A stretch of 64,000 nt of DNA from Halorhabdus tiamatea SARL4B (lineage in GTDB: Archaea; Halobacteriota; Halobacteria; Halobacteriales; Haloarculaceae), in assembly GCF_000470655.1 (NCBI RefSeq), contig NC_021921.1, positions 1,364,001 to 1,428,000 of the forward strand, given 5' to 3'. The position numbers and the translations under genes are program-made. The notes beneath the pieces were generated by a model. That model did no database searches and had not been told where the DNA came from. It saw nothing but the letters and a program-made list of their open reading frames with translations. Below, one piece after another: positions 1-64,000 of this stretch (positions are counted from its first letter, which is position 1; the number at the start of each line of letters is the position of its first letter).

Positions 1-516
1 GACGAAGGTATCGCCGTCGCGGTCGATCCCGGTGTAGCGGACGCTCTTTTCGCCATCCCCACCCGCAGACGCCCCCTTGAGCATGGTGAGGTCGTGGACC
101 CCGATCGCGCCCTTCGCCCGCTTGCGCCCCATCGTCGCGTGGAGTTTCTCCTGGAGCTGGATCAGCGAGTCCAGGGATGCCTCGTCGAGGTCCAGCCCGC
201 GGACGACCGCGCCCGTGACGTAGGGGCGTTCCTCGGGCACGTCCTCGACGTGGATCGTCCAGTCGGCGTCGTTGGTCTTCGGGACGTATACGCCCCGATC
301 GTCGCCGTACTGATACCGCAGCGACCGGGCGACCCCCTCGACGGAGAGGCGATCGAGGCGATCTGGTTCGAACTCGAATCGTAGTTCGCCCTCGTCGGTC
401 TCGCCCTCGTACTCCAGGCCGAGTTCGAAGAGATCATCACGCAGGTCGTCGTCGCTTTTGTCGTCGTGGCCGGTCAGCGTGCGAAGTTCGTCAGTGTCAA
501 TGTCGACAGTGGGCAT
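1..516 (-). CDS. pheT: Phenylalanyl-tRNA synthetase beta subunit, 5' part (runs off the window)
   Basis: The first 172 codons of PheT are present; the rest lies beyond base 1. The reading frame opens with MPTVDIDTDELRTLTG and continues without a stop to the window edge. The N-terminal B1-like region (about residues 1-90) and the following segment with GAVVRGLDLDE and IQLQEKLHATMGRKRAKG are typical of archaeal PheT. It forms the alpha2-beta2 enzyme that charges tRNA-Phe in the cytoplasm. The ATG shares one base with the TGA of pheS upstream (TGATG), so the two subunits are probably translated in a coupled way from one transcript. Confidence 0.93.
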   Translation of the reverse strand, partial: MPTVDIDTDELRTLTGHDDKSDDDLRDDLFELGLEYEGETDEGELRFEFEPDRLDRLSVEGVARSLRYQYGDDRGVYVPKTNDADWTIHVEDVPEERPYVTGAVVRGLDLDEASLDSLIQLQEKLHATMGRKRAKGAIGVHDLTMLKGASAGGDGEKSVRYTGIDRDGDTFV

Positions 517-2021
517 CAGTAACGCACCTCCTCGGTCCGCAAGTAGTCAAGATCGACCAGCGTGCCGTGGACGTCCCGGATGTCCTCGGCACCGGTGACG
601 AGCATCATCAGCCGCTCTAACGCGAGTCCCCAGGCCATCACGTCACACTCGACGCCGAGGGGATCGAGCATCTCCGGCCGGAAGATCCCGGAGTTGCCGA
701 TCTCGACGACCTCGCCCGTGACCGGATGCTCACCGAACAGCTCGAAGCTGGGCTCCGTGTAGGGGTTGTAGGTCGGCTTGAACTCCAGGTCGGTGATCCC
801 GAACTGCTCGTAGAACTCCGTGAACGTGCCCATCAGGTCCCGCACCGAGAGGTCCTCGGCCATCACCCACCCCTCGATCTGGAAGAACTCCAGGAGGTGG
901 GTGGCGTCGATCTCGTCGTTGCGGTAGGCCTTCTCGACGGAGAAGAATCGCTGTGGCGGTTCGAGATCACCTTGCGCGATGCCGGCAAGGTGGCGGGCAG
1001 AGAGTGACGTGGTGTGGCCGCGCAGATCGACCTGGCGGGCCATCTCCTCGCCCCAGGGGGAGTGATACCCCTCGCCGTCGGGGCCAGCGCCCACGCGGTG
1101 GGCCGCCTCGACGTCCTCGCGGACCTCGTCAGGCAGATCGTCCATCGGTGGGACGTCCAGCGCGAACTGGTCCCAGTGCGTGCGCGCGGGGTGGTCCTGT
1201 GGCATGAACAGCGCGTCGTTGATCCAGAACTCCGCGTCGGCGTGGGGACCGTCCATCTCCTCGAATCCCGTCCCCACGAGAACCTCCTTGACGCGCTCGG
1301 CCATGCCGCGAAGCGGGTGCATCTTCCCGCCGTCGATGGCTTCGGCGTCGGCCTCGACGTTGTAGTCGGCGAATTCGACGTCCTCCCACTCCCCGCTGGT
1401 GAGGAGGTCCGGCGTGAGGCGATCGACTTCCTCGGCCTCCTCGATTCCGGCCATAAGTTCCGTCACGCCCGCGTCGGTGAGTTCGACCGACCGGACGGTA
1501 CGCTCTGCGCGCTCGATCAACCCGCGGCGGTCGAGCTGGTCGAGGACGTCCTCGTCAGCAACGGGTTCGCCCGCAGCGAGGGCGTCGAGTGCGGCGGCTT
1601 CTACGTCGTCGTTCAGGTCAACGTCAGCTTCGGCAGTGATCTCGCCGGATTCGATCTCGCCGTAGCCCTTCCGGGCGAAGTTCGACAGCGCGATGTCGAC
1701 GGCCTCGCCATCGAGATCGGCGGCTCCGACGACCTGTCCCATCGAGACGCCGCCTTCCTCGGCACCCTGCTCGACGGCAGCGGAGTAGAGGCGGTGTTCG
1801 GGCAAGCCAGCGTCGAGGTAGGACTCGCCCTCCGCGGTCAACGAGACGGATTCGTCGGTCGTCTCGGTGACGGCCACCAGCCCCTCGGCTTCGAGTTCGA
1901 ACGCGGCGCGGGTGACGGCCGCCGTGTCCAGGCCGGTCTCCTCGCGTAGCTGTTCGACGGTGCGCCGGTCGTCTGCGCTCGCGGCCTCGACGACCGCGAG
2001 TTGGTCGCTCGGGAGTTCCAT
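516..2021 (-). CDS. pheS: Phenylalanyl-tRNA synthetase alpha subunit
   Basis: PheS of 501 aa is the catalytic class II subunit, activating Phe and attaching it to tRNA-Phe. Winged-helix segments that contact tRNA fill about residues 1-150 (e.g. RRTVEQLREETGLDTAAVTR). The class II core follows, with a motif 2 region FFSVEKAYRNDEIDATH (about 355) and motif 3 GLALERLMML (about 465). The frame stays open 76 codons further upstream, but that extension is not family-like. I chose the ATG at 2021 (MELPSDQLAVVEAASADD) because it gives the usual archaeal PheS length and N-terminus. It is first in a pheS-pheT operon with a 1-nt overlap. Confidence 0.95.
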   Translation of the reverse strand: MELPSDQLAVVEAASADDRRTVEQLREETGLDTAAVTRAAFELEAEGLVAVTETTDESVSLTAEGESYLDAGLPEHRLYSAAVEQGAEEGGVSMGQVVGAADLDGEAVDIALSNFARKGYGEIESGEITAEADVDLNDDVEAAALDALAAGEPVADEDVLDQLDRRGLIERAERTVRSVELTDAGVTELMAGIEEAEEVDRLTPDLLTSGEWEDVEFADYNVEADAEAIDGGKMHPLRGMAERVKEVLVGTGFEEMDGPHADAEFWINDALFMPQDHPARTHWDQFALDVPPMDDLPDEVREDVEAAHRVGAGPDGEGYHSPWGEEMARQVDLRGHTTSLSARHLAGIAQGDLEPPQRFFSVEKAYRNDEIDATHLLEFFQIEGWVMAEDLSVRDLMGTFTEFYEQFGITDLEFKPTYNPYTEPSFELFGEHPVTGEVVEIGNSGIFRPEMLDPLGVECDVMAWGLALERLMMLVTGAEDIRDVHGTLVDLDYLRTEEVRY

Positions 2022-2279
2022 CAGTTGTTGTCGGAGTACCGTGTGTTGCTCGGATAACGGTTCCCAATTTCGCTCACACCGGAGCGTAACCTGCGACGTC
2101 GGTTTCGTCGGGGGGCGAAGCCGATCCCCGAGTCCACCGACAGTCAGGCTGCGATAAAAAAGCCGAACGCCCGACCGACTCGCGACTGGCTGGCGATCCA
2201 CCGCAACTGGGCGTTCGGTGCCATATCCCTGATTGGCAAGCCGTGGCACAAAAACGTTCCGTCCACAGAACGGCCCCGT

Positions 2280-3776
2280 TCAGTCGTCCAGGGCGGTCTC
2301 CGGGCGGTACTCCCGGCTGATCGCCTTCCACTTGCCCGTCGAGAAGCGGTAGTAGTTACCCACTGCAGGGACGAGCGTCTCGCCGAGGAAGGCGACGTAG
2401 ATGCCCCAGACGCCGATCGGGGTCGTCGCCCCCAGATACGCGGCGGGGATCGAGACGGCGAACACCCCGAGCGCCTGGTAGATGAACGGCCAGTTCGTGT
2501 CGCCACTGGCGTCTAAGGCCCCGGCGATGGTGCTGTTGACCCCCTGCGGGATGATCGCGATGGTGCCCGCAAAGACCATCCCGACCGCGATCGGGACCGC
2601 CCCGGCCTCGGTCCCGAACGCGACGACCGCCGGTCTGGCGAGGACGGCCACGACCGCCGCCGAGACGGCGTAGGTCGCGACCGCCATGAGGACGATCTCC
2701 CGACCGTAGACTGCGGCGGTCTCCTCGTCGTCCTCGCCGAGGTGCTGGCCGACGAGACTGGACGCCGCGAGGCCGAATCCCCAGCCGGGGACGTTCATCA
2801 ACCCCCAGATCCGCCGAGCGACAGTGTAGGCTGCCAAGACGGTCGTCCCGAACATGCCGACGATGAACAGCATGGGGAAGCGGGCGACCGTCCAGGTCAT
2901 GTTCCGACCGACGACGGGCGTCCCGATCGAGACGACGTCCGTGATGTCGTCCCAGTGAAAGTACGTCCCGCGCGGCGAGACCGACACCGGGAACGCACCG
3001 ATTCCGGGGAGCCAGCCGGCGATCAGCCCGACGATGAACAGGCCGGTGACGAGGACGTTCGCCGCGACGGTGCCCCAGGCCGCACCGGCCACACCCATCC
3101 CGAGGCCGAAGATGAACACGCCGTTGAGCGCGATGTTGAGGACGGCACCGCCGCCACGGAGTATCATCGGGATCTGGGCGTCGTCGGCCCCGATGAGGAC
3201 GCGGCTACCCACCAGGTTCAGCCCGGCGAATGGCACACCCAGGCCGAGGATCTGGAGGTACGTCGCGCCGTACTCGACGACCTGCGCGTCGCTGTTGAGC
3301 AGGCCGATGAGCCACTCGGGGAATAGCCAGAAGGCCGCGCCGATTGGCAGGGTCGCCGCGACGACGACCACGAAGCTCGACCGGACGGCCTGGCCCAGCT
3401 GGCCGAACTCCTCGGCACCGAATCGCTGGGAGACGAGCGCGATCGTCCCGGCGGCGAACCCGCCGCCGAACGCGAAGGCGAGCCCCCAGAACGGGCCGGC
3501 GAGACCGACACCGGAGATGGCGTCGTTGGCTACCAGCCCCGAGGCCGCCCCGACCATCGCGACGTCGGCAGCGTTCTTCGACATCCGGGCGATCCCGGTG
3601 ACCACGCGTGGCCAGGAGAGATCCGTCGCTCGGCGTGCGCGGTCGGCGTCCATCAGTCCGAGGCGAGCGAGTGCCAGACCGATGAGGAGAATGACACCAC
3701 GGACGGGATTCGCCCGGGAACCGGCGCGCTTGAGGGACTGGACGGCGCTATCGACTACCGACGGAAGGCGAGACAC
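2280..3776 (-). CDS. MATE family multidrug/Na+ efflux transporter
   Basis: A 498-aa polytopic membrane protein with about 12 hydrophobic segments in two six-helix halves, the MATE/DinF layout. Recognisable pieces are RVVTGIARMSKNAADVAMVG near the start, FWGLAFAFGGGFAAGTIALVSQRFGAEEF in the first half and the related GWGFGLAASSLVGQHLGE in the second. Proteins of this family export cationic compounds using Na+ or H+ gradients; the substrate cannot be read from sequence. I chose the GTG at 3776 (VSRLPSVVDS); an upstream ATG would overlap the end of trpS with unrelated sequence, and MDADRARRATDLSWP is a later alternative. It lies 74 bp downstream of trpS on the same strand. Confidence 0.85.
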   Translation of the reverse strand: MSRLPSVVDSAVQSLKRAGSRANPVRGVILLIGLALARLGLMDADRARRATDLSWPRVVTGIARMSKNAADVAMVGAASGLVANDAISGVGLAGPFWGLAFAFGGGFAAGTIALVSQRFGAEEFGQLGQAVRSSFVVVVAATLPIGAAFWLFPEWLIGLLNSDAQVVEYGATYLQILGLGVPFAGLNLVGSRVLIGADDAQIPMILRGGGAVLNIALNGVFIFGLGMGVAGAAWGTVAANVLVTGLFIVGLIAGWLPGIGAFPVSVSPRGTYFHWDDITDVVSIGTPVVGRNMTWTVARFPMLFIVGMFGTTVLAAYTVARRIWGLMNVPGWGFGLAASSLVGQHLGEDDEETAAVYGREIVLMAVATYAVSAAVVAVLARPAVVAFGTEAGAVPIAVGMVFAGTIAIIPQGVNSTIAGALDASGDTNWPFIYQALGVFAVSIPAAYLGATTPIGVWGIYVAFLGETLVPAVGNYYRFSTGKWKAISREYRPETALDD

Positions 3777-3850
3777 GAAGTAATAGATCGTAGTTCGTCC
3801 TCGGAAAAAGGTCTTCCCATCTGAACTGCAGACGAGATCGCTGGGACCGT

Positions 3851-5464
3851 TCAGCGCGCGCGATCGGAGTCGAAGTCGATGTCCAGCTCGTCGAGTCGAT
3901 CGGCCCATTCCTCGCGTTTGTCCTGGTGCTCCTCGAGGAAGGATTCCATGAGTTCGGCGGCCTGCTCTTTACAGCCGCCACAGAGGCGCTCGCCGCCGGC
4001 ACACTCCTCGTAGACTTCGGTGGCGAACTCGTCGTCGTCATCCGCGAGCAGGTAGGCGTAGAGTTCGTAGACCGGGCACTCGTCCGGCTTCCCGCCGAGT
4101 TCGCGCTGCTCCTCGGCGGTCTCGCGGCCACCCGTCGTCGCTGCCCGGACCTTGTCGTAGCCGTCTTCGGGATCGTCGAGCAGCGAAATGTGGCTCGCCG
4201 GGACGGACGAAGACATCTTCCCGCCGGTTAGCCCGGTCATGAAACGATGGTATATCGACGACGGCGGGAGGAAGCCGTACCCGCCGTGAGCGAGTTCGAC
4301 CTCGCGGGCGAGTGCCGCGGCGGCCTCGTGATCCAGTTCGAAGGCGTCGATGTGCTCGTCGTAGACCCGCTTCTCGCCGTCAACCGCCTCGATGAGCGCC
4401 TCGAAGGCCTCCTCGGTCGCGTTGCGATCGAGAAAGCGGACGCGGGGGCGGAGTGGCTCCTTGCCAGCCTCCCGGAGCATCGTGATGACGCGATCCTTCG
4501 TCGTCGCGTCGACGTCCGTGGCGTCCCGATCCCGTTCGTTGTCGAGATACGTCGCAGCGTCGCCACACCGGATGGTCTCGCCGGGGTGCTGTTCGGAGAG
4601 TGTCTTGTAGGCTTCGGCGAGCAGGGCGCGCTCCTCGTCGTCGGTCTCGAAGGAGGCGTACGCCTCCGTGACGCCGAAGTAGCGCATCCGGGCGGCGACG
4701 TCGCGCGCCAGGCGCATGTGCGGGTCCTGGTCGGGGCCGACGGGAATGACGGTGGGTTGGGGTGCATCCAGTTGCGGGTAGAGGATGTCCGCGATCTGGG
4801 TGACGACGCTTTGCATGTGGCTGACGTCGGTCTCGCCGTCGAAGCCGTAGATCCCCTCGAACTCGGCGAAGCGGGCCTCCGCACCGAGTTCGAACGCCAG
4901 ATCCTGGAGCTCGCGGTTCTCAGACTGCCGGTAGAGCGTCCCCGCCTCGGGGTCGAACCCGAGCGCGAGCAGCGAGAGGATGTAATCTCTGGCGTGCTCG
5001 TCGATCTCCTCCCACGTCAGCCCACGGGCGGCGTGGGCCTCCAGATCAGCGATGAGGCCGTAGGCGTCCCCGCCCTGGCGTTGATGCCAGATGATCTCGT
5101 CGAAGACGAGTTTGTGGCCGATGTGGGGGTCGCCGGTGGGCATAAAGCCCGAGAGGACGGCGAAGGGGTCGTCCTCTCGCATCGCGCGGGCGACCGGTCG
5201 GTAGTCACGGTGGCCGAAGATGACCCCGCGGCGCATCAGGTAGTGGGGGTCGGGCACCTCGGGCAGTACCTCGTCGAACGCCTCGATACCGAACTCCTCG
5301 AAGAGGTTGCGGTAATCGGAGACCGTCGAGGAGCCCCACGGGTCCAAGGTAGTGTCGTCGGCTCCCTCGGCCTGCGTCCCGCCGTCAGTGCGGAGTCGGG
5401 ACGAAGCCTGTTCACGCCGTCGGTCGTCTGTCGATTCGTCGTCGGTGTGTGAATCTCGCGTCAT
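3851..5464 (-). CDS. trpS: Tryptophanyl-tRNA synthetase
   Basis: A 537-aa class I synthetase that charges tRNA-Trp. The HIGH-type motif is GDPHIGHK (about residues 111-118) and the KMSKS-type loop is GGKMSSSVP (about 414-422). GPDQDPHMRLARD, part of the Trp/Tyr-RS Rossmann fold, is also present. The C-terminal region has CAGGERLCGGCKEQ, a cysteine cluster common in archaeal TrpRS. I chose the ATG at 5464 (MTRDSHTDDESTDD), which begins with the acidic, disordered N-terminus common in haloarchaea; the frame is open upstream but reads as noise. It lies downstream of endA on the minus strand with a 204-bp gap that holds a hairpin. Confidence 0.95.
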   Translation of the reverse strand: MTRDSHTDDESTDDRRREQASSRLRTDGGTQAEGADDTTLDPWGSSTVSDYRNLFEEFGIEAFDEVLPEVPDPHYLMRRGVIFGHRDYRPVARAMREDDPFAVLSGFMPTGDPHIGHKLVFDEIIWHQRQGGDAYGLIADLEAHAARGLTWEEIDEHARDYILSLLALGFDPEAGTLYRQSENRELQDLAFELGAEARFAEFEGIYGFDGETDVSHMQSVVTQIADILYPQLDAPQPTVIPVGPDQDPHMRLARDVAARMRYFGVTEAYASFETDDEERALLAEAYKTLSEQHPGETIRCGDAATYLDNERDRDATDVDATTKDRVITMLREAGKEPLRPRVRFLDRNATEEAFEALIEAVDGEKRVYDEHIDAFELDHEAAAALAREVELAHGGYGFLPPSSIYHRFMTGLTGGKMSSSVPASHISLLDDPEDGYDKVRAATTGGRETAEEQRELGGKPDECPVYELYAYLLADDDDEFATEVYEECAGGERLCGGCKEQAAELMESFLEEHQDKREEWADRLDELDIDFDSDRAR

Positions 5465-5574
5465 TGGTGTCGTGTCTCGTGTGGTTGGTGCTCGAAGCCA
5501 CCGGGTCGAAAAAGCGGAGGGAGCATCGCCCGCCGGGCGACGGGTTACGCCCGCCGGCCGGCGACGGCGACACT

Positions 5575-5620
5575 GTCCACTTCCCGGGGGTGCCAGCGAC
5601 GGACATCGGGGGAAGTGGAC
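5575..5620. repeat. Inverted repeat between endA and trpS
   Basis: GTCCACTTCCC (5575-5585) and GGGAAGTGGAC (5610-5620) are perfect 11-bp inverted arms around a 24-nt loop. It sits 111-156 bp before the trpS start and just after the endA stop. It could end endA transcription or fold in the trpS leader; the sequence does not decide between these. Confidence 0.55.
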
Positions 5621-5668
5621 GCCATGTGCGTACGTCTCCACCAGCAGGGTTTAATGGTTTTCTATCCG

Positions 5669-6715
5669 TCACGGCGTCAATCGAGCGACTTCGAGCCACT
5701 CGATTCGGGGCTCGCCGTCGGCCTCAGCCTCGGCCACCAGCGCGAACACCATCCGTTTCCGGACGCCGTGGGCCAGTCGCACGTCCAAGGCGAGGTCCCG
5801 CGGCGAGAACGCGTGGTCGGCTGGCAACACCCGAACGAGCAACTCGGAGTGCCCCAGCGAGTCGACGCTCTCGACGTCGGCGTAGGTACGGAAATCCGCG
5901 CCGAACTTGTAGCCCGTCTTGGGCACGACGCCACGCCCGCGGAGAGCCCGATAGACCGAAAGGCGGCGATCGAAGCGCTCGCCCTCGACCTCGCGGCCGC
6001 ACTCGACGATCGCGTCCGCACCACCCTCGACATCGAGGACTCCTTGCCCAGCCAGTGCGGCAGCTTCGATCAGCGAAAGCTGGAGGGGCTCGGCCGTCTC
6101 GTCGTCGAGCGGCTGCCCGTAGAAGCCCTCGCGATACAGGGTGGCAGGCGGCTCCCAGACCAGGACTCGATCGCCCAGCAGGTCGGCCGCGACGCCGGTC
6201 GGCAGGTCAGTCGTCGTCGACCCACCGATGTCGGGATGGCTGGTTTCGAGGTAGGTGATCGCCGACTCCTCGTCGACGACCGCCAGGACGCTGTCCCCCA
6301 GCGTGGCCGCGGAGACAGCCGTTCGTTCACTGATGGCTCGGACGCGGTAGGCGACCGCCTCGTCCCAGGGCCCCTGCCCGCGGGGGTAGACCACGAAATC
6401 CGCGCCTGCGGGGTCGTCGACCCAGCCCTCGCGGGCGGGCGAAAGGTAGAACCCCCGATCCCGGAGGTCCTTGTAGACTAAGACGGCGATCTCCGAGACA
6501 GCGGCAGAAGAGAGGAGCGCCCGGAAGTCGAGTCCCTCGCCGCTTGTCGCGTCCCGGACGTGATCGACGTCACCACGGTAGAGGAGGTGGGCAGCCTCGA
6601 CGGGTGCCAACACCAGCCCGCCGGCGTCGACGTGGCCGTACCCCCGTGAGTCGTAGAAACGCTCGCGGGCCTCGCTGTCGCCGCGGACCACGTCTCCCTC
6701 CAGGACCAGTTCCAT
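5669..6715 (-). CDS. endA: tRNA-splicing endonuclease
   Basis: EndA of 348 aa cuts bulge-helix-bulge introns from pre-tRNA and pre-rRNA. The length is about twice the short archaeal form, with two related halves (residues about 1-170 and 171-348), as in the homodimeric two-repeat euryarchaeal type. The catalytic region is in the second half: YKFGADFRTY (Tyr about 278), GHSELLV (His about 289) and GVRKRMVF (Lys about 320). I chose the ATG at 6715 (MELVLEGDVVRGD), which starts directly at the fold; 28 upstream codons are not conserved-looking. It is followed by trpS on the same strand. Confidence 0.93.
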   Translation of the reverse strand: MELVLEGDVVRGDSEARERFYDSRGYGHVDAGGLVLAPVEAAHLLYRGDVDHVRDATSGEGLDFRALLSSAAVSEIAVLVYKDLRDRGFYLSPAREGWVDDPAGADFVVYPRGQGPWDEAVAYRVRAISERTAVSAATLGDSVLAVVDEESAITYLETSHPDIGGSTTTDLPTGVAADLLGDRVLVWEPPATLYREGFYGQPLDDETAEPLQLSLIEAAALAGQGVLDVEGGADAIVECGREVEGERFDRRLSVYRALRGRGVVPKTGYKFGADFRTYADVESVDSLGHSELLVRVLPADHAFSPRDLALDVRLAHGVRKRMVFALVAEAEADGEPRIEWLEVARLTP

Positions 6716-6795
6716 AGTCTGACCAACCCACGGGCGGCCAAAGGCGCTACGATCGGCGCACGGGCACTGTCGGGCAGCCACTGCGGGCCGCCCCG

Positions 6796-7551
6796 TCACG
6801 ACTCCGCCGGAAGGCCCCCCGAGTCGTCCCGCCAGGCCTCACAGGTCGCGTCGAGACATCGTCGCCCGCCAGCGGTCTCGAACAGCGGAAGGCCACAGGC
6901 ACACTCGCCCACGACCACGCCGGCCGGGAACGCGAAGCCGGTGTCACACTCGGGGTAGTTCTCACAGCCCGCGAGCAGACCGCCGCGCCGGAGGATCCGG
7001 AGGTCACCGTCGCAGTTCGGACAGTCCCACTCGCGGTCGAAGACCTCGGCGACGGCGTCGTCCATGGACTCACACTCGCGATCGACACAGATCTCGAAGG
7101 CCCGGCCGCGCTCGACGTGCATCTTCGGGAGGCCACACTCACAGCGATGGTCGAGCACTTCCGCGTCGCCGGGCAGTCCGTATCGGGCGTCACAGCCCGT
7201 ACAGGCGACGGCGTCGGTAACGCGGACGAGTGCGGCCCCGCAGTCCGGACACTCGCCGACCGGCGATCCCGCGGCGCTGGCCGGGTAGCGCCCGCTCGCG
7301 GTCTCGTCGTGGATATCGACAGTGAGTCGCTGGTCGCCGTCGGTCGCCGCGAGGTGTGTGCCGTCGATGGTCACCGTCTCGGCGCGCGTGAGCCACGCGA
7401 CCGGCTGGTAGCCCTCGGCGTCGTGAACCAGGACCGTGTTGTCCGGTTTGACCACCACGAGGACCTGCCCGCGCTGTTCGTGCTCGCGGACGCGCGAGCC
7501 GTCGAAGGTGGTCGTACACTCTCCCGCGACGACGTGGATTCCGTCGTGCAT
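6796..7551 (-). CDS. NucS-N-like domain fused to multiple zinc ribbons
   Basis: A 251-aa protein. Residues about 1-90 (HVVAGECTTTFDGSR..VVVVKPDNTVLVHDAEGYQPVAW) resemble the N-terminal beta domain of the NucS/DUF91 nucleases, without the RecB-like nuclease half. It is followed by four cysteine pairs: CPDC..CTGC, CECGLP..CVDREC, CPNC..CENYPEC (topoisomerase C4 finger style) and CACGLP..CLDATC. That points to nucleic-acid binding rather than catalysis. It is upstream of endA on the same strand with an 80-bp gap. Function is inferred from domains only; I know no experimental role. Confidence 0.75.
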   Translation of the reverse strand: MHDGIHVVAGECTTTFDGSRVREHEQRGQVLVVVKPDNTVLVHDAEGYQPVAWLTRAETVTIDGTHLAATDGDQRLTVDIHDETASGRYPASAAGSPVGECPDCGAALVRVTDAVACTGCDARYGLPGDAEVLDHRCECGLPKMHVERGRAFEICVDRECESMDDAVAEVFDREWDCPNCDGDLRILRRGGLLAGCENYPECDTGFAFPAGVVVGECACGLPLFETAGGRRCLDATCEAWRDDSGGLPAES

Positions 7552-7685
7552 ACGCCCGTTGGTCGCGGTCTCCGGTATAAACGCGCGGCCGGAACGGGGT
7601 CACAGGAGAAGCCGACCGAAGGCGGTCCACAAACAGCGCCTTCCCGCGCCCGAAAGTTCGTGTTCCTCGCGTACCTGAAACAGGT

Positions 7686-8303
7686 ATGCGCGGACGTGAC
7701 GTGGTCGTGATCGCGGTCCTGCTGCTCGCCGGCTGTACGGGACTACCGGGCGGCCAGCCGGACGCCGGGACAGCCACGTCGCCAGGGTCTGGCGGTACTG
7801 CGGTAGAGATCTCGGCTGCGGAGACACCGGCGGCCCCTGCCGGCGAGAACTGGACGGTGACAGTCGTCGAGGTTATCGACGGCGACACGATGGACGTCAG
7901 GTTCGAGAACGGATCCACCGAGCGGATCCGGCTGCTCGGCGTGGACACGCCCGAGCCCGACGCCGAGGTGAACCCGGCCGAGTGGGACGGAATTCCGGAC
8001 ACGGAAGCCGGGCTGTCGTGGCTCCGTGACTGGGCCGAGAACGCGGGCGTGTTCGCCGAGCAACGACTGGCGGGCGAGGAAGTTCGTATCGTGACCGACG
8101 AGCTAGCGGGCCGCCGCGGCGGATACGGCCGACTGCTCGTCTACGTCGTGCTCGACGGCGATGTCTTCGGCCAGCAGTTACTCGAGGGCGGGTACGCACG
8201 ACTCTACGAGACCGAGTTCGGGCTGTACGATCGGTTCGCAACAGCGGAGGGAAACGCGCAAGCCGCCGATCGCGGCGTCTGGGGCTTCGAGAAGTCGGCG
8301 TAG
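7686..8303 (+). CDS. Secreted thermonuclease-like (SNase) lipoprotein
   Basis: A 205-aa protein with a lipobox (VVIAVLLLAGCTG, Cys about 17) followed by a Thr/Ser/Gly-rich linker to about residue 55, so it is probably lipid-anchored outside the cell. The rest is a staphylococcal-nuclease OB fold: VEVIDGDTMDVRFENG, ERIRLLGVDTPEP and GRLLVYVVLDG. The Arg of IRLLG and the Asp/Glu of DTPEP match the Ca2+/catalytic positions of the family. It would degrade extracellular DNA or RNA, perhaps for nutrient scavenging. It is divergent from the neighbouring zinc-ribbon gene. Confidence 0.88.
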   Translation: MRGRDVVVIAVLLLAGCTGLPGGQPDAGTATSPGSGGTAVEISAAETPAAPAGENWTVTVVEVIDGDTMDVRFENGSTERIRLLGVDTPEPDAEVNPAEWDGIPDTEAGLSWLRDWAENAGVFAEQRLAGEEVRIVTDELAGRRGGYGRLLVYVVLDGDVFGQQLLEGGYARLYETEFGLYDRFATAEGNAQAADRGVWGFEKSA

Positions 8304-8360
8304 CCCACCGCCGGTGGACTCAGAGCAGGGCGGAGACAACCCCATGCTACGCTCCATTCG

Positions 8361-8368
8361 TTTATATA
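8361..8368 (+). promoter_or_regulatory. TATA box of the LURP-one-like gene
   Basis: TTTATATA lies about 28 nt before the ATG at 8392, the spacing expected for a leaderless haloarchaeal transcript, and so supports that start over the open frame upstream. Confidence 0.7.
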
Positions 8369-8391
8369 CCAGAGTCAAGCCAGGGGGAGCC

Positions 8392-8967
8392 ATGGCCACG
8401 AAGTACGACATCCAGGGAATCGAGTTGACCGACGACCGCTATACCGTCGTGCAGTCACTGATTCGCAACAGGTACCGGGCCGAGGACGAGCAGGGCAACG
8501 TTTTGGTTCGCGGCAAGCAGAAGCTGCTCAAATTGAAAGACGAGTTCCCGTTCGTTGGCCCGGACGGCGAGGCGGTGTTCACTGTCAAAGCGGGTGGGAT
8601 CCTCGACGTCGCCGGCGACTACGTCCTCACTGACGCCCGGACCGGCGAGGAGATCGTCATCCTCGACAACGATTACTCGATCTTCCAGGACACGTGGAAG
8701 ATCCGGGACGCGCGAACGGAAGCCAAGCTCGCGGAGATCAACTCCCGTGGCGCGATGGTGACCCTGGCACGGGCGTACGTCCCCTTCGGTGGCTGGATTC
8801 CACACAAGTACGAGATTACGGACCTCGACGGCGACCACGTCGGGCGGATCGAGGGGGAGTTGTCGCTGAAAGACCGATACGACATCGTTATCGACGACGC
8901 AAGCGACGTCCCGAAGGAGCCGATCGTCGCCGCCGCGATGGTCGTCGACGCGATCCAGAATCACTGA
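8392..8967 (+). CDS. LURP-one-related family protein
   Basis: A 191-aa protein with the LURP-one/Tubby-like (DUF567) 12-strand barrel pattern: YTVVQSLIRNRYRAEDEQGNVLVRGKQKLLKLKDEF, then repeated beta strands such as EEIVILDNDYSIFQDTWKIRD, and a final hydrophobic helix PIVAAAMVVDAIQNH that fills the barrel. Haloarchaea often carry several copies. The biochemical role is unknown; membrane or phosphoinositide association is known only for distant Tubby/scramblase relatives. The ATG at 8392 is preferred because the TATA box at 8361 gives leaderless spacing. Confidence 0.85.
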   Translation: MATKYDIQGIELTDDRYTVVQSLIRNRYRAEDEQGNVLVRGKQKLLKLKDEFPFVGPDGEAVFTVKAGGILDVAGDYVLTDARTGEEIVILDNDYSIFQDTWKIRDARTEAKLAEINSRGAMVTLARAYVPFGGWIPHKYEITDLDGDHVGRIEGELSLKDRYDIVIDDASDVPKEPIVAAAMVVDAIQNH

Positions 8968-9050
8968 GAGTGGCGATCGGACCGCTCGGTTGACACCGAA
9001 GAGTGAGACCGAACCGCCACGGCTTTGTCTCGCCTGGCGAACGTCGAGGT

Positions 9051-9692
9051 ATGACTGCAGTCCTCTGTGACATGGACGGCGTGATCGTCAGTTCCGAGGC
9101 CCACTGGAAACGCCACGAGAGCGAGGACATCTACCCGGCGACGGTCCCCGACCAGACGGTCCCGCCCGAAGAGACCACGGGCATGTACTACCGCGAGATC
9201 TACGACTACCTCGACGACAACTACGGCGCGGCGATCTCCCGCGAGGAGTTTCTCGAACTCTTCGAGGCAGCGGGCCGGCAGATCTACGGCGAGGAGGCCG
9301 AAATCGTCGCGGGCGTCCCCGAACTCCTTCGAGACGTTCGCGCCGACGGCAACAGCGTCTCGCTGGTGACCTCCTCGCCGCACCACTGGATCGACGTCGT
9401 GCTGGATCGTTTCGACCTCGAGGACGATTTCGACGCGATCGTCAGCGCGGCCGACGTCGAGCGCGGCAAACCGGCGGCCGACGTCTACGAGCGGGCGGCC
9501 GAACGTGCCGGCGAGGATCCCAGCGACTGCGTCGCCATCGAGGACTCGACGAACGGCGCGAGCGCGGCGAAAGCGGCGGGCGCGTTCACGATCGGCTTTA
9601 CCGGCGTGCATAGCGACATCGACCGATCGATTCCCGATGTCGTCGCCGAGGACGTCGAGGAGTTGCGGGAACTGCTTCTGGAGCAGTTGTAG
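9051..9692 (+). CDS. HAD-superfamily hydrolase (phosphoglycolate/beta-phosphoglucomutase-like)
   Basis: A 213-aa HAD phosphatase. Motif I is LCDMDGVIV (nucleophile Asp about 7), the cap region runs about residues 15-85, motif II is VTSSP, motif III is around GKPAADVYERAAE and motif IV is CVAIEDSTNGASAA. This layout fits small-molecule phosphatases or mutases of the PGP/CbbY/Gph group. The substrate cannot be assigned. I chose the ATG at 9051 because MTAVLCDMDG is the natural family start. Confidence 0.88.
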   Translation: MTAVLCDMDGVIVSSEAHWKRHESEDIYPATVPDQTVPPEETTGMYYREIYDYLDDNYGAAISREEFLELFEAAGRQIYGEEAEIVAGVPELLRDVRADGNSVSLVTSSPHHWIDVVLDRFDLEDDFDAIVSAADVERGKPAADVYERAAERAGEDPSDCVAIEDSTNGASAAKAAGAFTIGFTGVHSDIDRSIPDVVAEDVEELRELLLEQL

Positions 9693-9734
9693 CAACCACA
9701 TCGCCAAAGAGCCCTGCGGCCCATTTCTCGAGCG

Positions 9735-10109
9735 ATGCCGGACCTCGAAGTCACCGTCGACGATCGGACACTCAAAGCCGAATGGCTCGAAGACAATCCC
9801 GACCTTCGGGAGGCGCTGGGCGACGTACTGCCTGTCGAGGGACAGGCTTCCCGGTGGGGTGACGAACTGTACTTCGACGCGAGTCTGGACGGTCAGCCGG
9901 AGACGACCAACGAGGAGGTTCCGGTCGGCACCATCGCCTACTGGGCGAGCGGTGAAGTGATCGCCCTGTTCTGGGGGCCGACGCCGGCGAGCACCGACGA
10001 GACGCCGAAAGCGGCAGCCCCGGTCGCGCCACTGGCGCGGATTGTGGACGTGAGTCCGTTGGCGGATCTCGACGGCGGGGCGACGGTGCGGATCGAGTCG
10101 GCAGCGTGA
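9735..10109 (+). CDS. Cyclophilin-like family protein
   Basis: A 124-aa protein of the short archaeal/bacterial cyclophilin-like family (COG2164 type): DLEVTVDDRTLKAEWLEDNPDLREAL at the start, then RWGDELYFD and GTIAYWASGEVIALFWGPTPAS, the segment that forms the barrel face. The full active-site set of true peptidyl-prolyl isomerases is not visible, so activity is uncertain. It is 42 bp downstream of the HAD gene, probably co-transcribed, and convergent with the helicase gene. Confidence 0.8.
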   Translation: MPDLEVTVDDRTLKAEWLEDNPDLREALGDVLPVEGQASRWGDELYFDASLDGQPETTNEEVPVGTIAYWASGEVIALFWGPTPASTDETPKAAAPVAPLARIVDVSPLADLDGGATVRIESAA

Positions 10110-10127
10110 CCCACTGCGTCGTCGCGA

Positions 10128-12530
10128 TCACGCCACTGCGACCGTCCGCGTCTCGACGACCGGTTGGATCGGGCGTTCGGGAAACGCCACCTCGACGGCG
10201 AATTCGAGTTCGTCGGCGTCGCCGCCGAAGACGCCCACCGGGAGTGTCGCCTCGCCGAGATAGGTCTCCGTGCTCGTCATCTCGACGCCGTTGACGGTGA
10301 CGCGAACGCCGGCCCGCGCCCCGCCGGCCGTGTTCCGGATCGTGACCTCGCACATCTCGTTCTCGCCGTGGGGGATCGAGTCGGGAAACGCTCCCCAGTC
10401 GATATCGATGACTGGCAGGTCGCGCGCACTGTCGAGGACGCGCTCGGCGACGCCCTCGCTCAACCCCGCGGCGACCAGGCCCTCGACGCCCGCTTCGACC
10501 ACGTCGGCCGGGGTCGCCAGCCCCTCGGTGGCGAGTTTGCTCGCCCGACCGGAGCCGACGCCGTCGATCGCCGTCAGCCCGACCGCGTCGTCGCTGATGC
10601 CGTGTTCGACCCGGGCCTCGATCCGGCGGGCGAGATTCGCCGCGCGTGCGCCGTCGAACTCCGCGAGAAAGGCCTGGAGCGCAGCCAGGAGGCGGTTGGC
10701 GTTCTGGCGGATCACCCAGGCGTCGCTCTGGAGTTCCGAGGGGGTGGTCCCGCGCATGCTGGCCTCTAAGATCGCCAGCACCTTCCGCTGACCCGAATCG
10801 AGATCGACGTCGACGACGGTCTCCTGATCGGTTCGGTCGTCGCCCAGGACCGCGTGGACAGCGTCGCGTTCGTCGGTTCGGGCGCTGACGCTGTCAAACT
10901 CGCCGGCCCCCGCGACGGCCGAGAGTATGTCTCGCTCGGTGAGCTCGGCCTCGCCCGCGGCGTCGGCGAGATCGCCGAAGTGCCGGGCAGTATCCAGCCG
11001 GAGGTAAAACCGCGAGGCGAGGCGGCCAAGGGCGGTCGCCGAGACCCGGAGATCGTCGTCCATCTCGACGAACCCCCGATCGACGAGCCCACGCATCGTG
11101 GAACTGGCCTGCTCCCGAAGCGATCCCGCGGCGTCGTAGCGATCGGGAGCATTGTTCGCGCGCACGTAGTAGAACGTCGTCTCCAGCCAGTCGAGCACGT
11201 CGTCGAGATCCCGGATCGTCCCCATCGCGATCTCGGCATTGAGGTGTGAATCGAGGCTCTCGGCCAACCGGGACTCGATCTCCTTGCCGTCCCGGAGGAG
11301 TCGCCGGTACTTGTCGGCCTCGCTGCGGTCGGTGATCACCCAGGCGTACCCGTGCTCGTCGTAGCCCGGCCGGCCCGCCCGCCCGAGCATCTGGAGCACG
11401 TCCAGGGGACTCATGTCGACCTCGCCCTCCAGGGGGTCGTGCAATTTGGTATCACGGATCACGACACACCGGGCTGGCAGGTTGACGCCCCACGCGAGCG
11501 TCGACGTCGAGAAGAGGACGGCGAGTTTGCCCTCCCGGAACCACTGCTCGACCAGATTTTTGTCCTCCCGGGAGAGTCCGGCGTGGTGAAAGCCCACGCC
11601 GTCGAGCACCGACTGCCGGAGGGTGTTGTTGTTCAGTTCGGAGGCGTCGTTATGGAAGTCGTAATCGCCCCGGGCACCGATCGGGATGTCCCGTTCGGTG
11701 AGTTCGTCACGGGTCTTCTTGGCCGCCTGGACCGTGTCCTGCCGGGAGGCAACGAACACGAGGGACTGTCCGTCCTCCCGGAGGTGGGGCTCGACGAGAT
11801 CGAGGGCTCGGTAGAGTCGGCGGTACTTGTCCGCGAAGGCGTTCTCGCCGTGGCTGTAGGTCTTGACGTCGGCGTTGAGGGGGACCGGTCGGTAGTCCTC
11901 GCCGAAGGCGAAGGTCGTCTCGGGCGGGGCCTCGAGCCACTCGGCGACGTCGTCGATGTTGGTCATCGTCGCCGAGAGGGCGACGATCCGGGGATCACAG
12001 AGTCTTCGAAGTCTGGAAATGGTGACTTCCAGCACACTCCCGCGGCGATCGGCGTCCAGCAGGTGAACCTCGTCGATGACCACGCAGTCGACGTCGGTGA
12101 CGAAGCTGTAGCGGCTAGAGTCGTGCTTGCGGGTCGCCGAGTCGGCCTTCTCGGGGGTCATGACGAGGACGTCCGCGCGCTCGGCCCGCCGGGGGTTGAG
12201 GTCGCGCTCGCCGGTGACGACGTACACCGAGTAGCCCAGTTCCTCGAAGCGATCCCACTCGCTCTCCTTCTCGTTGGTGAGCGCGCGCAACGGAGCGAGA
12301 AACAGCGCCGTCCCGCCCCGATCGATGGTCTTCGCGATGGCGACCTCCGCGATCGCGGTCTTGCCACTGGCAGTCGGCGCGCTCACGACGACGTTCGCCT
12401 CGCGCTCGAGCAGTGCGGGCAGTGTCTCTGCCTGCATCGCGTTGAACGACTCGAATGGGAACGCCGATGCGAACTCGGGCAACACGTCGGCGACGGGCAC
12501 CGTTTTTGGGCTCTCGACTGGCTCTGCCAC
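10128..12530 (-). CDS. Hel308/Ski2-type DNA helicase with C-terminal beta-sandwich
   Basis: An 800-aa superfamily 2 helicase. Motifs: Walker A SAPTASGKTAI (about 50-60), DEVH box VIDEVHLL, motif III ALSATM, motif IV QSLVFVASR, motif V STSTLAWGVNLPA and motif VI QMLGRAGRPGYD. A winged helix and ratchet region follow, then a helix-hairpin-helix segment IDGVGSGRASKLATEGLATPADVV. The last about 100 residues (from VIDIDWGAFPDS) look like an all-beta Ig/FN3-type domain, as in Sec63/Brr2-type C-termini. Hel308 enzymes remodel stalled forks. The start is GTG at 12530 (MAEPVESPKTVPV). Haloarchaea often have two paralogs and I cannot say which this is. Confidence 0.88.
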   Translation of the reverse strand: MAEPVESPKTVPVADVLPEFASAFPFESFNAMQAETLPALLEREANVVVSAPTASGKTAIAEVAIAKTIDRGGTALFLAPLRALTNEKESEWDRFEELGYSVYVVTGERDLNPRRAERADVLVMTPEKADSATRKHDSSRYSFVTDVDCVVIDEVHLLDADRRGSVLEVTISRLRRLCDPRIVALSATMTNIDDVAEWLEAPPETTFAFGEDYRPVPLNADVKTYSHGENAFADKYRRLYRALDLVEPHLREDGQSLVFVASRQDTVQAAKKTRDELTERDIPIGARGDYDFHNDASELNNNTLRQSVLDGVGFHHAGLSREDKNLVEQWFREGKLAVLFSTSTLAWGVNLPARCVVIRDTKLHDPLEGEVDMSPLDVLQMLGRAGRPGYDEHGYAWVITDRSEADKYRRLLRDGKEIESRLAESLDSHLNAEIAMGTIRDLDDVLDWLETTFYYVRANNAPDRYDAAGSLREQASSTMRGLVDRGFVEMDDDLRVSATALGRLASRFYLRLDTARHFGDLADAAGEAELTERDILSAVAGAGEFDSVSARTDERDAVHAVLGDDRTDQETVVDVDLDSGQRKVLAILEASMRGTTPSELQSDAWVIRQNANRLLAALQAFLAEFDGARAANLARRIEARVEHGISDDAVGLTAIDGVGSGRASKLATEGLATPADVVEAGVEGLVAAGLSEGVAERVLDSARDLPVIDIDWGAFPDSIPHGENEMCEVTIRNTAGGARAGVRVTVNGVEMTSTETYLGEATLPVGVFGGDADELEFAVEVAFPERPIQPVVETRTVAVA

Positions 12531-12644
12531 GCGTAGGTTGGAGACGGGGCGGGCCGGGCATAGGCGTTTCTGTCGGCGACAGATCGTTCCGATCGACGAC
12601 GCGATCCACGAGACCGATCGGTGAGACGGCCGAACGGTCCCCCT

Positions 12645-12652
12645 GCTTTATC
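12645..12652 (+). promoter_or_regulatory. TATA box of the UspA gene
   Basis: CTTTATCC about 28 nt before the ATG at 12677 fits a leaderless transcript. Confidence 0.5.
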
Positions 12653-12676
12653 CTGTCGGCGAGTGGATCTGGAAGT

Positions 12677-13549
12677 ATGTACGACCAGATCCTCCTCCCG
12701 GTCGACGAGCAGACGGAAAACGCCGAGGTTCTCCATCACGCGGGCGAGATCGCCCACCGCTTCGACGCCGAGATCCGGCTGGTGCACGTCGCCGACACCG
12801 ACGAGTACAGCGTCGCTCTCACCGACCAGGGGGTCGTCGACGGCCTGGTCCGTCGGGGCGAAGAGCTCGTCGCCGAGGCCGGTGAGACGTTCGAAACCCT
12901 GGGCGTCGAGTACAGTACCGACGTCGTCCAGGGCAGCCCGGCCGCGACGATCGTCGAGTACGCCAGCGAGTACGACTACGACCTGCTCGTGATGCCGACT
13001 CACGGCCGGGAAGGACTCTCGCACTTCCTGCTCGGCAGCGTCACCGAGAAGGTGGTCCGCCTCTCCAGTGTCCCGGTGCTCACCGCCCGAATGACCGAAG
13101 AAGACACGTTCGCGTTCCCCTACGAGCGCATCCTGCTGCCGACCGACACCAGCGACGCCTCGCGGCGCGCCGCAGAGCACGGCCTCGACCTCGCGGCGGC
13201 GATGGACGCCGCGGTCGACGTGCTCTCGGTGGTCGAGACCGCTGCGCTCGGGCCGGACGTCCAATCGAGCATGACGACCGGTGACTTCGATCAGGGTGCC
13301 CGCGAGGCGGTCTCGAACGTGGCCGCCATGGCCGAGAAGCGCGGCGTCGAGGCGACCACACACGTCGAAACCGGGTCGCCCGACGAGGAGATCCTCTCGG
13401 CCATCGACGACCAAGACTGCCAGGCCGTCGTCATGGGCACGACCGGTCGCCGCGGCGTCGACCGGATCCTACTGGGTAGCGTCGCCGAGAAGACCGTCCG
13501 GTCCGCGCCGGTGCCGGTCGTGACTGTTCGAAGTGAACAGGAGGAGTGA
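12677..13549 (+). CDS. Universal stress protein, tandem UspA domains
   Basis: A 290-aa protein with two Usp domains (about residues 1-140 and 148-290). Each starts with a beta strand (ILLPVDEQTENAEV; ILLPTDTSDASRRA) and ends with the nucleotide-binding glycine loop: MPTHGREGLSHFLLGSVTEKVV and MGTTGRRGVDRILLGSVAEKTV, matching G-2x-G-9x-G-(S/T). ATP binding is therefore likely for both halves. It acts in the cytoplasm in stress tolerance; a specific partner is not visible. The ATG at 12677 is at the first strand and has a TATA box at leaderless distance. Confidence 0.92.
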   Translation: MYDQILLPVDEQTENAEVLHHAGEIAHRFDAEIRLVHVADTDEYSVALTDQGVVDGLVRRGEELVAEAGETFETLGVEYSTDVVQGSPAATIVEYASEYDYDLLVMPTHGREGLSHFLLGSVTEKVVRLSSVPVLTARMTEEDTFAFPYERILLPTDTSDASRRAAEHGLDLAAAMDAAVDVLSVVETAALGPDVQSSMTTGDFDQGAREAVSNVAAMAEKRGVEATTHVETGSPDEEILSAIDDQDCQAVVMGTTGRRGVDRILLGSVAEKTVRSAPVPVVTVRSEQEE

Positions 13550-13586
13550 GTCGAGTTCGACGACGCGACGGACGCCAGCCGACGCG

Positions 13587-13594
13587 CTTTAAAC
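13587..13594 (+). promoter_or_regulatory. TATA box of hjc
   Basis: CTTTAAAC lies about 27 nt before the ATG at 13617. The spacing favours 13617 over the TTG nine bases upstream. Confidence 0.6.
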
Positions 13595-13616
13595 TGCTGG
13601 CGGCAAGTTGACCACA

Positions 13617-14138
13617 ATGGCAGCCTCGAACGACAAGGGCGACCGCCGCGAGCGCGAACTCGTCAACGAACTCGACGAGGCCGGCTTCGCCGTGATGCGT
13701 GCGCCCGCGAGCGGGTCGGCCACTGAACGCGAACTCCCGGACGTGCTGGCGGGCGACGGCGAGGACTTCTACGCCATCGAGGCCAAATCGAGCGCCGGCG
13801 ATCCCATCTATCTCGACGGCGAGGAGGTCGAGGCGCTTTTGTTCTTCTCGCGGAACTTCGGCGCGCGCCCGCGGATCGGCGTGCGATTCGACCGCGAGGC
13901 GTGGTACTTCTTCCACCCAGCCGATCTGTATACGACCGATGGCGGTAACTACCGCGTCAAGCGTGAGACCGCCATCGCCGATGGAGTCGACTTCGCGGAA
14001 CTCGTCGGTCACTCCGAGAAGGTCCGCCTCGACGAGGTGGGCGAGGACGACGGCCCCGATGCAGCGACGCTAGACGTCCTCGCCGCGTTCGAGCGCGGCG
14101 ACCTCTCCCGGGAAGAAGCCGCCAAAATGCTCGAGTGA
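13617..14138 (+). CDS. hjc: Holliday junction resolvase Hjc
   Basis: A 173-aa archaeal resolvase that cleaves four-way DNA junctions. The nuclease core is [53 protein letters not shown], with the Glu of RERELV, the Asp of LPDVLA and the E-x-K of AIEAKSS as catalytic metal ligands. The C-terminal tail ([25 protein letters not shown]) is a small helical extension seen in haloarchaeal versions. A TTG lies nine bases upstream; the ATG at 13617 ([11 protein letters not shown]) is preferred by family length and TATA spacing. It neighbours other replication/repair genes (hel308, priL, pcn). Confidence 0.92.
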
Positions 14139-14164
14139 TCGGCCGCCAGGCGAGTTCGGCGTTC

Positions 14165-14183
14165 TCCACCTGAAACGGAGGGG
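14165..14183 (+). repeat. ORB-like 19-mer
   Basis: TCCACCTGAAACGGAGGGG lies just after hjc. Exactly the same 19 bases occur at 47516-47534 inside the DP1 gene, and the core resembles the origin boxes at 43153 and 43648. Confidence 0.55.
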
Positions 14184-14279
14184 CGACGGCGCGCCCCCAA
14201 CCGTCGAACGGCGGAGACGTGCCGGCGGTAACGCTTCGAAGCGCTTTTGGAGCGGCCAGCGGAACGAAGGGCAGAGACA

Positions 14280-14570
14280 ATGGAGCGTCAAACCGCCCTC
14301 GAGGCCGCCGTGTCTATCGTCGTCGTCGTCGGGTTCATCGGTGTCCTGGCAGTGCTCACGACGATGTATTCGACCGACGGCAGTCTCGGACCGACTGGCG
14401 GGTACGCACTGGTCGCTGCACTGGTCGGATTTATCATCGTCATGTCCGGAGCGGGACTCGCTCTCACGCGCATGGATTCGGACGGCGGCGTGGACGAGTT
14501 GACTGCTGTAGGTGGGGACGACGCTGGTGACGATACTGACGACAACGCGGCCGGCGACGAGTCGAACTAG
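14280..14570 (+). CDS. Small two-helix membrane protein with acidic tail
   Basis: A 96-aa haloarchaeal protein of unknown function. Two hydrophobic segments are clear, about residues 9-30 (VSIVVVVGFIGVLAVLTTMY) and 41-63 (YALVAALVGFIIVMSGAGLAL), followed by an Asp-rich cytoplasmic or external tail. The ATG at 14280 (MERQTALEAAVS) begins right before the first helix. Its 3' end overlaps the convergent priL gene by four bases. Confidence 0.7.
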   Translation: MERQTALEAAVSIVVVVGFIGVLAVLTTMYSTDGSLGPTGGYALVAALVGFIIVMSGAGLALTRMDSDGGVDELTAVGGDDAGDDTDDNAAGDESN

Positions 14571-15652
14571 TCGTCCGCCTCGTCGCGCTCCCGCCAGTCG
14601 GTCATCTCCTCCTCGTCGGCGTCCTCGAGTTTTGCATCGTAGTAGCTCAGCGGATGTGAGATCTCCTCGCAGAGGTCGTCCATGTTGACGCAATCACCGT
14701 AGGACTGCATCGTTGCACACGACGGCGGAGAGTACTCCGTCGGCGACGTTTCCCCGCGGATGTGATCGGTCTGGTAGCGCGTCATCTCCTCGCCGAAACC
14801 CGGATTGACCTCGTAGAGGTCGACGATGTCGTCGGTCTCCATCCCGATCGACGCCAAAAAGGAGGTGATCGCAAATCTTGAGTGGTGAGCCAGATGTTCG
14901 CCCTTCTGGACCTGATCGAGCAGGGCCGTCATACACGGCGGGAACAGTTCGGGGACGACAGTGTCGATCTCCCGCGTCAGATCGAGTTCGTCCAGGCGTT
15001 CCTCGACAGCCGCGACGTCTTCTGCGAGCGCGTCGGCGATCGGTTCGGGGACGGAGAGCGGCAGTCCTTCAAAGATCCGCTCTTCGACGGCCTGCCGGAG
15101 GAGTTCGAGCAACTCCTCGCGATCGACCGGCACCCGGCCGTCGGCGAGCGACCGATTGACGAGTCGCCACCGCTCGCCGCGCTGACCTGCCGCGAGATCG
15201 AGATACGCCCCGATGGCGACAGTAAACCGATCCGCGTCGGCGAGACTGGCGGCGTCTCGGGCCTCGACAGCCGCTGTCAGTTCGAACTCCGAGAGCAACG
15301 TCCGCAGGTCCAGGCGCTGGCCGTCAGTCGAGCGAAAGTCGCCGGCCGAGAGGTCCGCGTCGAAGCGTTCGTGAGCGGTCGCGGCCTCCGCTCGGGCGTA
15401 GCGGTGAGTCAGCGCCGGCTGGTCGATCAGCGAGACGATGACGCGAGCCACCGGGTAGGAGAGTAACTCGACGCGCGTCCGGCGATGCGTCTCGCCGACA
15501 CTCCCCTCGAACAGCGCCGACTCCACGCGCTCGCGACCGCGGTCGACGGCCGGGCCACGCTGGGAAACGACCGTGCCGAGGTCGACGTCGGCCGCCTCGA
15601 CGGCCTGGCGGGACGCCTCGAGGAACGGATACCGGGCGTGAAGCGACTCCAT
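14567..15652 (-). CDS. priL: DNA primase large subunit PriL
   Basis: A 361-aa regulatory subunit of the archaeal/eukaryotic-type primase that makes RNA primers with PriS. The helical N-terminal domain is followed by the iron-sulfur domain, in which four cysteines are visible in order: LFPPC, PPSCATM, YGDCVN and DDLCEEI. The C-terminal end is acidic. The ATG at 15652 (MESLHARYPFLEASR) is chosen over a GTG two codons earlier. It is downstream of a membrane-protein gene and pcn on the same strand, a pcn-priL neighbourhood I recall from other haloarchaea. priS is not in the window. Confidence 0.92.
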   Translation of the reverse strand: MESLHARYPFLEASRQAVEAADVDLGTVVSQRGPAVDRGRERVESALFEGSVGETHRRTRVELLSYPVARVIVSLIDQPALTHRYARAEAATAHERFDADLSAGDFRSTDGQRLDLRTLLSEFELTAAVEARDAASLADADRFTVAIGAYLDLAAGQRGERWRLVNRSLADGRVPVDREELLELLRQAVEERIFEGLPLSVPEPIADALAEDVAAVEERLDELDLTREIDTVVPELFPPCMTALLDQVQKGEHLAHHSRFAITSFLASIGMETDDIVDLYEVNPGFGEEMTRYQTDHIRGETSPTEYSPPSCATMQSYGDCVNMDDLCEEISHPLSYYDAKLEDADEEEMTDWRERDEADD

Positions 15653-15703
15653 CGACACGTCGATTGGACTGGCCGGGAATAAAGCCTCGGGACTGGCCGT
15701 CTC

Positions 15704-16306
15704 TCACTCGTACTTCGACTCGATCTCGCGGATGACCCGCTCGTCCTCGCCGCCGTCACTGATTGCGGCCGCGTATCGCCGGTAGTCGTCTCGACTCACT
15801 TCGACGACGCGGGACTCACCCTGGCGCGTCAGGCGGAGGCGAACCGTCCCGTGGGGGTCGTTGCGGACGTGGGAGTTCGCGAGCGTGGCGAAGACGAACC
15901 ACAGCGCGAGTGCGCCGCCGAGGAAGTAGACGGCGGCAGTGGGAAACGCGAGAGAACTATCGGTTGCGGTCCAGTGGGCGGGGTAGGCGTACCAGAACAG
16001 CGCGACGCCGCCGACGGCGACGGCGGTCCCGAGGACGACCCCGAGTCGCTGGCGGCGACTCGACGGCAGCACGGCGACGACACCCAGGAACGTCCCCGGG
16101 ACACCCACGCCGGCGATCACCCCGGCGACCCGGTAGGTCGCGACCGAATTCAGTCCGAACACGTCCGCGAGCGGGGTCGTGACGAGGGCGATCGCCACGA
16201 CGACGGCGAGCGCGCCCGCGAGGAAGACGGCGATCCCGGCGTGAACCTGGCGCGGGCTCCGGTCACCCCACCGGGCATCGTCGTAGGCTTCGCCGAGACT
16301 CGGCAT
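15704..16306 (-). CDS. Four-helix haloarchaeal membrane protein of unknown function
   Basis: A 200-aa protein with a short soluble N-terminus (MPSLGEAYDDARWGDRSP), hydrophobic segments at about 25-45, 62-80, 88-106 and 122-140, and a soluble C-terminal domain (VRLRLTRQGESRVVEVSRDDYRRYAAAISDGG). No function is known to me. It lies between pcn and priL on the same strand. The ATG at 16306 is preferred over the upstream ATG because conserved-looking sequence starts there. Confidence 0.72.
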   Translation of the reverse strand: MPSLGEAYDDARWGDRSPRQVHAGIAVFLAGALAVVVAIALVTTPLADVFGLNSVATYRVAGVIAGVGVPGTFLGVVAVLPSSRRQRLGVVLGTAVAVGGVALFWYAYPAHWTATDSSLAFPTAAVYFLGGALALWFVFATLANSHVRNDPHGTVRLRLTRQGESRVVEVSRDDYRRYAAAISDGGEDERVIREIESKYE

Positions 16307-16439
16307 ATGCGACCCGTCGGTCTCGACACACAAAACGATACGTCAGACGGACGCAAGACAGCAGGACTACCGTCGTCAGCATCGGTGACGCCATCGCACG
16401 GTCGGCACGCGCCGATGAGTGACGCCGTGGACGCGACGA

Positions 16440-17183
16440 TCAGTCGCTCTGGACCCGGGGCGCGAGCATGTAGGTGACCGAGCCCTGTCCCTCGGCGATG
16501 TCGAAGTGCATCTTGACGGGGAACTCCTCGCCGAGTTCCATCCGCACCTCGGCGTCGTTCGGGATCGCCTTGTTCATGTCCTTGAGATAGTCGAGCGAGA
16601 ACAACGAGCGGGCAGGGCCCGCAGTGAGGTCGATGAGGTCCTCACGACCGAGTTCGAGGTGGACGTCGTCGGTGTCGCCCTCCGCGTCGACGTAGAACAG
16701 TTCGTCGGTGTCGTCGACGCCCAGTGCGACGTGATCGCTGACCATGTCCGAGGCCGTCACGGCGCGGTCGACGTCCCGACCTTCGAGGACGATCTCCGAG
16801 GCGAGATCGAGGTCGGGCAGGTCGGGTTCCTGGCGGATCGAGTCGGGGTCGATCAGCGCGAGGGTATATTCGAGGCCGTCGATCGCGATCTCGAGCTTGC
16901 GGGTCTCCTCGTCGAGTTCGAGGTGGATGAGCTGGTCGGAATCGGCCATCCCCGCGATGTCCTGGAGTCGCGAGAGGTTGACGCCGATGACGCCGCCGTC
17001 GGTCTCGTAGGACTCGAAGGCGGCGGCCGACAGCGTCAGGTCGACCATGCCGACGTTGGCCGGATCGACGGCCCGGATCTCCAGGCCGTCGTCTTCGAGC
17101 CGCAGTTTACACTCCTCGACCAGCACGCTGACGGAGTCGAGTGCCGTCCCCAGCGTGTCCGCACTCACGATGGCGTTGAACAT
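16440..17183 (-). CDS. pcn: DNA polymerase sliding clamp PCNA
   Basis: A 247-aa clamp that encircles DNA as a trimer and tethers PolD, PolB, Fen1 and ligase. Two clamp domains are visible: residues 1-117 ([51 protein letters not shown]) and 118-247 with the interdomain loop and the end [24 protein letters not shown]. The frame is open upstream, but MFNAIVSA at 17183 is the family start and a TATA box sits at leaderless distance. High acidity matches a salt-in cytoplasm. Confidence 0.96.
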
Positions 17184-17208
17184 CTTGGAGCGAGGTACGA
17201 CCGCATCC

Positions 17209-17216
17209 ATTAAAAA
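17209..17216 (-). promoter_or_regulatory. TATA box of pcn
   Basis: On the minus strand TTTTTAAT lies about 29 nt before the ATG at 17183, as expected for a leaderless transcript. Confidence 0.65.
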
Positions 17217-17379
17217 GACTTCACGTTGCGGCGGCGACAATCGATAACGGCGATCGGTGACTTTCCACGCCGAGACCCGTCGTTGTTGGGACGGGTCTCC
17301 GGAAAAGCGACAACCGGGCGTCGACACACGCCCGAGCAATGCAGTATCATTTTTTGCCCCGGCCGTGAGGTCAACCCTG

Positions 17380-18210
17380 ATGAGTGGACAGACTGAGATT
17401 CCGGACGGCTGGGAGCGTGGCTTCGTCGAGGCCAACGGCATCGAGTTGCACTACTGCCGGACGAACGGATCGGGGCCGCCCGTCGTCGTCTCTCATGGCT
17501 TCACCGACGACGGGTACTGTCGGCTCGACCTGGCCCGTGAACTCGGCGACGAGTTCGACGTCGTGCTGTACGACGCTCGCGGGCACGGCCGCTCGGCCGC
17601 CCCCGACGAGGGCTACGGCCCGTCCGAGCGAGCGGCGGACTTACTCGGATTGCTCGATACGCTCGGTCTCGAAGACCCCATCCTGTTCGGCCACTCCATG
17701 GGTGCCGACACGGTCACAAAGGCGGCGGCTACGCAACCGGACCGGCCGCGAGCCGTCGTTCTCGAAGATCCGGTCTGGATGCTCGAGGGAGTCAACGAAG
17801 TAATCGAGGAAGATCCAGGTGAGGATATCGCCGAGCAGATCGCGTGGTGGCGCGATCACAGCGTCGCGGAACTCCTCGAAGTCGATCCCATGTTCAGCGA
17901 CCTCGCCGAGCGCGGACAGCCGGATCTCGCCCGCCGCGTGGCCGAAGCCAGACAGCGACTCAGACCCGAGATCGGTCGCGTGTCCGACGGGGAATTTGTC
18001 GATCCAATCGAGACCTACGGCGATATCGAGGCCCCGACGCTCATCCTGAAAGCCGACGCCGAGGAGGCCGAACGTCAGCGCGAAGGGGAGATCGCTGGCC
18101 ACCTCCGGGACGGGCAAATCGTGCACATCGAGGACGCCGGACACTGCGTCTTCTGGGACGAGCGCGAGCGGGCGACCGAGGAGCTCCGGGCGTTCCTCGA
18201 GACGGTGTGA
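17380..18210 (+). CDS. Alpha/beta hydrolase
   Basis: A 276-aa alpha/beta-hydrolase fold enzyme. The oxyanion region is [12 protein letters not shown] (HG motif), the nucleophile elbow is FGHSMGAD (Ser about 103), the acid is probably Asp in [11 protein letters not shown] or nearby, and the catalytic His is in [12 protein letters not shown] near the C-terminus. A cap domain lies between about residues 125 and 210. The substrate is unknown; esterases, haloperoxidase-like and C-C hydrolases share this pattern. The ATG at 17380 ([14 protein letters not shown]) is chosen. It is divergent from pcn. Confidence 0.88.
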
Positions 18211-18386
18211 CGAGCGTACTGTTCGGTCGATCTCGTTCGCTCCAGCAAGCCAGGCCGATGCCTCGCACTCCCGTATCTACGGGCGGAACAGGCCGAGGCA
18301 GTTCACAGGTCGAACGGTGTCAGTATCACTTCCGAGAATTCAGCGGAACGCTAATAGCTGCGGTATACCCATAGACAGACCAGGGA

Positions 18387-19772
18387 ATGGATCTGTCCCT
18401 CGCGCTATCCACGATGGGAGCGGCGAAAGCCCTGTCAGCCGAACTCGCAATCGGGATGAGATGGCTGGTTCGGTTGGACGGGGCCGCGACATCACAAGCA
18501 CTGAGTGTGGTCGTACTCGGCGGTCCGGCCCTGTTGATGGCTGGATATCTACACCGCCGCGCCGAGCGGTGGGACTGGAAGACAGTGGCGATATGGAGCG
18601 CTGGAGGGACGCTTGCAGGCGCTGGGCTGGGACTGTGGATCGTGGGCGGCGACACTGGTTCGTTCCTCGCAGTAGCACAGGCAGCTATCGGCGGTGGAGT
18701 AGCGGGCGGAGTGGCCGGCACGAAGATCAGCCAGACCAGGCAGGCCCTGGCAAGCGCCGACCGCGATCGACACCGGTGGAAAGCACTGTTCGAGCGGGCA
18801 CCAACCGCGGTCGCAGACCTGTCTATCAGCGATAACGCGTTTTCGATCGTTGCCGTGAACGACGCGTTTCGGAATCACTTCCCGATCGATGGAAACTACG
18901 AAGGACAGCAATTCAGCGCTGTCGTCGACCTCGATGACGTCGACGCGGACATCCACACCGCCGCCGAGGCAGGGACGCCAGTCACGGACGAGTTTACCAT
19001 ATCGGCGTCTGGGGACACTCACTACTACCGTCTCCGACTGACTCCGTACCAGTACGACGGGACACGCCGTGCGTTTGCGATCATCACGGACGGGACCAAT
19101 CTGAAGAGGACTGAAAAAGACCTCCAGACGGCCGTCGCCGAACTCTCCGAAAAGAACGACCGACTCGAACAGTTTGCGAGCGTCGTGAGTCACGACCTCC
19201 GGAACCCGCTGAACGTGGCAGCCGGGAATCTCGAACTCGTGGACGCTCCGGGCGACGAACAGCATCTCGAACGGGTCGCCTCTGCGCTCGATCGGATAGA
19301 GACCCTGATCGACGATCTACTCACGCTCGCTCGGGAAGGCAAATCTGTCGGCGACCTGAAACCGGTCGACCTCGATTCAGCGGCCACCCAGGCGTGGCGC
19401 TCCATCGATACGGGTGAGATGACCCTCAGTGTAGAGACTGCGACAACCATCCTGGCCGACGAAGACCGGTTCCAACAGCTGTTCGAGAATCTCTTCCGGA
19501 ACGCGCGTGAACACGCCGGGAACGATGTCGCGGTCACTGTCGGCGATCTCGCGGACGGTGACGGGTTTTTCGTTGCCGACGACGGGCCAGGCATCCCCGC
19601 CGACGAACGCGAGAGTGTCTTCGAGCCCGGGAACTCGTCGAAATCGACCGGCACTGGCCTCGGCCTCGACATCGTCCGCTCTGTCGCTCGCGGCCACGAC
19701 TGGCGTGTCGCGGTGACGGCGTCATCCCAGAGCGGCGCACGGTTCGAATTTCGGCACGTCCAGTATCCCTGA
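18387..19772 (+). CDS. Membrane PAS-type sensor histidine kinase
   Basis: A 461-aa sensor kinase. Hydrophobic segments lie at about residues 36-55, 68-87 and 93-112. A PAS-like domain (about 128-240, WKALFERAPTAVADLS to AFAIITDGT) follows, then a short coiled coil, the HisKA domain with SHDLRNPL (phospho-accepting His about 269), and an HATPase_c domain with N box NLFRNAREHA, G1 VADDGPGIP and G2 GTGLGLDIV. No response regulator is adjacent, as is usual for haloarchaeal orphan kinases. The signal is unknown. Start ATG at 18387. Confidence 0.92.
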   Translation: MDLSLALSTMGAAKALSAELAIGMRWLVRLDGAATSQALSVVVLGGPALLMAGYLHRRAERWDWKTVAIWSAGGTLAGAGLGLWIVGGDTGSFLAVAQAAIGGGVAGGVAGTKISQTRQALASADRDRHRWKALFERAPTAVADLSISDNAFSIVAVNDAFRNHFPIDGNYEGQQFSAVVDLDDVDADIHTAAEAGTPVTDEFTISASGDTHYYRLRLTPYQYDGTRRAFAIITDGTNLKRTEKDLQTAVAELSEKNDRLEQFASVVSHDLRNPLNVAAGNLELVDAPGDEQHLERVASALDRIETLIDDLLTLAREGKSVGDLKPVDLDSAATQAWRSIDTGEMTLSVETATTILADEDRFQQLFENLFRNAREHAGNDVAVTVGDLADGDGFFVADDGPGIPADERESVFEPGNSSKSTGTGLGLDIVRSVARGHDWRVAVTASSQSGARFEFRHVQYP

Positions 19773-19912
19773 CGGCTGGTGTTCCGGCGAGCGTTCCGTC
19801 ACGGCGAGGCGGGAAGGCGGTGACCCTACGTGAGTGGGACGTCCACTGACAGAAACGGTTCTCCTGCCAATCAACCGCCAGTGTCATTGATCACCGCCTT
19901 GTGCGAGGAGTC

Positions 19913-20260
19913 ATGGACGAAATCTGGGTTATCGCCGGCGGGGTGGGCCTCGTCGTCGCCATCGTGGCGGTCCTGTGGTTGGGCCGCTCGTCTGAGACGG
20001 CCGCCTCGCGGCAGGCACACGAGGCCGCCCAGAACCGGGAGCCACCGGTCGAGCTGGGCGAGAGCTACGAGTTCGGCGTCGTCGAGTTCACCGATCACCA
20101 CTCCGGCGAGCGCATCGCCGTCGGCAAGGTCGAGGGATTCGTCCTGTTCACCGAGGACGTCCCGGCAGACGTCAGCCAGGGCGAGGTCATCCGCGCGAAA
20201 GTGCTCTCGTTCAACGAGGGCCGGACCTCGGCGGACGCGACGTTCGTCGAGAAAAGCTGA
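19913..20260 (+). CDS. Membrane-anchored TRAM-like domain protein
   Basis: A 115-aa protein with one N-terminal transmembrane helix (about residues 4-24, IWVIAGGVGLVVAIVAVLWLG) and a TRAM-like beta barrel (PPVELGESYEFGVVEFTDHHSGERIAVGKVEGFVLFTEDVP..GEVIRAKVLSFNEGRTSADATFV). TRAM domains bind RNA, so a membrane-near RNA-binding role is possible but unproven. The ATG at 19913 precedes the helix directly. Confidence 0.75.
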   Translation: MDEIWVIAGGVGLVVAIVAVLWLGRSSETAASRQAHEAAQNREPPVELGESYEFGVVEFTDHHSGERIAVGKVEGFVLFTEDVPADVSQGEVIRAKVLSFNEGRTSADATFVEKS

Positions 20261-20287
20261 CGGGCGCGATCGGACGCGACGAACGGG

Positions 20288-20488
20288 CTACCCACGAAGC
20301 GCTTTTGCGCCTTTCGAGAGGATCAGATACAGGACGGCGAACGGCAGGAGGGGCAAGAGTAGAAACAGGATCGGCAGCATGACGAGATAGCCGACCACGT
20401 TCATCTGCAGGTTGGGCCCTTCCGTCGTCAGCGGCGTGACCGTCCGGAGCGCCTCCTCGATGGCCCCGTCGTCCTCGGATGTGCTCAT
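20288..20488 (-). CDS. Small single-span membrane protein
   Basis: A 66-aa protein: acidic N-terminus (MSTSEDDGAIEEALRTVTPL), a long hydrophobic stretch at about residues 31-58 (VVGYLVMLPILFLLLPLLPFAVLYLIL) and a basic end (SKGAKALRG). No known function. It lies 94 bp downstream of the giant DUF1508-repeat gene on the same strand, so the two may be co-transcribed. The ATG at 20488 follows the usual haloarchaeal start. Confidence 0.65.
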   Translation of the reverse strand: MSTSEDDGAIEEALRTVTPLTTEGPNLQMNVVGYLVMLPILFLLLPLLPFAVLYLILSKGAKALRG

Positions 20489-20582
20489 ACCAGTCCTACG
20501 GTCAGAGTACCAATAAAAGGTCCGCACTCGATACAAGTGGCCGGTTGTCCCGCTCGAAGGTGGAACGGTCGGGCCCGAAAGG

Positions 20583-23450
20583 TTACCAGGAGACGACGGC
20601 CTCGCCCTCTGGGGCGTGTTCCTTGACGGTGAGCATCTCCTCGCGGGCAGACTGGCGAGTGTCGTGGGCCTCGACGCTCTCGGCGATCGCCGCGCCGTTC
20701 TCGTCGATGAGCCGCCAGATCCAGCCGTCGTCGCGCTGGGCGAACTCGAAGGAGACCTCGTCGATCTCGAGGATGCTCGCCGACTCGGTCGTCTTGCGGG
20801 CCGTCTCGATCGCGTCGTCGACCGCATCGCGGCTCTCGTAGCTGCCCGCACTCACCGCCCGCACCGTCTCGTCCTCGTCGATGAGTCGCCACCGCCAGAC
20901 GCCGTCGCCGCCACCCGCCTCGCCGGCGGACTCGTCCGGGAGGTCGGCCGCGTAGGGCTCGAAGGCGAGGGTCTCGATGTCCAGCCGATCGGCGTCGCCG
21001 GCCTGAGCCTGGACCGTCTCGACGTCGTCGACGAGTCCCTCGTAGCGCTCGTAGGGCTGGGGACTCACAGCGAGGTCCGTCCGGTCGGCGTCGACGAGTC
21101 GCCACCGCCAGCCGTCTTCGCGGCGGTCGATCCAGACGACGCCGCGGCCGATGTCGAAGACGGGGGCGTCGGCCGCGTTCGAGAGGAGACGGTCGACGTC
21201 CGCCTCGGCGGCGGTCCGCGTCTCGTAGGTCCGCTCGCCGTCGGCGAGGAGGCTGCGATCCCGGTCGATGAGTCGCCAGTGATACCCGGCGTTCTGGCGA
21301 ATCTGGACCGTGACCTCCCGCATCGTGTCGATTGCGGCGTCGGCTCCTGCCTCCCGGACGTTCGCAATCGCTGTGGTCACGTCGTCGTAGGTGGGATAGT
21401 CCTCGACGGACTCGGCGAGGATCGTGCCGTCGGTGTCGACCAGCCAGAAGCCCCAGGTCTCCTCGTCGCTGGTCAACTGGAAGGTCGCGTGTTCCATCGC
21501 CCGAACGGCCGCGTCGTCGACGTGCTCGATCAGGAACTCGACGGACTCACGGGCCAGCATGCGGGAGGGATACGACCGGGCACTCTCGGCGATGAGTTTG
21601 CCCCCCTCGTCGATGAGTCGCCAGGCGTACTCGCCGCCCTCACTCAGGTATATCTCGAAGGCGGCGGTCTCGATCTCCAAGACCTCCGCGTCGGGCGCGT
21701 TCTCCTTGAGTGTGCGCATCCCTTCCATGACTTCGCTTTTGTCCTCGTAGGACTCGCCGCTGTCGGCCATCACGATGCCGTCCTCGTCGATGAGCCGCCA
21801 GCGCCACTCGCCGTCGGACTCGTACTGCTGGAAGGCAGCTTGGTCGAACTCGATGAGGTCGGCGGCCAGGGCCTGCTCGCGAACGCGGTCGGCCGCCGCC
21901 TCGGCCGACTCCCGATCGTCGAATGGGACGGTACTGTCGGCCAGGACGTCCCGTTCGGCCGAGACCAGCCGCCAGTGCCACGCCTCGCCGCCGGGATAGA
22001 CCTCGTAGTCGGCCCCCTCGAACTCGATCGTCTCGGTCGCTTCGAGGACAGACCGCGTGCGTTCGGCGCTCGCCGTGGCGTCGGCCTCGTCGATCGAGCG
22101 ACCGTGCATGGTGGCGACGATCTCGTCGGCCCGGTCACGCAGTCGCCACGTCCACCCCGCCGCGGACGCGGATTCGGCACCGGCGTCCGACCAGCCGTCC
22201 GTTTCGTAGACTTCGAACCCGGGAGACCCGTGTTCGATGACGGCGGCCTCCGAAAGGTTCTCGGCGACGACGGTCGCGGCTGTCTCGGCGTCGCCCCGCG
22301 AATCGAAGGTCGCGTCGCTCGTCACCAACGTGTCGTCCTCGCTGTCGACGACCCGAAAGCGCCAGGCATCACCGTCGCCGAACAGTTCGATCGCGACCGT
22401 CTCGACGGTCAGGACACGCGGATCGTCGACCCCCGCGACGAAGCGGTCGATACTGTCCTCGGCAGCTGACTCCTCGCCGTAGTCGTCCGGCCCCACAGCC
22501 AGCGGCCGGTGACGTTCGTCGATGAGCCGCCAGTGCCAGCGGTCGCCCTCGTCACGGGAGACGTCGTAGGCGGCCCCCTGAATCTCGAGACGGCTGGCAT
22601 CCGGCGTCTCCTCTTTCAGGAAGTTGACCGCGGACTCGATCGCGTCCCGGTCCGCGTAGGGGCCGTCGCTGGCCGCGACGATACTCCCCTCGGCCGTGAC
22701 CAGCGACCACTCCCAGACACCCTCGGCCGTCCGGTACAGCCGGAACGCCGCCGTCGTGATGTCGAGTAGCCCGGCCCCCGCTATCTTCTCGCGCACGGTC
22801 TCGACTTCCATGCGCGCGTCGGTGTCCGTCGCGACGGTCGTGGCGGCCTGGCCGATCGCGTCGCGGCGGATCGTCCGCCAGGTCCAGTCGTTGGTCGGCG
22901 TCTCGTAGATCGTGAAGAATGCGTCCCGGGTGGCGTCACCCACGAGTATCGGTGCTTCCTCGGATCCGAGTCCCAGCTCGGGTTCGACCAGCAGCCCCTT
23001 CTCCCCGGTGACGATCGGAACGAGGATCGCGACGGCGACGAGGATCCCGATGCCCAGCGTGTACAGCGCGATGATTTCGGCGCTGTAGGACGGCCCGACC
23101 GTCCAGGCACCCGGATAGACTTGCGTGAAGGCGAAGATACTGAGGAAGGCGATCGCGAGGCCGAGCACGCTCGCCTGGGTGCCACGCCGGCGGACCGGCA
23201 GGAGCACGACGACGGCAAACAGCCCGAGTGCCAGCCCGATCGCCGAAAGCACGATCGCGATCTCCCGCACCTCGAAATTCCCCGGGAAGAAGAGTTGCTC
23301 GATCTGGAAGACGAACACACCGAGCAGTCCCGTGACACTCCCGAGAAGCAACAACCAATACCCGTAGACGTCACGTTTCGACTCCGGTTCCCCGATGTAC
23401 CGGTGGTACAGTTCGACGAGTTTCTGGTCTCGAATGTCCCCGATTGCCAT
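20583..23450 (-). CDS. Membrane protein with about 13 tandem DUF1508/YegP-like repeats
   Basis: A 955-aa protein. Residues about 25-160 hold four hydrophobic segments (YGYWLLLLGSVTGLLGVFVF; EIAIVLSAIGLALGLFAVVVLLPV; SVLGLAIAFLSIFAFTQVYP; IIALYTLGIGILVAVAILVPIV). The remaining about 780 residues are a tandem array of about 58-residue units. Each has an aromatic-rich core of the type W-x-WRLID, a strand ending in A-x-S and a helix, matching DUF1508 (YegP fold). I count 13 units, some degenerate. Small one- or two-unit YegP proteins are known; this size and membrane anchoring are unusual. Function unknown. The ATG at 23450 has an AT-rich TATA-like TAAATAAATA at 23479-23488. Confidence 0.8.
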   Translation of the reverse strand: MAIGDIRDQKLVELYHRYIGEPESKRDVYGYWLLLLGSVTGLLGVFVFQIEQLFFPGNFEVREIAIVLSAIGLALGLFAVVVLLPVRRRGTQASVLGLAIAFLSIFAFTQVYPGAWTVGPSYSAEIIALYTLGIGILVAVAILVPIVTGEKGLLVEPELGLGSEEAPILVGDATRDAFFTIYETPTNDWTWRTIRRDAIGQAATTVATDTDARMEVETVREKIAGAGLLDITTAAFRLYRTAEGVWEWSLVTAEGSIVAASDGPYADRDAIESAVNFLKEETPDASRLEIQGAAYDVSRDEGDRWHWRLIDERHRPLAVGPDDYGEESAAEDSIDRFVAGVDDPRVLTVETVAIELFGDGDAWRFRVVDSEDDTLVTSDATFDSRGDAETAATVVAENLSEAAVIEHGSPGFEVYETDGWSDAGAESASAAGWTWRLRDRADEIVATMHGRSIDEADATASAERTRSVLEATETIEFEGADYEVYPGGEAWHWRLVSAERDVLADSTVPFDDRESAEAAADRVREQALAADLIEFDQAAFQQYESDGEWRWRLIDEDGIVMADSGESYEDKSEVMEGMRTLKENAPDAEVLEIETAAFEIYLSEGGEYAWRLIDEGGKLIAESARSYPSRMLARESVEFLIEHVDDAAVRAMEHATFQLTSDEETWGFWLVDTDGTILAESVEDYPTYDDVTTAIANVREAGADAAIDTMREVTVQIRQNAGYHWRLIDRDRSLLADGERTYETRTAAEADVDRLLSNAADAPVFDIGRGVVWIDRREDGWRWRLVDADRTDLAVSPQPYERYEGLVDDVETVQAQAGDADRLDIETLAFEPYAADLPDESAGEAGGGDGVWRWRLIDEDETVRAVSAGSYESRDAVDDAIETARKTTESASILEIDEVSFEFAQRDDGWIWRLIDENGAAIAESVEAHDTRQSAREEMLTVKEHAPEGEAVVSW

Positions 23451-23708
23451 GAGTACATACCGTATATCCAAACAGGACTAAATAAATATACGACACCTTT
23501 CACGGGTGCACGGGTCGAAAAAGATCGTATCGTATATCGGGTAAACACACTGTATCAGAAAGAATGTAAAACGAACTATCGAACGTGAGACGGTGCTGTT
23601 GGACACCGGGCCGTAGTAGTCCGTCGACCGGACCACCGCAAGACGTGTTCCGAACAGCTATCGACGACGAGAAGCGAAAATACAGTGTCGGGACTGTGGC
23701 CCGATCAG

Positions 23709-26378
23709 TCACTCGGCGATGTCGATCGCCGGGCGGCCGGGTTCGGCCTTGCCGGCCAGGTCGTCAGGTGCGTCCTCGGCGGCCAACACAGTCACGTCGG
23801 CGTCGAACTCGCGTTCAATCAGCCAGGCGGCCCGCTCGAGGGCTGCAAGTTCCCGCTCGGGAGCCAGGAACGCCTCGACGTGGCCCCGGCCAGCCAGGTC
23901 CTTCGCGTAATCGGCCGCGTCCTCGCCATGTTGCTGGAGATCCTCGTTCTGCATGACGGCCGGGACGACGTTGTCAGCGTCGCGGGCGACGTCTGCGACT
24001 TCGTGCATCCACGCGGGGGCGAGCGCGAGCGTGATCGTCTCGGGATCCGCGATGCCGACCGTCTCGACGATGTCACGGACGTCCTCGCGGGTGTCCTCGA
24101 TCAGGCGGCGTTCGAGGGCGTAGTCGGCGGGTGCCTCGCTGTCGGGCCAGGCGGCCTCGGCGAGTAAGCCCTCTCCGCCGAGTGCGTCCCAGATCTCCTC
24201 GCCGACGTGCGGTGCGACCGGCGCGAGCAGCTTCGTCGCGGCCAGGAGTCCGTCCTCGAAGGTCGCTGGATCGACAGCCGTGACCTCCCGATAGCGCCGG
24301 AGCAGCGAGACGAGTTCCCGGACCGCCTGCAGAGCGTGGTTGAACCGGAAGTCCTCGTACTCGGTCGTGGCGCGGGCTGCCGTCGCCGCGATCTCGCGGT
24401 CGACGTACTCGGCGATGGTGGTGTCACCACCGGTCGCGACGTCGCCCCGTGCATACTCGAGGGCGAGCGTGTAGAGACTCTGGAGGAAATCGTGGGCCGA
24501 GCGGACGCCTTCGGCGCTCCAGGCGAACTCCTTCTCGGGCTGGGCGGCCTCCATGATGAACAGTCGAGCCGTGTCCGCGCCGTACTCCTCGATGATCCGG
24601 GTCGGCGAGACGCCGTTGTCACGGCTCTTGGACATCTTGTTGCCGTCCTCGCCGAGCACCATGCCCTGATTAGTCAGGTTCTCGAAGGGTTCGCGGACGC
24701 CATCGAGCAGGTCCACGTCGTCGAGCACCTTCGTGAAGAACCGCGCGTAGATGAGGTGCATCGTCGCGTGTTCGATCCCGCCGACGTACTGGTCGACGGG
24801 CAGCCAGTCGCTGGCTCGCTCGCTGTCGAACGGCGCGTCTTCGAGGTCCGGCGAAGCGTATCGCAGGAAGTACCACGACGACCCGATGAAGGTGTCCATC
24901 GTGTCGGTCTCCCGGACGGCGTCGCCACCACACTCGGGACACTCGACGTGCTTCCACTCCTCGGCGGCGTCGAGGGGATTGCCGGTCGTGTGGACGAACT
25001 CGGGGAGTTCGACCGGCAAATCCTCCTCGGGGACGGGCACTGCGCCGCAGTCGTCACACCAGACCATCGGGATCGGCGTCCCCCAGTAGCGCTGCCGGGA
25101 GATGCCCCAGTCCCGCAGGTTGTACTCCGTGTGGTGCTCGCCGTCGAAGACCTCGACGAACCGATCGCGGGCCTCCGCGCTGGTGAGGCCGTCGAACTCG
25201 CCGCTGTTGACGAGGTGACCGTCTTCCGTGTAGGCTGCCTCCTGGACGTCCACGTCCGCTGGATCGACCTCGGCGTCCGCCGTGGGTTCGACGACCTGCT
25301 GGATCTCGATGTCGTGAGCCTGGGCGAACTCGTGGTCGCGGTCGTCGTGGGCCGGGACCGCATAGAGCGCGCCCGTCCCGATGTCGGTCAGCACGTAGTC
25401 GGCGACGTAGACCGGGATCTCCTCGCCCGTCGCCGGATTGATCGCGTACTCGCCGGTGAACACGCCCGAGGTCACGTCGAGGTCGTCCTCGTCGGCTTCC
25501 TCGGCCATCTCGACGTACTCGGCGACCTCGTCGTTGTCGTCGGCGATCTCCTGGGCGACGGGGTGGCCCGGCGCGAGCGAGAAGTACGTCGCGCCGTAGA
25601 TGGTGTCCAAGCGTGTCGTGAAGATGTCGACCTCGCCGTAGCCGGGGATCTCGAAGGCGACGCTCGCGCCCTCCTGTTTGCCGATCCAGTTGCGCTGCAT
25701 CTCCCGGACGTTGCTGGGCCAGCCGTCCAAGTCGTCCAAGGACTCGTAGAGTTCCTCGGCGTAATCGGTGATCGAGAGGAACCACTGGTCCATCTCGCGG
25801 GTCTCGATCGGCGTCTCACACCGCCAGCACACCTCGTCTTCGCCTTCGACCTGTTCGTCCGCCAGCACGGTCTCACACGAGGGACACCAGTTCAACTCGG
25901 AACCCTGGCGTTCGACAAGTCCTTCCTCGTGGAAGCGTTCGAACAGCCACTGGTTCCAGCGATAGTAGTCAGGATCACAGGTCGCGAGTTCCCGCTCCCA
26001 GTCGTAGCCAAAGCCCATCCGGGAGAGTTGCTCGCGCATCGAGTCGATGCAGGACAGCGTCCAGTCTCTGGGGTTGGTGTCGCGTTCCTCGGCGGCGTTC
26101 TCGGCGGGGAGCCCGAAGGAGTCCCACCCCATCGGGTGGAGGACCTCCTCGCCGCGCATGCGCTCGAAGCGGGCGAACGCGTCGGTGATCGTGTAGACGC
26201 GGACGTGACCCATGTGGAGGTTCCCCGACGTGTAGGGGAACATCGCCAGGACGTACGCCGGATCCTCGGCGTCGTCCGGGATGCGGAAGATGTCCGCCTC
26301 CGCCCATTCGTCCTGCCAGGCGGGTTCGATCTCCGTGTGATCGAACCCGTGATCGCGCTGATCGTGCTCTGTGGCCAT
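23709..26378 (-). CDS. leuS: Leucyl-tRNA synthetase
   Basis: An 889-aa class I synthetase for tRNA-Leu. The HIGH motif is GNLHMGHVRV (about residues 45-54). Zinc-type cysteines CPSCETVL..CWRCETP follow, then the CP1 editing domain (TTRLDTIYGATYF; AVPAHDDRDHEFA) and a second zinc knuckle CDDCGAVP/CPECGG. The KMSKS loop is GNKMSKSRDNG (about 580). The anticodon-binding C-terminus ends the protein. I chose the ATG at 26378 (MATEHDQRDHGFDHTEIEPAWQ). A TATA-like GGTATAGCA lies about 30 nt upstream on the minus strand. Confidence 0.96.
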   Translation of the reverse strand: MATEHDQRDHGFDHTEIEPAWQDEWAEADIFRIPDDAEDPAYVLAMFPYTSGNLHMGHVRVYTITDAFARFERMRGEEVLHPMGWDSFGLPAENAAEERDTNPRDWTLSCIDSMREQLSRMGFGYDWERELATCDPDYYRWNQWLFERFHEEGLVERQGSELNWCPSCETVLADEQVEGEDEVCWRCETPIETREMDQWFLSITDYAEELYESLDDLDGWPSNVREMQRNWIGKQEGASVAFEIPGYGEVDIFTTRLDTIYGATYFSLAPGHPVAQEIADDNDEVAEYVEMAEEADEDDLDVTSGVFTGEYAINPATGEEIPVYVADYVLTDIGTGALYAVPAHDDRDHEFAQAHDIEIQQVVEPTADAEVDPADVDVQEAAYTEDGHLVNSGEFDGLTSAEARDRFVEVFDGEHHTEYNLRDWGISRQRYWGTPIPMVWCDDCGAVPVPEEDLPVELPEFVHTTGNPLDAAEEWKHVECPECGGDAVRETDTMDTFIGSSWYFLRYASPDLEDAPFDSERASDWLPVDQYVGGIEHATMHLIYARFFTKVLDDVDLLDGVREPFENLTNQGMVLGEDGNKMSKSRDNGVSPTRIIEEYGADTARLFIMEAAQPEKEFAWSAEGVRSAHDFLQSLYTLALEYARGDVATGGDTTIAEYVDREIAATAARATTEYEDFRFNHALQAVRELVSLLRRYREVTAVDPATFEDGLLAATKLLAPVAPHVGEEIWDALGGEGLLAEAAWPDSEAPADYALERRLIEDTREDVRDIVETVGIADPETITLALAPAWMHEVADVARDADNVVPAVMQNEDLQQHGEDAADYAKDLAGRGHVEAFLAPERELAALERAAWLIEREFDADVTVLAAEDAPDDLAGKAEPGRPAIDIAE

Positions 26379-26483
26379 CTTGGCCCCATCTGAGAGGGGG
26401 ATACTGCTATACCTTTCTCTTCCGGGGTGGCTCCACATCGGGCGGAACGGACCAATCCAGCCAGGCCCTTCGAGGGAACGGTT

Positions 26484-26881
26484 ATGCCGTCCGGGCACGT
26501 CACCACAGAGCGACCCTGGAACTACCCGATACAGCTACTGCGGCGATCGAGACGATCCGAGAGCACGCCGGCGTCGAGACTGTCTACGGCACATCGATCG
26601 AACGAGAGGGGCGGACTGTCGTCCCCGTGGCCAGCGTCGCCTACGGCTTCGGCGGTGGATTCGGCGAGGGATCGAGCGGCGACGCGAGCGGAGAAGACGG
26701 GAATACGTCGAGCGGTTCGGGCGGGGGCGGCGGGGGCGGCGTCGTCGCAAAACCAATCGGCGCATTAGAGATAACCGATGAACATACCCGTTTCGTCCGG
26801 TTCGACGATCGAAAGCGGCTATTCGGCGCGGCCGTCCTCGGCGGTGCAGTCGGGTGGCTACTCGGACGAGTGCGTGAGTGA
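26484..26881 (+). CDS. GerW (YtfJ)-family protein, start disrupted or frameshifted
   Basis: The frame ending at 26881 encodes IETIREHAGVETVYGTSIER, then GRTVVPVASVAYGFGGGFG, a glycine-rich loop, GGVVAKPIGALEITDEHTRFVRF and a C-terminal hydrophobic helix with LLGRVRE. This is the GerW/YtfJ family, whose archaeal role is unknown. That frame runs back past 26513 without any ATG, GTG or TTG before GTG 26627, which would cut off the conserved N-terminus. An ATG at 26484 is one base out of frame, and a single-base deletion near 26505-26513 would explain this. Either the gene is frameshifted or it uses CTG 26516. Divergent from leuS. Confidence 0.6.
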
Positions 26882-26901
26882 CTGGTGGGCATGTGAACGA
26901 A

Positions 26902-26932
26902 TTTCGAGTGGAAACGAAGGGGTTGTGGGGGG
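26902..26932 (+). repeat. ORB-like element with G-string
   Basis: TTTCGAGTGGAAACGAAGGG followed by GTTGTGGGGGG. The GAAACGAAGGGG core and trailing G-run match the origin box at 43648-43680, 17 kb away. It is intergenic, between the GerW-like gene and the HNH gene. Confidence 0.55.
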
Positions 26933-26974
26933 ATGGCTACTCCGAGCGACACGTGAGTGAAATCAGCTGGAACA

Positions 26975-27796
26975 TCAGTCCGAATTCACAATATTTGCTT
27001 CCGCCCGGAGTGTGGCCGCTTCGATATTTCCGAACTCCGCCCGGCGATGGCAGGACGGACACAGGGAAACGACATTGTCGATGGTGTGGGCGTCTGTTTT
27101 CTCATGCCTATTTGATTTGACAAACGCTCGAACCGGGATGATATGGTGGACATCGGGATTCCGACCGAGACTTTCGGAGCCAATTCCACAGTGTACGCAC
27201 TCGTATTCGTCGCGTTCGAGCGCTTCGCGGCGGACTGCGTTCCATCCCTGACCGTAGTTTCCGGTGTCACCACCTCGCCAGTTTGGATGACCATCACCGC
27301 TGAAAGCATCGGAGAGCCATTCGTGGCGACAGTCTGGACTACAGAGGGTCACTTCACTGTCCATCTCACTTGGATATCGTTCGACGGTCGTCCCGCAAAC
27401 GTCACACGATACCGTCACTTTCCCACCGTTCCAGCGTGGATTAGCCGGTCCGTCGATGTCGGGCAATTCCCGCCATGAGACAGATTCGACGCAAGTACTG
27501 CATAGAACCCCTTCTTTCTCGGAGGAGTAGTACTCAAATTCCGTGCCACAGCTGTCGCAGGTCGTCGTCTCTTTGCCACCGGAGTAGTTCGGATTGTGTT
27601 CGCCTGCGAACGATATCGCCTTCGATCGACAGTCCTCCGAACAGTATTTTTTCTCGTACTCACAGTAAAACTGTTCGCCACATTCAGCACACTCTCGATT
27701 CGGCAATTGCTCACCGTGGCGACGACTGTGATGGACACCAAGACCACGCCTCGTTTCGAACACGCGTTCACACGTCGGACACTGAAATTCCTGCAC
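26975..27796 (-). CDS. HNH endonuclease with zinc-finger array
   Basis: A 273-aa protein. A C2H2-like finger opens it (CPTCERVFETRRGLGVHHSRRH, about 6-27). Three cysteine-rich modules follow (CAECGEQFYCEYEKKYCSEDC; CDSC..CSTC; CDVC..CSPDC), separated by (N/H)P(N/R)(Y/W)xGG motifs. The C-terminal HNH nuclease is CVHCGIGS..DVHHIIPVRAF..NVVSLCPSCHRRAEFG. Such proteins occur in haloarchaea and their mobile elements; the target is unknown. The start is GTG at 27796, with GTTTATC about 28 nt upstream on the minus strand. GC content is lower than the neighbours, a possible sign of transfer. Confidence 0.82.
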   Translation of the reverse strand: MQEFQCPTCERVFETRRGLGVHHSRRHGEQLPNRECAECGEQFYCEYEKKYCSEDCRSKAISFAGEHNPNYSGGKETTTCDSCGTEFEYYSSEKEGVLCSTCVESVSWRELPDIDGPANPRWNGGKVTVSCDVCGTTVERYPSEMDSEVTLCSPDCRHEWLSDAFSGDGHPNWRGGDTGNYGQGWNAVRREALERDEYECVHCGIGSESLGRNPDVHHIIPVRAFVKSNRHEKTDAHTIDNVVSLCPSCHRRAEFGNIEAATLRAEANIVNSD

Positions 27797-27878
27797 AAGT
27801 ACTGTGGCACCTCACCGAGTGATAAACGAGAGCCGTCAGCCTCAGATATAATTCACACTGTTAGATCGTGGAAATAAG

Positions 27879-27951
27879 GTCCGGGTGCGAGAATTGAACC
27901 CGCCTCTCAGCCTCCACAAGGCTGAAGGATAACCACTACCCCAACCCGGAC
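27879..27951 (-). tRNA. tRNA-His (anticodon GTG), G-1 encoded
   Basis: The 73-nt minus-strand sequence folds as a tRNA. Acceptor positions 1-7 TCCGGGT pair with ACCCGGA, and an extra 5' G (-1) faces the discriminator C73, the tRNA-His identity pair, here encoded in the DNA. The anticodon arm is CAGCC-TTGTGGA-GGCTG with anticodon GTG. The T arm is GCGGG-TTCAATT-CTCGC. No CCA is encoded and no intron is seen. Confidence 0.95.
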
Positions 27952-28090
27952 ACGCTGAGAGCAGTTTCATCTATCTCGCTGTCGTTCAAATACGTTACGA
28001 CTCATTCGGGCGCTGTCACGCTGTCCCGACGTTCAGCCACTCCCGAGTGTGTAGACACGGAGACGCGAACCAGCCCGTGCCGAGACAAGC

Positions 28091-28124
28091 CCCGAGAGTC
28101 GGGTTCGATTCTCGCACCCGGACC
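28091..28124 (+). repeat. Truncated tRNA-His 3' fragment, inverted relative to the tRNA gene
   Basis: GGGTTCGATTCTCGCACCCG within 28101-28120 and the flanking bases match the T arm and 3' acceptor strand of the tRNA-His gene at 27879-27951 (3 differences over about 34 nt). The match continues 2-3 nt past the tRNA end. No D arm, anticodon arm or 5' acceptor strand precedes it, so it is not a working tRNA. It lies on the opposite strand, 140 bp away. Confidence 0.7.
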
Positions 28125-28148
28125 TCGCGAGATCGTGAATTCCTGAGC

Positions 28149-28227
28149 GATCTCGATTTCTGCGAGCGGGGAGCGAAGTGACCCGCGAGCAGTCTGGGGC
28201 GAACAAACCACGAGCCGCAGAAATCCG
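28149..28227. repeat. Nested palindromic intergenic element
   Basis: GATTTCTGCG and CGCAGAAATC form inverted arms enclosing an inner GCGGG..CCCGC hairpin (about 28164-28184). There is no gene here. It may be a structured transcript end or a remnant of an inserted element next to the tRNA fragment. Confidence 0.4.
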
Positions 28228-28338
28228 CAGAGAATCGAATCCTGGCAGTCGCGCGCAACGCAATGAAGACGTCTCTATCCGGTTCGATTTCGAACCCAGC
28301 TGTTGGGAGATCGTACGTTTGTATTAGAATTCAGTAAA

Positions 28339-28346
28339 TTTTTATA
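28339..28346 (+). promoter_or_regulatory. TATA box of the pilin gene
   Basis: TTTTTATA in an AT-rich stretch lies about 29 nt before the ATG at 28372, fitting a leaderless transcript. Confidence 0.65.
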
Positions 28347-28371
28347 CAGGGCAGAAAATTCATAGTTTGAA

Positions 28372-28839
28372 ATGTCATTTCGGAAGGGTAGAGCGGTGGT
28401 GTGTCGGGCCGTCTCGCCGGTGATCGGCGTCATTTTGATGGTCGCTATTACCGTGATTCTAGCGGCCGTTATCGGCACGTTCGTGATGAACATGGGTCCA
28501 TCGGAGTCCGGGCCCGACAACGCACGGCTGGAATTCGAAAACTCTACGGGGTGGCTCAGCATCGTCCACGACGGTGGAGAGGCCCTGTCCCTGTCGGAGT
28601 ATAGAGTCGAAGTCGAGATGAGTACAGGAGGACTACACCAGGCAGGGATGGACGAACACTACAGCGGTAGCGAGATGACTGCCGGCGATCAATGGAACAT
28701 TGATTATACGAGCAGCGTCTCTCCCCCAGACAAACACCTTGGTAGAACCGTCAATGTAGGCTCGATCAAGGAAGTTCGAATCATCTGGGAGTCGCCCAGT
28801 ACCACCCAAACCCAGCTAGTCGACACCTGGTCACCGTAA
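28372..28839 (+). CDS. Archaeal type IV pilin
   Basis: A 155-aa pilin precursor. The class III prepilin signal has a short basic leader (MSFRKGRAVVCRA) followed by VSPVIGVILMVAITVILAAVIGTFV, the hydrophobic helix typical of the haloarchaeal pilin N-terminal domain; PibD-type processing would occur before VSPVIG. The globular part (about 45-155) carries a T-x-W-x(S/A) beta pattern seen in this family (STGWLSIVHDGGEALSLSEYRVEVE). It acts in surface adhesion or sensing. No other pilus genes are adjacent, so it is an orphan pilin. A TATA box supports the ATG at 28372. Confidence 0.88.
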   Translation: MSFRKGRAVVCRAVSPVIGVILMVAITVILAAVIGTFVMNMGPSESGPDNARLEFENSTGWLSIVHDGGEALSLSEYRVEVEMSTGGLHQAGMDEHYSGSEMTAGDQWNIDYTSSVSPPDKHLGRTVNVGSIKEVRIIWESPSTTQTQLVDTWSP

Positions 28840-28914
28840 GGAGTCCTGAGCAGCGATTCTCGGCGACCTGCCTCCGAGACGCTTTTGACCGATCACCACC
28901 ACAGTTCGTCTATC

Positions 28915-29367
28915 GTGGCGATCACGGACAAGATCTACATCAAGAACCACCGCCAGCTCGTCTCCCAGCTGGAGACATCGTTCCCGAAGAGTGCCTTCGC
29001 CGGCGCGACGCTGGACGTTCTCTTTCACGGCGAGAACCTGGGCAAGCTCGACGACGCGACCCGGGACCGCGTGCTGGATTTCGCCGAGGACTTCATGGAC
29101 TGTGACTGCCAGTCGGCCCCCCACTGTGGTCACCCAGAGGAGAAGTTCGTCCGCTACCTCCTGGAGTTGCGCGCCGACGGCCTCGGCCCGGACGCCATCG
29201 TCGACGTGATGGGCGACGACTACATGCTGTATGCCTATCCCGGCGACGTCCTCTCGTTTCTCGACGGCGCGGTCCGGACGCTGGAAGCCGTCGAATCACT
29301 GGCGGACGTCGAGGGAGAGACGGACGCGGCCAGGCAGGCTCAAAGCAGGCGCGAGCAGTTGCTGTAG
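28915..29367 (+). CDS. Conserved haloarchaeal protein (DUF5814-like)
   Basis: A 150-aa protein beginning MAITDKIYIKNHRQLVSQLETSFPK at a GTG (28915); a TTG ten codons earlier is less likely. The middle has a cysteine-rich motif DCDCQSAPHCGHPEEKFVRYLLELR that may bind a metal, and a helical C-terminal half (DVLSFLDGAVRTLEAVESLADV). I recognise it as a widespread haloarchaeal family (DUF5814 type), which I recall also attached to Ski2-type helicases. No biochemical function is known to me. Confidence 0.7.
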   Translation: MAITDKIYIKNHRQLVSQLETSFPKSAFAGATLDVLFHGENLGKLDDATRDRVLDFAEDFMDCDCQSAPHCGHPEEKFVRYLLELRADGLGPDAIVDVMGDDYMLYAYPGDVLSFLDGAVRTLEAVESLADVEGETDAARQAQSRREQLL

Positions 29368-29376
29368 CGGAGAAAT

Positions 29377-29805
29377 TTAGACTGGCTCGTCGAACTCGCC
29401 GATCCGGTAGGCGGATTCCTCCTCCTCGTCGTCGCCGTCCAGATCCTCGAGCAGGACGATGTCCTCGCCGCCGTTGACCTCCTCCCGAAGCTTCGTCACG
29501 TAGCGTTTGTACTCCTCGAGTTGCTCCCGGAGGTGATCGGATTCGAGTTCGAGGCGCTCGTGCTCGCGGATGAACGACTTGGGGACCTCGACCTTGGGCG
29601 GGAAGCTCTCGTCGTCGCTCTCGGCCCCGCCGTTGAGTTTGTGCTCCGGGATGACTTCGACTTTCCCGCTGTGATCGACGAGCATGTCGACGTAATCCCG
29701 GAAGACCGCCGACAGCGAGATGTCTCGCTCCTCGGCGATCTCCCGGAGGGTCTCGAACTTCTCCTCGCTGACCCGAAAGGAGATGGTCTTGTTCTTGTTG
29801 CTCAT
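29377..29805 (-). CDS. Ribbon-helix-helix protein with coiled coil
   Basis: A 142-aa protein. Residues about 1-45 (NKTISFRVSEEKFETLREIAEERDISLSAVFRDYVDMLVDH) form a MetJ/Arc/CopG ribbon-helix-helix DNA-binding fold. Residues about 78-115 form a charged coiled coil (FIREHERLELESDHLREQLEEYKRYVTKLREEV) and the end is very acidic. It is probably a dimeric transcription regulator or chromatin-associated protein; the target is unknown. It lies 68 bp downstream of rpap3 on the same strand, with its own AT-rich promoter candidate (AATAATTAAG at about 29834-29843). Confidence 0.8.
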   Translation of the reverse strand: MSNKNKTISFRVSEEKFETLREIAEERDISLSAVFRDYVDMLVDHSGKVEVIPEHKLNGGAESDDESFPPKVEVPKSFIREHERLELESDHLREQLEEYKRYVTKLREEVNGGEDIVLLEDLDGDDEEEESAYRIGEFDEPV

Positions 29806-29873
29806 TGTTGGCGGGAAATCGTCGGCCCACCTACTTAATTATTTGTCAGACGGTGGGAGCAAGTCAGAGGGGC

Positions 29874-30488
29874 TCAGACCTCGGGTTCGGCCGTCTCCTC
29901 CTCTAAGCTCTCTAAGGCCTCGACGACGAGCCGTCGGTAGTTCTCGACCGCCGGTTCGTACTCGTCGTGGGCCATCTGGACGTACTCGTCGGCCGCGTAG
30001 TCGTCCTGGGTCGGGTCAGCCTCCGCATAATTCTGGACGCGCTCGAGCGTCCGCTCGGCCGTCTCGACCACCCAGCGATTCCGGGTCGTCTCGTCGACCG
30101 GCGTGATCGACTCCGGCCGGATCGAGACGTTGACCTCGCCGTCGTCGGTCTCGTAGGTCCGTGGCTTGCCGACGATGGAGACGTACGCCGGCGGTTCGAG
30201 TTCCCGCAGCATCGAGGCGGCGTCGGGCTGGTACTGCCCGGCGTAGGCGAAGTAGGTGTCGCCGTTCGGGTCGACGATCCGCCCCTGCCAGTACTCGCTG
30301 TCCTCGCCGACGTCCTCGGTCTCGGTCAGGGTGCCGACGACGAAGACGCGATTGGCGCGCTCGCCCGTCGGCAAGAGGACGTACACCGGCGCACGGTCGT
30401 CGTCGCTCTCCTTGAACGTGTAGGTCGCGTCGTTGAACTCGCCCGCGAACACGCGATGGGCGACCTCTCGAGTCGGTGTGGCTGCCAT
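29874..30488 (-). CDS. rpap3: RPA-associated protein RPAP3
   Basis: A 204-aa OB-fold protein of the COG3390 type, beginning ATPTREVAHRVFAGEFNDATYTFKESDDDRAPVYVLLPTG and containing an OB core (RVFVVGTLTETEDV..YWQGRIVDPNGDTYFAYAGQYQPDAA..YVSIVGKPRTY). In Haloferax the rpa3 and rpap3 products bind each other and act together in DNA repair and replication; that is family knowledge. Its ATG overlaps the TAA of rpa3 by one base (TAATG), so the pair is translationally coupled. Confidence 0.92.
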   Translation of the reverse strand: MAATPTREVAHRVFAGEFNDATYTFKESDDDRAPVYVLLPTGERANRVFVVGTLTETEDVGEDSEYWQGRIVDPNGDTYFAYAGQYQPDAASMLRELEPPAYVSIVGKPRTYETDDGEVNVSIRPESITPVDETTRNRWVVETAERTLERVQNYAEADPTQDDYAADEYVQMAHDEYEPAVENYRRLVVEALESLEEETAEPEV

Positions 30489-31423
30489 TATATCGACCTC
30501 GCTTTGATCAGCGTCGCTTCAGGATCGACCGCCTCGGTCAGCGTCTCGACCTCGTCGGCCAGCAGGTACCGCCCGAAGGTCGGCCCCTCGACGCGGTAGT
30601 ACCGCCCCATGATCGTCCCCTGCATCTCCTCGACGACGACGCTCGTATCCAGGGCGTCCATCGCCATGTCCTTGGCCTCCTCTAGAGCGATGCCAGTCAG
30701 TTCCTCGGTGGCTTCCTGATCGAAGATGACCTCGGTGACCTCCTCACCATCGTCGAGCACGCCCTTGATCCGGAGGTCGAACTCGCCCTCGACTTCGCCG
30801 TGTTCGGAACACCGGCCGTTCTGGAGGACGCGCGTACAGTCCTCCTCGGGACAGCGCTTGATGAGTCCGCTGCCGCTCTGGATGTCGACCAACGCGCCCT
30901 CGACCTCGAGGGCGTCGTCGCCGACCTCGATCTCCTCGTCAGTCTCCTCGATGACGGTCGTCCGGTTGAGTTTCACCGAGAACCGGCCCTGGTACTCGTC
31001 GGTGACGATATTCCGGAGATGGTAGGTCCCGCCCTCCGCGAGTTCGGGGAGATCGGATTTGGACCACTTGGTGAACTTGATCGTCCCGGTCTCGTCGCCC
31101 AGCAGGCCGACCTGGGCGACGGCGTCGCTCCGGGGCTCCCACAACTCGACGACCTTCGCCGTCATGTCGACCCACTCCTCGGGCGCGTCGACATCGGCGG
31201 CCTGGACGGTCTCGTTGCCGCCGCTCCCGCCGCCGATGTCCTCGCGATCCAGCCCCGCCTCGTCGAGGTAGGAGTTGGTGACGCTTCGACGGGCCTCACT
31301 GATCGGAACCTGGTACTCGTTGACCAGCGTGTCGAGGCGTTCCTCGACCGCCTCGACGGTCAGGTCTAGCTGGTCTGTGAACTGCTCGTGTATCTCTTCC
31401 GCGTGGGTATGCAAATCCGTCAT
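30488..31423 (-). CDS. rpa3: Replication protein A-like RPA3, single-stranded DNA-binding
   Basis: A 311-aa ssDNA-binding protein. The N-terminal helical region (MTDLHTHAEEIHEQFTDQLDLTVEAVEERLDTLVNEYQVP) precedes an OB fold (WVDMTAKVVELWEPRSDAVAQVGLLGDETGTIKFTKWS). A zinc finger CPEEDCTRVLQNGRCSEHGEVEG, typical of haloarchaeal RPA3, sits before the C-terminal domain. It protects ssDNA during replication and repair together with RPAP3. The frame is open far upstream, but the ATG at 31423 gives the family N-terminus. It is first in the rpa3-rpap3 operon. Confidence 0.93.
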   Translation of the reverse strand: MTDLHTHAEEIHEQFTDQLDLTVEAVEERLDTLVNEYQVPISEARRSVTNSYLDEAGLDREDIGGGSGGNETVQAADVDAPEEWVDMTAKVVELWEPRSDAVAQVGLLGDETGTIKFTKWSKSDLPELAEGGTYHLRNIVTDEYQGRFSVKLNRTTVIEETDEEIEVGDDALEVEGALVDIQSGSGLIKRCPEEDCTRVLQNGRCSEHGEVEGEFDLRIKGVLDDGEEVTEVIFDQEATEELTGIALEEAKDMAMDALDTSVVVEEMQGTIMGRYYRVEGPTFGRYLLADEVETLTEAVDPEATLIKARSI

Positions 31424-31588
31424 AGCTGTGCTGTCTCCGCGTGTTTTCGATGGGAGACACCCGACAGTTGGTCGCCCTCCTATATAAAGTCGCGGCGACC
31501 GTGGCGGAAGTGAAACCTCCCGCAGCGAGGCGGACAGCGTTCGGTGCACGGCGAGAAGATTCATAGGCGGGGCGTCCACAGCCCAACC

Positions 31589-31894
31589 ATGGCCGAGGAC
31601 GGGCAGCGACTCCCGCGATTCCTGCGATCGAGCCTCGCGTCGGCCGGCCGGCAACTGGCCGAGGCCAGGCGCGCCTACGAGAACGCAAAGCAGACGGCCC
31701 GGACGGATCTCCCGCTCTCCGAGGACGGTCGCGCGCGGATCGTCTGCCGGCGACACGCCGAGCGGCGGGCCGTTCAGGTGCACGAAGACGGGCGACCCGA
31801 GTGCTTCGACGCCGAGCACCCTGACTGCCAGGGGTGCGCCGAGGACGTGCGGGCGGGGACCATCGAGACGTGGGAACCGAACGACTCGCGGTGA
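31589..31894 (+). CDS. Conserved haloarchaeal protein with CRRH/CQGC motif
   Basis: A 101-aa protein of unknown function. The N-terminus is helical (LPRFLRSSLASAGRQLAEARRAYENAKQTARTDLP). The second half carries CRRHAERRAVQVHEDGRPECFDAEHPDCQGCAED, with four cysteines and two or three histidines that could bind zinc. It lies between rpa3 (divergent) and an ABC transporter. The ATG at 31589 is the natural start. Confidence 0.7.
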   Translation: MAEDGQRLPRFLRSSLASAGRQLAEARRAYENAKQTARTDLPLSEDGRARIVCRRHAERRAVQVHEDGRPECFDAEHPDCQGCAEDVRAGTIETWEPNDSR

Positions 31895-31946
31895 CCGAAC
31901 GGCTCGAAGCCCGGATGACTGCATCGCCTGCAGCCGTGGGTGGGCC

Positions 31947-31953
31947 ATTATAA
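31947..31953 (+). promoter_or_regulatory. TATA box of the ABC transporter operon
   Basis: ATTATAAGG sits about 27 nt before the ATG at 31977, fitting a leaderless transcript of the two-gene operon. Confidence 0.65.
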
Positions 31954-31976
31954 GGAGTGGCTGAATACGACGTGGT

Positions 31977-32732
31977 ATGACAGCGGACGCGAGCGCGATC
32001 ACTGCGAGGGGGCTCACCAAACGCTACGGGGCGACGATAGCAGTCGACGGACTAGACCTCGACGTGCCCGAGGGTGTCGTCTACGGTTTTCTGGGGCCCA
32101 ACGGCGCGGGAAAGACCACGACGATGCGGATATTGACGGGGTTGATCGAACCGACGAGCGGCGACGGGTTCGTCGACGGCGTCCACTGTACCGACCGGGC
32201 GAGTCTCGTCGAGCATATCGGGCTGCTTCCGGAGGAACCACCGCTGTACCGGGAGTTGACCGGGCGCGAGCAGTTGCACTTCGCCGCGGATCTGCGGGAT
32301 ATTCCCTGGAACGCGGTCGAAGAGCGGGCACTCGACGTCGCCGAGTCTCTGGGCCTCCGGGCGGACCTCGATCGGCGGATCGACAGCTACTCCAAGGGGA
32401 TGAAACAGAAGACGGCGTTCATCCAGGCCGTCGCCCACGACCCCGCCGTGGTCTTTCTCGACGAGCCGACCGCCGGTCTCGATCCGCGGGCGGCCAAGGC
32501 GCTTCGGGAGTTGATCGTCGACCTGGCAGCCAGCGAGACGACCGTGTTCCTCTCGACGCACATTCTCCCGGTCGTCGAGGAGATCGCGGATCGGGTGGGC
32601 GTCCTCTACGACGGCCGACTGGTCTCGGAAGGCTCGCCCGACGGCCTCGCCGCGGGAAGTGCTGACGGCGACGGTGACCTCGAAGACGCCTTCCTGGAGT
32701 TGACTGGCGATCCCGCGAGCGCCTGGCAATGA
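31977..32732 (+). CDS. ABC transporter ATP-binding protein
   Basis: A 251-aa nucleotide-binding subunit of the ABC-2 export type. Walker A is GPNGAGKTTT, the Q-loop region is LLPEEPPLY (Q replaced by E/P context), the signature is DSYSKGMKQK rather than LSGGQ, Walker B is VVFLDEPTAGLD, and the switch is LSTHIL. The degenerate signature is common in export-type ABC-2 ATPases. It works with the permease that follows, whose ATG overlaps this stop (ATGA). The substrate is unknown. Confidence 0.9.
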   Translation: MTADASAITARGLTKRYGATIAVDGLDLDVPEGVVYGFLGPNGAGKTTTMRILTGLIEPTSGDGFVDGVHCTDRASLVEHIGLLPEEPPLYRELTGREQLHFAADLRDIPWNAVEERALDVAESLGLRADLDRRIDSYSKGMKQKTAFIQAVAHDPAVVFLDEPTAGLDPRAAKALRELIVDLAASETTVFLSTHILPVVEEIADRVGVLYDGRLVSEGSPDGLAAGSADGDGDLEDAFLELTGDPASAWQ

Positions 32733-34342
32733 CGGCCCAGGAACAATCGAGACGGGGAACCTGGCGAGCGGCGTGGACGCTCTCCCGGACGGAGTTGATC
32801 ACGACGCTCCGGAACGTGCGTGGAAACGGCCGACAGCTCGTCGGTTTTGCCGTCATCGGCCTGATGGCGATCGGATTTCCGCTGGTGCTGTGGGAGCAGA
32901 CGACCGGCTTCGGACGGGAACTCGCAGCCGGGACGTCGCCGGTCGGGACGCTCGCCGCGAGTTACCTCGGCGTCGCGTTCGCCGGCGGCTACGTCGGCTC
33001 CGTGGGCGGGTTCAACCAGTCCCGGGTCGGCGTGGTCGGCCCGCTGATTCGGACGTCGATCCCGCCGACAGCAGTGTCGATCGGTCGCTTCGTCACGCGG
33101 ACGGTGGAGGGGTTGGCCGGGATCGTCCCGACCGGGCTCGTGTTGCTCGTGGGCGTCGGCGTCGGGGCTGGAAATCCAGTCGTTCCCGTGGTGATTGGCG
33201 TCGGAGCGCTGCCGCTTCTGGCGGCCGGCGTGATCGCCGGCCGGTTCGTCGGTGACGCCGTCCGGTACGTCAACGAGCGAGTGCAGCTATCGCTGTGGGT
33301 GCGTGCGGGGCTGTTCCTCGGTCTCACGATCGCCGCTTTCGTCGGAACGCAAGCAGTCTTGAATCCGATATTCGAGGAAGGGAGCACGTTCGGACCCGAC
33401 TCTGTCGGGGCGATACTCCCCGGATCGCCGGTCCAGGCCTACGCGAATCTGGTACTCGCACCGCTGGGCGCGACAGTGGGGGGACTCGGCCTCGTCGTCG
33501 CCGGCGTTCTCGTCATCGTCGTGCCGGTGGGGTTCGTCGCCGTGATCCGCCTGGAGACACTACTGCTCGTCCGGAACGTCGGTGGCGACAGTGCGAGCGA
33601 GCGTGTCTCAGGGACACACAGCGTGCCCTGGCTGTTCGATCGCACGCCCTCGACACGCATCGCCTGGCGGTACCTGCTCCGGACGCGACGCGATCCGCGG
33701 ACGCTCGCCCATCTCACGCCCGTTTTGTTCGGCGCGATGGGGATGAGTGGGACGGCACTCGAAGACCCCCACAGGCTGCTCTCGATCGGCCCGGCGGCGG
33801 CCGTCATCGCCGGGGCCATCCTCGCCGGTGGCGCGTACTGCCTCAATCCACTCGGCGACGACCGCGAGCAACTCCCGTTGCTGTTTTCGAGCACGTCGTC
33901 GGTCGCCCCGCTGCTCCGGGGACGGATGGTCGCCGGGATCGTGCTGGGGTTGGTCGTCGGGATCGGCGTCGGAACCCCGCTCGCGCTGCTGGAACACGAG
34001 CCGGCGTTCGTCGTCGGCCAGTCGGTGCTCGCCGTGGTGCTCGCCGTCGCTTCGACGGGGATCGCGCTCGGTCTGGGCGCGGCCGTCCCGAAGTTCGAAC
34101 GCCGCGAGTACATGAACGTCGAGCGAGCCCACCCTTCGCTCGCGGTCACCATCGCCTTCTTCATGGGCGGGATACTCGTCGGCGCGATCGGGTTCGCGCT
34201 GCTGTGGGTCGGACTGACTCAGAATCTCGTCGGCGGGTTGCTTGCCCTCCTGGGGTATACAGCGGTCCTGGGTCTCGTCGCTGCCGGCGGGTACTGGTAC
34301 GCAATCCGGCGGTTTCGAACGCTGACACTCGACGAGCTGTGA
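32729..34342 (+). CDS. ABC-2 type permease
   Basis: A 537-aa polytopic membrane protein with about 12 hydrophobic segments, the partner of the ATPase gene it overlaps by four bases. Two related halves are visible, e.g. GNGRQLVGFAVIGLMAIGFPLVLW and GRMVAGIVLGLVVGIGVGTPLALL, plus a large central cytoplasmic stretch (about 290-320, SERVSGTHSVPWLFDRTPSTRIAWRYLLRTRRDPRTLAHL). Such haloarchaeal pairs are thought to export lipids, peptides or drugs; nothing here fixes the cargo. Confidence 0.85.
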   Translation: MTAQEQSRRGTWRAAWTLSRTELITTLRNVRGNGRQLVGFAVIGLMAIGFPLVLWEQTTGFGRELAAGTSPVGTLAASYLGVAFAGGYVGSVGGFNQSRVGVVGPLIRTSIPPTAVSIGRFVTRTVEGLAGIVPTGLVLLVGVGVGAGNPVVPVVIGVGALPLLAAGVIAGRFVGDAVRYVNERVQLSLWVRAGLFLGLTIAAFVGTQAVLNPIFEEGSTFGPDSVGAILPGSPVQAYANLVLAPLGATVGGLGLVVAGVLVIVVPVGFVAVIRLETLLLVRNVGGDSASERVSGTHSVPWLFDRTPSTRIAWRYLLRTRRDPRTLAHLTPVLFGAMGMSGTALEDPHRLLSIGPAAAVIAGAILAGGAYCLNPLGDDREQLPLLFSSTSSVAPLLRGRMVAGIVLGLVVGIGVGTPLALLEHEPAFVVGQSVLAVVLAVASTGIALGLGAAVPKFERREYMNVERAHPSLAVTIAFFMGGILVGAIGFALLWVGLTQNLVGGLLALLGYTAVLGLVAAGGYWYAIRRFRTLTLDEL

Positions 34343-34382
34343 ACACAAGCGGACACGGGACCCGAGGACCCCGTCCCGGAAG

Positions 34383-34390
34383 TTAAAATA
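34383..34390 (+). promoter_or_regulatory. TATA box of the small membrane protein gene
   Basis: TTAAAATA about 27 nt before the ATG at 34414 fits a leaderless transcript. Confidence 0.6.
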
Positions 34391-34413
34391 GGGCACCCGG
34401 AGAAGCCGCGTGT

Positions 34414-34620
34414 ATGCGTGGGTTCGTCTGGTTCTGGCTGTTCGCCCTGTCGGTCCTTGCAGCACTGAGTGCGATCGTCGTCCTGATCGTCGACTTCTTC
34501 TACCCGAACCCGCCGTGGGGCGGGATGCCGCCGATCGGCTACGTCGTGGCGATGGGCGTCGCCCTTATCGCCCTCGGCGTGATGCTCACCCTCTCGATGA
34601 CCAGGCCCGACGGTCGGTGA
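34414..34620 (+). CDS. Small two-helix membrane protein
   Basis: A 68-aa protein with hydrophobic segments at about 5-27 (VWFWLFALSVLAALSAIVVLIVDFF) and 41-62 (IGYVVAMGVALIALGVMLTLSM), joined by a proline/tryptophan-rich loop YPNPPWGGMPP. No known function. It has its own TATA box, which argues that it is a real gene rather than a chance frame. Confidence 0.68.
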   Translation: MRGFVWFWLFALSVLAALSAIVVLIVDFFYPNPPWGGMPPIGYVVAMGVALIALGVMLTLSMTRPDGR

Positions 34621-34636
34621 GTGAACGGATGCGTTC

Positions 34637-35422
34637 TCAACTCCGCATCGACCCGCCGTCGATCGGGACGGCCGCGCCCGTCAGAAAGCTCGCCCGGGGA
34701 CTGGACAGAAACGCCACGACGTCGCCGAGTTCCCGCGGCTCGCCAATGCGACCCATCGGAACGTCCGCCGCCCAGTCGTCGTACCCCTCCTCGTAGCTGT
34801 CGTACTCGCCACGATCGACAGCATCGTCGATCAACTCCTCGATGCGGGCCGTCTCGTGTGCGCCGGGTAGGACGGCGTTGACGCGCACGTCCGGCGCGAA
34901 CTCCCGGGCCTGGGTTTTCATCAGCCCGATGACCGCCCGCCGGACCGCGTTCGAGAGCACGAGGTCGTCGATGACCTCCCGAACCGACCGGGACGTGATG
35001 TTGACGATCGAACCCGCGTCGCTCTCTTTGAGGTGCGGATAGGCGGCCCGCGTCGTCCGGACGGCGCTCATCACCAGCAGGTCGTAGGCGTCGTACCAGG
35101 CATCGTTCGGGGTATCGAGGAACGACCCGCTCGGCGGCCCGCCGGCGCTCGTGACCAGGTGATCCAGCCCGCCGAAGGTCTCGACAGTTTCCTCGACGAG
35201 CGCTTCGACGTGATCGGGGTCGGTGATGTCGGCTTCGATCGCCCGGACGTCGCCCGGTCCCGCCGCCGCAAGCTGTTTGCGGGCGGAATCAAGTCGGGAT
35301 TCAGTTCGACCGCAGACGACGACGTCCGCGCCCTCCGCGGCGAGTGCCTCGGCGCTCGCGAGTCCGAGACCGCTGGTGGCGGCTGTCGCCAATGCGACGT
35401 TGCCTTCGAGTTGCAGATCCAT
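34637..35422 (-). CDS. SDR-family protein lacking the usual catalytic Tyr/Lys
   Basis: A 261-aa Rossmann-fold short-chain dehydrogenase relative. The cofactor loop is ATAATSGLGLASA instead of a strict TGxxxGIG, and VVCGR and DITD..LVTSAGGPP are normal SDR features. At the active site the expected Y-x-x-x-K is replaced: DLVLSNAVRRAVIGLMK has Ser and Arg where Tyr and Lys would be. The C-terminus VNAVLPGAHET..GDVVAFLSSPRASFLTGAAVPIDGG is typical. It fits the known BKR-like SDR subgroup with an imperfect catalytic set, so it may not be a redox enzyme. Confidence 0.85.
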   Translation of the reverse strand: MDLQLEGNVALATAATSGLGLASAEALAAEGADVVVCGRTESRLDSARKQLAAAGPGDVRAIEADITDPDHVEALVEETVETFGGLDHLVTSAGGPPSGSFLDTPNDAWYDAYDLLVMSAVRTTRAAYPHLKESDAGSIVNITSRSVREVIDDLVLSNAVRRAVIGLMKTQAREFAPDVRVNAVLPGAHETARIEELIDDAVDRGEYDSYEEGYDDWAADVPMGRIGEPRELGDVVAFLSSPRASFLTGAAVPIDGGSMRS

Positions 35423-35529
35423 ACCCGGAAGTACGTCGCCGGGGAGAAAAGCGTCACGAGCGGGGGACTTGCCAGTCGACGGATTCCGACGGTACCAACA
35501 GCGATCGGTAGACAGTCCTTCGGACGGAG

Positions 35530-36003
35530 TCAGCTGCCCCAGAAGTTGTCGCGGCTCCCGAGTTCAGGACGCTCCGGCCCGTCGTCACGCTCGTCGTCGG
35601 CTTCCGATTCGTCCTCGTCGCTTGCTTCATCGGCGTTGTCGCCGTCCTCATCCTCGGACTCCTCGTCTTCGAGCGGGAGTCGCTCGACCTCCTCGGCCCG
35701 GGCGTGGTTCGAGTGGACAGTAGTCACGCGAACGCGGGCGCGAGCCTCGGGAAGTACCCCATCGATCAGAAGAATGAAGCCGTCCTCGGTTCGGCCGACA
35801 CCGGCCCCGCTCTCGTGGATATCCTCGACGGTGACGACGACTTCCTCGCCGGGCTGGACCGGCTGGGATTTGAGGTCGGAGATCGGCTGGTTGTAGTGGT
35901 TGCACCACTCGGCCCCGCCGCGGTCGCCGTAGTGGGCACAGCCCATGCCCTGGATCCGCTCGTTGAATTCGGGGCAGTCCTCGGCGAGTGGACAGTTCGC
36001 CAT
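35530..36003 (-). CDS. Cys-rich TRAM domain protein with acidic tail
   Basis: A 157-aa protein in three parts. Residues 1-40 are cysteine-rich (CPLAEDCPEFNERIQGMGCAHYGDRGGAEWCNHY), probably binding zinc. Residues about 45-105 are a TRAM barrel (PVQPGEEVVVTVEDIHESGAGVGRTEDGFILLIDGVLPEARARVRVT), the RNA-binding module of TrmA/MiaB-type enzymes. About 50 Asp/Glu-rich residues follow. It is probably an RNA-binding or RNA-chaperone protein. The ATG at 36003 (MANCPLAEDC) is chosen over an in-frame ATG ten codons upstream. Confidence 0.8.
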   Translation of the reverse strand: MANCPLAEDCPEFNERIQGMGCAHYGDRGGAEWCNHYNQPISDLKSQPVQPGEEVVVTVEDIHESGAGVGRTEDGFILLIDGVLPEARARVRVTTVHSNHARAEEVERLPLEDEESEDEDGDNADEASDEDESEADDERDDGPERPELGSRDNFWGS

Positions 36004-36092
36004 GCTGAATCCGCGTAGTCGGCGGGTACGCAAAACGTTTGCGTCTGGCTCCAGCGATCCGCGTGCGGGTCGATCCCAGGTGACGGATTGGC

Positions 36093-36383
36093 TTACTCCC
36101 CGGACGTCGAGACGTCTTCGCCCGCGCCATCGGCGTCGATCGTCAGCGTCTGATCAGTCTCGATCGACTCGATCCCCTCGATCTCACAGATTTCCCCGAC
36201 GTCAGATTGTGGCACGGAAACGGCCACTGTCTCGAACTCCAGGGTCTCCTCGAGCGTGCCGCCGGCGGCCTCGATCCGGTCGCGGATGGCGGTGACGTCG
36301 TCGGCCGCACGGACGAGCAGCGTAACCGATCCGTCTTCGGATGGGTGCTCACGGATCGACCGGACAGCCGGAGAGACGTACAT
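36093..36383 (-). CDS. Small haloarchaeal protein, propeptide-like fold (unknown)
   Basis: A 96-aa protein. The alternating pattern VTLLVRAADDVTAIRDRIEAAGGTLEETLEFETVAVSVPQSDVGEICEIEGIESIETDQTL reads as beta-alpha-beta-beta-alpha-beta, like the inhibitor I9/subtilisin propeptide fold, followed by an acidic tail. No protease gene is next to it, so this similarity is only structural guesswork. The ATG at 36383 (MYVSPAVRSIREHPSEDG) is chosen; the frame is open upstream through the divergent gene. Confidence 0.65.
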   Translation of the reverse strand: MYVSPAVRSIREHPSEDGSVTLLVRAADDVTAIRDRIEAAGGTLEETLEFETVAVSVPQSDVGEICEIEGIESIETDQTLTIDADGAGEDVSTSGE

Positions 36384-36486
36384 ACGCGAAGATCGGCAGG
36401 CCCGAGACTTAGGTTTCTCGCCCTTGCATCGCCGAAACCAGCCGTCGCCACAGCGATTAACTACGTCGGGGTCGTGACTCCATCGC

Positions 36487-36948
36487 ATGGACGTTCGTGA
36501 GGCCGTCGAAGCCGACGCCGATACCCTGGCGGAACTGGCTGACTCGCCCGTGGACGTAATGCGAAATCTCGTGCACGACCGGACTGTTCGCGTCGCCGTC
36601 GATCCCGACACTGACGAGACTGAGGCCGACATTGAAGAGCACGAAGACGATTCCCGAGACGACGAATTGTCGTCGATCGTCGGATTCGTGAGCTTCGACG
36701 CTCGCGACGAGACCGTCCACATCACCCAGATCGCCGGCTCCGAGGCGGCGTGTGCTCGACTGCTCGAGGAACCGATCCGGTTCGCTCGCGGGGAGGCGAT
36801 GGCCGTCGAACTGCTGGTGCCCGACGGAGAACGAGCCGTCCGGGAGGCCGCCGAGGCCGCCGACCTCGCCACGGCGGGGTCCGGCCCGCGGTTCTCCGGG
36901 CAGCCGACGACCCGCTATCGACTCGAACCTGAGTCCGACGCGACGTGA
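36487..36948 (+). CDS. GNAT-like protein, possibly acetyltransferase
   Basis: A 153-aa protein starting MDVREAVEADADTLAELADSPVDVMRNLVHDRTVRVAVD, the usual opening of GNAT acetyltransferases, then a strand SSIVGFVSFDARDETVHITQIAGSEAACARLLEEPIRFARGEAMAVELLVPDG. The acetyl-CoA-binding Q/R-x-x-G-x-G/A motif is not clear, so activity is doubtful. An acidic insert (ETEADIEEHEDDSRDDE) breaks the early part. It converges on the DP2 gene. Confidence 0.6.
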   Translation: MDVREAVEADADTLAELADSPVDVMRNLVHDRTVRVAVDPDTDETEADIEEHEDDSRDDELSSIVGFVSFDARDETVHITQIAGSEAACARLLEEPIRFARGEAMAVELLVPDGERAVREAAEAADLATAGSGPRFSGQPTTRYRLEPESDAT

Positions 36949-36976
36949 GTGCCTGACTGCAGTGACCTCCCGTCCG

Positions 36977-39900
36977 TCACATGAAGTCGCCGATCCCCGT
37001 CTGTTTGCTCGTATCGTCCTCGAAGACGCGCTTGATCGACCGATCCAGGATCTCCAGGCGCTGTTTGGTGTACTCCCGGGCCCCGAACTCCTCGGCCACG
37101 CGCGTGGCCGTATCGATGTACTTGTTGACCGACCCCTCGTGGACGGTCAGGTTCACGTCGCCGCCACACTCTCGGCAGGTGCCAGTGAGTGGCATCCGGC
37201 GGTACTTCTCACCACACTCCAGACACCGGACGTCCTGGCGAGAGAACGCTCGCAGGTTCCCGATCAGATCCGGCAGGAAGTGATACTCGATGATGCGCTC
37301 GGCGACGTCGGTCTCGTCGACCGCCCGAAGTTTCCGGGAGATCTCGAGCTGAGCGTCCATCTTGTCCTCCATCGATCCCAGCGTCTTGTACGCCGAGAGA
37401 TCCGGCCCGAGGGCGATGTTGCTGGTGTCGTGGGTGTGGGCGAAGCCAGTGTATTCGTCCTCAGTGCCCAGGGTGTCCTCCGCGATCTTGACGTCGACCT
37501 CTTCGGGATGGGCCATCTCGCGGGTCGCCTCGTACAGTTCCAGGGGATACTCCTCGACGATGTCGATGTTGTGGGCCTCGTCGTCGATCTCGGCCGGGTC
37601 GATCCGGGAGGACATGACTAACGGTGCGTCCATCCGACCACCGCGTTGATTTGGCAGATATTTTACACTAAAATTCAAAAGTCCATCAAGCAGAAGCATT
37701 ACACAGTCTTCATCTCCGTCACAGTTTCGGCGTTTCGCGGCGTGGAAATAGGGGTGTGCGTACCCCACCGCAGCCGAAGTAAACCCGATGACGCGGCCGA
37801 CGGTCGCCGCGCTGGTGTGGGGTGCCATCCCGAAGACGAGTTCGCCGACGAGGTCGTCGCGATCCTCGAGTTCGTAGTAGGGCTCGAGACCGTAGTACGA
37901 CTCGAGGAGGTCGTCGATGAAGTCCGCGGTCTTGAGCATGTGTTCGGCCGCGCCATCCGAGAGGACGACGTCCTGGACGTTGAGTTCGACCAGTTGATCG
38001 TCGTGGACGAGCGGATCGCCGCGGATGTCTTGCTCGTAGCCTAACTCGCGGAACTGCTCGACGGTGACGTCGAGTTCGGCCGGCCGGACCGAGGTGACCG
38101 GGAGGTCGGTCATGTCGTAGCGGACCGTCCCGTCCTTGAACGCGCTGATGTCGTGTTTGGCCCGGAGGACGCCCTTCTCCATCGGTTCGGGGGTCTTCTC
38201 CTCCGACGTGAGCCCCTTGACGCCCTTGAGCACGTCGAAGGCGACCTCGCGCTCGCCGACTGACTCCATCGCCTGCTGGTAGACCTCGCCGACGTCTATC
38301 GTCGTCGTCCGGGTCGGTGAAGCCAGCGTCTCACACCGCGGGCACTCGGCGCGGCCGGACTCGTCGGGTTCGACCTCGCGGTCGCAGTCCGGGCAGACGT
38401 AGACCGTCTCGGTGGTCCCGCCACAGTCGGGACATCGCGCCTGGTAGGTTTCGGTGGCGCAGTCGGTACACCGCCGGCGGCCCACTTCTAGATCGACCTC
38501 ACCGGGTGCGTCACCCATTTCGTCGGCGTGACCCGCCGCCTTCGCGACGTCGCGCTGGTTGCCGCCCGCTTCGCCGATCGGGAACAGCGTGTGGACGGCC
38601 GGCGAGAGTTCCCGTTCCTCGGACTTTTCGGGGCGGCCCATCCGGTTGCCGATCCGGGTCGGAGCTCGCTCGCGGACGTCGAAGGGAGCGATCTCGTTGA
38701 CGGCCTCGATGGCGTTGTCGCCATCGTCGTAGCCCCGGGCGCGTTCCGAGAGGTCCTCGATCGTCCACGTCCGCGAGAGGCCGTCCGCAAAGCCCAGCGT
38801 CTCGACGAGCGGTCGCCAGGTCGGGACGATGAGCGAGGCGTCTGTCTGGGTGTGTTCGACCAGCAGCGATTCGAGGGTCCGCGTGGCGGTCTCACTCCGC
38901 GGGAGGACGAGGTCGCCGGTCGTGGCGGTCTCGGTTGCCTCCTTCCCGGCCGGTGGCTCGGCCGCCGCACCGTCGCCGGTGACGATTTCGCCCTCGGCGA
39001 TTGCGTCGGCCAGCGCGTCGATCGCCTCGACGCTCACGTCGTGATAGACGTAGGTGTATTTCGGGTGCAACGGGGCATCGTACTCTCTGGCCCACTCGAG
39101 GGCTTGCGCCGGCGTCGGATCGTCGAGGTCGATCTCGACGGAGTCTTCCATCGCCTGGACGTCCGCGCCGGCGGCCTCGAACTCCTGAATCCACCACTCG
39201 AGGGTGTAGGAGGCCGGCGCGAGCGGGTGGTTGTTCTCGACGAACTCGCCGTAGTTGACGAGATACTCGCCCAGATCGAGGACTTTCTCGACGCCGTTGC
39301 GGACTTCCTTGGCCTCCTCGGGGTCGTCGATCCGTCGAACGTCGCCGTTCGCGAGGCGAACCGTCGGTCCCTCGATAGTGTCGACGGGGACGACGCCCGC
39401 GGCCTTCCCCGGGCGCTCGGTCTTGATCTGGGTCCCGGTCGCGAGAAAGTCGTCGACGAGGTGCATCGTCGCCGGATGGACGCCTGCGGTCGCATTCCCG
39501 TGATTCCGTGCGCGGCCGTAGCGCAGTCGAAACCCACCCGATTCGCTCGGGTGCGAGAAGACCGGACGGCCCGCGATGAGGTCCCGAAGGTACTTCTTGG
39601 ATGGGTCGGCTCGGGGTGGCCCCTCGGTTTCGTCTGGAGCGTCCTCGACGTCGTCGGGTTCGTCTGCGTCACTCGCGTCGGCCTCCTCGGGTTCGTCGTC
39701 TGTGTCTTCGCCGATCGTCCCGTCGATGAGAGCCTGGAGCCAGGGCCACTCGACGTCGTCGAGTTGGCGGGTGTAGCGTTGAATCTTGGGCGCTTTCAGG
39801 GCGATCCCTTCGGCCATGACCAGACACATCCCGCCCCGAGCGCTGTTGGAGTCGACGCGTTCGAGGTCCCGGTAGCCCGAAACCTCCTCGTCGCCGGTGG

Positions 39901-40549
39901 CCTCACCGTCGAGCATGATCGGCATGTTCTCGGCGATGTGGCGGGTCTCCTTGTCCTTGGGCGAGTACTGGAGGCCGGTGTCCTCGTCGTAGAGTTCGAT
40001 CTCCTCGACGTAGCGGCCGATCTCCTCTTCCCGGGCGTGATACTCGTCGATGTCGAGCAGCGTCCGGGCGTAGTCGGCGACGAGTACGGAGAGTGCTTGA
40101 GCGGTGCCGCCGGCCGACCGGATCGGGCCGGCGTAGTAGACGTTGACGAACTGGGTGCCGTCGTCGTTGTCGAGGATCTCGACGCGGTCGATCCCCTCGA
40201 TCGGCGCGGCGACGACCCCCTCCGTGAGGAGGGCGACGGCCGTCCGGACCGCGCCCTCGATCTTGCCCGCCTTCGTGTCGTAGTCGCCGACCGAACCCTC
40301 GACGAAGTCCTCGACGAGGGCGAGGGCGGCCTCCTCGCGGGACATTTCGCCCTCGAGATCACGGACGCGCTCGGCGACCCCGTCGATGCCGAGGATGTTC
40401 TCGACGCGGTCGGCCATGTCCTTGGCGACCGGGATCTCGACGTCGGTCGTCGGATCGCCGCCCCGCTCGCGCGCCTCGCGAGCGACGTCCATCGCCCGGT
40501 CGAGTTCGTCTTCCAGCCGCGCGAAGTAGCGTTCGTCTTCCTCGCGCAT
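36977..40549 (-). CDS. polC: DNA polymerase D large subunit (DP2)
   Basis: DP2 of 1190 aa, the catalytic subunit of PolD, the replicative polymerase of Euryarchaeota. The N-terminal part has YYAGPIRSAGGTAQALSVL and ENMPIMLDGEATGDEEVSGYRDL. Zinc modules are CTDCATETYQARCPDCGG..CPDC..CPRC and, near the end, CLECGEKYRR..CREC. The active-site barrel contains the invariant NCDGDEDC (Cys about 943, catalytic Asp about 944 and 946). The last residues (KQTGIGDFM) may be a degenerate PCNA-binding motif. No intein is present, but the codons around the catalytic motif are anomalously AT-rich. Its start abuts the stop of the DUF296 gene. Confidence 0.95.
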   Translation of the reverse strand: MREEDERYFARLEDELDRAMDVAREARERGGDPTTDVEIPVAKDMADRVENILGIDGVAERVRDLEGEMSREEAALALVEDFVEGSVGDYDTKAGKIEGAVRTAVALLTEGVVAAPIEGIDRVEILDNDDGTQFVNVYYAGPIRSAGGTAQALSVLVADYARTLLDIDEYHAREEEIGRYVEEIELYDEDTGLQYSPKDKETRHIAENMPIMLDGEATGDEEVSGYRDLERVDSNSARGGMCLVMAEGIALKAPKIQRYTRQLDDVEWPWLQALIDGTIGEDTDDEPEEADASDADEPDDVEDAPDETEGPPRADPSKKYLRDLIAGRPVFSHPSESGGFRLRYGRARNHGNATAGVHPATMHLVDDFLATGTQIKTERPGKAAGVVPVDTIEGPTVRLANGDVRRIDDPEEAKEVRNGVEKVLDLGEYLVNYGEFVENNHPLAPASYTLEWWIQEFEAAGADVQAMEDSVEIDLDDPTPAQALEWAREYDAPLHPKYTYVYHDVSVEAIDALADAIAEGEIVTGDGAAAEPPAGKEATETATTGDLVLPRSETATRTLESLLVEHTQTDASLIVPTWRPLVETLGFADGLSRTWTIEDLSERARGYDDGDNAIEAVNEIAPFDVRERAPTRIGNRMGRPEKSEERELSPAVHTLFPIGEAGGNQRDVAKAAGHADEMGDAPGEVDLEVGRRRCTDCATETYQARCPDCGGTTETVYVCPDCDREVEPDESGRAECPRCETLASPTRTTTIDVGEVYQQAMESVGEREVAFDVLKGVKGLTSEEKTPEPMEKGVLRAKHDISAFKDGTVRYDMTDLPVTSVRPAELDVTVEQFRELGYEQDIRGDPLVHDDQLVELNVQDVVLSDGAAEHMLKTADFIDDLLESYYGLEPYYELEDRDDLVGELVFGMAPHTSAATVGRVIGFTSAAVGYAHPYFHAAKRRNCDGDEDCVMLLLDGLLNFSVKYLPNQRGGRMDAPLVMSSRIDPAEIDDEAHNIDIVEEYPLELYEATREMAHPEEVDVKIAEDTLGTEDEYTGFAHTHDTSNIALGPDLSAYKTLGSMEDKMDAQLEISRKLRAVDETDVAERIIEYHFLPDLIGNLRAFSRQDVRCLECGEKYRRMPLTGTCRECGGDVNLTVHEGSVNKYIDTATRVAEEFGAREYTKQRLEILDRSIKRVFEDDTSKQTGIGDFM
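37615..37735. other. AT-rich codon patch at the DP2 catalytic motif
   Basis: In 37651-37710, 40 of 60 bases are A or T, in a gene otherwise about two thirds G+C. The codons used (TTA, AAT, TTT, AGT, GTA, AAA, TAT) are rare elsewhere in the window, yet the protein (DEDCVMLLLDGLLNFSVKYLP) is fully conserved in type. The patch starts at the NCDGDED motif, where DP2 inteins are known to insert. Confidence 0.75.
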
Positions 40550-40975
40550 CTACAGCGCCCAGAGGTCACCGCCAGTCGTCTCGTCCGGAACCCGTTCGAG
40601 CGATTCCTCGAACGTCCGGACGTACAGTTCCCCGATGAAGGTCTCTCCCGCGTCGAGGTGGCCCGCGATCGCCGTCCCGTCCTCACGGGAGAGCACCGCG
40701 TGCGTGTGCGCGAAGGGTTCACCGTCGACGTCGAGCGAGATGTTCCCGACGCAGGCGGCGACCTCCAGCGGTTCGTCGAAGACCGTCTCGCGGTACGCCT
40801 CGTCGTCCTGATCGTAGTACCAGATCGCGGCGTCCTGAACGGTCCCCAGGCCGAAAAAGACAGCAGCCCCGATGCCCTCTCTGCGGGCGAACTCCTCTAT
40901 CTGTCCGCGCCAGTCCGCGCCGTGGGTCATGCTGGCGACGAACTCCCGCGACCCGGTGAGTTCCCGATAGTCCAT
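40550..40975 (-). CDS. PPC/DUF296 domain DNA-binding-like protein
   Basis: A 141-aa protein of the PPC (plants and prokaryotes conserved, DUF296) family: EFVASMTHGADWRGQIEEFARREGIGAAVFFGLGTVQDAAIWYY..PLEVAACVGNISLDVDGEPFAHTHAVLSREDG. The conserved histidines (THG; HTHAVL) may bind a metal. Plant members fused to AT-hooks bind DNA; the archaeal function is unknown. The TAG ends exactly where the DP2 ATG begins, so the two genes form one transcript. The ATG at 40975 (MDYRELTGSREF) is chosen. Confidence 0.85.
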   Translation of the reverse strand: MDYRELTGSREFVASMTHGADWRGQIEEFARREGIGAAVFFGLGTVQDAAIWYYDQDDEAYRETVFDEPLEVAACVGNISLDVDGEPFAHTHAVLSREDGTAIAGHLDAGETFIGELYVRTFEESLERVPDETTGGDLWAL

Positions 40976-41061
40976 GTGCGTACCCACGGCGACGAAGACA
41001 AAAAGGATTGCTCACGGGTCTGGGGACGAACCGAAATCGGAGCGAACGCTGGCCCGGATAG

Positions 41062-41928
41062 TCAGTCCCGCCAGGTATCGGGGACCTGGATCTGGTAGCG
41101 GCCGTCCTCCTGGAGCGCGATGATGTACTCCTCGCGCTCGTAGAGCTCCATGAGGTTGAGTTCGTACTGGCCGGGTTCGACGATCCGAATCGACTCGAAC
41201 TGGTCGTTGAGTTCCTCGCGAAGTTCGGAGAGATCAGGACGGTCCTCGGTCGCCGTCGGGTGCTCAGCCCGGGGCTCGTCACTGCCGTTCCCGGCGTTTC
41301 CTCCACTCGAACCGACGGCCACGTTCGAGGTGCGTGCCGAGTCCGGGAGTTCGTCGGGCGAGACGACGGCCGAACGGGCCGATGCCTGGGCTTCGTCCTC
41401 GAACCCGGCCGTTCGAACGGTGTCGCCGGGATTTGAGTCTGTCCGGGTTTCGGCACTGACACCGTCGCTCTCCGTGCCGCCGACGAATGATCCCCCTGTT
41501 TCGGGTCCCGGACCGCCAACGACTGATTCCTCTGTTTCGGGTCCCGGACCGCCAACGGCTGATTCCCCTGTTTCGGGTCGATCGGGAGGAGAGGTGGACG
41601 CGATGTTCCCATCGGTAGTCGCGTCCTCCTCGGCTTCGCTCGGCCACGACGAGAGGGGATCCGCCTCGTCGGGATCGACGCCCGGCGTGGGTTCGTCGCT
41701 CCCAATGAAGTTCTTGACCGTCTGGGCGGCGTTGCCGACGGTCCGAGCGACGGAATCGTCCGGTTCGGGTCGATCCGGCGGCTCCGCGTCGGGCGCTGAC
41801 TCGGCGGACGCGGTGGCGTCGCCCGGGTGGTACTGGAAGGTATTGCCGCCACACTCCGGACACCCCGAGAGCATCTCGGTGGACCCGTCTTCGAAGACCG
41901 TGCCACACTCCGTACACTGGTGGGGCAT
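41062..41928 (-). CDS. oapC: Origin-associated zinc-ribbon protein OapC
   Basis: A 288-aa protein with an N-terminal zinc ribbon (CTECGTVFEDGSTEMLSGCPECGG), a long acidic, low-complexity linker (about 35-220) and a conserved C-terminal domain (DLSELREELNDQFESIRIVEPGQYELNLMELYEREEYIIALQEDGRYQIQVPDTW). This matches the OapC/ArvC family encoded next to haloarchaeal oriC1. The linker contains 12-residue repeats (PETGESAVGGPG type, three copies) encoded by 36-nt DNA repeats. The ATG overlaps the oapB stop by one base (TAATG). Confidence 0.88.
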   Translation of the reverse strand: MPHQCTECGTVFEDGSTEMLSGCPECGGNTFQYHPGDATASAESAPDAEPPDRPEPDDSVARTVGNAAQTVKNFIGSDEPTPGVDPDEADPLSSWPSEAEEDATTDGNIASTSPPDRPETGESAVGGPGPETEESVVGGPGPETGGSFVGGTESDGVSAETRTDSNPGDTVRTAGFEDEAQASARSAVVSPDELPDSARTSNVAVGSSGGNAGNGSDEPRAEHPTATEDRPDLSELREELNDQFESIRIVEPGQYELNLMELYEREEYIIALQEDGRYQIQVPDTWRD

Positions 41929-42314
41929 TATTTCCGGGAGACGAGGGCGCTGATGAGCGTTTCGTCCTTGTGGAGCGTCTCGATCTGGTTGGCCGGCCCG
42001 ATCACGGTGAGTTTCTTCGTCGACTCCTTGCCCATCAGTCGGTCGAGGAGGCTCTTGTCTTTGGCCTCTGACTGGGGGTAGGTCTCGATCTCGATCCCGT
42101 TGAACTCGTCCGGACTGATCTCGGTCATCGTCACCTCGATCAGGCGTGACTCCTCGTCGGGACTGAGTCCCTCCTCTAAGACGACGATGTTCCCGTCCCG
42201 GACGCCATCCAGGATCATCCGGATCTTCTCCATGCTGGCCATCCCCTCCATCCGCTGGCCGCTGATCAGATCGATCTGGACGCCGTCGCGTGGTTTGTTT
42301 GTGACTTCAGCCAT
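41928..42314 (-). CDS. oapB: Origin-associated protein OapB (DUF2073)
   Basis: A 128-aa DUF2073 protein: GVQIDLISGQRMEGMASMEKIRMILDGVRDGNIVVLEEGLSPDEESRLIEVTMTEISPDEFNGIEIETYPQ..LTVIGPANQIETLHKDETLISALVSRK. The family is always found with the Era-like GTPase and the zinc-ribbon protein in Euryarchaeota. Its molecular role is not established beyond origin association. It lies 6 bp after oapA and overlaps oapC by one base. Confidence 0.9.
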   Translation of the reverse strand: MAEVTNKPRDGVQIDLISGQRMEGMASMEKIRMILDGVRDGNIVVLEEGLSPDEESRLIEVTMTEISPDEFNGIEIETYPQSEAKDKSLLDRLMGKESTKKLTVIGPANQIETLHKDETLISALVSRK

Positions 42315-42320
42315 CCTCGA

Positions 42321-42962
42321 TCACCCGAAGTACTCCGCGATCTTGTCGTAGACCTCGTCCATATTGTCGCCTTCGAGTGCCGACAGTGGGACGGTCTCGT
42401 GCTGGGGAAAGGCGTTACTGATGCGCTTGACGCTCGAATCCTCGAGGTCGATCTTGTTGGCGAAGATCAACACCGGCAAGTCCTGACTCTCGATGATGCC
42501 GATCAGCATCGTATTGACCTGTGTGAAGGGGTCCTCGGCGGAGTCGAGGACGTAGATGACGCCGTCGACGTCCTCTCGAAGCCAGTGCATCGCCTCGGCG
42601 ACGCCCTCGGTGGCTTCACGGGATCGACGGACGGCGTCGTCTTTCTCCATGTCGTGATCGAGGAACTCGGTGTAGTCGACCTTGGTCGTCACACCCGGTG
42701 TGTCGACGATGTCGATCTGGACCGACTTGCCGTCGCGTTCGATCTCGACGTTCTCCTTGCGGCGCGCGCGTCTGGTTTCGTGTGGAACGGCACTCTCCGG
42801 TCCGACCGCGTCGCCGGTCCAGTCCCGGGCGATCCGATTCGCCAGGGTGGTCTTGCCGGCGTTGGGCGGTCCGTAGATGCCGATGCGTTTCGGATCCTGT
42901 TCTGAGAACAGGCTCGAAGCGGCACGTGAAATGCTGTCTCTGAGTTCTGTGAGCAGGCCCAT
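42321..42962 (-). CDS. oapA: Era-like GTP-binding protein OapA
   Basis: A 213-aa small GTPase. G1 is GIYGPPNAGKTTLANRI, G2 is a Thr within TTKVDYTEF, G3 is DIVDTPG, G4 is FANKIDL and G5 is SALEG. It lacks the KH domain of bacterial Era. It is first gene of oapABC, reading away from the origin. I chose the ATG at 42962 (MGLLTELRDSISRAASSLF); a GTG at 43022 in the same frame is an alternative because a TATA-like TTATATAT lies at about 43041-43048 on the minus strand. Confidence 0.9.
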   Translation of the reverse strand: MGLLTELRDSISRAASSLFSEQDPKRIGIYGPPNAGKTTLANRIARDWTGDAVGPESAVPHETRRARRKENVEIERDGKSVQIDIVDTPGVTTKVDYTEFLDHDMEKDDAVRRSREATEGVAEAMHWLREDVDGVIYVLDSAEDPFTQVNTMLIGIIESQDLPVLIFANKIDLEDSSVKRISNAFPQHETVPLSALEGDNMDEVYDKIAEYFG

Positions 42963-43140
42963 CCTATCCTCCCGCGCCCGAGCGAGTCGGGGCATCTGCG
43001 CGTAACACTTTCCCGAATTCACTTAACTGTACGTCAGACATATATAACGAATTCTGAACGAACGGACAATCCGACGGTGTCGATCCCGTCTGCTGAGGGT
43101 ATCCGACAGCAAACCATTATGACTTGTAGTTATTTGTCTT

Positions 43141-43172
43141 CCCTACCCCCCACCCCTTCGTTTCAAGTGGAG
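43141..43172 (-). promoter_or_regulatory. Origin recognition box, left (inverted)
   Basis: Read on the minus strand it is CTCCACTTGAAACGAAGGGG followed by TGGGGGGTAGGGG, the ORB core plus G-string. It faces the box at 43648. Confidence 0.85.
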
Positions 43173-43435
43173 CGACCCAGACCACCGGTGGAGACACGAG
43201 CCGATCGACTGGAAAGGCGGAATTCCGTGAGAATCGACGAACAGTCGAGCTCGGTCGCGATCCATTGTTCGCTGGAGAAAAGACAACAGAAATCTGAGAG
43301 ATATTCAGTGTACAGCAGTATATAACGGATTATCGTGGCCACCTATTCGAGTGCGAAGGGGGCCAGTTGGAGACGACGGAGAACGAGAGATGGTCCAATT
43401 CGGCGGATAGATCCGCATTGGAAAATAACGCACAC

Positions 43436-43600
43436 CGTTGGAACGATCGACATCAAACGTCTAGCTAGATCTAGTACTTTTGTTCTAGTCGTACGTAGTA
43501 CTATTTACTACTAGACAGTATAGATTATCTCAATAAACGTTTTAGTTTCGTCGTACGGATACAGTTTCACCTAATGAGTTATAAAACCCTGTCATTCTAG
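43436..43600. other. AT-rich candidate DNA unwinding element
   Basis: A run dominated by A/T with repeated CTAG-containing words (TCTAGCTAGATCTAGTAC, ACTACTAGACAG) and AATAAACG. It is by far the most AT-rich part of the origin and lies between the two inverted ORBs. Confidence 0.75.
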
Positions 43601-43647
43601 ACTATCGTCCCGCGTTGCTGAGACCCCCCACCCGGGTGTGCTGGCCG

Positions 43648-43680
43648 TTCCACTCGAAACGAAGGGGTGGGGGGTGGGGG
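43648..43680 (+). promoter_or_regulatory. Origin recognition box, right
   Basis: TTCCACTCGAAACGAAGGGG followed by TGGGGGGTGGGGG. Inverted relative to the left box, about 475 bp away. Confidence 0.87.
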
Positions 43681-43826
43681 CTCTCTCGTCGGAAGTCTCA
43701 CTCGTGGGGTGTCTCTCATCGACTCGTTGATTCGATCGGTGGCTTCTGTTTCATTTTTCGAGATCGGTCGGGCCACTCCCTCTCTGTGGACGAGCCTCAT
43801 CAAAGCTGCCGCATGACTGTTTACCT

Positions 43827-43911
43827 ATTTCGTTCCCTGTTACTCTATTTCGTTTTCTGCATCCCTGTTACCCCATTTCGTTCCCTGTTACCCCATTTCG
43901 TTCTCTGCAAC
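43827..43911 (+). repeat. Tandem array of short ORB-like units
   Basis: Four copies of ATTTCGTT(C/T)(C/T)CTG(T/C)(T/A)AC at 43827, 43847, 43875 and 43895, two of them identical over 17 nt. On the minus strand each reads GGGAACGAAATGGGG-like, a shortened form of the ORB core. Confidence 0.7.
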
Positions 43912-44088
43912 GATATGGCCGTGCGCTCATTCTTTACGATCGACTGGGCACAACCTGAACCGAAATTTTTAATAGCGTCTCACCCACCCGTTGTTCTGGT
44001 TCAACTGCACAGAGGACATCGTCTCGCATTCCGGTATTTCGACGCTACAGGCCGTTTTCGGCCAGTATTTCGGATCTGCGGGCGAATC

Positions 44089-44107
44089 TCCACCTGAAAG
44101 AAGGGGG
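44089..44107 (+). promoter_or_regulatory. ORB-like box before orc1
   Basis: TCCACCTGAAAGAAGGGGG ends 11 nt before the orc1 ATG. It could let Orc1 repress its own gene. A TATA-like TTTTTAATA lies upstream at about 43963-43971. Confidence 0.6.
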
Positions 44108-44118
44108 ATTGAAATCAC

Positions 44119-45957
44119 ATGCAAGGCACCGACGACGAATCCGAGACACACGCCGAGGACAGTGGAGACGGCGATGCAACCGGGTCGGTCGGGACCGGCC
44201 CGATCCCCGAGGAGTCAGCGTCACCATCCACCGACGCGGCTGCTCACACAGTCGATCAGCCAATCGACGATGCCGATAGCGAGGCTGATCCGGCCAGCCC
44301 CGGAAAATCTGGGTCAGTCGGTCCCGATCCTGGACCGGTTTCGGGTCAGGACGAGGACAGTCAGTCCGTCCCCGCCGTCGACCAGGACGAGGACAGTCAG
44401 TCCGTCCCCGCCGTCGAGGATGATGTCCCTATCGACGACGACTGGACGACACGCTCGTCGGATGCCTCGCTTGGCACGTCGGTCGAAGACACCCCGTCGA
44501 ACGCGGCTGGCTCGATCGACGAGGATCTACTCGACGAAATCGTCTTCGAAGACGACGAAGACACCGACGAAGCCTCGCGTGGGCTCTTCGACGACCTCCT
44601 CAGCGGGGAGCCGATCTTCGAGAACAAGGAGGTCCTCCGACCTTCCTACACGCCACGGAAGCTTCCCCATCGCGAGGAACAGATCAACAACATGGCGACG
44701 ATTCTCGTCGCCGCGCTCCGCGGAGACACACCCTCGAATATCCTCATCTACGGGAAGACAGGTACGGGCAAGACCGCGAGTGCGAAGTTCGTCAGCGAGG
44801 AACTCGAACGCACCTCCGAGAAGTACGAGGTGCCCTGTGACGTCGAGTACATCAACTGCGAGGTGACCGACACACAGTATCGTGTGCTCGCACAGCTCGC
44901 AAACACCTTCATCGAGAACAACGAAGACCACATCGAGAACCGCCTCGACGAACTCGAAGCACTGAAAGAACGCGCCGAGGACGATCCGAGCGCACTTGAC
45001 GGGACGGAGTTCGCCACGCTTGAAGCCGTCGACGGCGAGATCGACTCCCTCGAGGCGGATCTGGACTCCTTCGAGACAGTCCCGATGACGGGGTGGCCGA
45101 CCGACCGCGTCTACAGCACCTTCTTCGACGCCGTCGATTACACCGAACGCGTCGTCGTGATCATGCTCGACGAGATCGACAAACTCGTCGAGAAGAGCGG
45201 CGACGACACTCTCTACAATCTCTCGCGGATGAACAACGAACTCGAGAATTCACGGGTCTCGATCATCGGGATCTCCAACGACCTGAAGTTCACTGACTTT
45301 CTGGACCCCCGCGTCAAGTCCAGCCTCGGCGAGGAGGAGATCGTCTTCCCGCCGTACGACGCAAACCAGCTCCGGGACATCCTCCAGGCTCGCGCGGACG
45401 TCGCGTTCAAGGACGACGCGCTCTCGGAGGACGTCATCCCGCTGTGTGCGGCCTTTGCGGCCCAGGAGCATGGTGACGCGCGCCGGGCACTCGATCTCCT
45501 CCGGACGGCGGGCGAACTCGCCGAACGTGGTCAGATCGACCGTGTCGCCGAGGACCACGTCCGGCAGGCCCAGGAGAAGATCGAACTCGATCGGGTCGTC
45601 GAAGTCGTCCGCACCTTGCCCACCCAGAGCAAACTCGTTCTCTTCGCGATCATCCTCTTAGAGAAAAACGGCGTCCACAACATCAACACCGGCGAGGTGT
45701 ACAACATCTACAAGCGTCTCTGTGAGGAGATCGACGCCGACGTCCTCACCCAGCGACGGGTCACCGACCTCATCTCCGAACTCGACATGCTCGGGATCGT
45801 CAACGCCGTCGTCGTCTCGAAGGGCCGCTACGGCCGCACCAAGGAGATCAGTCTCTCCGTTCCCCTAGACGAAACCGAGGCCGTGCTGCACTCGGATTCG
45901 CGACTCGGCGACATCGAGGACGTCCAGCCGTTCATTCAGGCCCGCTTCGATCAGTGA
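44119..45957 (+). CDS. orc1: Orc1/Cdc6 replication initiator
   Basis: A 612-aa AAA+ initiator that binds ORBs and opens the origin. The core has Walker A ILIYGKTGTGKTASAKFV (about 208-225), Walker B VVIMLDEIDKL (about 345), sensor 1 IIGISNDLKF and sensor 2 GDARRALDLLR. A winged helix follows (HNINTGEVYNIYKRLCEEIDADVLTQRRVTDLISELDMLG). The first about 150 residues are an acidic, disordered extension with a 12-residue tandem repeat (QDEDSQSVPAVD) encoded by a 36-nt repeat at 44347-44418. Next to an origin and oapABC, it is most likely the oriC1 initiator. Confidence 0.95.
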   Translation: MQGTDDESETHAEDSGDGDATGSVGTGPIPEESASPSTDAAAHTVDQPIDDADSEADPASPGKSGSVGPDPGPVSGQDEDSQSVPAVDQDEDSQSVPAVEDDVPIDDDWTTRSSDASLGTSVEDTPSNAAGSIDEDLLDEIVFEDDEDTDEASRGLFDDLLSGEPIFENKEVLRPSYTPRKLPHREEQINNMATILVAALRGDTPSNILIYGKTGTGKTASAKFVSEELERTSEKYEVPCDVEYINCEVTDTQYRVLAQLANTFIENNEDHIENRLDELEALKERAEDDPSALDGTEFATLEAVDGEIDSLEADLDSFETVPMTGWPTDRVYSTFFDAVDYTERVVVIMLDEIDKLVEKSGDDTLYNLSRMNNELENSRVSIIGISNDLKFTDFLDPRVKSSLGEEEIVFPPYDANQLRDILQARADVAFKDDALSEDVIPLCAAFAAQEHGDARRALDLLRTAGELAERGQIDRVAEDHVRQAQEKIELDRVVEVVRTLPTQSKLVLFAIILLEKNGVHNINTGEVYNIYKRLCEEIDADVLTQRRVTDLISELDMLGIVNAVVVSKGRYGRTKEISLSVPLDETEAVLHSDSRLGDIEDVQPFIQARFDQ

Positions 45958-45961
45958 CGAT

Positions 45962-47035
45962 TCAGGGCGTGGCTGGCGCGGTGTCGCTGCTGTTGGTTGG
46001 CGCTGTCAGTCTGTCCCTGTCCGTTGCGTTCGTCGCTGTCACGTTCGTCGCTGTCACGTTCGTCGACCGGACTTCCCCCGAAAGCAGTCGCACCTGGCCG
46101 AGTCCCGGCACGCCGTATTCGGCGGTTCCGATCACCCACTCGGGCTTGACCGGCTCGCTGATACCCATGGCCTGATCGTATCGCTTGTTCGAGACCGTGT
46201 TGTCGCCCTTCGTGATGAACCCGGCGTTGGGGGCCGGACAGTTGGCGAGTTCCTCGCAGTTGTCCGCCCCACCAACGCCCGTTGAATCGGCCCGATCGTA
46301 CCAGTTTTCGCCGTCCGCCACCCAGAACATCGCGCGGTGAATGATCGGCGTCGCCTCACCGTTGCCGTCTGGTTCGTAGATGACGACGTCACCGTAACCC
46401 TCGAACGTGCGGTAGCCGGTCTCCTCGCCGACTCGTGCCGGAACGACACCGGACTCTCCGATCGCTCCCGGTCCGGGGAAACGCTGTTCGTCCATCACGA
46501 AGACGAGATCGCCAGTGTCGATGTGTGGTTCCATACTCGCACTCTCGATCGCCACGAGCGGCGGCCACACGCCGCTGGTCGCGAACAACAGCGCGCCGAT
46601 GAGGGCGACGATCACCACGCTACTCACGATGTCGAAGGCGTACTGCAGGACATGCTTCCATCTATCCCCGCCGTCACCCGAGGGCGATCGCGTCTGTGTG
46701 GGCTTTCGAACACCTGAATCGGGTGACATCGACGACTCCTGGTACTGGATGCCCTGTCGGCCCGGGTCCGCCGTTCGATCCGTCTGGTCGTCCGCTGGAT
46801 CGACGTCTTCCCGCGGTGAGAACCGATCGGGGACGTGCTGATCGTCGTGTGTGGCGGGCGCTTTCCCCTCTCGTCCCGGAGACGACTGCTCCCGATCTGC
46901 GTGATTGTCGTGTCTGGCGGACTCATCGGCGCCATCCGGGACCGTCCCGTCCTCGACGTCGGCAGACTCGGCCGGGTCCTCCTCTCGATCGTGGCCATCG
47001 TCGACCGGCGCACGGTCGTCGCGCGGATCGCTCAT
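45962..47035 (-). CDS. Signal peptidase I (Sec11-like)
   Basis: A 357-aa S26B membrane peptidase. About 125 disordered, charged residues precede a transmembrane helix (about 133-152, AFDIVSSVVIVALIGALLFA). The catalytic Ser is in ESASMEPHIDTGDLVFV (Ser about 167), the His is in PIIHRAMFW, and the Asp region is FITKGDNTVSNKRYD. The C-terminus carries several N-x-T sequons (TNVTATNVTATNATD). It cleaves Sec signal peptides outside the membrane. Its gene converges with orc1 and is divergent from the DP1 gene. Confidence 0.9.
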   Translation of the reverse strand: MSDPRDDRAPVDDGHDREEDPAESADVEDGTVPDGADESARHDNHADREQSSPGREGKAPATHDDQHVPDRFSPREDVDPADDQTDRTADPGRQGIQYQESSMSPDSGVRKPTQTRSPSGDGGDRWKHVLQYAFDIVSSVVIVALIGALLFATSGVWPPLVAIESASMEPHIDTGDLVFVMDEQRFPGPGAIGESGVVPARVGEETGYRTFEGYGDVVIYEPDGNGEATPIIHRAMFWVADGENWYDRADSTGVGGADNCEELANCPAPNAGFITKGDNTVSNKRYDQAMGISEPVKPEWVIGTAEYGVPGLGQVRLLSGEVRSTNVTATNVTATNATDRDRLTAPTNSSDTAPATP

Positions 47036-47198
47036 CTACTCGCCTGTTCGCACTCGATGGTTACAACCTTTCCTTTCCCACCGGAGACACGAACTGGTCT
47101 CCTCCCCACAGAACGACCCTTCGCCGTGCAGCCATTCACTCACTCCCGTTTCGCGTCGACCGCCACCCTTTTGCTGGCGCACTTGCTGTAGACGTAGT

Positions 47199-48809
47199 GT
47201 GCCTCGCGAGACACCCGTTCGGATCGTCGACGAACTCGCGAGTCGGGGCTACAATACCGATCGTGAGGCAGTCACGCTGCTGGCAGACGCCCCAGATACG
47301 GACGCCGCCATCGAGCGTGCACTCGAAGCCGTCCCCGACGACGCGGTGAAACTCTCCGTCGAAGACGTCCGAGACGTCCTCGAAACCAATGCAGGGAATG
47401 TCGATCGTTCCCGTGGCAGATCTGATACTCATTCCTCGTCTGATTCGGGCGAGCGAGACCCCTCTGTTTCGAGTGGAGATCCGTCACTGGAATCCTCTCA
47501 CGATCGTGGGGCCGTTCCACCTGAAACGGAGGGGGTCGAATCAGGTTCCGGGGATGGAAATCGCACACGGCGTGAGCGTGATCCGAGCGAGCCAGCCATC
47601 GCCGGCGACGTCACCGGTCGATCGACCGGTACCGGCGAGTACGAGGATTTCGTGGCGGTCTTCCGGGACCGCTACGAGAAACTGTCAGGGCAACTTCGCG
47701 GGCGGGTCAACCACCGACCGACGAGCGCTGTCGAGTCCATGCCCGGCGGGAGCGAGGCGGCGATCGTCGGCATGGTCGCCGACATCCGCTCGACGGCCAA
47801 CGGCCACTGGTTGATCGACCTGGAAGACACCACCGGCACCTTCCCGGCGCTGGTGATGAAAGACCGGGACATGGCCGACCTGGTCGACGATCTGCTGTTC
47901 GACGAGGTGATCGCCGTCGAGGGGACGTTGGCCGACGACGGCGGGATCCTCTTCGCTGATTCGATCCACTTCCCGGACGTTCCCCGGACCTTCGAGCCCT
48001 CGACGGCCGATCGGGCGGTCAGCGCGGCGCTCATCAGCGACGTCCACGTCGGCAGCCAGGAGTTCGACGCCGACGCCTGGAACCGCTTTGCGGAATGGCT
48101 TCACACCCCAGAGGCCGACCGCGTCGAGTACCTCCTGCTCGCGGGCGACATGGTCGAGGGCGTCGGCATCTATCCCGACCAGGACGAGGAACTCGACATC
48201 GTCGACATCTACGACCAGTACGAGGCCTTCGCCGAGCATCTGAAGGCTGTCCCCGGCGACATGGAGATCGTGATGATCCCGGGCAACCACGACGCCGTCC
48301 GGCTGGCCGAACCCCAGCCGGCCTTCGACGAGGAGCTCCGGGAGATCATGTCGGCCCACGACGCACGGATCACCGGCAACCCCTCGACAGTCACGGTCGA
48401 GGGCGTCGACGTCCTCATGTACCACGGCGTCAGCCTGGACGAGGTGATCGCCGAACTCCCCGAGGACCACGCCAGCTACGATCATCCCGACCGGGCGATG
48501 GCCCAGTTACTCAAGAAGCGCCACATCGCGCCGCAGTTCGGCGGCCACACCCGGATCGCCCCCGAAGAGCGTGATTACCTCGTCATGGAGGACGTCCCCG
48601 ACGTCTTCCACACCGGCCACGTCCACAAGCTGGGGTACGGCTCCTATCACAACGTACTGACCATCAATTCGGCATGCTGGCAGCAACAGACCAGCTTCCA
48701 GGAGAGCGTCAACATCGACCCCGACGTCGGGTACGCGCCGATCGTCCACCTCGACAAACTCGACGAGAGCGACGCCAGTGACTTCCTGACGATCCGGAGC
48801 TTCGGGTAG
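47199..48809 (+). CDS. polB: DNA polymerase D small subunit (DP1)
   Basis: A 536-aa PolD exonuclease/assembly subunit. The N-terminal helical domain (PRETPVRIVDELASRGYNTDREAVTLLADAPDT) is joined by a Ser/Glu-rich linker (about 75-140) to an OB fold (about 165-255, SEAAIVGMVADIRSTANGHWLIDLEDTTGTFPALV). The Mre11-like phosphoesterase has metal motifs ISDVHVGS, LLAGDMVEG, IPGNHDAVR, YHGVSLDEV and TGHVHKLGYG, all intact, so the 3'-5' proofreading site is likely active. The start is the GTG at 47199 (PRETPVRIVDE). Two ORB-like sequences lie within the linker codons. Confidence 0.93.
   Translation: MPRETPVRIVDELASRGYNTDREAVTLLADAPDTDAAIERALEAVPDDAVKLSVEDVRDVLETNAGNVDRSRGRSDTHSSSDSGERDPSVSSGDPSLESSHDRGAVPPETEGVESGSGDGNRTRRERDPSEPAIAGDVTGRSTGTGEYEDFVAVFRDRYEKLSGQLRGRVNHRPTSAVESMPGGSEAAIVGMVADIRSTANGHWLIDLEDTTGTFPALVMKDRDMADLVDDLLFDEVIAVEGTLADDGGILFADSIHFPDVPRTFEPSTADRAVSAALISDVHVGSQEFDADAWNRFAEWLHTPEADRVEYLLLAGDMVEGVGIYPDQDEELDIVDIYDQYEAFAEHLKAVPGDMEIVMIPGNHDAVRLAEPQPAFDEELREIMSAHDARITGNPSTVTVEGVDVLMYHGVSLDEVIAELPEDHASYDHPDRAMAQLLKKRHIAPQFGGHTRIAPEERDYLVMEDVPDVFHTGHVHKLGYGSYHNVLTINSACWQQQTSFQESVNIDPDVGYAPIVHLDKLDESDASDFLTIRSFG
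47459..47534. repeat. Inverted pair of ORB-like elements inside DP1
   Basis: On the minus strand 47459-47479 reads CTCCACTCGAAACAGAGGGG; on the plus strand 47516-47534 reads TCCACCTGAAACGGAGGGG. They face each other about 36 bp apart in the codons of the disordered linker, 3.4 kb from the origin. Confidence 0.6.
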
Positions 48810-48903
48810 GTTTCGCCGCGACGCCCACGCCGTGGGTGGCTTTCGATACCGGCGAATCTCGACGCGTGTTTTCGACGCCGGCGAAAGAGAGTGAACGAAC
48901 CGC

Positions 48904-48910
48904 ACTTATA
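48904..48910 (+). promoter_or_regulatory. TATA box of the metY-like gene
   Basis: ACTTATA lies about 33 nt before the ATG at 48940, and only 3 nt before an upstream ATG at 48913, which argues against that earlier start. Confidence 0.55.
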
Positions 48911-48939
48911 CAATGACCCGCAGCGTAGCCACGATCGTC

Positions 48940-50235
48940 ATGAGCGACGACGACCGCGGTTTCCACACTGACGCATTGCACGTCGGGCAGGAGGAGCCCG
49001 ACCCGGCCACGGGCGCACGCGCGCCCCCGATCTATCAGACGACCAGCTACGTCTTCGAGGATAGCGAGGACGCCGCCGCCCAGTTCGCTCTGGAGAAGGA
49101 AGGCCACATCTACTCGCGGCTGATGAACCCGACCAATTCCATCCTCCAGCAGCGCCTCGCCAAACTCGAAGGCGGCGTCGGTGCCGTCGCCACGTCCTCG
49201 GGGATGGCCGCCTTGAATCTCGCGACCTTCCTGCTCGCGGACGTCGGCGACAACGTCGTCACCGCCTCCGCCCTCTACGGCGGGACCTACACCTACTACA
49301 CGCACACGGCCCCGCGTCAGGGCGTCGAAGCCCGCTTCGTCGACACCCTCGATTACGACGCCTACGAGGAAGCCATCGACGACGACACCGCCTACGTCCA
49401 CTTCGAGACGATCGGCAACCCCGCCCTCGTCACACCCGACATCGAGCGCATCGCCGACATCGCCCACGACCACGGCGTCCCGCTGTTCGTCGACAACACC
49501 TTCGCGACGCCGTCCCTCGCCAATCCGATCGAGCACGGCGCGGACCTGGTCTGGAACTCCACGACGAAGTGGATCCACGGCTCGGGCACGACCGTCGGCG
49601 GCATCCTCGTCGACGGCGGGAGCTTCCCGTGGGACGAGTACGCCGAGAAGTATCCCGAGATCGCCGGCGACAATCCCGCCTACCACGGCGTCAACTTCGA
49701 GGAGCGCTTCGGTGACGCCGCCTTCACCTACGCTGCGATCGCCCGCGGGCTGCGCGATCTCGGCAACCAGCAATCACCCTTCGACGCCTGGCAGACCATT
49801 CAGGGCCTGGAGACGCTGCCGATGCGGATGGAGCGCCACTCCGCGAACGCGATGGCCGTCGCGGAGTATCTCGAGGACCACCAGGACGTCGCCTGGGTCA
49901 ACTACCCTGGCCTGGAGAGCCACGAGACTCACGAGGAAGCCAGCAAATACCTCGACGGCGGGTACGGCGGGATGATTACCTTCGGGCTGGAAGCCGGCTA
50001 CGAGGCTGCCCGGGACACCGTCGAGTCGACCGAACTCGCCAGCCTGCTGGCGAACGTCGGCGACGCCAAGACGCTCATCATCCACCCCGCCTCGACGACC
50101 CACCAGCAACTCACCGACGACGAGAAGGCCGCCGCGGGCGTCACCGACGACATGGTCCGACTGTCGGTCGGCGTCGAGGATCCCGACGACATCATCGCCG
50201 ATCTCGATCAGGCGATCACCTGGGCGACCCGATAA
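48940..50235 (+). CDS. metY: O-acetylhomoserine sulfhydrylase (PLP-dependent Cys/Met metabolism enzyme)
   Basis: A 431-aa PLP enzyme of the gamma-family. Signature pieces are FHTDALHVGQ, PIYQTTSYVFED, YSRLMNPTN, the cofactor loop SSGMAALNL, VDNTFATPSLANPIEHGADLVWNSTTKWIHGSGTTVGG (Schiff-base Lys about 210) and HPASTTHQQLTDDEKAAAGV. The insert GGSFPWDEYAEKYPEIAGDNPAYHGVNFEERFG distinguishes O-acetylhomoserine sulfhydrylases from cystathionine synthases. It makes homocysteine from O-acetylhomoserine and sulfide. No metX homolog is in the window. Confidence 0.92.
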   Translation: MSDDDRGFHTDALHVGQEEPDPATGARAPPIYQTTSYVFEDSEDAAAQFALEKEGHIYSRLMNPTNSILQQRLAKLEGGVGAVATSSGMAALNLATFLLADVGDNVVTASALYGGTYTYYTHTAPRQGVEARFVDTLDYDAYEEAIDDDTAYVHFETIGNPALVTPDIERIADIAHDHGVPLFVDNTFATPSLANPIEHGADLVWNSTTKWIHGSGTTVGGILVDGGSFPWDEYAEKYPEIAGDNPAYHGVNFEERFGDAAFTYAAIARGLRDLGNQQSPFDAWQTIQGLETLPMRMERHSANAMAVAEYLEDHQDVAWVNYPGLESHETHEEASKYLDGGYGGMITFGLEAGYEAARDTVESTELASLLANVGDAKTLIIHPASTTHQQLTDDEKAAAGVTDDMVRLSVGVEDPDDIIADLDQAITWATR

Positions 50236-50395
50236 CGCCGGTTTCGAGACGCCGGCTCTCGGGTGGCGGTGATAGCGCGTTATATTCTTTGAGAATCGCT
50301 GAACCGACTGTCCCCTGTCGGTTTTCGGACGTGACATCCCCCGATCGAATCCCGGATGGGAAAACATTACCTTCCGGCCCTCCCACTGGTGTGGT

Positions 50396-52759
50396 GTGAC
50401 AGACACAGATACCCCACCGTATCTAGACGAGGCGCTGCCGGTCGATCGACGCGTCGAGGATCTCCTCTCCCGGATGACCGTCGAGGAGAAGGTCGCCCAG
50501 CTCGAGTCGGTCCCGCCGCGCTGGATGGACGTCGAGGACGAGAGCGAGATGACGGCCAAAGCCCAGTTGCTCGACGAGGACGGCAATATAAACGAGGACA
50601 ACGCCCGCGAGCTACTGAGCGACAGCATCGGTCACCTCACCCGGATGGGCGGTGGCGGGAGTCTCGAACCCGAGACCGCCGCCCGAGTCACCGAGCGCGT
50701 CCAGGAGATCGCCATGGAGGAGTCCCGCTTCGACATCGCAGCGGTCCCTCACGAGGAGTGTCTCTCGGGGTACATGGGTCCGAAGGGGACGACGTACCCC
50801 CAGGGAATGGGCATCGCGAGCACCTGGGATCCCGAGCTGGTCGAGGGGATGTCCACCCAGATCCGCGAGCAGCTTCGTGCGATCGGCACCCACCACGCGC
50901 TCTCGCCGCTGTTCGACGTGGCGCGGGACCCGCGCTGGGGCCGCGTCGAGGAGACCTTCGGCGAGGACCCCTACCTCGTCGCCCGGATGGGGTCGGCGTT
51001 CGTCGACGGCCTCCAGGGCGACGATCCCGAGGAGGGCATCTCGGCGACGCTGAAACACTTCGCCGGCCACGCCATCAGCGAAGGTGGCAAGAACCGCTCG
51101 ACCGTCCAGATCGGCGAACGGGAGTTCCGGGAAGTCCATCTGTTCCCCTTCGAGGCTGCGGTCAAGGAGACCGACGCCGACTCGGTCATGAACGCCTACC
51201 ACGACGTCGACGGCGTCCCCTGCACCGCCGACGAGTGGCTCCTGACTGACGTCCTGCGCGGGGAGTGGGGCTTCGACGGGAACATCGTCTCCGACTACTT
51301 CAGCGTCCGCCTGCTGAAGGACGAACACCAGGTCGCCCCCACCTACTACGACGCCGCGATCCAGGCCCTCGAAGCCGGTCTCGACGTCGAACTCCCACAG
51401 ATCAAGGCCTACCAGCATCTGCCCGAGGCCGTCGAGAACGGCGACGTCGCCGAGGAGACGATCGACACGGCCGTTCGACGCGTCCTCAAGCAGAAGATCG
51501 AGAAGGGACTCATCGGCGACACCGGCGTCGACCCCGACCGCGTCGAGGAGGCCTTCGGCCCGGAGAAGAACCGCGACTACGCGCGCAAACTCGCCCGCGA
51601 GTCGATCACGCTGTTGAAGAACGACGACGAGTTGCTCCCGCTCGAGGGCGAGGAGTCCGTCGCCGTGCTCGGGCCGAAGGCCGACGCGCCCTCGGGCCAG
51701 CTCGGCGACTACGCCTACGCCGCCCACTACCCCGAGGCGGAGGTCAACCGCGAGATCGTCACGCCGCTCGACTCGCTTCAGGATCGTCTCGGTGCGGACG
51801 CCGTCGAGTACGTCGAGGGCTGTACGACGACCGGGCCCGAGACCGACGACATCGAGTCGGCCGCCGCGGCCGCCGAAGACGCCGATGTCGCCGTCGCGTT
51901 CGTCGGCACGCGCTCGGCGATCGCCCTCTCGGACGACGACGAGGGGATCGAGCAAGTCCCTGACCTCCCAACGAGTGGCGAGGGTGCGGACGTCACCGAC
52001 CTCGAACTGCCGGGCGTCCAGCAGAAACTCGTCGAGGCCGTCAACGGGACCGACACGCCGCTGGTGGTCGTTCAGGTCAGTGGCAAGCCCCACTCCATCG
52101 AGTGGATCGACCAGCACGTTCCCGCCGTACTCCACGCCTGGCTGCCGGGCGAGGAGGGTGGCAACGGCATCGCGGACGTCCTGCTCGGCGAGCACAATCC
52201 GAGTGGTCGGCTGCCGATCTCGATTCCGAAGGACGTCGGCCAGTTGCCGGTCTACTACTCGCGTCGACCCAACAGCCGCAACGAACGCCACGTCTACGTC
52301 GATTCGGACCCGCTGTATTCCTTCGGTCACGGCCTCTCCTACACCGACTTCGAGTACAGCGACGTCACCCTCGAAAGCGAAGAGATCGCAACGACTGGCA
52401 CCATTGAGGCCAGCGTCACCGTCGAGAACGCCGGCGACGTCGCCGGCCACGAGGTCGTGCAGGTCTACACCCACCAGCGCTGGCCCTCCCAGGCCCGCCC
52501 GGTCCAGGAACTCCGCGCGTTCGAGCGCGTCCACCTCGAGCCCGGCGAGTCCGCGACCGTGAATTTCGAGATCTCGGCGACGCAACTCGCCTTCCACGAC
52601 CGCGACATGAACCTGGTCGTCGAACCCGGCGAGTACGAACTCCGCGTCGGCGCTTCGGCCGCCGACATCGAGTCGACTGCCGACTTCGAGATCGTTGGTG
52701 AGCCACGCGAACTCGCCCGGAGCGCCCGCGCGTACTTCAGCGAGACCGAGGTCGAGTAA
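50396..52759 (+). CDS. Glycoside hydrolase family 3 (beta-glucosidase/xylosidase-type)
   Basis: A 787-aa GH3 enzyme. Residues about 15-345 form the TIM barrel: [49 protein letters not shown] (substrate-binding KH) and the nucleophile GNIVSDYF (Asp about 300). The alpha/beta sandwich domain runs about 360-590 ([42 protein letters not shown]). An FnIII-like domain ends it ([27 protein letters not shown]). No signal peptide is seen, so it is probably cytoplasmic and splits imported oligosaccharides; the exact sugar is not readable. The start is GTG at 50396. Confidence 0.93.
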
Positions 52760-52822
52760 CGCCGTCTGTCGACGGGACGCCGTCCCGTCTCGATCGCCTG
52801 TCGAGACGCTCTTTCTCGCAGC

Positions 52823-52830
52823 AATTAAAC
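52823..52830 (+). promoter_or_regulatory. TATA box of the aIF-1A gene
   Basis: AATTAAAC lies about 27 nt before the ATG at 52854. Confidence 0.6.
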
Positions 52831-52853
52831 CGATGCCGGCCGAACGGTCGGGT

Positions 52854-53141
52854 ATGAGCGATCAGGAACGTACCGATCTCCGTATGCCCGACGAAGACGA
52901 GGTCTTCGCCGTCGTTACCAACATGCTCGGGGCCAATCGCGTGAAGGTACGGTGTATGGACGGCGTCGAGCGGACCGCCCGAATCCCGGGCAAGATGCAA
53001 AAGCGCATCTGGATCCGCGAGGACGACGTCGTGCTGATCGAGCCCTGGGACTGGCAAGACGAGAAGGCCGACATCACCTGGCGCTACGAGAAACAGGAGG
53101 CCGATCAACTCCGCGAGGAGGGCCACATCCAGGAATCGTGA
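52854..53141 (+). CDS. eif1A: Translation initiation factor aIF-1A
   Basis: A 95-aa S1-like OB-fold protein: [83 protein letters not shown]. It matches the archaeal homolog of eIF1A, which binds the ribosomal A site of the small subunit during initiation. The ATG at 52854 with a TATA box at leaderless spacing is chosen over the open frame upstream. rio1 follows 87 bp later. Confidence 0.95.
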
Positions 53142-53228
53142 TGGACCAGCCATGACGGTGGCAGCCCCACCGACCGACGGCAGTCAGTCCCTGTCCAGCA
53201 CTGCTCGCACTGTTTTCGCGGGGCACTC

Positions 53229-54269
53229 ATGACCGAGTTCGGCCTGATCGACGACGAGGGAGCCGAGACGCCCGGCGACGAGTTCGAGGAGATCGACGTC
53301 GAAGACACCGAGGCCGACCGGATCGCCCGCCGACGGGATCGGGAGTTCAGCGAGTTCCGCAAGCGCATCAAGAACACCGAGCAGTTCAAGGTCGAAGCGT
53401 CGGTCTTCGATGACGCGACCTTCGCCGCGCTGTACAAACTCGTCCAGGACGGCTACATCGAGGCCTTCGGGGCCCCGATTTCGACTGGAAAGGAGGCCAA
53501 CGTCTACACGGCGCTGTCCGGATCACAGTCCCGGAGCGCCCCGGACGAGTCGAGTAGCCCTGATCGGCGGTCCGCCGAAAGTAAAGCGGCGGAGCCGCGG
53601 GACGACGACGAGACGGAGCCGCGAGAGAATGACGACGAGACAGAGCCACGGGACGACGGCGGCCGGGGAACGGAGGGCGGCCACGAGGTCGCCGTCAAGG
53701 TCTACCGGATCAACGCCAGCGACTTCAAGGACATGCGGGGGTATCTCGACGGCGATCCGCGCTTCGAGGGGATTGGCTCGGACAAGAAGAAGGTCGTCAC
53801 CGCCTGGGTCCGCAAGGAGTTCGCCAACCTCAAACGGGCACAGCAGGCCGGCGTCCGCGTCCCCAATCCGATCGCCGTCGAGCGCAACGTCCTCGTGATG
53901 GAGTACATCGCGACTGATGCGGAGGGACGGGCGAAACGGCTCAACGAAGTCCACATCGAGAACCCGGAGACTGCCTTCGAGGTGCTTCGGGAGTACATGC
54001 GCCGGCTCCACGCCGCCGGGCTGGTTCACGGCGACCTCTCGGAGTACAACGTCGTCTTTCACGAGGGCGAGCTCGTGGTGATCGACCTCGGCCAGGCCGT
54101 GACGGTCCACTCGCCCAACGCCGAGGATTTCCTCCGGCGGGACTGTCAGAACGTCGCGAACTTCTTCGCCGGGCAGGGCGTCGAGGTGACTGCTGATGCG
54201 CTGTACGACTACGTTACTGACGATGAGCAGCAAGATGACGGTTCGTCCACAGCGTCGAAGGGCACCTGA
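53229..54269 (+). CDS. rio1: RIO1-type serine/threonine kinase with acidic insert
   Basis: A 346-aa atypical kinase for small-subunit ribosome maturation. The glycine loop is APISTGKEANVYTAL, the catalytic Lys is in EVAVKVYRINASDFKDM, the hinge is VLVMEYIA, the catalytic loop is LVHGDLSEYNVV, and the metal-binding motif is VVIDLGQAV. Between the glycine loop and the Lys strand lies an unusual insert of about 55 residues, rich in Ser, Arg, Asp and Glu, with the repeat ETEPR(D/E)(D/N)D. It follows aIF-1A, and the window leaves core-genome order right after it. Confidence 0.93.
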   Translation: MTEFGLIDDEGAETPGDEFEEIDVEDTEADRIARRRDREFSEFRKRIKNTEQFKVEASVFDDATFAALYKLVQDGYIEAFGAPISTGKEANVYTALSGSQSRSAPDESSSPDRRSAESKAAEPRDDDETEPRENDDETEPRDDGGRGTEGGHEVAVKVYRINASDFKDMRGYLDGDPRFEGIGSDKKKVVTAWVRKEFANLKRAQQAGVRVPNPIAVERNVLVMEYIATDAEGRAKRLNEVHIENPETAFEVLREYMRRLHAAGLVHGDLSEYNVVFHEGELVVIDLGQAVTVHSPNAEDFLRRDCQNVANFFAGQGVEVTADALYDYVTDDEQQDDGSSTASKGT

Positions 54270-54285
54270 CGTCGGGGTCAACCGT

Positions 54286-54319
54286 ACGGAAGCAAATTCG
54301 AAATTTGCCCTCGGGCTGG
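54286..54319. terminator. Possible rio1 terminator palindrome at island border
   Basis: GCAAATTCGAAATTTGC (around 54292-54308) has 6-bp inverted arms GCAAAT/ATTTGC just after the rio1 stop. The following sequence is T/A-rich without a strict T-run, so the call is weak. Confidence 0.3.
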
Positions 54320-54506
54320 TTGTTGTTCACCCGTGGACGGATAACTGTACGTCAGTATCGTATTGAACGCACGCAGTCACCGTTCGGTCTACAAATTGGG
54401 TACAACGATCTCTTCGAGACGGATTTCGGGATTTCGTTTGTGAACTACTGCATCACCTATCACTCATATATCTATACCATAACTAAAATCACTCAGTCAA
54501 TACAGT

Positions 54507-54526
54507 AATATAGAAAATACTATATT
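54507..54526 (+). promoter_or_regulatory. Dyad overlapping the TATA box of the VWFA gene
   Basis: AATATAG and CTATATT are perfect 7-bp inverted arms around AAAATA. The right arm is the TATA box, about 27 nt before the ATG at 54550. A regulator bound here would block TBP. Confidence 0.5.
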
Positions 54527-54549
54527 GTAGGTGAATAGTTTTCTTGGTT

Positions 54550-56655
54550 ATGGGGGATAAATGCACTTCCCGGGGGGGGGGAGCGGTAGTCTTCGCAGTA
54601 TTGATCGCCGCATCGATGGTCGTCTCGCCTGTACTGGCAAGCGACCCGGCTGCAACAAAGCTATCGGAGCATCAGTCATTCGATTCAATTTCTGACTCAG
54701 TCAGGGACGCCGACGGTGCGTTTACAGGGACAGAATACCCTTCACGGGGAGAAGAGAACGGAAAAAGTAACGGGAACGGGAATGGGGAATCTCCCGGGAA
54801 CGGAGGGCCACCGGGGAAGGCCGGGGACAATTTCACCGGACCGGACAGTAATTTGACGATTCCAGCATATATCGAGAATACGACTGTCGAGAATCTCGAG
54901 GTGCTTTCTTCGCTGGAACAGCGGGCCTGGGTTCTGGCACAACTCGAAGATGTCGACCCGACGAACCGAAAGGAAGACCGACGATTGACGGACGCATTCA
55001 AGTCGATAAACGAGTCAGTGCGTTCCTATGCCGATTGGTCCAGAGTCGAAGCGTCCGACCTGTTCGGTTCAGATCGTTCGGCACTGCAAGCACTCCGGCA
55101 CGTCGGGGCCGATTCGACCGTGTCCAACGCAACTACTGCACTCGTCTTGTCCGATTGGTCACTGGCAACACAGTCGATCGCAGACGCTGAGCACGTCTTT
55201 GAGGAGTTTGAGGACGAAATCGAGACGCCGGGACAGCGACGAAAGGCGGAACGACAGATCGAAAACGCAAAGCGTGCGCTGGATCGTGGAGATGAGCGAC
55301 GTTCCGACGAGAAACACGGACACAATCGGGATCGCCAGGCGATCAAGCACTACGAACAGGCCTGGAAACATGCACAAAAGGCGATCGAAGCCGTCGATAG
55401 CGAGGTCGGTATCACCTTGTCCGTTTCAACCGGACAGCACGAACCCAACAACGAGACAATCACGTATCCGGTCAGGGGGACGATCTCGGCACCGTCCGCA
55501 ACGGTCGAATCTGTCGAGATTTACGTCGATGGTGAGCGCCACAAGACCGTCAATGTCTCGACCTCGATGATGCCTGGCATTCCCGAGCGCTTCGAGACGG
55601 AACTCGAACTGGCAACGACCGAAGCGACAGTCACCGTGGTTGCGAGGGACGAGTCCAGTGGCGAAGAAGTGTCCGAGACGATCGCCCTCGACGCACCGGG
55701 ATTCGCCGACGAAGTGTATGATATCGAACTCACGGATCCCGAAAGTGGCGCGGAAATATCTGTCACCGGTGAGGGAATCGTCAAAAGCGATTTCGTGGTC
55801 GATCCCGTCCCGGCTGAGGAAAATCGTTCGTTCTATGCTGGTCCGTTCATCCACATCCGGAACTTCTCCGATTTCGAGAGCGCGACTGTCGAGATGCCAC
55901 TCGACGACGATGTCGATCCGTCCGATGGAACCCTCTCGGTGTACAAGTGGGATCAACACGACGAGAAGCCCTGGCACGCAGTCGGGACTGACGTTCACGT
56001 CGAAAACGGGACGGCCGTCGCGACGGTGGATTCGTTCTCGTATTTTTCGGTGTTCTGGGTGGACAACTGGAACGATGCCATCACGGACACGGTGAACCTC
56101 GCTGAACACCCCGAATACGTCGCAAACGAAACCGAGGGATCGATAGAACCGACCGATCTCGCGTTTGTCATCGACGAAAGCGGGAGTATGGGTGGCGCTC
56201 GTATCCAAGACGCCAAAGCCTCAGCCAAGCGCTTCGTCGGCGGTCTCTACGAGGACGATAGGGCCGCACTCGTCAGCTTCGCGGGAGGCGCGACACTCGG
56301 ACAATCACTGACGACCGATCACGGAGCAGTAAACGCAAGTATCGACCAGTTGAATGCTGGCGGCGGGACCAATACCGGTGCTGGACTCCAGAAAGCAGTT
56401 GACGAGCTCACCAGTAATGGTGAGGGCGACACCCAGGAGATCATCCTGCTCGCGGACGGCGGAACCGGCCTGGGCCCGGACCCAGTTACAATTGCTCAGA
56501 CCGCAGATGAGCATCGGATTACAATTAACACGATCGGAATGGGGACTGGAATCGACGCCCAGGAACTGACGAGTATCGCCGATGCGACCGGCGGCGAGTT
56601 CTATCAGGTCAGCGATTCCTCGGAACTTCCAGAGGTGTTCGACCGCGTTGAGTAA
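54550..56655 (+). CDS. Secreted VWFA-domain protein (ends at an in-frame TAA)
   Basis: A 701-aa protein. A Sec signal peptide is likely (GAVVFAVLIAASMVVSPVLA-SDPA), then an Asn/Gly/Glu-rich stretch (about 50-95), a helical charged region (about 150-285), an Ig-like segment (about 290-375) and a von Willebrand A domain at the end. The MIDAS residues are present: LAFVIDESGSMGG, GGTNTGAG and LLADGGTG. The start ATG is followed 22 nt later by a run of ten Gs. The TAA at 56653-56655 cuts a frame that continues for 420 more codons, so this is probably the front part of a once longer surface protein. Confidence 0.82.
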   Translation: MGDKCTSRGGGAVVFAVLIAASMVVSPVLASDPAATKLSEHQSFDSISDSVRDADGAFTGTEYPSRGEENGKSNGNGNGESPGNGGPPGKAGDNFTGPDSNLTIPAYIENTTVENLEVLSSLEQRAWVLAQLEDVDPTNRKEDRRLTDAFKSINESVRSYADWSRVEASDLFGSDRSALQALRHVGADSTVSNATTALVLSDWSLATQSIADAEHVFEEFEDEIETPGQRRKAERQIENAKRALDRGDERRSDEKHGHNRDRQAIKHYEQAWKHAQKAIEAVDSEVGITLSVSTGQHEPNNETITYPVRGTISAPSATVESVEIYVDGERHKTVNVSTSMMPGIPERFETELELATTEATVTVVARDESSGEEVSETIALDAPGFADEVYDIELTDPESGAEISVTGEGIVKSDFVVDPVPAEENRSFYAGPFIHIRNFSDFESATVEMPLDDDVDPSDGTLSVYKWDQHDEKPWHAVGTDVHVENGTAVATVDSFSYFSVFWVDNWNDAITDTVNLAEHPEYVANETEGSIEPTDLAFVIDESGSMGGARIQDAKASAKRFVGGLYEDDRAALVSFAGGATLGQSLTTDHGAVNASIDQLNAGGGTNTGAGLQKAVDELTSNGEGDTQEIILLADGGTGLGPDPVTIAQTADEHRITINTIGMGTGIDAQELTSIADATGGEFYQVSDSSELPEVFDRVE
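54572..54581 (+). repeat. Homopolymeric G10 tract in the VWFA signal peptide
   Basis: Ten consecutive Gs follow a C, read as Arg-Gly-Gly-Gly. A change of one base would put the whole gene out of frame. Confidence 0.9.
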
Positions 56656-57918
56656 AACCGGATTTCGCTGGTCGATTCCGACGAAGATGGAATCTCGGAC
56701 GCAGTCGAAGATATGGAGTTGGGGATGACTTTCGGTCGTCCCGGGATGGTCGGGAGGCCCCCAGAACTCGAGCCAGACAATCCACGTACGGCTGCTGAAG
56801 AATATGTCGACGGCGATGCTACCGAGTTCGAGCGGGTGACCTACGAAGACGATGGCGACCCGATGGTCACCGCGAAGATGATCGACGCGAGTGTCCATCC
56901 CGGGAGTGGCGAGTCGGTGCGGAAGGAAGCGATTCGCCTCGGCGTGACGATTCCATCGCGGATCGATGCCGAAACGAAGGAAAATGTGTTCCATCTTAGA
57001 TGGGGTGAAAACAGGAACCCGTACGGCTCGGAGGGCAAAGATGGAGACGTAGCAACTGGGTATGCCGCGGTGCATCGCAAACACCATGTTCCAGCCGAGG
57101 GTGGGTGCTTCATTGGTTGCTGGGTTCCAGGCCAGTCAAAACATCCAGATTGGCTCCCAGATGAAGATGCGATCAAGGACGAGGATCAGAAACACATCCT
57201 TCTCGAAAATGTCGAAGTCCATCTTCATTATTCGCATGACGTAGCCACCGAGGATATTCCGACAGAGTACGAATTACAATTCAAGCCCGGCGATTCGTCA
57301 CGCGACATCCATATGTACAATAATGTTGGAGGGATCGATAGAGATGAAATCATAACCCAAACTGATATCGTAGTATCTGCTCCAGATACGGGTGAAAACA
57401 ATTACCAATGGGAAGAACTCGGTATTCTCGAAGCAAACTTTGATGTGTCTCAGGATAGTCCCATTTACTTCGAAGCAAGAGATGAAGACGGTACGATCAC
57501 GATAGAATCCGATGAGCCATATCTCTACGAAAGCACGGTGAAAACTAGGTTCCAAGAAACGTACGATGAGGCGATGAACACATTGGAAACGGGGCTTATT
57601 ATGGCCGCGGGCGGTGGGCCTCTGTCTTCAGTAACAACATCTGCGAATACGCTAATCGTAAGTGGTAGCTATGGGACGGCAGTTGGTGCGTTTGTCCTTG
57701 AGGAGGGAACGGGTCAACTTGTTAATATAGCGGGTGGAGAAAGTAAATACAGCATGTACCATTCCGCCATCTACAAAAACACGTCTACGGGATTCACTTG
57801 GACTATCTCAGACGGAGACCCTACTGGAGGAACCATGGATGTCACTGTTCAAATAGCTGGTATAGGCCCCTCTGTCGTCCGTGTGAACGACCCACTTACA
57901 GACGAACAAGGAGACTGA
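56656..57918 (+). pseudogene. C-terminal part of the VWFA protein, cut off by a nonsense codon
   Basis: This reads in the same frame as the VWFA gene, straight after its TAA, with no further stop for 420 codons. The first residues (NRISLVDSDEDGISDAVEDM) continue the thrombospondin type 3-like Ca2+ motif expected after a VWFA domain. The part then has PELEPDNPRTAAEEYVDGD and a long beta-rich domain without recognised relatives, plus a hydrophobic stretch (GLIMAAGGGPLSSVTTSANTLIVSGSYGTAVGAFVL). If translated alone it would start at ATG 56713 and lack a signal peptide. Later codons are AT-richer than core genes. Confidence 0.7.
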
Positions 57919-57925
57919 TGAAGAT

Positions 57926-58065
57926 ATGAAGCTCCCACACCAGACAGCTCTCATTGTGGGGTTTGCCGCCATAATTGGGGGTCTCTTACTGATTAGTGTG
58001 GGTATTTTCGGCGGATCAGGCGTACAGCCGTCCGAAGTCAACACGAGTGCCGACCCAAATGAACT
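57926..58065 (+). pseudogene. Membrane protein, 5' part, interrupted by an insertion sequence
   Basis: It begins MKLPHQTALIVGFAAIIGGLLLISVGIFGG, an N-terminal transmembrane helix, then GVQPSEVNTSADPNEL, where the insertion sequence starts. The 3' part lies at 59512-60192. Removing the element and one copy of the target duplication restores one 270-codon frame. As it stands, translation would run 16 codons into the element. It starts 7 bp after the VWFA frame, so the two were probably one operon. Confidence 0.8.
58058..58065 (+). repeat. 8-bp target site duplication, left
   Basis: AATGAACT, repeated exactly at 59512-59519 on the other side of the element. Confidence 0.88.
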
Positions 58066-59511
58066 GGTCGTGTCGCAAAGCGGTCTAGAGTTTGCCTCTG
58101 GTACTCTCAATTGAGAGGTCACAGCTCATTGCTGTTTTGGTCGATCGCTGGAGCAGTTCATCAAGGAACGCCTGGTAGTGCTCTGGATCAGCGTACTTCA
58201 CCAGCCGAAGCTGGAGTATCGCCTCTAATCCCTCCGTTGTCCAGCGCATCCACTGGTTCTTGCATCGCTTGCTGACTTCGCCCATCAGCCGTTCGACGGG
58301 GTTCGAGGTCCACGGCACCTCGAACCCCTCGACAGCCTGCTCGGCAAACGTCACGATCGACGGCACCCACCGCCGAAGATACCCCGCAGCCTTCTCTGAC
58401 CCGTACTGATCCAACTGCCACGCTGTCTTCTCGATACGCTCGGTCGTTCGCGCGATCCGCTCGCGGATCGCCGCGAACTCCTCTTCCGGCCGGTGCTTGG
58501 CGACCGAATTCTTCAGATGGAACACCTCGTCGATCACCTCCGAGACGATCTCGTTTCGTCGATCCAAGGAGAACACGCCGTCGTCCCAGAGGTTGTAGTC
58601 CAGTGTTCGGCCGACGTGGACGAGATCAAGTTGGTGATTGCGATTTTCGTCGGTAAAGGCCGTGACCATACCCTCCTCAGCGTCACTGACGACCGTCGCG
58701 TCGTCAGTGACTGCGTCGATGTCGTCGAGGTCGGCGGCTGTCTCGTCCCAGTCAGCGTTGACCGAGAGATCCAGCAGGGAGCGGGACTCCTCGGCAGTAT
58801 CTTTGCCGAGCGTGGCTTGGACGGAGTGGTACGAGCGGTCGTCGTCTTGACTGTGACACTTCGTGGCGTCAGGAATAACCGCATCAGCGTCTGTGTCAGC
58901 GACACAGTCTGGAAGGAACTGTTTGAGCTTGCTGCCGTATTCTCTGGCGCGGCGGTTGATCGTGGTCGGCGACGGCATCTCCGAGAGGATGCCGTCGCCG
59001 TGGTCAGCGGCGTCACGATAGCTGAGCGAGGTAGCGAGATCGACGCTCTTGGCCGCAATGTCCTGCTGATAACGGTTTTCTCCGTCGAAGCTAAGAACAT
59101 CTTCGACGGGGCGGAAGTAGCTGGGTTCGTCGTGGTCAGCGGCGGTATCTTCGACGTAGTGAAGGTCGAATTCGTGCTCACCGGCGGTTGTGACGGCCGT
59201 GCGGGTATCGGTACCGGCGCGTTGGTAGCGCTGGTCACCGTTGCCGTGGGCGTGTTTTTCACCACAGAGCGCCTCGACGCGAGCCGCGTCGAGGCTCTCG
59301 ACGAGTCCTTCGAGAAGAACTGATTCGATGTTCTGATCGGTGATGAACTCGGCAAGCGTGGCCAGCGGTATCGTTTTGTCGTCGTCGATGCTAACGGTCA
59401 ACCGCACGTCGATTGTGGCGTGCATGGGGCACCTCTCGGAGTGGACACCAGAGGCGTCCCCTTCCTCAGGGGAGTCAGTTACTGAACTCTAGAGGACTTT
59501 GCGACACGACC
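58066..59511 (-). mobile_element. Complete ISH6-family insertion sequence, 1446 bp
   Basis: The left end GGTCGTGTCGCAAAG continues as CGGTCTAGAGTT. The right end, read inward on the minus strand, starts with the same 15 bases and continues TCCTCTAGAGTT. This gives 27-bp terminal inverted repeats with 3 mismatches. An 8-bp duplication AATGAACT flanks both ends. One full-length transposase gene fills the element. All parts are intact, so the insertion looks recent. Confidence 0.9.
58085..59425 (-). CDS. ISH6-family transposase
   Basis: A 446-aa transposase beginning MHATIDVRLTVSIDDDKTIPLATLAEFITDQNIESVLLEGLVESLD. Typical segments are CGEKHAHGNGDQRYQRAGT, a central DDE-type core with VIPDATKCHS, TVVSDAEEGMVTAF and HQLDLVHVGRTLDYNLW, and the C-terminal WTSNPVERLMGEVSKRCKNQWMRWTTEGLEAILQLRLVKYADPEHY, where the final Glu would lie. 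Length and frame are complete. It is the only gene of the element and reads opposite to the host gene. Confidence 0.9.
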   Translation of the reverse strand: MHATIDVRLTVSIDDDKTIPLATLAEFITDQNIESVLLEGLVESLDAARVEALCGEKHAHGNGDQRYQRAGTDTRTAVTTAGEHEFDLHYVEDTAADHDEPSYFRPVEDVLSFDGENRYQQDIAAKSVDLATSLSYRDAADHGDGILSEMPSPTTINRRAREYGSKLKQFLPDCVADTDADAVIPDATKCHSQDDDRSYHSVQATLGKDTAEESRSLLDLSVNADWDETAADLDDIDAVTDDATVVSDAEEGMVTAFTDENRNHQLDLVHVGRTLDYNLWDDGVFSLDRRNEIVSEVIDEVFHLKNSVAKHRPEEEFAAIRERIARTTERIEKTAWQLDQYGSEKAAGYLRRWVPSIVTFAEQAVEGFEVPWTSNPVERLMGEVSKRCKNQWMRWTTEGLEAILQLRLVKYADPEHYQAFLDELLQRSTKTAMSCDLSIESTRGKL

Positions 59512-60192
59512 AATGAACTGCTTGTCCAGACATTTGATCGCCTGGAAACAGTAGATTATCGACGGATTGTCTCATTTAACACAAGTGACTATACCAAAGT
59601 TGTCCCCCGGAGTTATTATGAGGTATCAAACAGCGATCAGCGGGCAAAAGCAGGAATGATTAATGGTACTGATGGATCCTTCGTCCCAAAGCACTACGAA
59701 AATGGCGCGATGGGATGGGGAGGTCCGAATTGGAGTCCAATCCTGAATTACGACGGATGGAACGGGCGCTTCACAGCCTTCACCCCGAAGGTAGATGAGC
59801 TCAGTGAAGCCAACGCGACGGTACGGAAGCGAAGCGCCGAGGAAATTATCGTTGCAATTCCAAATGCGATGTCGGTATCTCGCCCAGGGAACCCCCCAAA
59901 CCGAAGTGAACGGTGGGTTTTCACGATTGATACCCAAACAGGAAATCTCATCGAGGATGAGTGGTGGATAACTCATCAGGATGGAAACCAAACAGTTGTC
60001 CGTAACGAATACGAGTACGGAATTACTATCGAGCGGCCCGAGAACATTCCGTTCAGCGTCGAAGAGTACTACTACCGGTTCCTCGCGATGGACCTCTATG
60101 AACAACTCGGACTAATCGCTGGAACGTTGTTGATCGTCGTCGGCTCTGTCGTCCTCTATCGGGAGCATCCACTCCATCGGAAACTGCGGTGA
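59512..60192 (+). pseudogene. Membrane protein, 3' part, interrupted by an insertion sequence
   Basis: It resumes at the right copy of the target duplication with NELLVQTFDRLETVDYRRIVSFN. A soluble domain follows (residues about 45-235 of the rebuilt protein), with SYYEVSNSDQRAKAGMINGTDGSFVPKHYENGAMGWGGPNW, RWVFTIDTQTGNLIEDEWW and several N-x-T/S sequons. A C-terminal transmembrane helix (LGLIAGTLLIVVGSVVLY) and a basic tail (REHPLHRKLR) end it. Both ends are in the membrane, so the middle domain is probably outside. No known family is recognised. Confidence 0.78.
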
Positions 60193-60301
60193 ACTCCGGA
60201 ACGAACCCGACAGGGCGGAGCAATCTTGGATCTATTCGCTGATGGCTGACACTGTCTCGCACGCAGCTTGCTATCAGTGAAACAGAAGGCATTTACTGTC
60301 T

Positions 60302-60532
60302 ATGAACCGAGCGGATCGCATGAGTAGATTCATCGCCGAAACTCGACCCGGGCGACGCTTCCAGGCCATTTCTTGGGTAATCCTCGGCGTCGCTGCCATT
60401 GATTACGTTGGCATTATGGACGTGACCTCGATCAATGTGTATCTTTTTCTCTCAGGGGCGGCTACTATCGTTGCAGGAATTATCGATGCCCGTCTCACAG
60501 ACGAGCACCGGATTACTGACAGCGATGGGTAG
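60302..60532 (+). CDS. Small two-helix membrane protein
   Basis: A 76-aa protein: basic N-terminus (MNRADRMSRFIAETRPGRRFQ), hydrophobic segments at about 22-40 (ISWVILGVAAIDYVGIMDV) and 45-63 (VYLFLSGAATIVAGIIDA) and a short charged tail. Function unknown. A second ATG at 60320 (MSRFIAETRPG) is an alternative start. It lies at the end of the accessory island. Confidence 0.55.
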   Translation: MNRADRMSRFIAETRPGRRFQAISWVILGVAAIDYVGIMDVTSINVYLFLSGAATIVAGIIDARLTDEHRITDSDG

Positions 60533-60607
60533 CGTGTGACACGACGGACAATGGTGGGGGACGCTCTTCAGCCGCTGATCGCCCGGGGACGACTCGCCGA
60601 ACCGTAG

Positions 60608-60623
60608 TACAAATAAATTTGTA
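60608..60623 (+). promoter_or_regulatory. Dyad in the nrdDG promoter
   Basis: TACAAAT and ATTTGTA are perfect 7-bp arms around AA, overlapping an AT-rich TATA candidate (TTTGTATA, about 60618-60625), 50-66 nt before the nrdD ATG. It could be the operator of an oxygen- or nucleotide-responsive regulator. Confidence 0.5.
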
Positions 60624-60673
60624 TAACGGCAATCGTAGTTGTTTAGTGAGGGGCCGGCGAAGCGAGTGTTCGC

Positions 60674-62800
60674 ATGGTCCAGCAGGTCCAAAAGCGCGAC
60701 GGGACTGTGGAACCGTTCGATCGCTCGAAGATCGCGACCGCTATCCGGCAGGCGTTCGCGGCAGCCGAAACAGCGCCGGACACCGGGATCGACGCCCTGA
60801 CCGATGCGGTGGTCGATCGCCTTGATTCCTCGGGCGGGACGGTGGCCGTCGAGACGATCCAGGACTGCGTCGAGCGGACGCTCGTCGAGGCTGATGAGTA
60901 CGCGGCCGCCAAGCGCTACATCCTCTATCGCCACCGCCACGCCGAATTGCGTGATCTGGAAGGGCTCGTTGCAGGCAACAGTGGCGACCCAGCGGGGAAC
61001 GACCAAGGCCCCATCGACGCCTACATCGAGCGGGAGGACTGGCGCGTCCGGGAGAACTCCAACATGGATTACTCCCTGCAGGGGCTGAACATCCACCTCA
61101 CCGAGCGCACTATCGAGGACTACTGGCTCGAAAAGCGCTACAGCGACGAGGTGGCCGCGGCCCACGACGCGGGCGCGATCCACATCCACGACCTGGGCGT
61201 GCTGGGGCCCTACTGCGTCGGCTGGGATATCGAGGATGTCCTCCGGGAGGGCCTGAAGGGCGTCCGCGGGAAGGTCGAGTCCGCGCCCGCCAACCACTTC
61301 GACGTGGCGCTGATGCAACTCGTGAACTTCCTGTACACGCTGCAGGGCGAGGCCGCCGGCGCGCAGGCCCTCTCGAACTTCGACACCTACCTCGCGCCGT
61401 TCGTCCACGAAGACGACCTCGACTACGAGGAAGTGCGCCACCAGCTCCAGCAGTTCGTGTTCAACCTCAACGTCCCGACGCGGGTCGGCTTCCAGGCACC
61501 CTTCACCAACCTCTCGATGGACCTGACGGTGCCCGACCACCTCGCCGACAAGCCGGTCGTGATCGGCGGCGAACCCCGGGACTCGACCTACGCCGACTAT
61601 CAGGACGAGGTGGACCTGATCAACCGCGCCTTCGCCGAGGTGATGCTGGAGGGCGACGCGAAAGGCCGGCCGTTCACGTTCCCGATTCCGACCTACTCGA
61701 TCACCGAGGACTTCGAGTGGGACAACGAGACGCTCGATCCCGTCTGGGAGATGACCGCCAAATACGGCACGCCATACTTCTCGAACTTCGTCAACAGCGA
61801 GATGGACACCGGCGACGCCCGCTCGATGTGCTGTCGACTCCGCCTTGACAACCGCGAACTCGAATCCCGCGGCGGCGGGCTGTTCGGGTCGAACCCCCTG
61901 ACGGGGTCGATCGGGGTCGTCACGATCAACCTGCCCCAGTTGGGCTACCGGGCCGACGACGAGAGCGAGTTTTTCGACCGACTCGAATCGCTGATGGACG
62001 TGGCAAAGCGGAGCCTGGAGACCAAACGCGACGTGCTGGAGCGCTACACCGAGCAGGGGCTATATCCCTACGCGAAGTTCTACCTCCGAAACGTCAGGGA
62101 GGCCCACGACAGCTACTGGGCGAATCACTTCTCGACGATCGGGCTGATCGGCACCCACGAGGCTATTCTCAATCTCCGTGGTCCGGAGTCGGGGATCGAC
62201 ACGGCCGAGGGGAAGGCCTTCGCCGAGGAGATCCTCGAATTCATGCGCGATCGGCTTCGGGAGTACCAGGCCGAGACCGGCCACATGTATAACCTGGAGG
62301 CGACGCCCGCGGAGGGGTCGTCCTATCGGCTGGCCCGCCAGGATCGCGAGCAGTTTTCGGACCTGGCCGTCCACGCCACCGACGGTCTCGGCGGCGACGA
62401 GCCGATCTACACCAACTCGACGCAGCTGCCATTCGGCGCGGAACCGGACCTCTTCGACGCGCTGGACCACCAGGACGATCTCCAGACGAAATACACGGGT
62501 GGCACGGTCTTTCATGGCTGGCTCGGCGAAGCAATGCCCGACGCCGAGTCGACCAAGCAACTGGTCAAAACCATCGCCGAGAACTACGAGTTGCCCTACT
62601 ACACGCTGACGCCGACGTTCTCGGTGTGTCCGACCCACGGCCATCACAGCGGCGAGCACGAGACGTGCCCGGACTGCGGGGAATCCTGTGAGGTGTACTC
62701 CCGCGTCGTGGGGTATCTCCGGCCGACCGAGAACTGGAATCCCGGCAAGCAGGCCGAATTCGACGAGCGCGCGGACTTCCGGCCGAGCGTGGCGGACTGA
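60674..62800 (+). CDS. nrdD: Anaerobic ribonucleoside-triphosphate reductase
   Basis: A 708-aa class III reductase that makes deoxynucleotides without oxygen. An ATP-cone lies at residues about 1-90 (VQQVQKRDGTVEPFDRSKIATAIRQAFAAA). The barrel has MDYSLQGLNIHLTE, FYTLQGEAAGAQALSNFDTYLAPF and MCCRLRLDN (active-site Cys region). The C-terminus has a zinc site CPTHGHHSGEHETCPDCGESC and the glycyl-radical loop RVVGYLRP (Gly about 680). The TGA overlaps the nrdG ATG by one base. It implies growth under anoxic or microoxic conditions. Confidence 0.95.
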   Translation: MVQQVQKRDGTVEPFDRSKIATAIRQAFAAAETAPDTGIDALTDAVVDRLDSSGGTVAVETIQDCVERTLVEADEYAAAKRYILYRHRHAELRDLEGLVAGNSGDPAGNDQGPIDAYIEREDWRVRENSNMDYSLQGLNIHLTERTIEDYWLEKRYSDEVAAAHDAGAIHIHDLGVLGPYCVGWDIEDVLREGLKGVRGKVESAPANHFDVALMQLVNFLYTLQGEAAGAQALSNFDTYLAPFVHEDDLDYEEVRHQLQQFVFNLNVPTRVGFQAPFTNLSMDLTVPDHLADKPVVIGGEPRDSTYADYQDEVDLINRAFAEVMLEGDAKGRPFTFPIPTYSITEDFEWDNETLDPVWEMTAKYGTPYFSNFVNSEMDTGDARSMCCRLRLDNRELESRGGGLFGSNPLTGSIGVVTINLPQLGYRADDESEFFDRLESLMDVAKRSLETKRDVLERYTEQGLYPYAKFYLRNVREAHDSYWANHFSTIGLIGTHEAILNLRGPESGIDTAEGKAFAEEILEFMRDRLREYQAETGHMYNLEATPAEGSSYRLARQDREQFSDLAVHATDGLGGDEPIYTNSTQLPFGAEPDLFDALDHQDDLQTKYTGGTVFHGWLGEAMPDAESTKQLVKTIAENYELPYYTLTPTFSVCPTHGHHSGEHETCPDCGESCEVYSRVVGYLRPTENWNPGKQAEFDERADFRPSVAD

Positions 62801-63486
62801 TGGAGTTCGGTGGCCTCCAGCGGACGACGCTGTCTGACTTCCCCGGGCGAGTCGCCTGTGCGGTTTTCACCGCGGGCTGCAATCTCCGGTGTCCGTACTG
62901 TCACAACCCCGAACTGATCGACGGTAATGTGGCCCCCTCGAACGATTCGGCGCTTCCCGAGGACGAGTTCTTCGCCGTGCTCGACGACCGGGAAGCCGTC
63001 ATCGACGGCGTCGTCGTCACCGGCGGCGAGCCGACGCTGCACGCGGATTTGCCCCACTTCGTCAGCCGGATCACCGACCGCGGGCTCGACGTGAAACTTG
63101 ACACGAACGGGACGCGGCCGGCTGTCCTTCGCGAGACGCTCGACACCGGTGGGGTCGAGTACGTCGCGATGGACCTCAAGACGACACCCGATCGCTACGG
63201 GGAACTCGGGGCCGACGCGGGCGAGGCCGTCGAACGGAGCGTCGAACTGATCCGTGCCACCGGGATCGATCACGAGTTCCGAACGACGTTCGACCCCGGC
63301 GTCGTCTCCGCCGCGGACTTCGAGACGCTGGGTGAGTTGGTCGGGGACAGCCGACTTGTCGTCCAGTCTGTCGACACCGCGACCGTTCTGTGCCCGGACC
63401 GCGTCCGGGAGACGCCGGTCGATCCGCTCGCGGCCATTGGCGATGCCGTCGGTGAGTGTCCCTCGCAGATCGACCACCGCGAGTGA
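62800..63486 (+). CDS. nrdG: Anaerobic ribonucleotide reductase activating protein (radical SAM)
   Basis: A 228-aa radical SAM enzyme that forms the glycyl radical on NrdD. The iron-sulfur motif is GCNLRCPYC (Cys 27, 31, 34; CX3CX2C), the SAM-binding GGE is in VVTGGEPTLH, and DVKLDTNGTRP and VAMDLKTTPDRY are core barrel strands. The fold starts almost at the first residue (MEFGGLQRTTLSDFPGR). It is translationally coupled to nrdD through TGATG. Confidence 0.94.
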   Translation: MEFGGLQRTTLSDFPGRVACAVFTAGCNLRCPYCHNPELIDGNVAPSNDSALPEDEFFAVLDDREAVIDGVVVTGGEPTLHADLPHFVSRITDRGLDVKLDTNGTRPAVLRETLDTGGVEYVAMDLKTTPDRYGELGADAGEAVERSVELIRATGIDHEFRTTFDPGVVSAADFETLGELVGDSRLVVQSVDTATVLCPDRVRETPVDPLAAIGDAVGECPSQIDHRE

Positions 63487-63523
63487 CAGCCGCCGCGGAC
63501 GAGCCGTTTCTGGGGCCGCCACA

Positions 63524-63531
63524 CATATAGT
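63524..63531 (+). promoter_or_regulatory. TATA box of the last gene
   Basis: CATATAGT lies about 28 nt before the ATG at 63555, fitting a leaderless transcript. Confidence 0.6.
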
Positions 63532-63554
63532 TTTGATTACAGATTCATGGCCCG

Positions 63555-63866
63555 ATGAACTCACTCGAGATCACGCTCCCTAGTCGCGGGTGTGGCTCCC
63601 ATCCTGACGAACGGCTTCTTCGTCGCGATCGAGTGGCCCTGACGTGCGCCCGCCAGTACACCGGAACGGAGTTCGTCGGAATGGTCACGGTGACGGATCT
63701 GCTGGAATCCGTGATGGGCGAGGTCGACGACCCGATCGACACACTGTACCTCTCTGGTCCCGAGGACAGCTGCGTCGCCGTCGAACAGTCTGGCGGTTCA
63801 TTCTCGACGGGTGTTTTTCGGGCCAGTTCTGTGTCGTTCTCTCCACCGGTCAATAGCCCACTATAG
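63555..63866 (+). CDS. Small haloarchaeal protein of unknown function
   Basis: A 103-aa protein, MNSLEITLPSRGCGSHPDERLLRRDRVALTCARQYTGTEFVGMVTVTDLLESVMGEVDDPIDTLYLSGPEDSCVAVEQSGGSFSTGVFRASSVSFSPP. No transmembrane helix and no clear motif beyond two scattered cysteines. The TATA box at 63524 supports the start. I do not recognise a function. Confidence 0.6.
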   Translation: MNSLEITLPSRGCGSHPDERLLRRDRVALTCARQYTGTEFVGMVTVTDLLESVMGEVDDPIDTLYLSGPEDSCVAVEQSGGSFSTGVFRASSVSFSPPVNSPL

Positions 63867-64000
63867 CTCTCCTAGAAGGATCTTTGAGAATGCCACAGCT
63901 GTGGGATCTTGGGACCACGAGACGTGAACCGACTGTCCAGCGACTCGTTCGGCCCCAACCAGACACTCACATCCCTGCCATGACAGCGATCACTCACCCG

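Follow-up and report, generated by a model that had tools for sequence, protein, structure and literature searches.

Why would a haloarchaeon string many copies of the DUF1508/YegP domain onto a single membrane protein? The domain is widespread and its structures have been solved, and no function for DUF1508, YegP/UPF0339, HVO_2922 or DUF7139 was found in the open-licence papers searched. The gene considered here lies on the minus strand at 20583..23450 of a 64,000-nucleotide stretch of Halorhabdus tiamatea SARL4B DNA (the window). Both of its domains and the annotation "DUF1508 domain-containing protein" are already known; no prior description of a fixed 13-unit build, of position-specific units or of anchor exchange was found in open-licence papers. 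In an array of 13 units whose middle one is conserved, the copies and surfaces kept by selection can be read off, and a single array gene in culturable haloarchaea is a tractable handle on the role of the YegP fold.

Anatomy of the array protein

The frame 23450..20583 on the minus strand has no internal stop and encodes a product of 955 amino acids; its start codon is common to the window and to two related loci (L039 and L040). Pfam places DUF7139 (PF23600) at residues 10-150 (128 bits against a cut-off of 30), which agrees with the four-helix membrane anchor of the original prediction. DUF1508 (PF07411) scores 237.9 bits in total against a cut-off of 22, with nine stretches significant individually. 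The NCBIfam model HVO_2922 (NF041908) matches ten stretches, with a summed score of 239.3 against a cut-off of 90. That equivalog is a small one-unit protein (its profile has 54 positions), and the array protein, with 955 residues and a membrane domain, falls outside it. Judged by sequence, the name HVO_2922 suits the domain and not the whole 13-unit membrane protein.

A unit profile, iterated and seeded with the genome's own one-unit protein, found 13 units in the array protein. A control profile built from 26 units, all from outside the 13-unit family, recovered every one of them at 9.1 to 51.6 bits, the lowest scores belonging to unit 5 (9.1) and unit 1 (9.4); 500 residue shuffles of the array peaked at 6.8. 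The tryptophan-to-tryptophan period has a median of 57-59 residues. The array had been predicted to hold about 13 tandem DUF1508 units of some 58 residues; the profiles aligned all of them and set the number at exactly 13.

On the minus strand, and read from the N terminus, the DUF7139 membrane domain occupies 23001..23423; its helices also appear in a low-confidence full-length model. It is followed by a conserved strand-like stretch (residues 167-172, 22935..22952; G171 in 64 of 64 homologues), possibly an N-terminal cap. As delimited by the unit profiles, the array then runs through unit 1 (residues 179-230, 22761..22916), unit 2 (236-289, 22584..22745), unit 3 (295-348, 22407..22568), unit 4 (354-406, 22233..22391), unit 5 (about 411-476, 22023..22220), unit 6 (482-534, 21849..22007), the central unit 7 (540-592, 21675..21833), unit 8 (598-651, 21498..21659), unit 9 (657-709, 21324..21482), unit 10 (714-766, 21153..21311), unit 11 (772-824, 20979..21137), unit 12 (about 829-895, 20766..20966) and unit 13 (901-953, 20592..20750), directly after which the protein terminates. 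Units 5 and 12 carry a hairpin insertion and their first strands were positioned by eye; unit 5 is the weakest match.

Other labels were considered. SPOR (PF05036) reached 18.3 bits in Pfam, under its cut-off of 21; the Roadblock, transposase and DUF2231 labels, all under cut-off, were rejected; and the anti-phage defence models of PADLOC-DB 2.0.0 gave no family at E<=1. Separately, one DUF1508 unit is matched by positions 344-401 of the 431 in the NCBIfam tryptophan--tRNA ligase model NF008923 (PRK12284; E 3.5e-6), so that some of these ligases seem to bear a DUF1508 tail.

Unit number and unit identity across haloarchaea

At E<=1e-40, 106 of the order's 392 genomes, spread over 37 of 90 genera, have a match to the array protein. 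Read from the match table, 21 of the 146 genomes of the window's family hold a near-complete match and two more a remnant; within the genus, the array is present in three of seven genomes. DUF7139 occurs in 280 of the 292 genomes of the class. A DUF1508 search of 196 genomes of the phylum matched 54 at 1e-6, and the 18 matching genomes outside the order had a single match, apart from one that had two. Within that archaeal sample, many-unit arrays are thus a haloarchaeal feature. The earlier statement that DUF1508 proteins normally have one or two units holds for the sampled archaea outside the order and fails in the window's own family, where DUF7139 proteins with five units are common.

Gain and loss of units is frequent in repeat arrays. 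Here, a first survey gave 13 units in all 21 intact homologues, and among further loci an open reading frame with 13 units was present at 45 of 46, the remaining one being frame-broken. These further loci included 20 places picked from the E<=1e-40 matches, 18 of them for genus spread and two (L131 and L132) for oddness; order-wide matches were counted only where retrieved as loci. Excluded from the counts were L040 (11 units, the contig ending within the gene), L132 (frame-broken, with reading frames of 9 and 5 units that share one unit), L030/L082 (one reading frame with five units, corresponding to units 9-13) and L031/L083 (remnants). The last two cases are two species of one genus, in which the array gene has been cut down or left as a remnant and is therefore losable. 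From the patchy distribution and the broken gene in this genus it follows that the array gene is dispensable.

The same number is found on another anchor. NMAG_RS19800 (WP_004216175.1, locus L133), on plasmid pNMAG02 of Natrialba magadii, is likewise annotated "DUF1508 domain-containing protein" and has 13 units, but its anchor differs from that of the window protein: the N-terminal profile finds no DUF7139 match, and one or two N-terminal hydrophobic segments are seen by eye. L131 also has a 13-unit array in which other hydrophobic segments replace the DUF7139 anchor. In the tree the two stand together (support 1.0) within the sequences of family f3, their exact place there being weakly supported. 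The expectation that repeat number might vary among relatives was not realised in any intact gene counted, the plasmid copy included. Conservation was analysed on 64 proteins (at 70% identity, about 26 effective sequences), leaving aside L131, with its different N terminus, and L087, apparently the same genome as L039. A number that stays at 13 through this set indicates that the precise size of the structure is important, and the fixed count suggests a device of set length, not a loose string of identical sites.

The units are position-specific and not equivalent. In comparisons between species (12 representatives), same-position units were on average 36-65% identical and different-position units 22-40%, and of 5460 comparisons 3619 had the same-position unit as best match, against some 420 expected by chance. 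Conservation is highest in unit 7 (65% same-position identity; 3.09 bits versus 1.75-2.63 for the others) and next highest in unit 13. Unit 7 also has near-zero tolerance for insertions, lying 58-61 residues from the unit 6 tryptophan, and was the closest array unit to the five-unit family profiles in three of five cases. The W-x-W core is retained in most units. No odd-even pattern of similarity was found among the 13 units. A build by duplicated blocks (5+5+3 or 6+1+6, for example) was also considered; offset 5 is slightly raised, and with a best-offset permutation value of 0.227 we make no such claim.

In the tree, the array of the window's genus groups with those of families f12 and f10 (L009-L011, L039, L088 and L089 taken together) and not with the other genera of its own family, which suggests transfer or an old duplication. 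Adjacent genes differ among genera, and no conserved neighbour that would name a partner was found. Guilt by association was therefore rejected: LeuS adjoins the array in no genome beyond that of the window and those of two close relatives, and in one genus a neighbouring gene is, by eye, that of a coenzyme A pathway enzyme. After the array gene of the window lies a gene for a small membrane protein of 66 amino acids (20288-20488, minus strand), 91-92% identical and in the same place in two relatives. On the opposite, plus strand the array is adjoined by genes named by eye as histidine-kinase-like (18387-19772) and short TRAM-like (19901-20260). Viral contigs, searched with one DNA pattern, and phage records, searched by tblastn, gave no array match; PHROGs contains matching families of unknown function.

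Junctions, fold models and membrane side

Junction lengths were taken only where the next unit aligned from its start. Each of the 12 junctions of the 13-unit array measures five residues (range 4-7; n = 5-64 per junction). Successive tryptophans can be pushed apart by insertions of as many as 45 or so residues, mostly where a unit's profile match starts past the first strand, that is, in the first hairpin.

The five-unit DUF7139-DUF1508 family, one member of which is encoded in the same genome (L007), offers a comparison. A single intact reading frame with five units was found in 17 of 20 regions. Junctions 2-3 and 4-5 are five residues long in 22 of 22 sequences, junction 1-2 measures 22-34 residues and junction 3-4 from -3 to 1. 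In genus g15 a split at a pair boundary, after unit 3, divides the gene into a three-unit membrane reading frame and a two-unit one (L153 and L032); in a third locus of this genus, L154, the split is less clear and the second reading frame has one unit. The paired junction pattern together with this split indicates that five residues seem to mark a coupled kind of junction. By its sequence, the 13-unit array seems to have only junctions of this coupled type.

A full-length AlphaFold2 model from three sequences was poor (pLDDT 48.9, pTM 0.20) and gave, on structure comparison, one partial YegP match (Z 5.8). A model of units 6-8 from nine sequences was better (mean pLDDT 73.8, pTM 0.52). Its residues 58-179, comprising units 7 and 8, superpose as one piece on E. 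coli YegP (2k8e; Z 15.7, 113 residues, 2.1 A) and on Shewanella SO3888 (2k49; Z 15.2, 110 residues, 1.9 A). The three modelled units are thus predicted to have the YegP fold. Unit 6 is detached in this model and the inter-unit stretches have pLDDT under 50; the model therefore suits pairs of units as well as a continuous rod.

The side of the membrane was judged from lysines and arginines in the aligned homologues. At least two are present in the loop between DUF7139 helices 2 and 3 in 59 of 64 homologues and in the N-terminal tail in 62 of 64; the two outer loops have as many in only 3 and 5 of 64, respectively. This is a positive-inside pattern with both termini in, by which the array should be cytoplasmic. 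Of the long scaffold, cytoplasmic or external, that had been proposed earlier, the long membrane-tethered array stands and the charge bias indicates the cytoplasmic side; a scaffold role we infer.

Possible architectures and comparison with known systems

The reading that we tentatively favour, at somewhat less than an even chance, is a membrane-tethered cytoplasmic rod or superhelix of exactly 13 units that would be rigid and would serve as a scaffold or spacer of fixed geometry. The DUF7139 helices would anchor one end of the array in the membrane, and a fixed five-residue junction would link each unit to the next. We propose that, with such junctions, the array could act as a single body of set length and twist. 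Its faces would present differing, position-specific surfaces, with the central unit 7, nearest to the canonical YegP sequence, as the putative main docking site, and the array may thereby keep some cytoplasmic partner at a defined spacing from the membrane. Against this reading stand the patchy occurrence and dispensability of the gene, the three-unit model, which suits pairs equally well, and the finding of no conserved neighbour that would name a partner. A broader version appears possible but doubtful: near-constant five-residue junctions would couple the 13 YegP units from first to last, giving a molecular ruler or a ring, either closed or of strictly defined length, at the cytoplasmic face. 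If this were true, the count would have been kept across an archaeal order despite a swap of anchor, in a domain otherwise found in ones and twos.

YegP pairs swap strands, and one can suppose that the units form obligate pairs. The leftover unit would then find its mate in trans, either in another copy of the array or in the genome's small one-unit protein, and the array would be a dimerisation or recruitment platform. The fixed counts of 13 and 5 are both odd, the five-unit family has the paired junctions and the gene split after unit 3, units 7 and 8 form a pair in the model, and the HVO_2922 structure contains two chains. Two odd numbers are, however, no statistic, and the 13-unit junctions are all alike and lack an accompanying odd-even pattern of similarity; we regard obligate pairing as unlikely. 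Self-closure of 13 strand-linked units into a ring or toroid would set the number by itself and would agree with a fixed count on two kinds of anchor, with a protein that stops directly past the final strand of unit 13, and with the high conservation of that unit. Yet the strand-like stretch that carries G171 could cap unit 1 instead, and closure is seen in neither the poor full-length model nor the three-unit model, which makes a ring in itself quite improbable.

In a stress-linked tether, the ligand of the DUF1508 units would be a nucleic acid or a stress-related molecule, which the array would attach to the membrane; in our estimation this has a comparably low probability. HVO_2922, the one-unit relative in H. 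volcanii, is listed among perchlorate-induced genes and grouped with DNA repair (PMC12175516), and yegP comes after the DNA-damage regulators capK-capS in 57 instances (PMC13373217). The window also contains a second, short DUF7139 gene of about 200 amino acids (15704-16306, minus strand) between the genes for the sliding clamp PCNA and the primase large subunit PriL, an order kept in six of six loci from two genera (L047-L052). The array gene itself is without such neighbours outside the window's clade, and the composition of the array (D+E 23%, K+R 9%), though usual in haloarchaea, is that of an unlikely nucleic-acid binder. As to the many equivalent binding sites of the original prediction, a string of independent beads all binding one ligand would fit the W-x-W core kept in most units. 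It is contradicted by the fixed count and junctions, by the position-specific identities and by the uneven conservation that peaks at unit 7. We rejected an array of equivalent sites on the latter two grounds and consider the string of beads very improbable.

The favoured rod or superhelix can be set beside several known proteins. All3315, a baseplate protein of the Anabaena contractile injection system (7b5h chain AD), has a weak fold likeness to the array model over two units (Z 7.5; Foldseek E 1.5e-4), where a Z under 8 can reflect a common arrangement; the sequence match is not significant (E 2.2), and no injection-system link was found near the array gene in the compared neighbourhoods. 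Another contractile injection system baseplate protein, Algo12 (7aeb/9wsz), contains a weak YegP-like stretch by sequence (E 0.04). The five-unit haloarchaeal proteins share with the array the membrane domain family, the unit family and a fixed count, but their units are near canonical and much alike, their junctions follow the paired pattern, and a long charged stretch, coiled coil-like by eye, precedes unit 1. YegP (2k8e) and SO3888 (2k49), 17-18% identical to the model, have two units in 116-118 residues and no membrane anchor. Finally, HVO_2922 of Haloferax volcanii (6q2z), which we take to be a homodimer, has the same domain as the array (6.3e-10 by sequence, Z 8.4); it is a soluble protein of one unit and 60 residues, whereas in the array a membrane domain carries 13 diverged units.

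Follow-up and report, generated by a model that had tools for sequence, protein, structure and literature searches.

The gene for the large subunit of DNA polymerase D in Halorhabdus tiamatea SARL4B, located in the 64,000-nucleotide stretch of its genome analysed here (the window), contains an AT-rich patch that begins at an empty pol-IIa intein insertion site. We assign a probability of roughly 0.6 to the following reading: the pol-IIa intein, through repeated endonuclease-triggered gene conversion, has turned the site into a hotspot of recombination and diversification, and the patch is one of the alleles there that lack the intein. The observations behind this reading are a dip in GC at third codon positions (GC3) at the insertion site, raised synonymous diversity, the exchange of short tracts, a link between intein identity and flank identity, a split of the Halorhabdus alleles that peaks near the site, and the recurrence of the pattern in MCM and PolB.

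An AT-rich tract adjoins an empty intein site

The polC/DP2 gene (DNA polymerase D, or polymerase II, large subunit) occupies positions 36977–40549 on the minus strand and is complete, consisting of one continuous frame of 1190 amino acids with matches to the Pfam PolC_DP2 N-terminal, central and catalytic families (PolC_DP2_N/central/cat) and to NCBIfam TIGR00354, and with no intein. Inteins occupy the DP2 site in about 60 of the family members compared, and of 60 relatives with the intein, 59 have it exactly between RRN and CDGDED, where it begins with C and ends with Q or N. The insertion point named in the initial annotation, N/C at the catalytic motif (a slash marks the insertion point throughout), is thus confirmed on these carriers, and the corresponding empty junction in the window is at 37721–37726 on the minus strand (AAC at 37724–37726, followed by TGT at 37721–37723).

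The AT-rich tract starts with the C codon of the junction (37721–37723) and ends near 37634, covering codons +1 to +30 (37634–37723, minus strand) at a GC content of 0.42. GC3 is 0.71 over codons −17 to −1, 0.26 over +1 to +19 and 0.27 over +20 to +30, compared with about 0.86 for the gene. The patch that the initial annotation had described from the catalytic motif onward is therefore real, and its count of 40 A/T among the 60 nucleotides of 37651–37710 was reproduced exactly; its statement that the protein is fully conserved there needs correction at codon +20, which encodes V or I in the AT-rich alleles of Halorhabdus but R in those that bear the intein. For a genomic null we sampled 400 kb of other stretches of the same genome together with the window, choosing genes by a simple open-frame and GC3 rule (313 genes, 464 kb). 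The lowest 25-codon GC3 value in the DP2 tract, 0.24, was the minimum of all 89,091 windows in this sample, and the runner-up gene reached 0.32, making chance an unlikely source of the tract. Two other frames of the window, 30491–32017 and 41065–41928, each contain a 25-codon stretch with a GC3 of 0.36.

Two classes of allele occur within Halorhabdus

Outside the tract, the nearest DP2 relative of the window is an intein-bearing Halorhabdus (G072), with which it shares 80% of synonymous codons; over codons +1 to +19 (37667–37723, minus strand) the two share only 4 of 17 (p about 7e-7). By comparison, two intein-free species, G073 and H. amylolytica (G068), are identical at all 18 synonymous codons of +1 to +19 and at only 67% elsewhere, and the window matches both of them at 15 of 18. 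The window, G073 and H. amylolytica, three intein-free species, thus form an AT-rich tract class that conflicts with the gene tree, while the GC-rich class comprises the three carriers (G069, G071 and G072) and the intein-free H. salina (G070). When support for this 3-against-4 split was scanned along DP2, it peaked at 0.61 at codons +11/+12, compared with a best value of 0.16 more than 30 codons away and with at most 0.28 for any other 3–4 split elsewhere in the gene. The window tract therefore both adjoins the insertion site and disagrees with the phylogeny of the gene that contains it, as a co-conversion tract would.

The same +1 to +19 haplotype is found outside the genus in an intein-free genome of another family (G176), which ranks as the best match to the AT-rich haplotype outside Halorhabdus in a search of 391 genomes of the class. 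From the C codon onward it is identical to G073 and H. amylolytica at 16 of 18 codons, compared with 6 of 19 upstream, although this pair taken alone is only nominally significant (p about 0.013–0.018). Other sources of the tract were sought and rejected: phage collections yielded no match, plasmids gave only short chance matches in Agrobacterium/Allorhizobium, and the AT-rich tracts of low-GC haloarchaea or Marine Group IV-like genomes reflect AT-richness of the whole gene and match the window no better than do intein-free haloarchaea.

The initial annotation had favored a footprint of loss, in which a former pol-IIa intein of this lineage brought in the AT-rich flank by co-conversion and was later lost precisely. 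The exact start of the tract at the junction and the intein in the nearest relative outside the tract agree with such a history, and in the angiosperm cox1 gene a co-conversion tract without its intron has been read in this way (PMC3192709). We nevertheless consider it unlikely, as the best matches to the window tract (G073, H. amylolytica and G176) are all intein-free, no carrier of the window haplotype was found among the 60 carriers compared or the best class-wide matches examined, and hence no intein-bearing donor with an equal tract emerged from that set. A comparison with the exteins of intein-bearing relatives had been suggested as a check by the initial annotation; the three Halorhabdus carriers have a different, GC-rich tract. 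For the window, the evidence favors an exchange between alleles without the intein over a history in which the element was gained and lost. A better candidate for a footprint of intein loss, judged by its sequence, is H. salina (L033), which is intein-free and has an intein-type tract.

Inteins move within the genus and probably carry their flanks

The pol-IIa intein is present in three of the seven Halorhabdus genomes (182, 488 and 488 amino acids in G069, G071 and G072, respectively), and that of G072 has splicing domains as well as a LAGLIDADG domain. The two 488-residue inteins (L113 and L114, of G071 and G072), with a GC3 of 0.52–0.54, agree at 94% of protein residues and at 92% of synonymous codons, whereas their exteins agree at only 63% of synonymous codons, indicating a recent horizontal move of the intein within Halorhabdus and hence a DP2 site that is exposed to homing in this genus.

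Among carriers, the similarity of the inteins predicted the identity of the tract once similarity in the remainder of the gene was accounted for (partial Mantel test, p = 0.004 downstream and 0.010 upstream), and showed no link to a control segment (p = 0.44). This correlation is a direct sign of co-conversion; it concerns the carriers and not the window allele.

The DP2 junction is a hotspot across the order

Among 104 haloarchaeal DP2 genes that are GC-rich and lack the intein, no part of the gene has a deeper GC3 dip than the junction; the dip is centered at codon −5 with a value of 0.654 (gene, 0.879; next deepest dip, 0.807) and extends from about −33 to +32 codons around N/C, which corresponds to 37628–37825 on the minus strand of the window. 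Synonymous identity is lowest at the junction as well (0.42–0.51 vs 0.64), precisely where conservation of the protein is highest (amino-acid conservation of 0.85–0.97 at a synonymous identity of 0.44–0.51), so that synonymous diversity climbs toward the site without any relaxation of constraint on the protein. An old local codon constraint at the catalytic motif, such as translation pausing or an RNA or DNA element, would fit the order-wide extent of the dip and the few positions with common A/T-ending codons (CAT at −10, TTT at −7). It would, however, be expected to preserve codons, and here they differ widely; plain codon constraint is rejected, since it would call for the highest synonymous identity at the site, which instead has the lowest. 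Some intein-free genes also have a GC3 near 1.0 in this zone, and a comparable dip is absent from other conserved motifs, leaving this explanation with hardly any credibility. The initial annotation had named a shared, old AT-rich constraint as the finding that would overturn its view; the order-wide dip is of the kind it described, and the variable codons and raised diversity are unlike an old constraint.

Within distant pairs of genes, pairwise synonymous identity is overdispersed, maximally at codons +16 to +22. In a scan that took, for each distant pair, the best segment of unexpected codon sharing (score of at least 18, with shuffling within alignment columns as the control), 143 shared segments were found, 89 of them near the site, which makes up 6% of the gene, and 54 elsewhere; after shuffling, 1–5 segments remained near the site and about 15–20 elsewhere. 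Several shared segments have an endpoint at the junction, and in most swaps at least one partner is intein-free. These patterns indicate that short tracts have been exchanged at the junction among intein-free genomes and with carriers. With its start at the junction, its conflict with the rest of the gene, and this trade of short tracts between distant lineages, the window tract is, on the alignments, tied to homing, which bears out the connection to the homing site that had been drawn from the window alone.

Breaks repaired repeatedly with errors could instead have raised the local mutation rate with a bias to A/T. This idea has been put forward for mobile introns (PMC5378118) and agrees with synonymous diversity being raised and GC3 lowered on both sides of the junction. 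We think it very unlikely as the explanation of the window tract: the strand pattern expected if cytosines were deaminated in resected ends, with an excess of T upstream and of A downstream, runs the opposite way in DP2 and is missing from MCM and PolB, none of the three showing a cytosine-deamination signature around the break, and the sharing of tracts requires transfer, not mutation alone.

The drop in GC3 after the junction differs with the state of the site, amounting to 0.218 in intein-free alleles, 0.110 in those with an endonuclease-bearing intein and 0.078 in those with a mini-intein. The excess of A/T in intein-free alleles over carriers is significant overall (p = 0.0018) but marginal and weak within genera (p = 0.049). 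This ranking, together with the haplotype held in common by intein-free lineages of two families, would suit the other possibility raised in the initial annotation, a recoded immune allele, in which selection favored synonymous changes that keep the endonuclease from cutting the site, or from converting it for want of identity in the flanks. Homing endonuclease targets usually span 14–40 bp. A LAGLIDADG target is far smaller than the zone, which measures about 200 bp, and resistance by itself does not account for a zone of that size. MCM endonucleases, moreover, still cut targets with several synonymous changes, according to PMC10643990. As the whole account of the window tract, recoding for immunity thus seems improbable to us.

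Intein sites in other genes

Similar dips were found at insertion points of other genes, which were measured for MCM and PolB on intein-bearing copies. MCM, examined in 30 intein-free genes, dips most deeply at the P-loop site GDPGTGK/S (GC3 of 0.663, synonymous identity of 0.40–0.41), with a second in the Q/RISVSK region (0.731), and the deepest dips of intein-free PolB are at YGDT/DS (0.720) and N/SLYG (0.776). By comparison, the internal minima of EF-2 and DnaK, which have no known haloarchaeal inteins, and of AtpA and RpoA1, whose sites are rarely used, were 0.80–0.84, excluding 5′ ends and the poorly conserved tail of DnaK. The effect is not universal: the K/S site of PolB shows no GC3 dip, and the rarely occupied sites AtpA K/T and RIR1 (0.833) show little or none. 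A scaling of dip depth with site occupancy is suggested only. We would give even odds to the broader proposition that inteins leave a readable scar across the order at each frequently used homing site, consisting of lowered GC3, raised divergence and a hotspot of exchange, and strongest in genes that lack the intein.

Several insertions at or near intein positions were noted during these comparisons. The window's own genome, with its empty DP2 site, hosts a 417-residue insertion, presumably an intein, in PolB at VIMN/SLYG (L348, G000:C2:526000-531000). In MCM, insertions at intein positions number three in G072 (L358; 528, 524 and 186 amino acids) and two in G073 (L357; 528 and 186 amino acids). 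The P-loop GPFGSGK/T of AtpA, the catalytic subunit of the A-type ATP synthase, has insertions of 495–522 amino acids in G001, G050 and G085 (L362, L363 and L364); the passages on host genes consulted in the 2014 halobacterial survey (Soucy et al. 2014) do not mention AtpA. RpoA1 (RNA polymerase A′) in G136, G137, G103, G113 and G106 is split within long single frames at about position 446–450 of the model, consistent with the rare rpolA intein.

A model of repeated cutting and exchange

Under the reading that we prefer, the LAGLIDADG homing endonuclease of the intein would arrive by mating or DNA uptake and repeatedly cut the empty DP2 gene at N/C, and each break would be repaired by gene conversion from any available DP2 copy, intein-bearing or not, replacing a stretch that measures from tens of bp up to about 100 bp on one flank or both, with one end frequently close to the junction. 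Repetition of this process across the order would shuffle in foreign short tracts and move them between genera, so that codon preference would never be restored. The step of cutting and repair we infer from the known biology of homing endonucleases.

Co-conversion alone does not reduce GC3 when donor and recipient are both GC-rich, and an extra cause of the AT-ending codons is needed. Alleles that persist without the intein would be enriched for tracts unlike current endonuclease targets, which in GC-rich genomes would mean AT-ending codons, and resistance would then presumably be why intein-free alleles are the most diverged. Candidate causes of the shift toward A/T are selection for diverged targets in alleles without the intein, relaxed codon selection in a tract that is overwritten again and again, or donors that are AT-rich or unsampled.

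Discussion

Raised diversity at the boundaries of mobile introns is already known in mitochondria, as are co-conversion tracts that record the loss of an intron. Exon diversity is raised near mobile mitochondrial introns (Repar and Warnecke 2017, PMC5378118; Metschnikowia, PMC8601654), and DP2 resembles those systems in that diversity climbs toward the site of an endonuclease-bearing element, with co-conversion and error-prone repair as candidate causes. It differs from them in that the elements are inteins, the hosts are archaeal chromosomal genes, the comparison is between species, and the GC3 signature is strongest without the element; PMC5378118 does not mention inteins. The angiosperm cox1 group I intron (PMC3192709) is like DP2 in having a short 3′ tract of synonymous differences that runs from the insertion site, whereas in DP2 the tracts are traded largely among intein-free alleles and no matching carrier was found among those compared.

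The halobacterial pol-IIa intein described by Soucy et al. 2014 (PMC4071816) is the same element at the same site as here. That study and work on homing of the Haloferax mcm intein (PMC10643990) describe cyclic gain and loss, with co-conversion of an adjacent residue inferred at MCM-d; within the open-licence literature, the passages of the two papers that were searched contain no order-wide analysis of how empty sites differ in codon usage or at synonymous positions. The codon signature of inteins thus appears undescribed in those passages, and an earlier report may exist elsewhere.

If correct, these results would mean that homing-associated diversity, known from mitochondrial introns, also accompanies the inteins of archaeal replication genes, and that a selfish element shapes the synonymous codons of essential genes even in hosts that do not carry it. 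Sequence and codon usage alone would then reveal past or present homing pressure as well as gene flow from one haloarchaeal genus to another, and alleles without the intein would together make up a reservoir of diverged target tracts that lineages share by horizontal transfer. Within Halorhabdus, the AT-rich and GC-rich tracts would provide paired natural alleles for asking whether synonymous divergence blocks homing.
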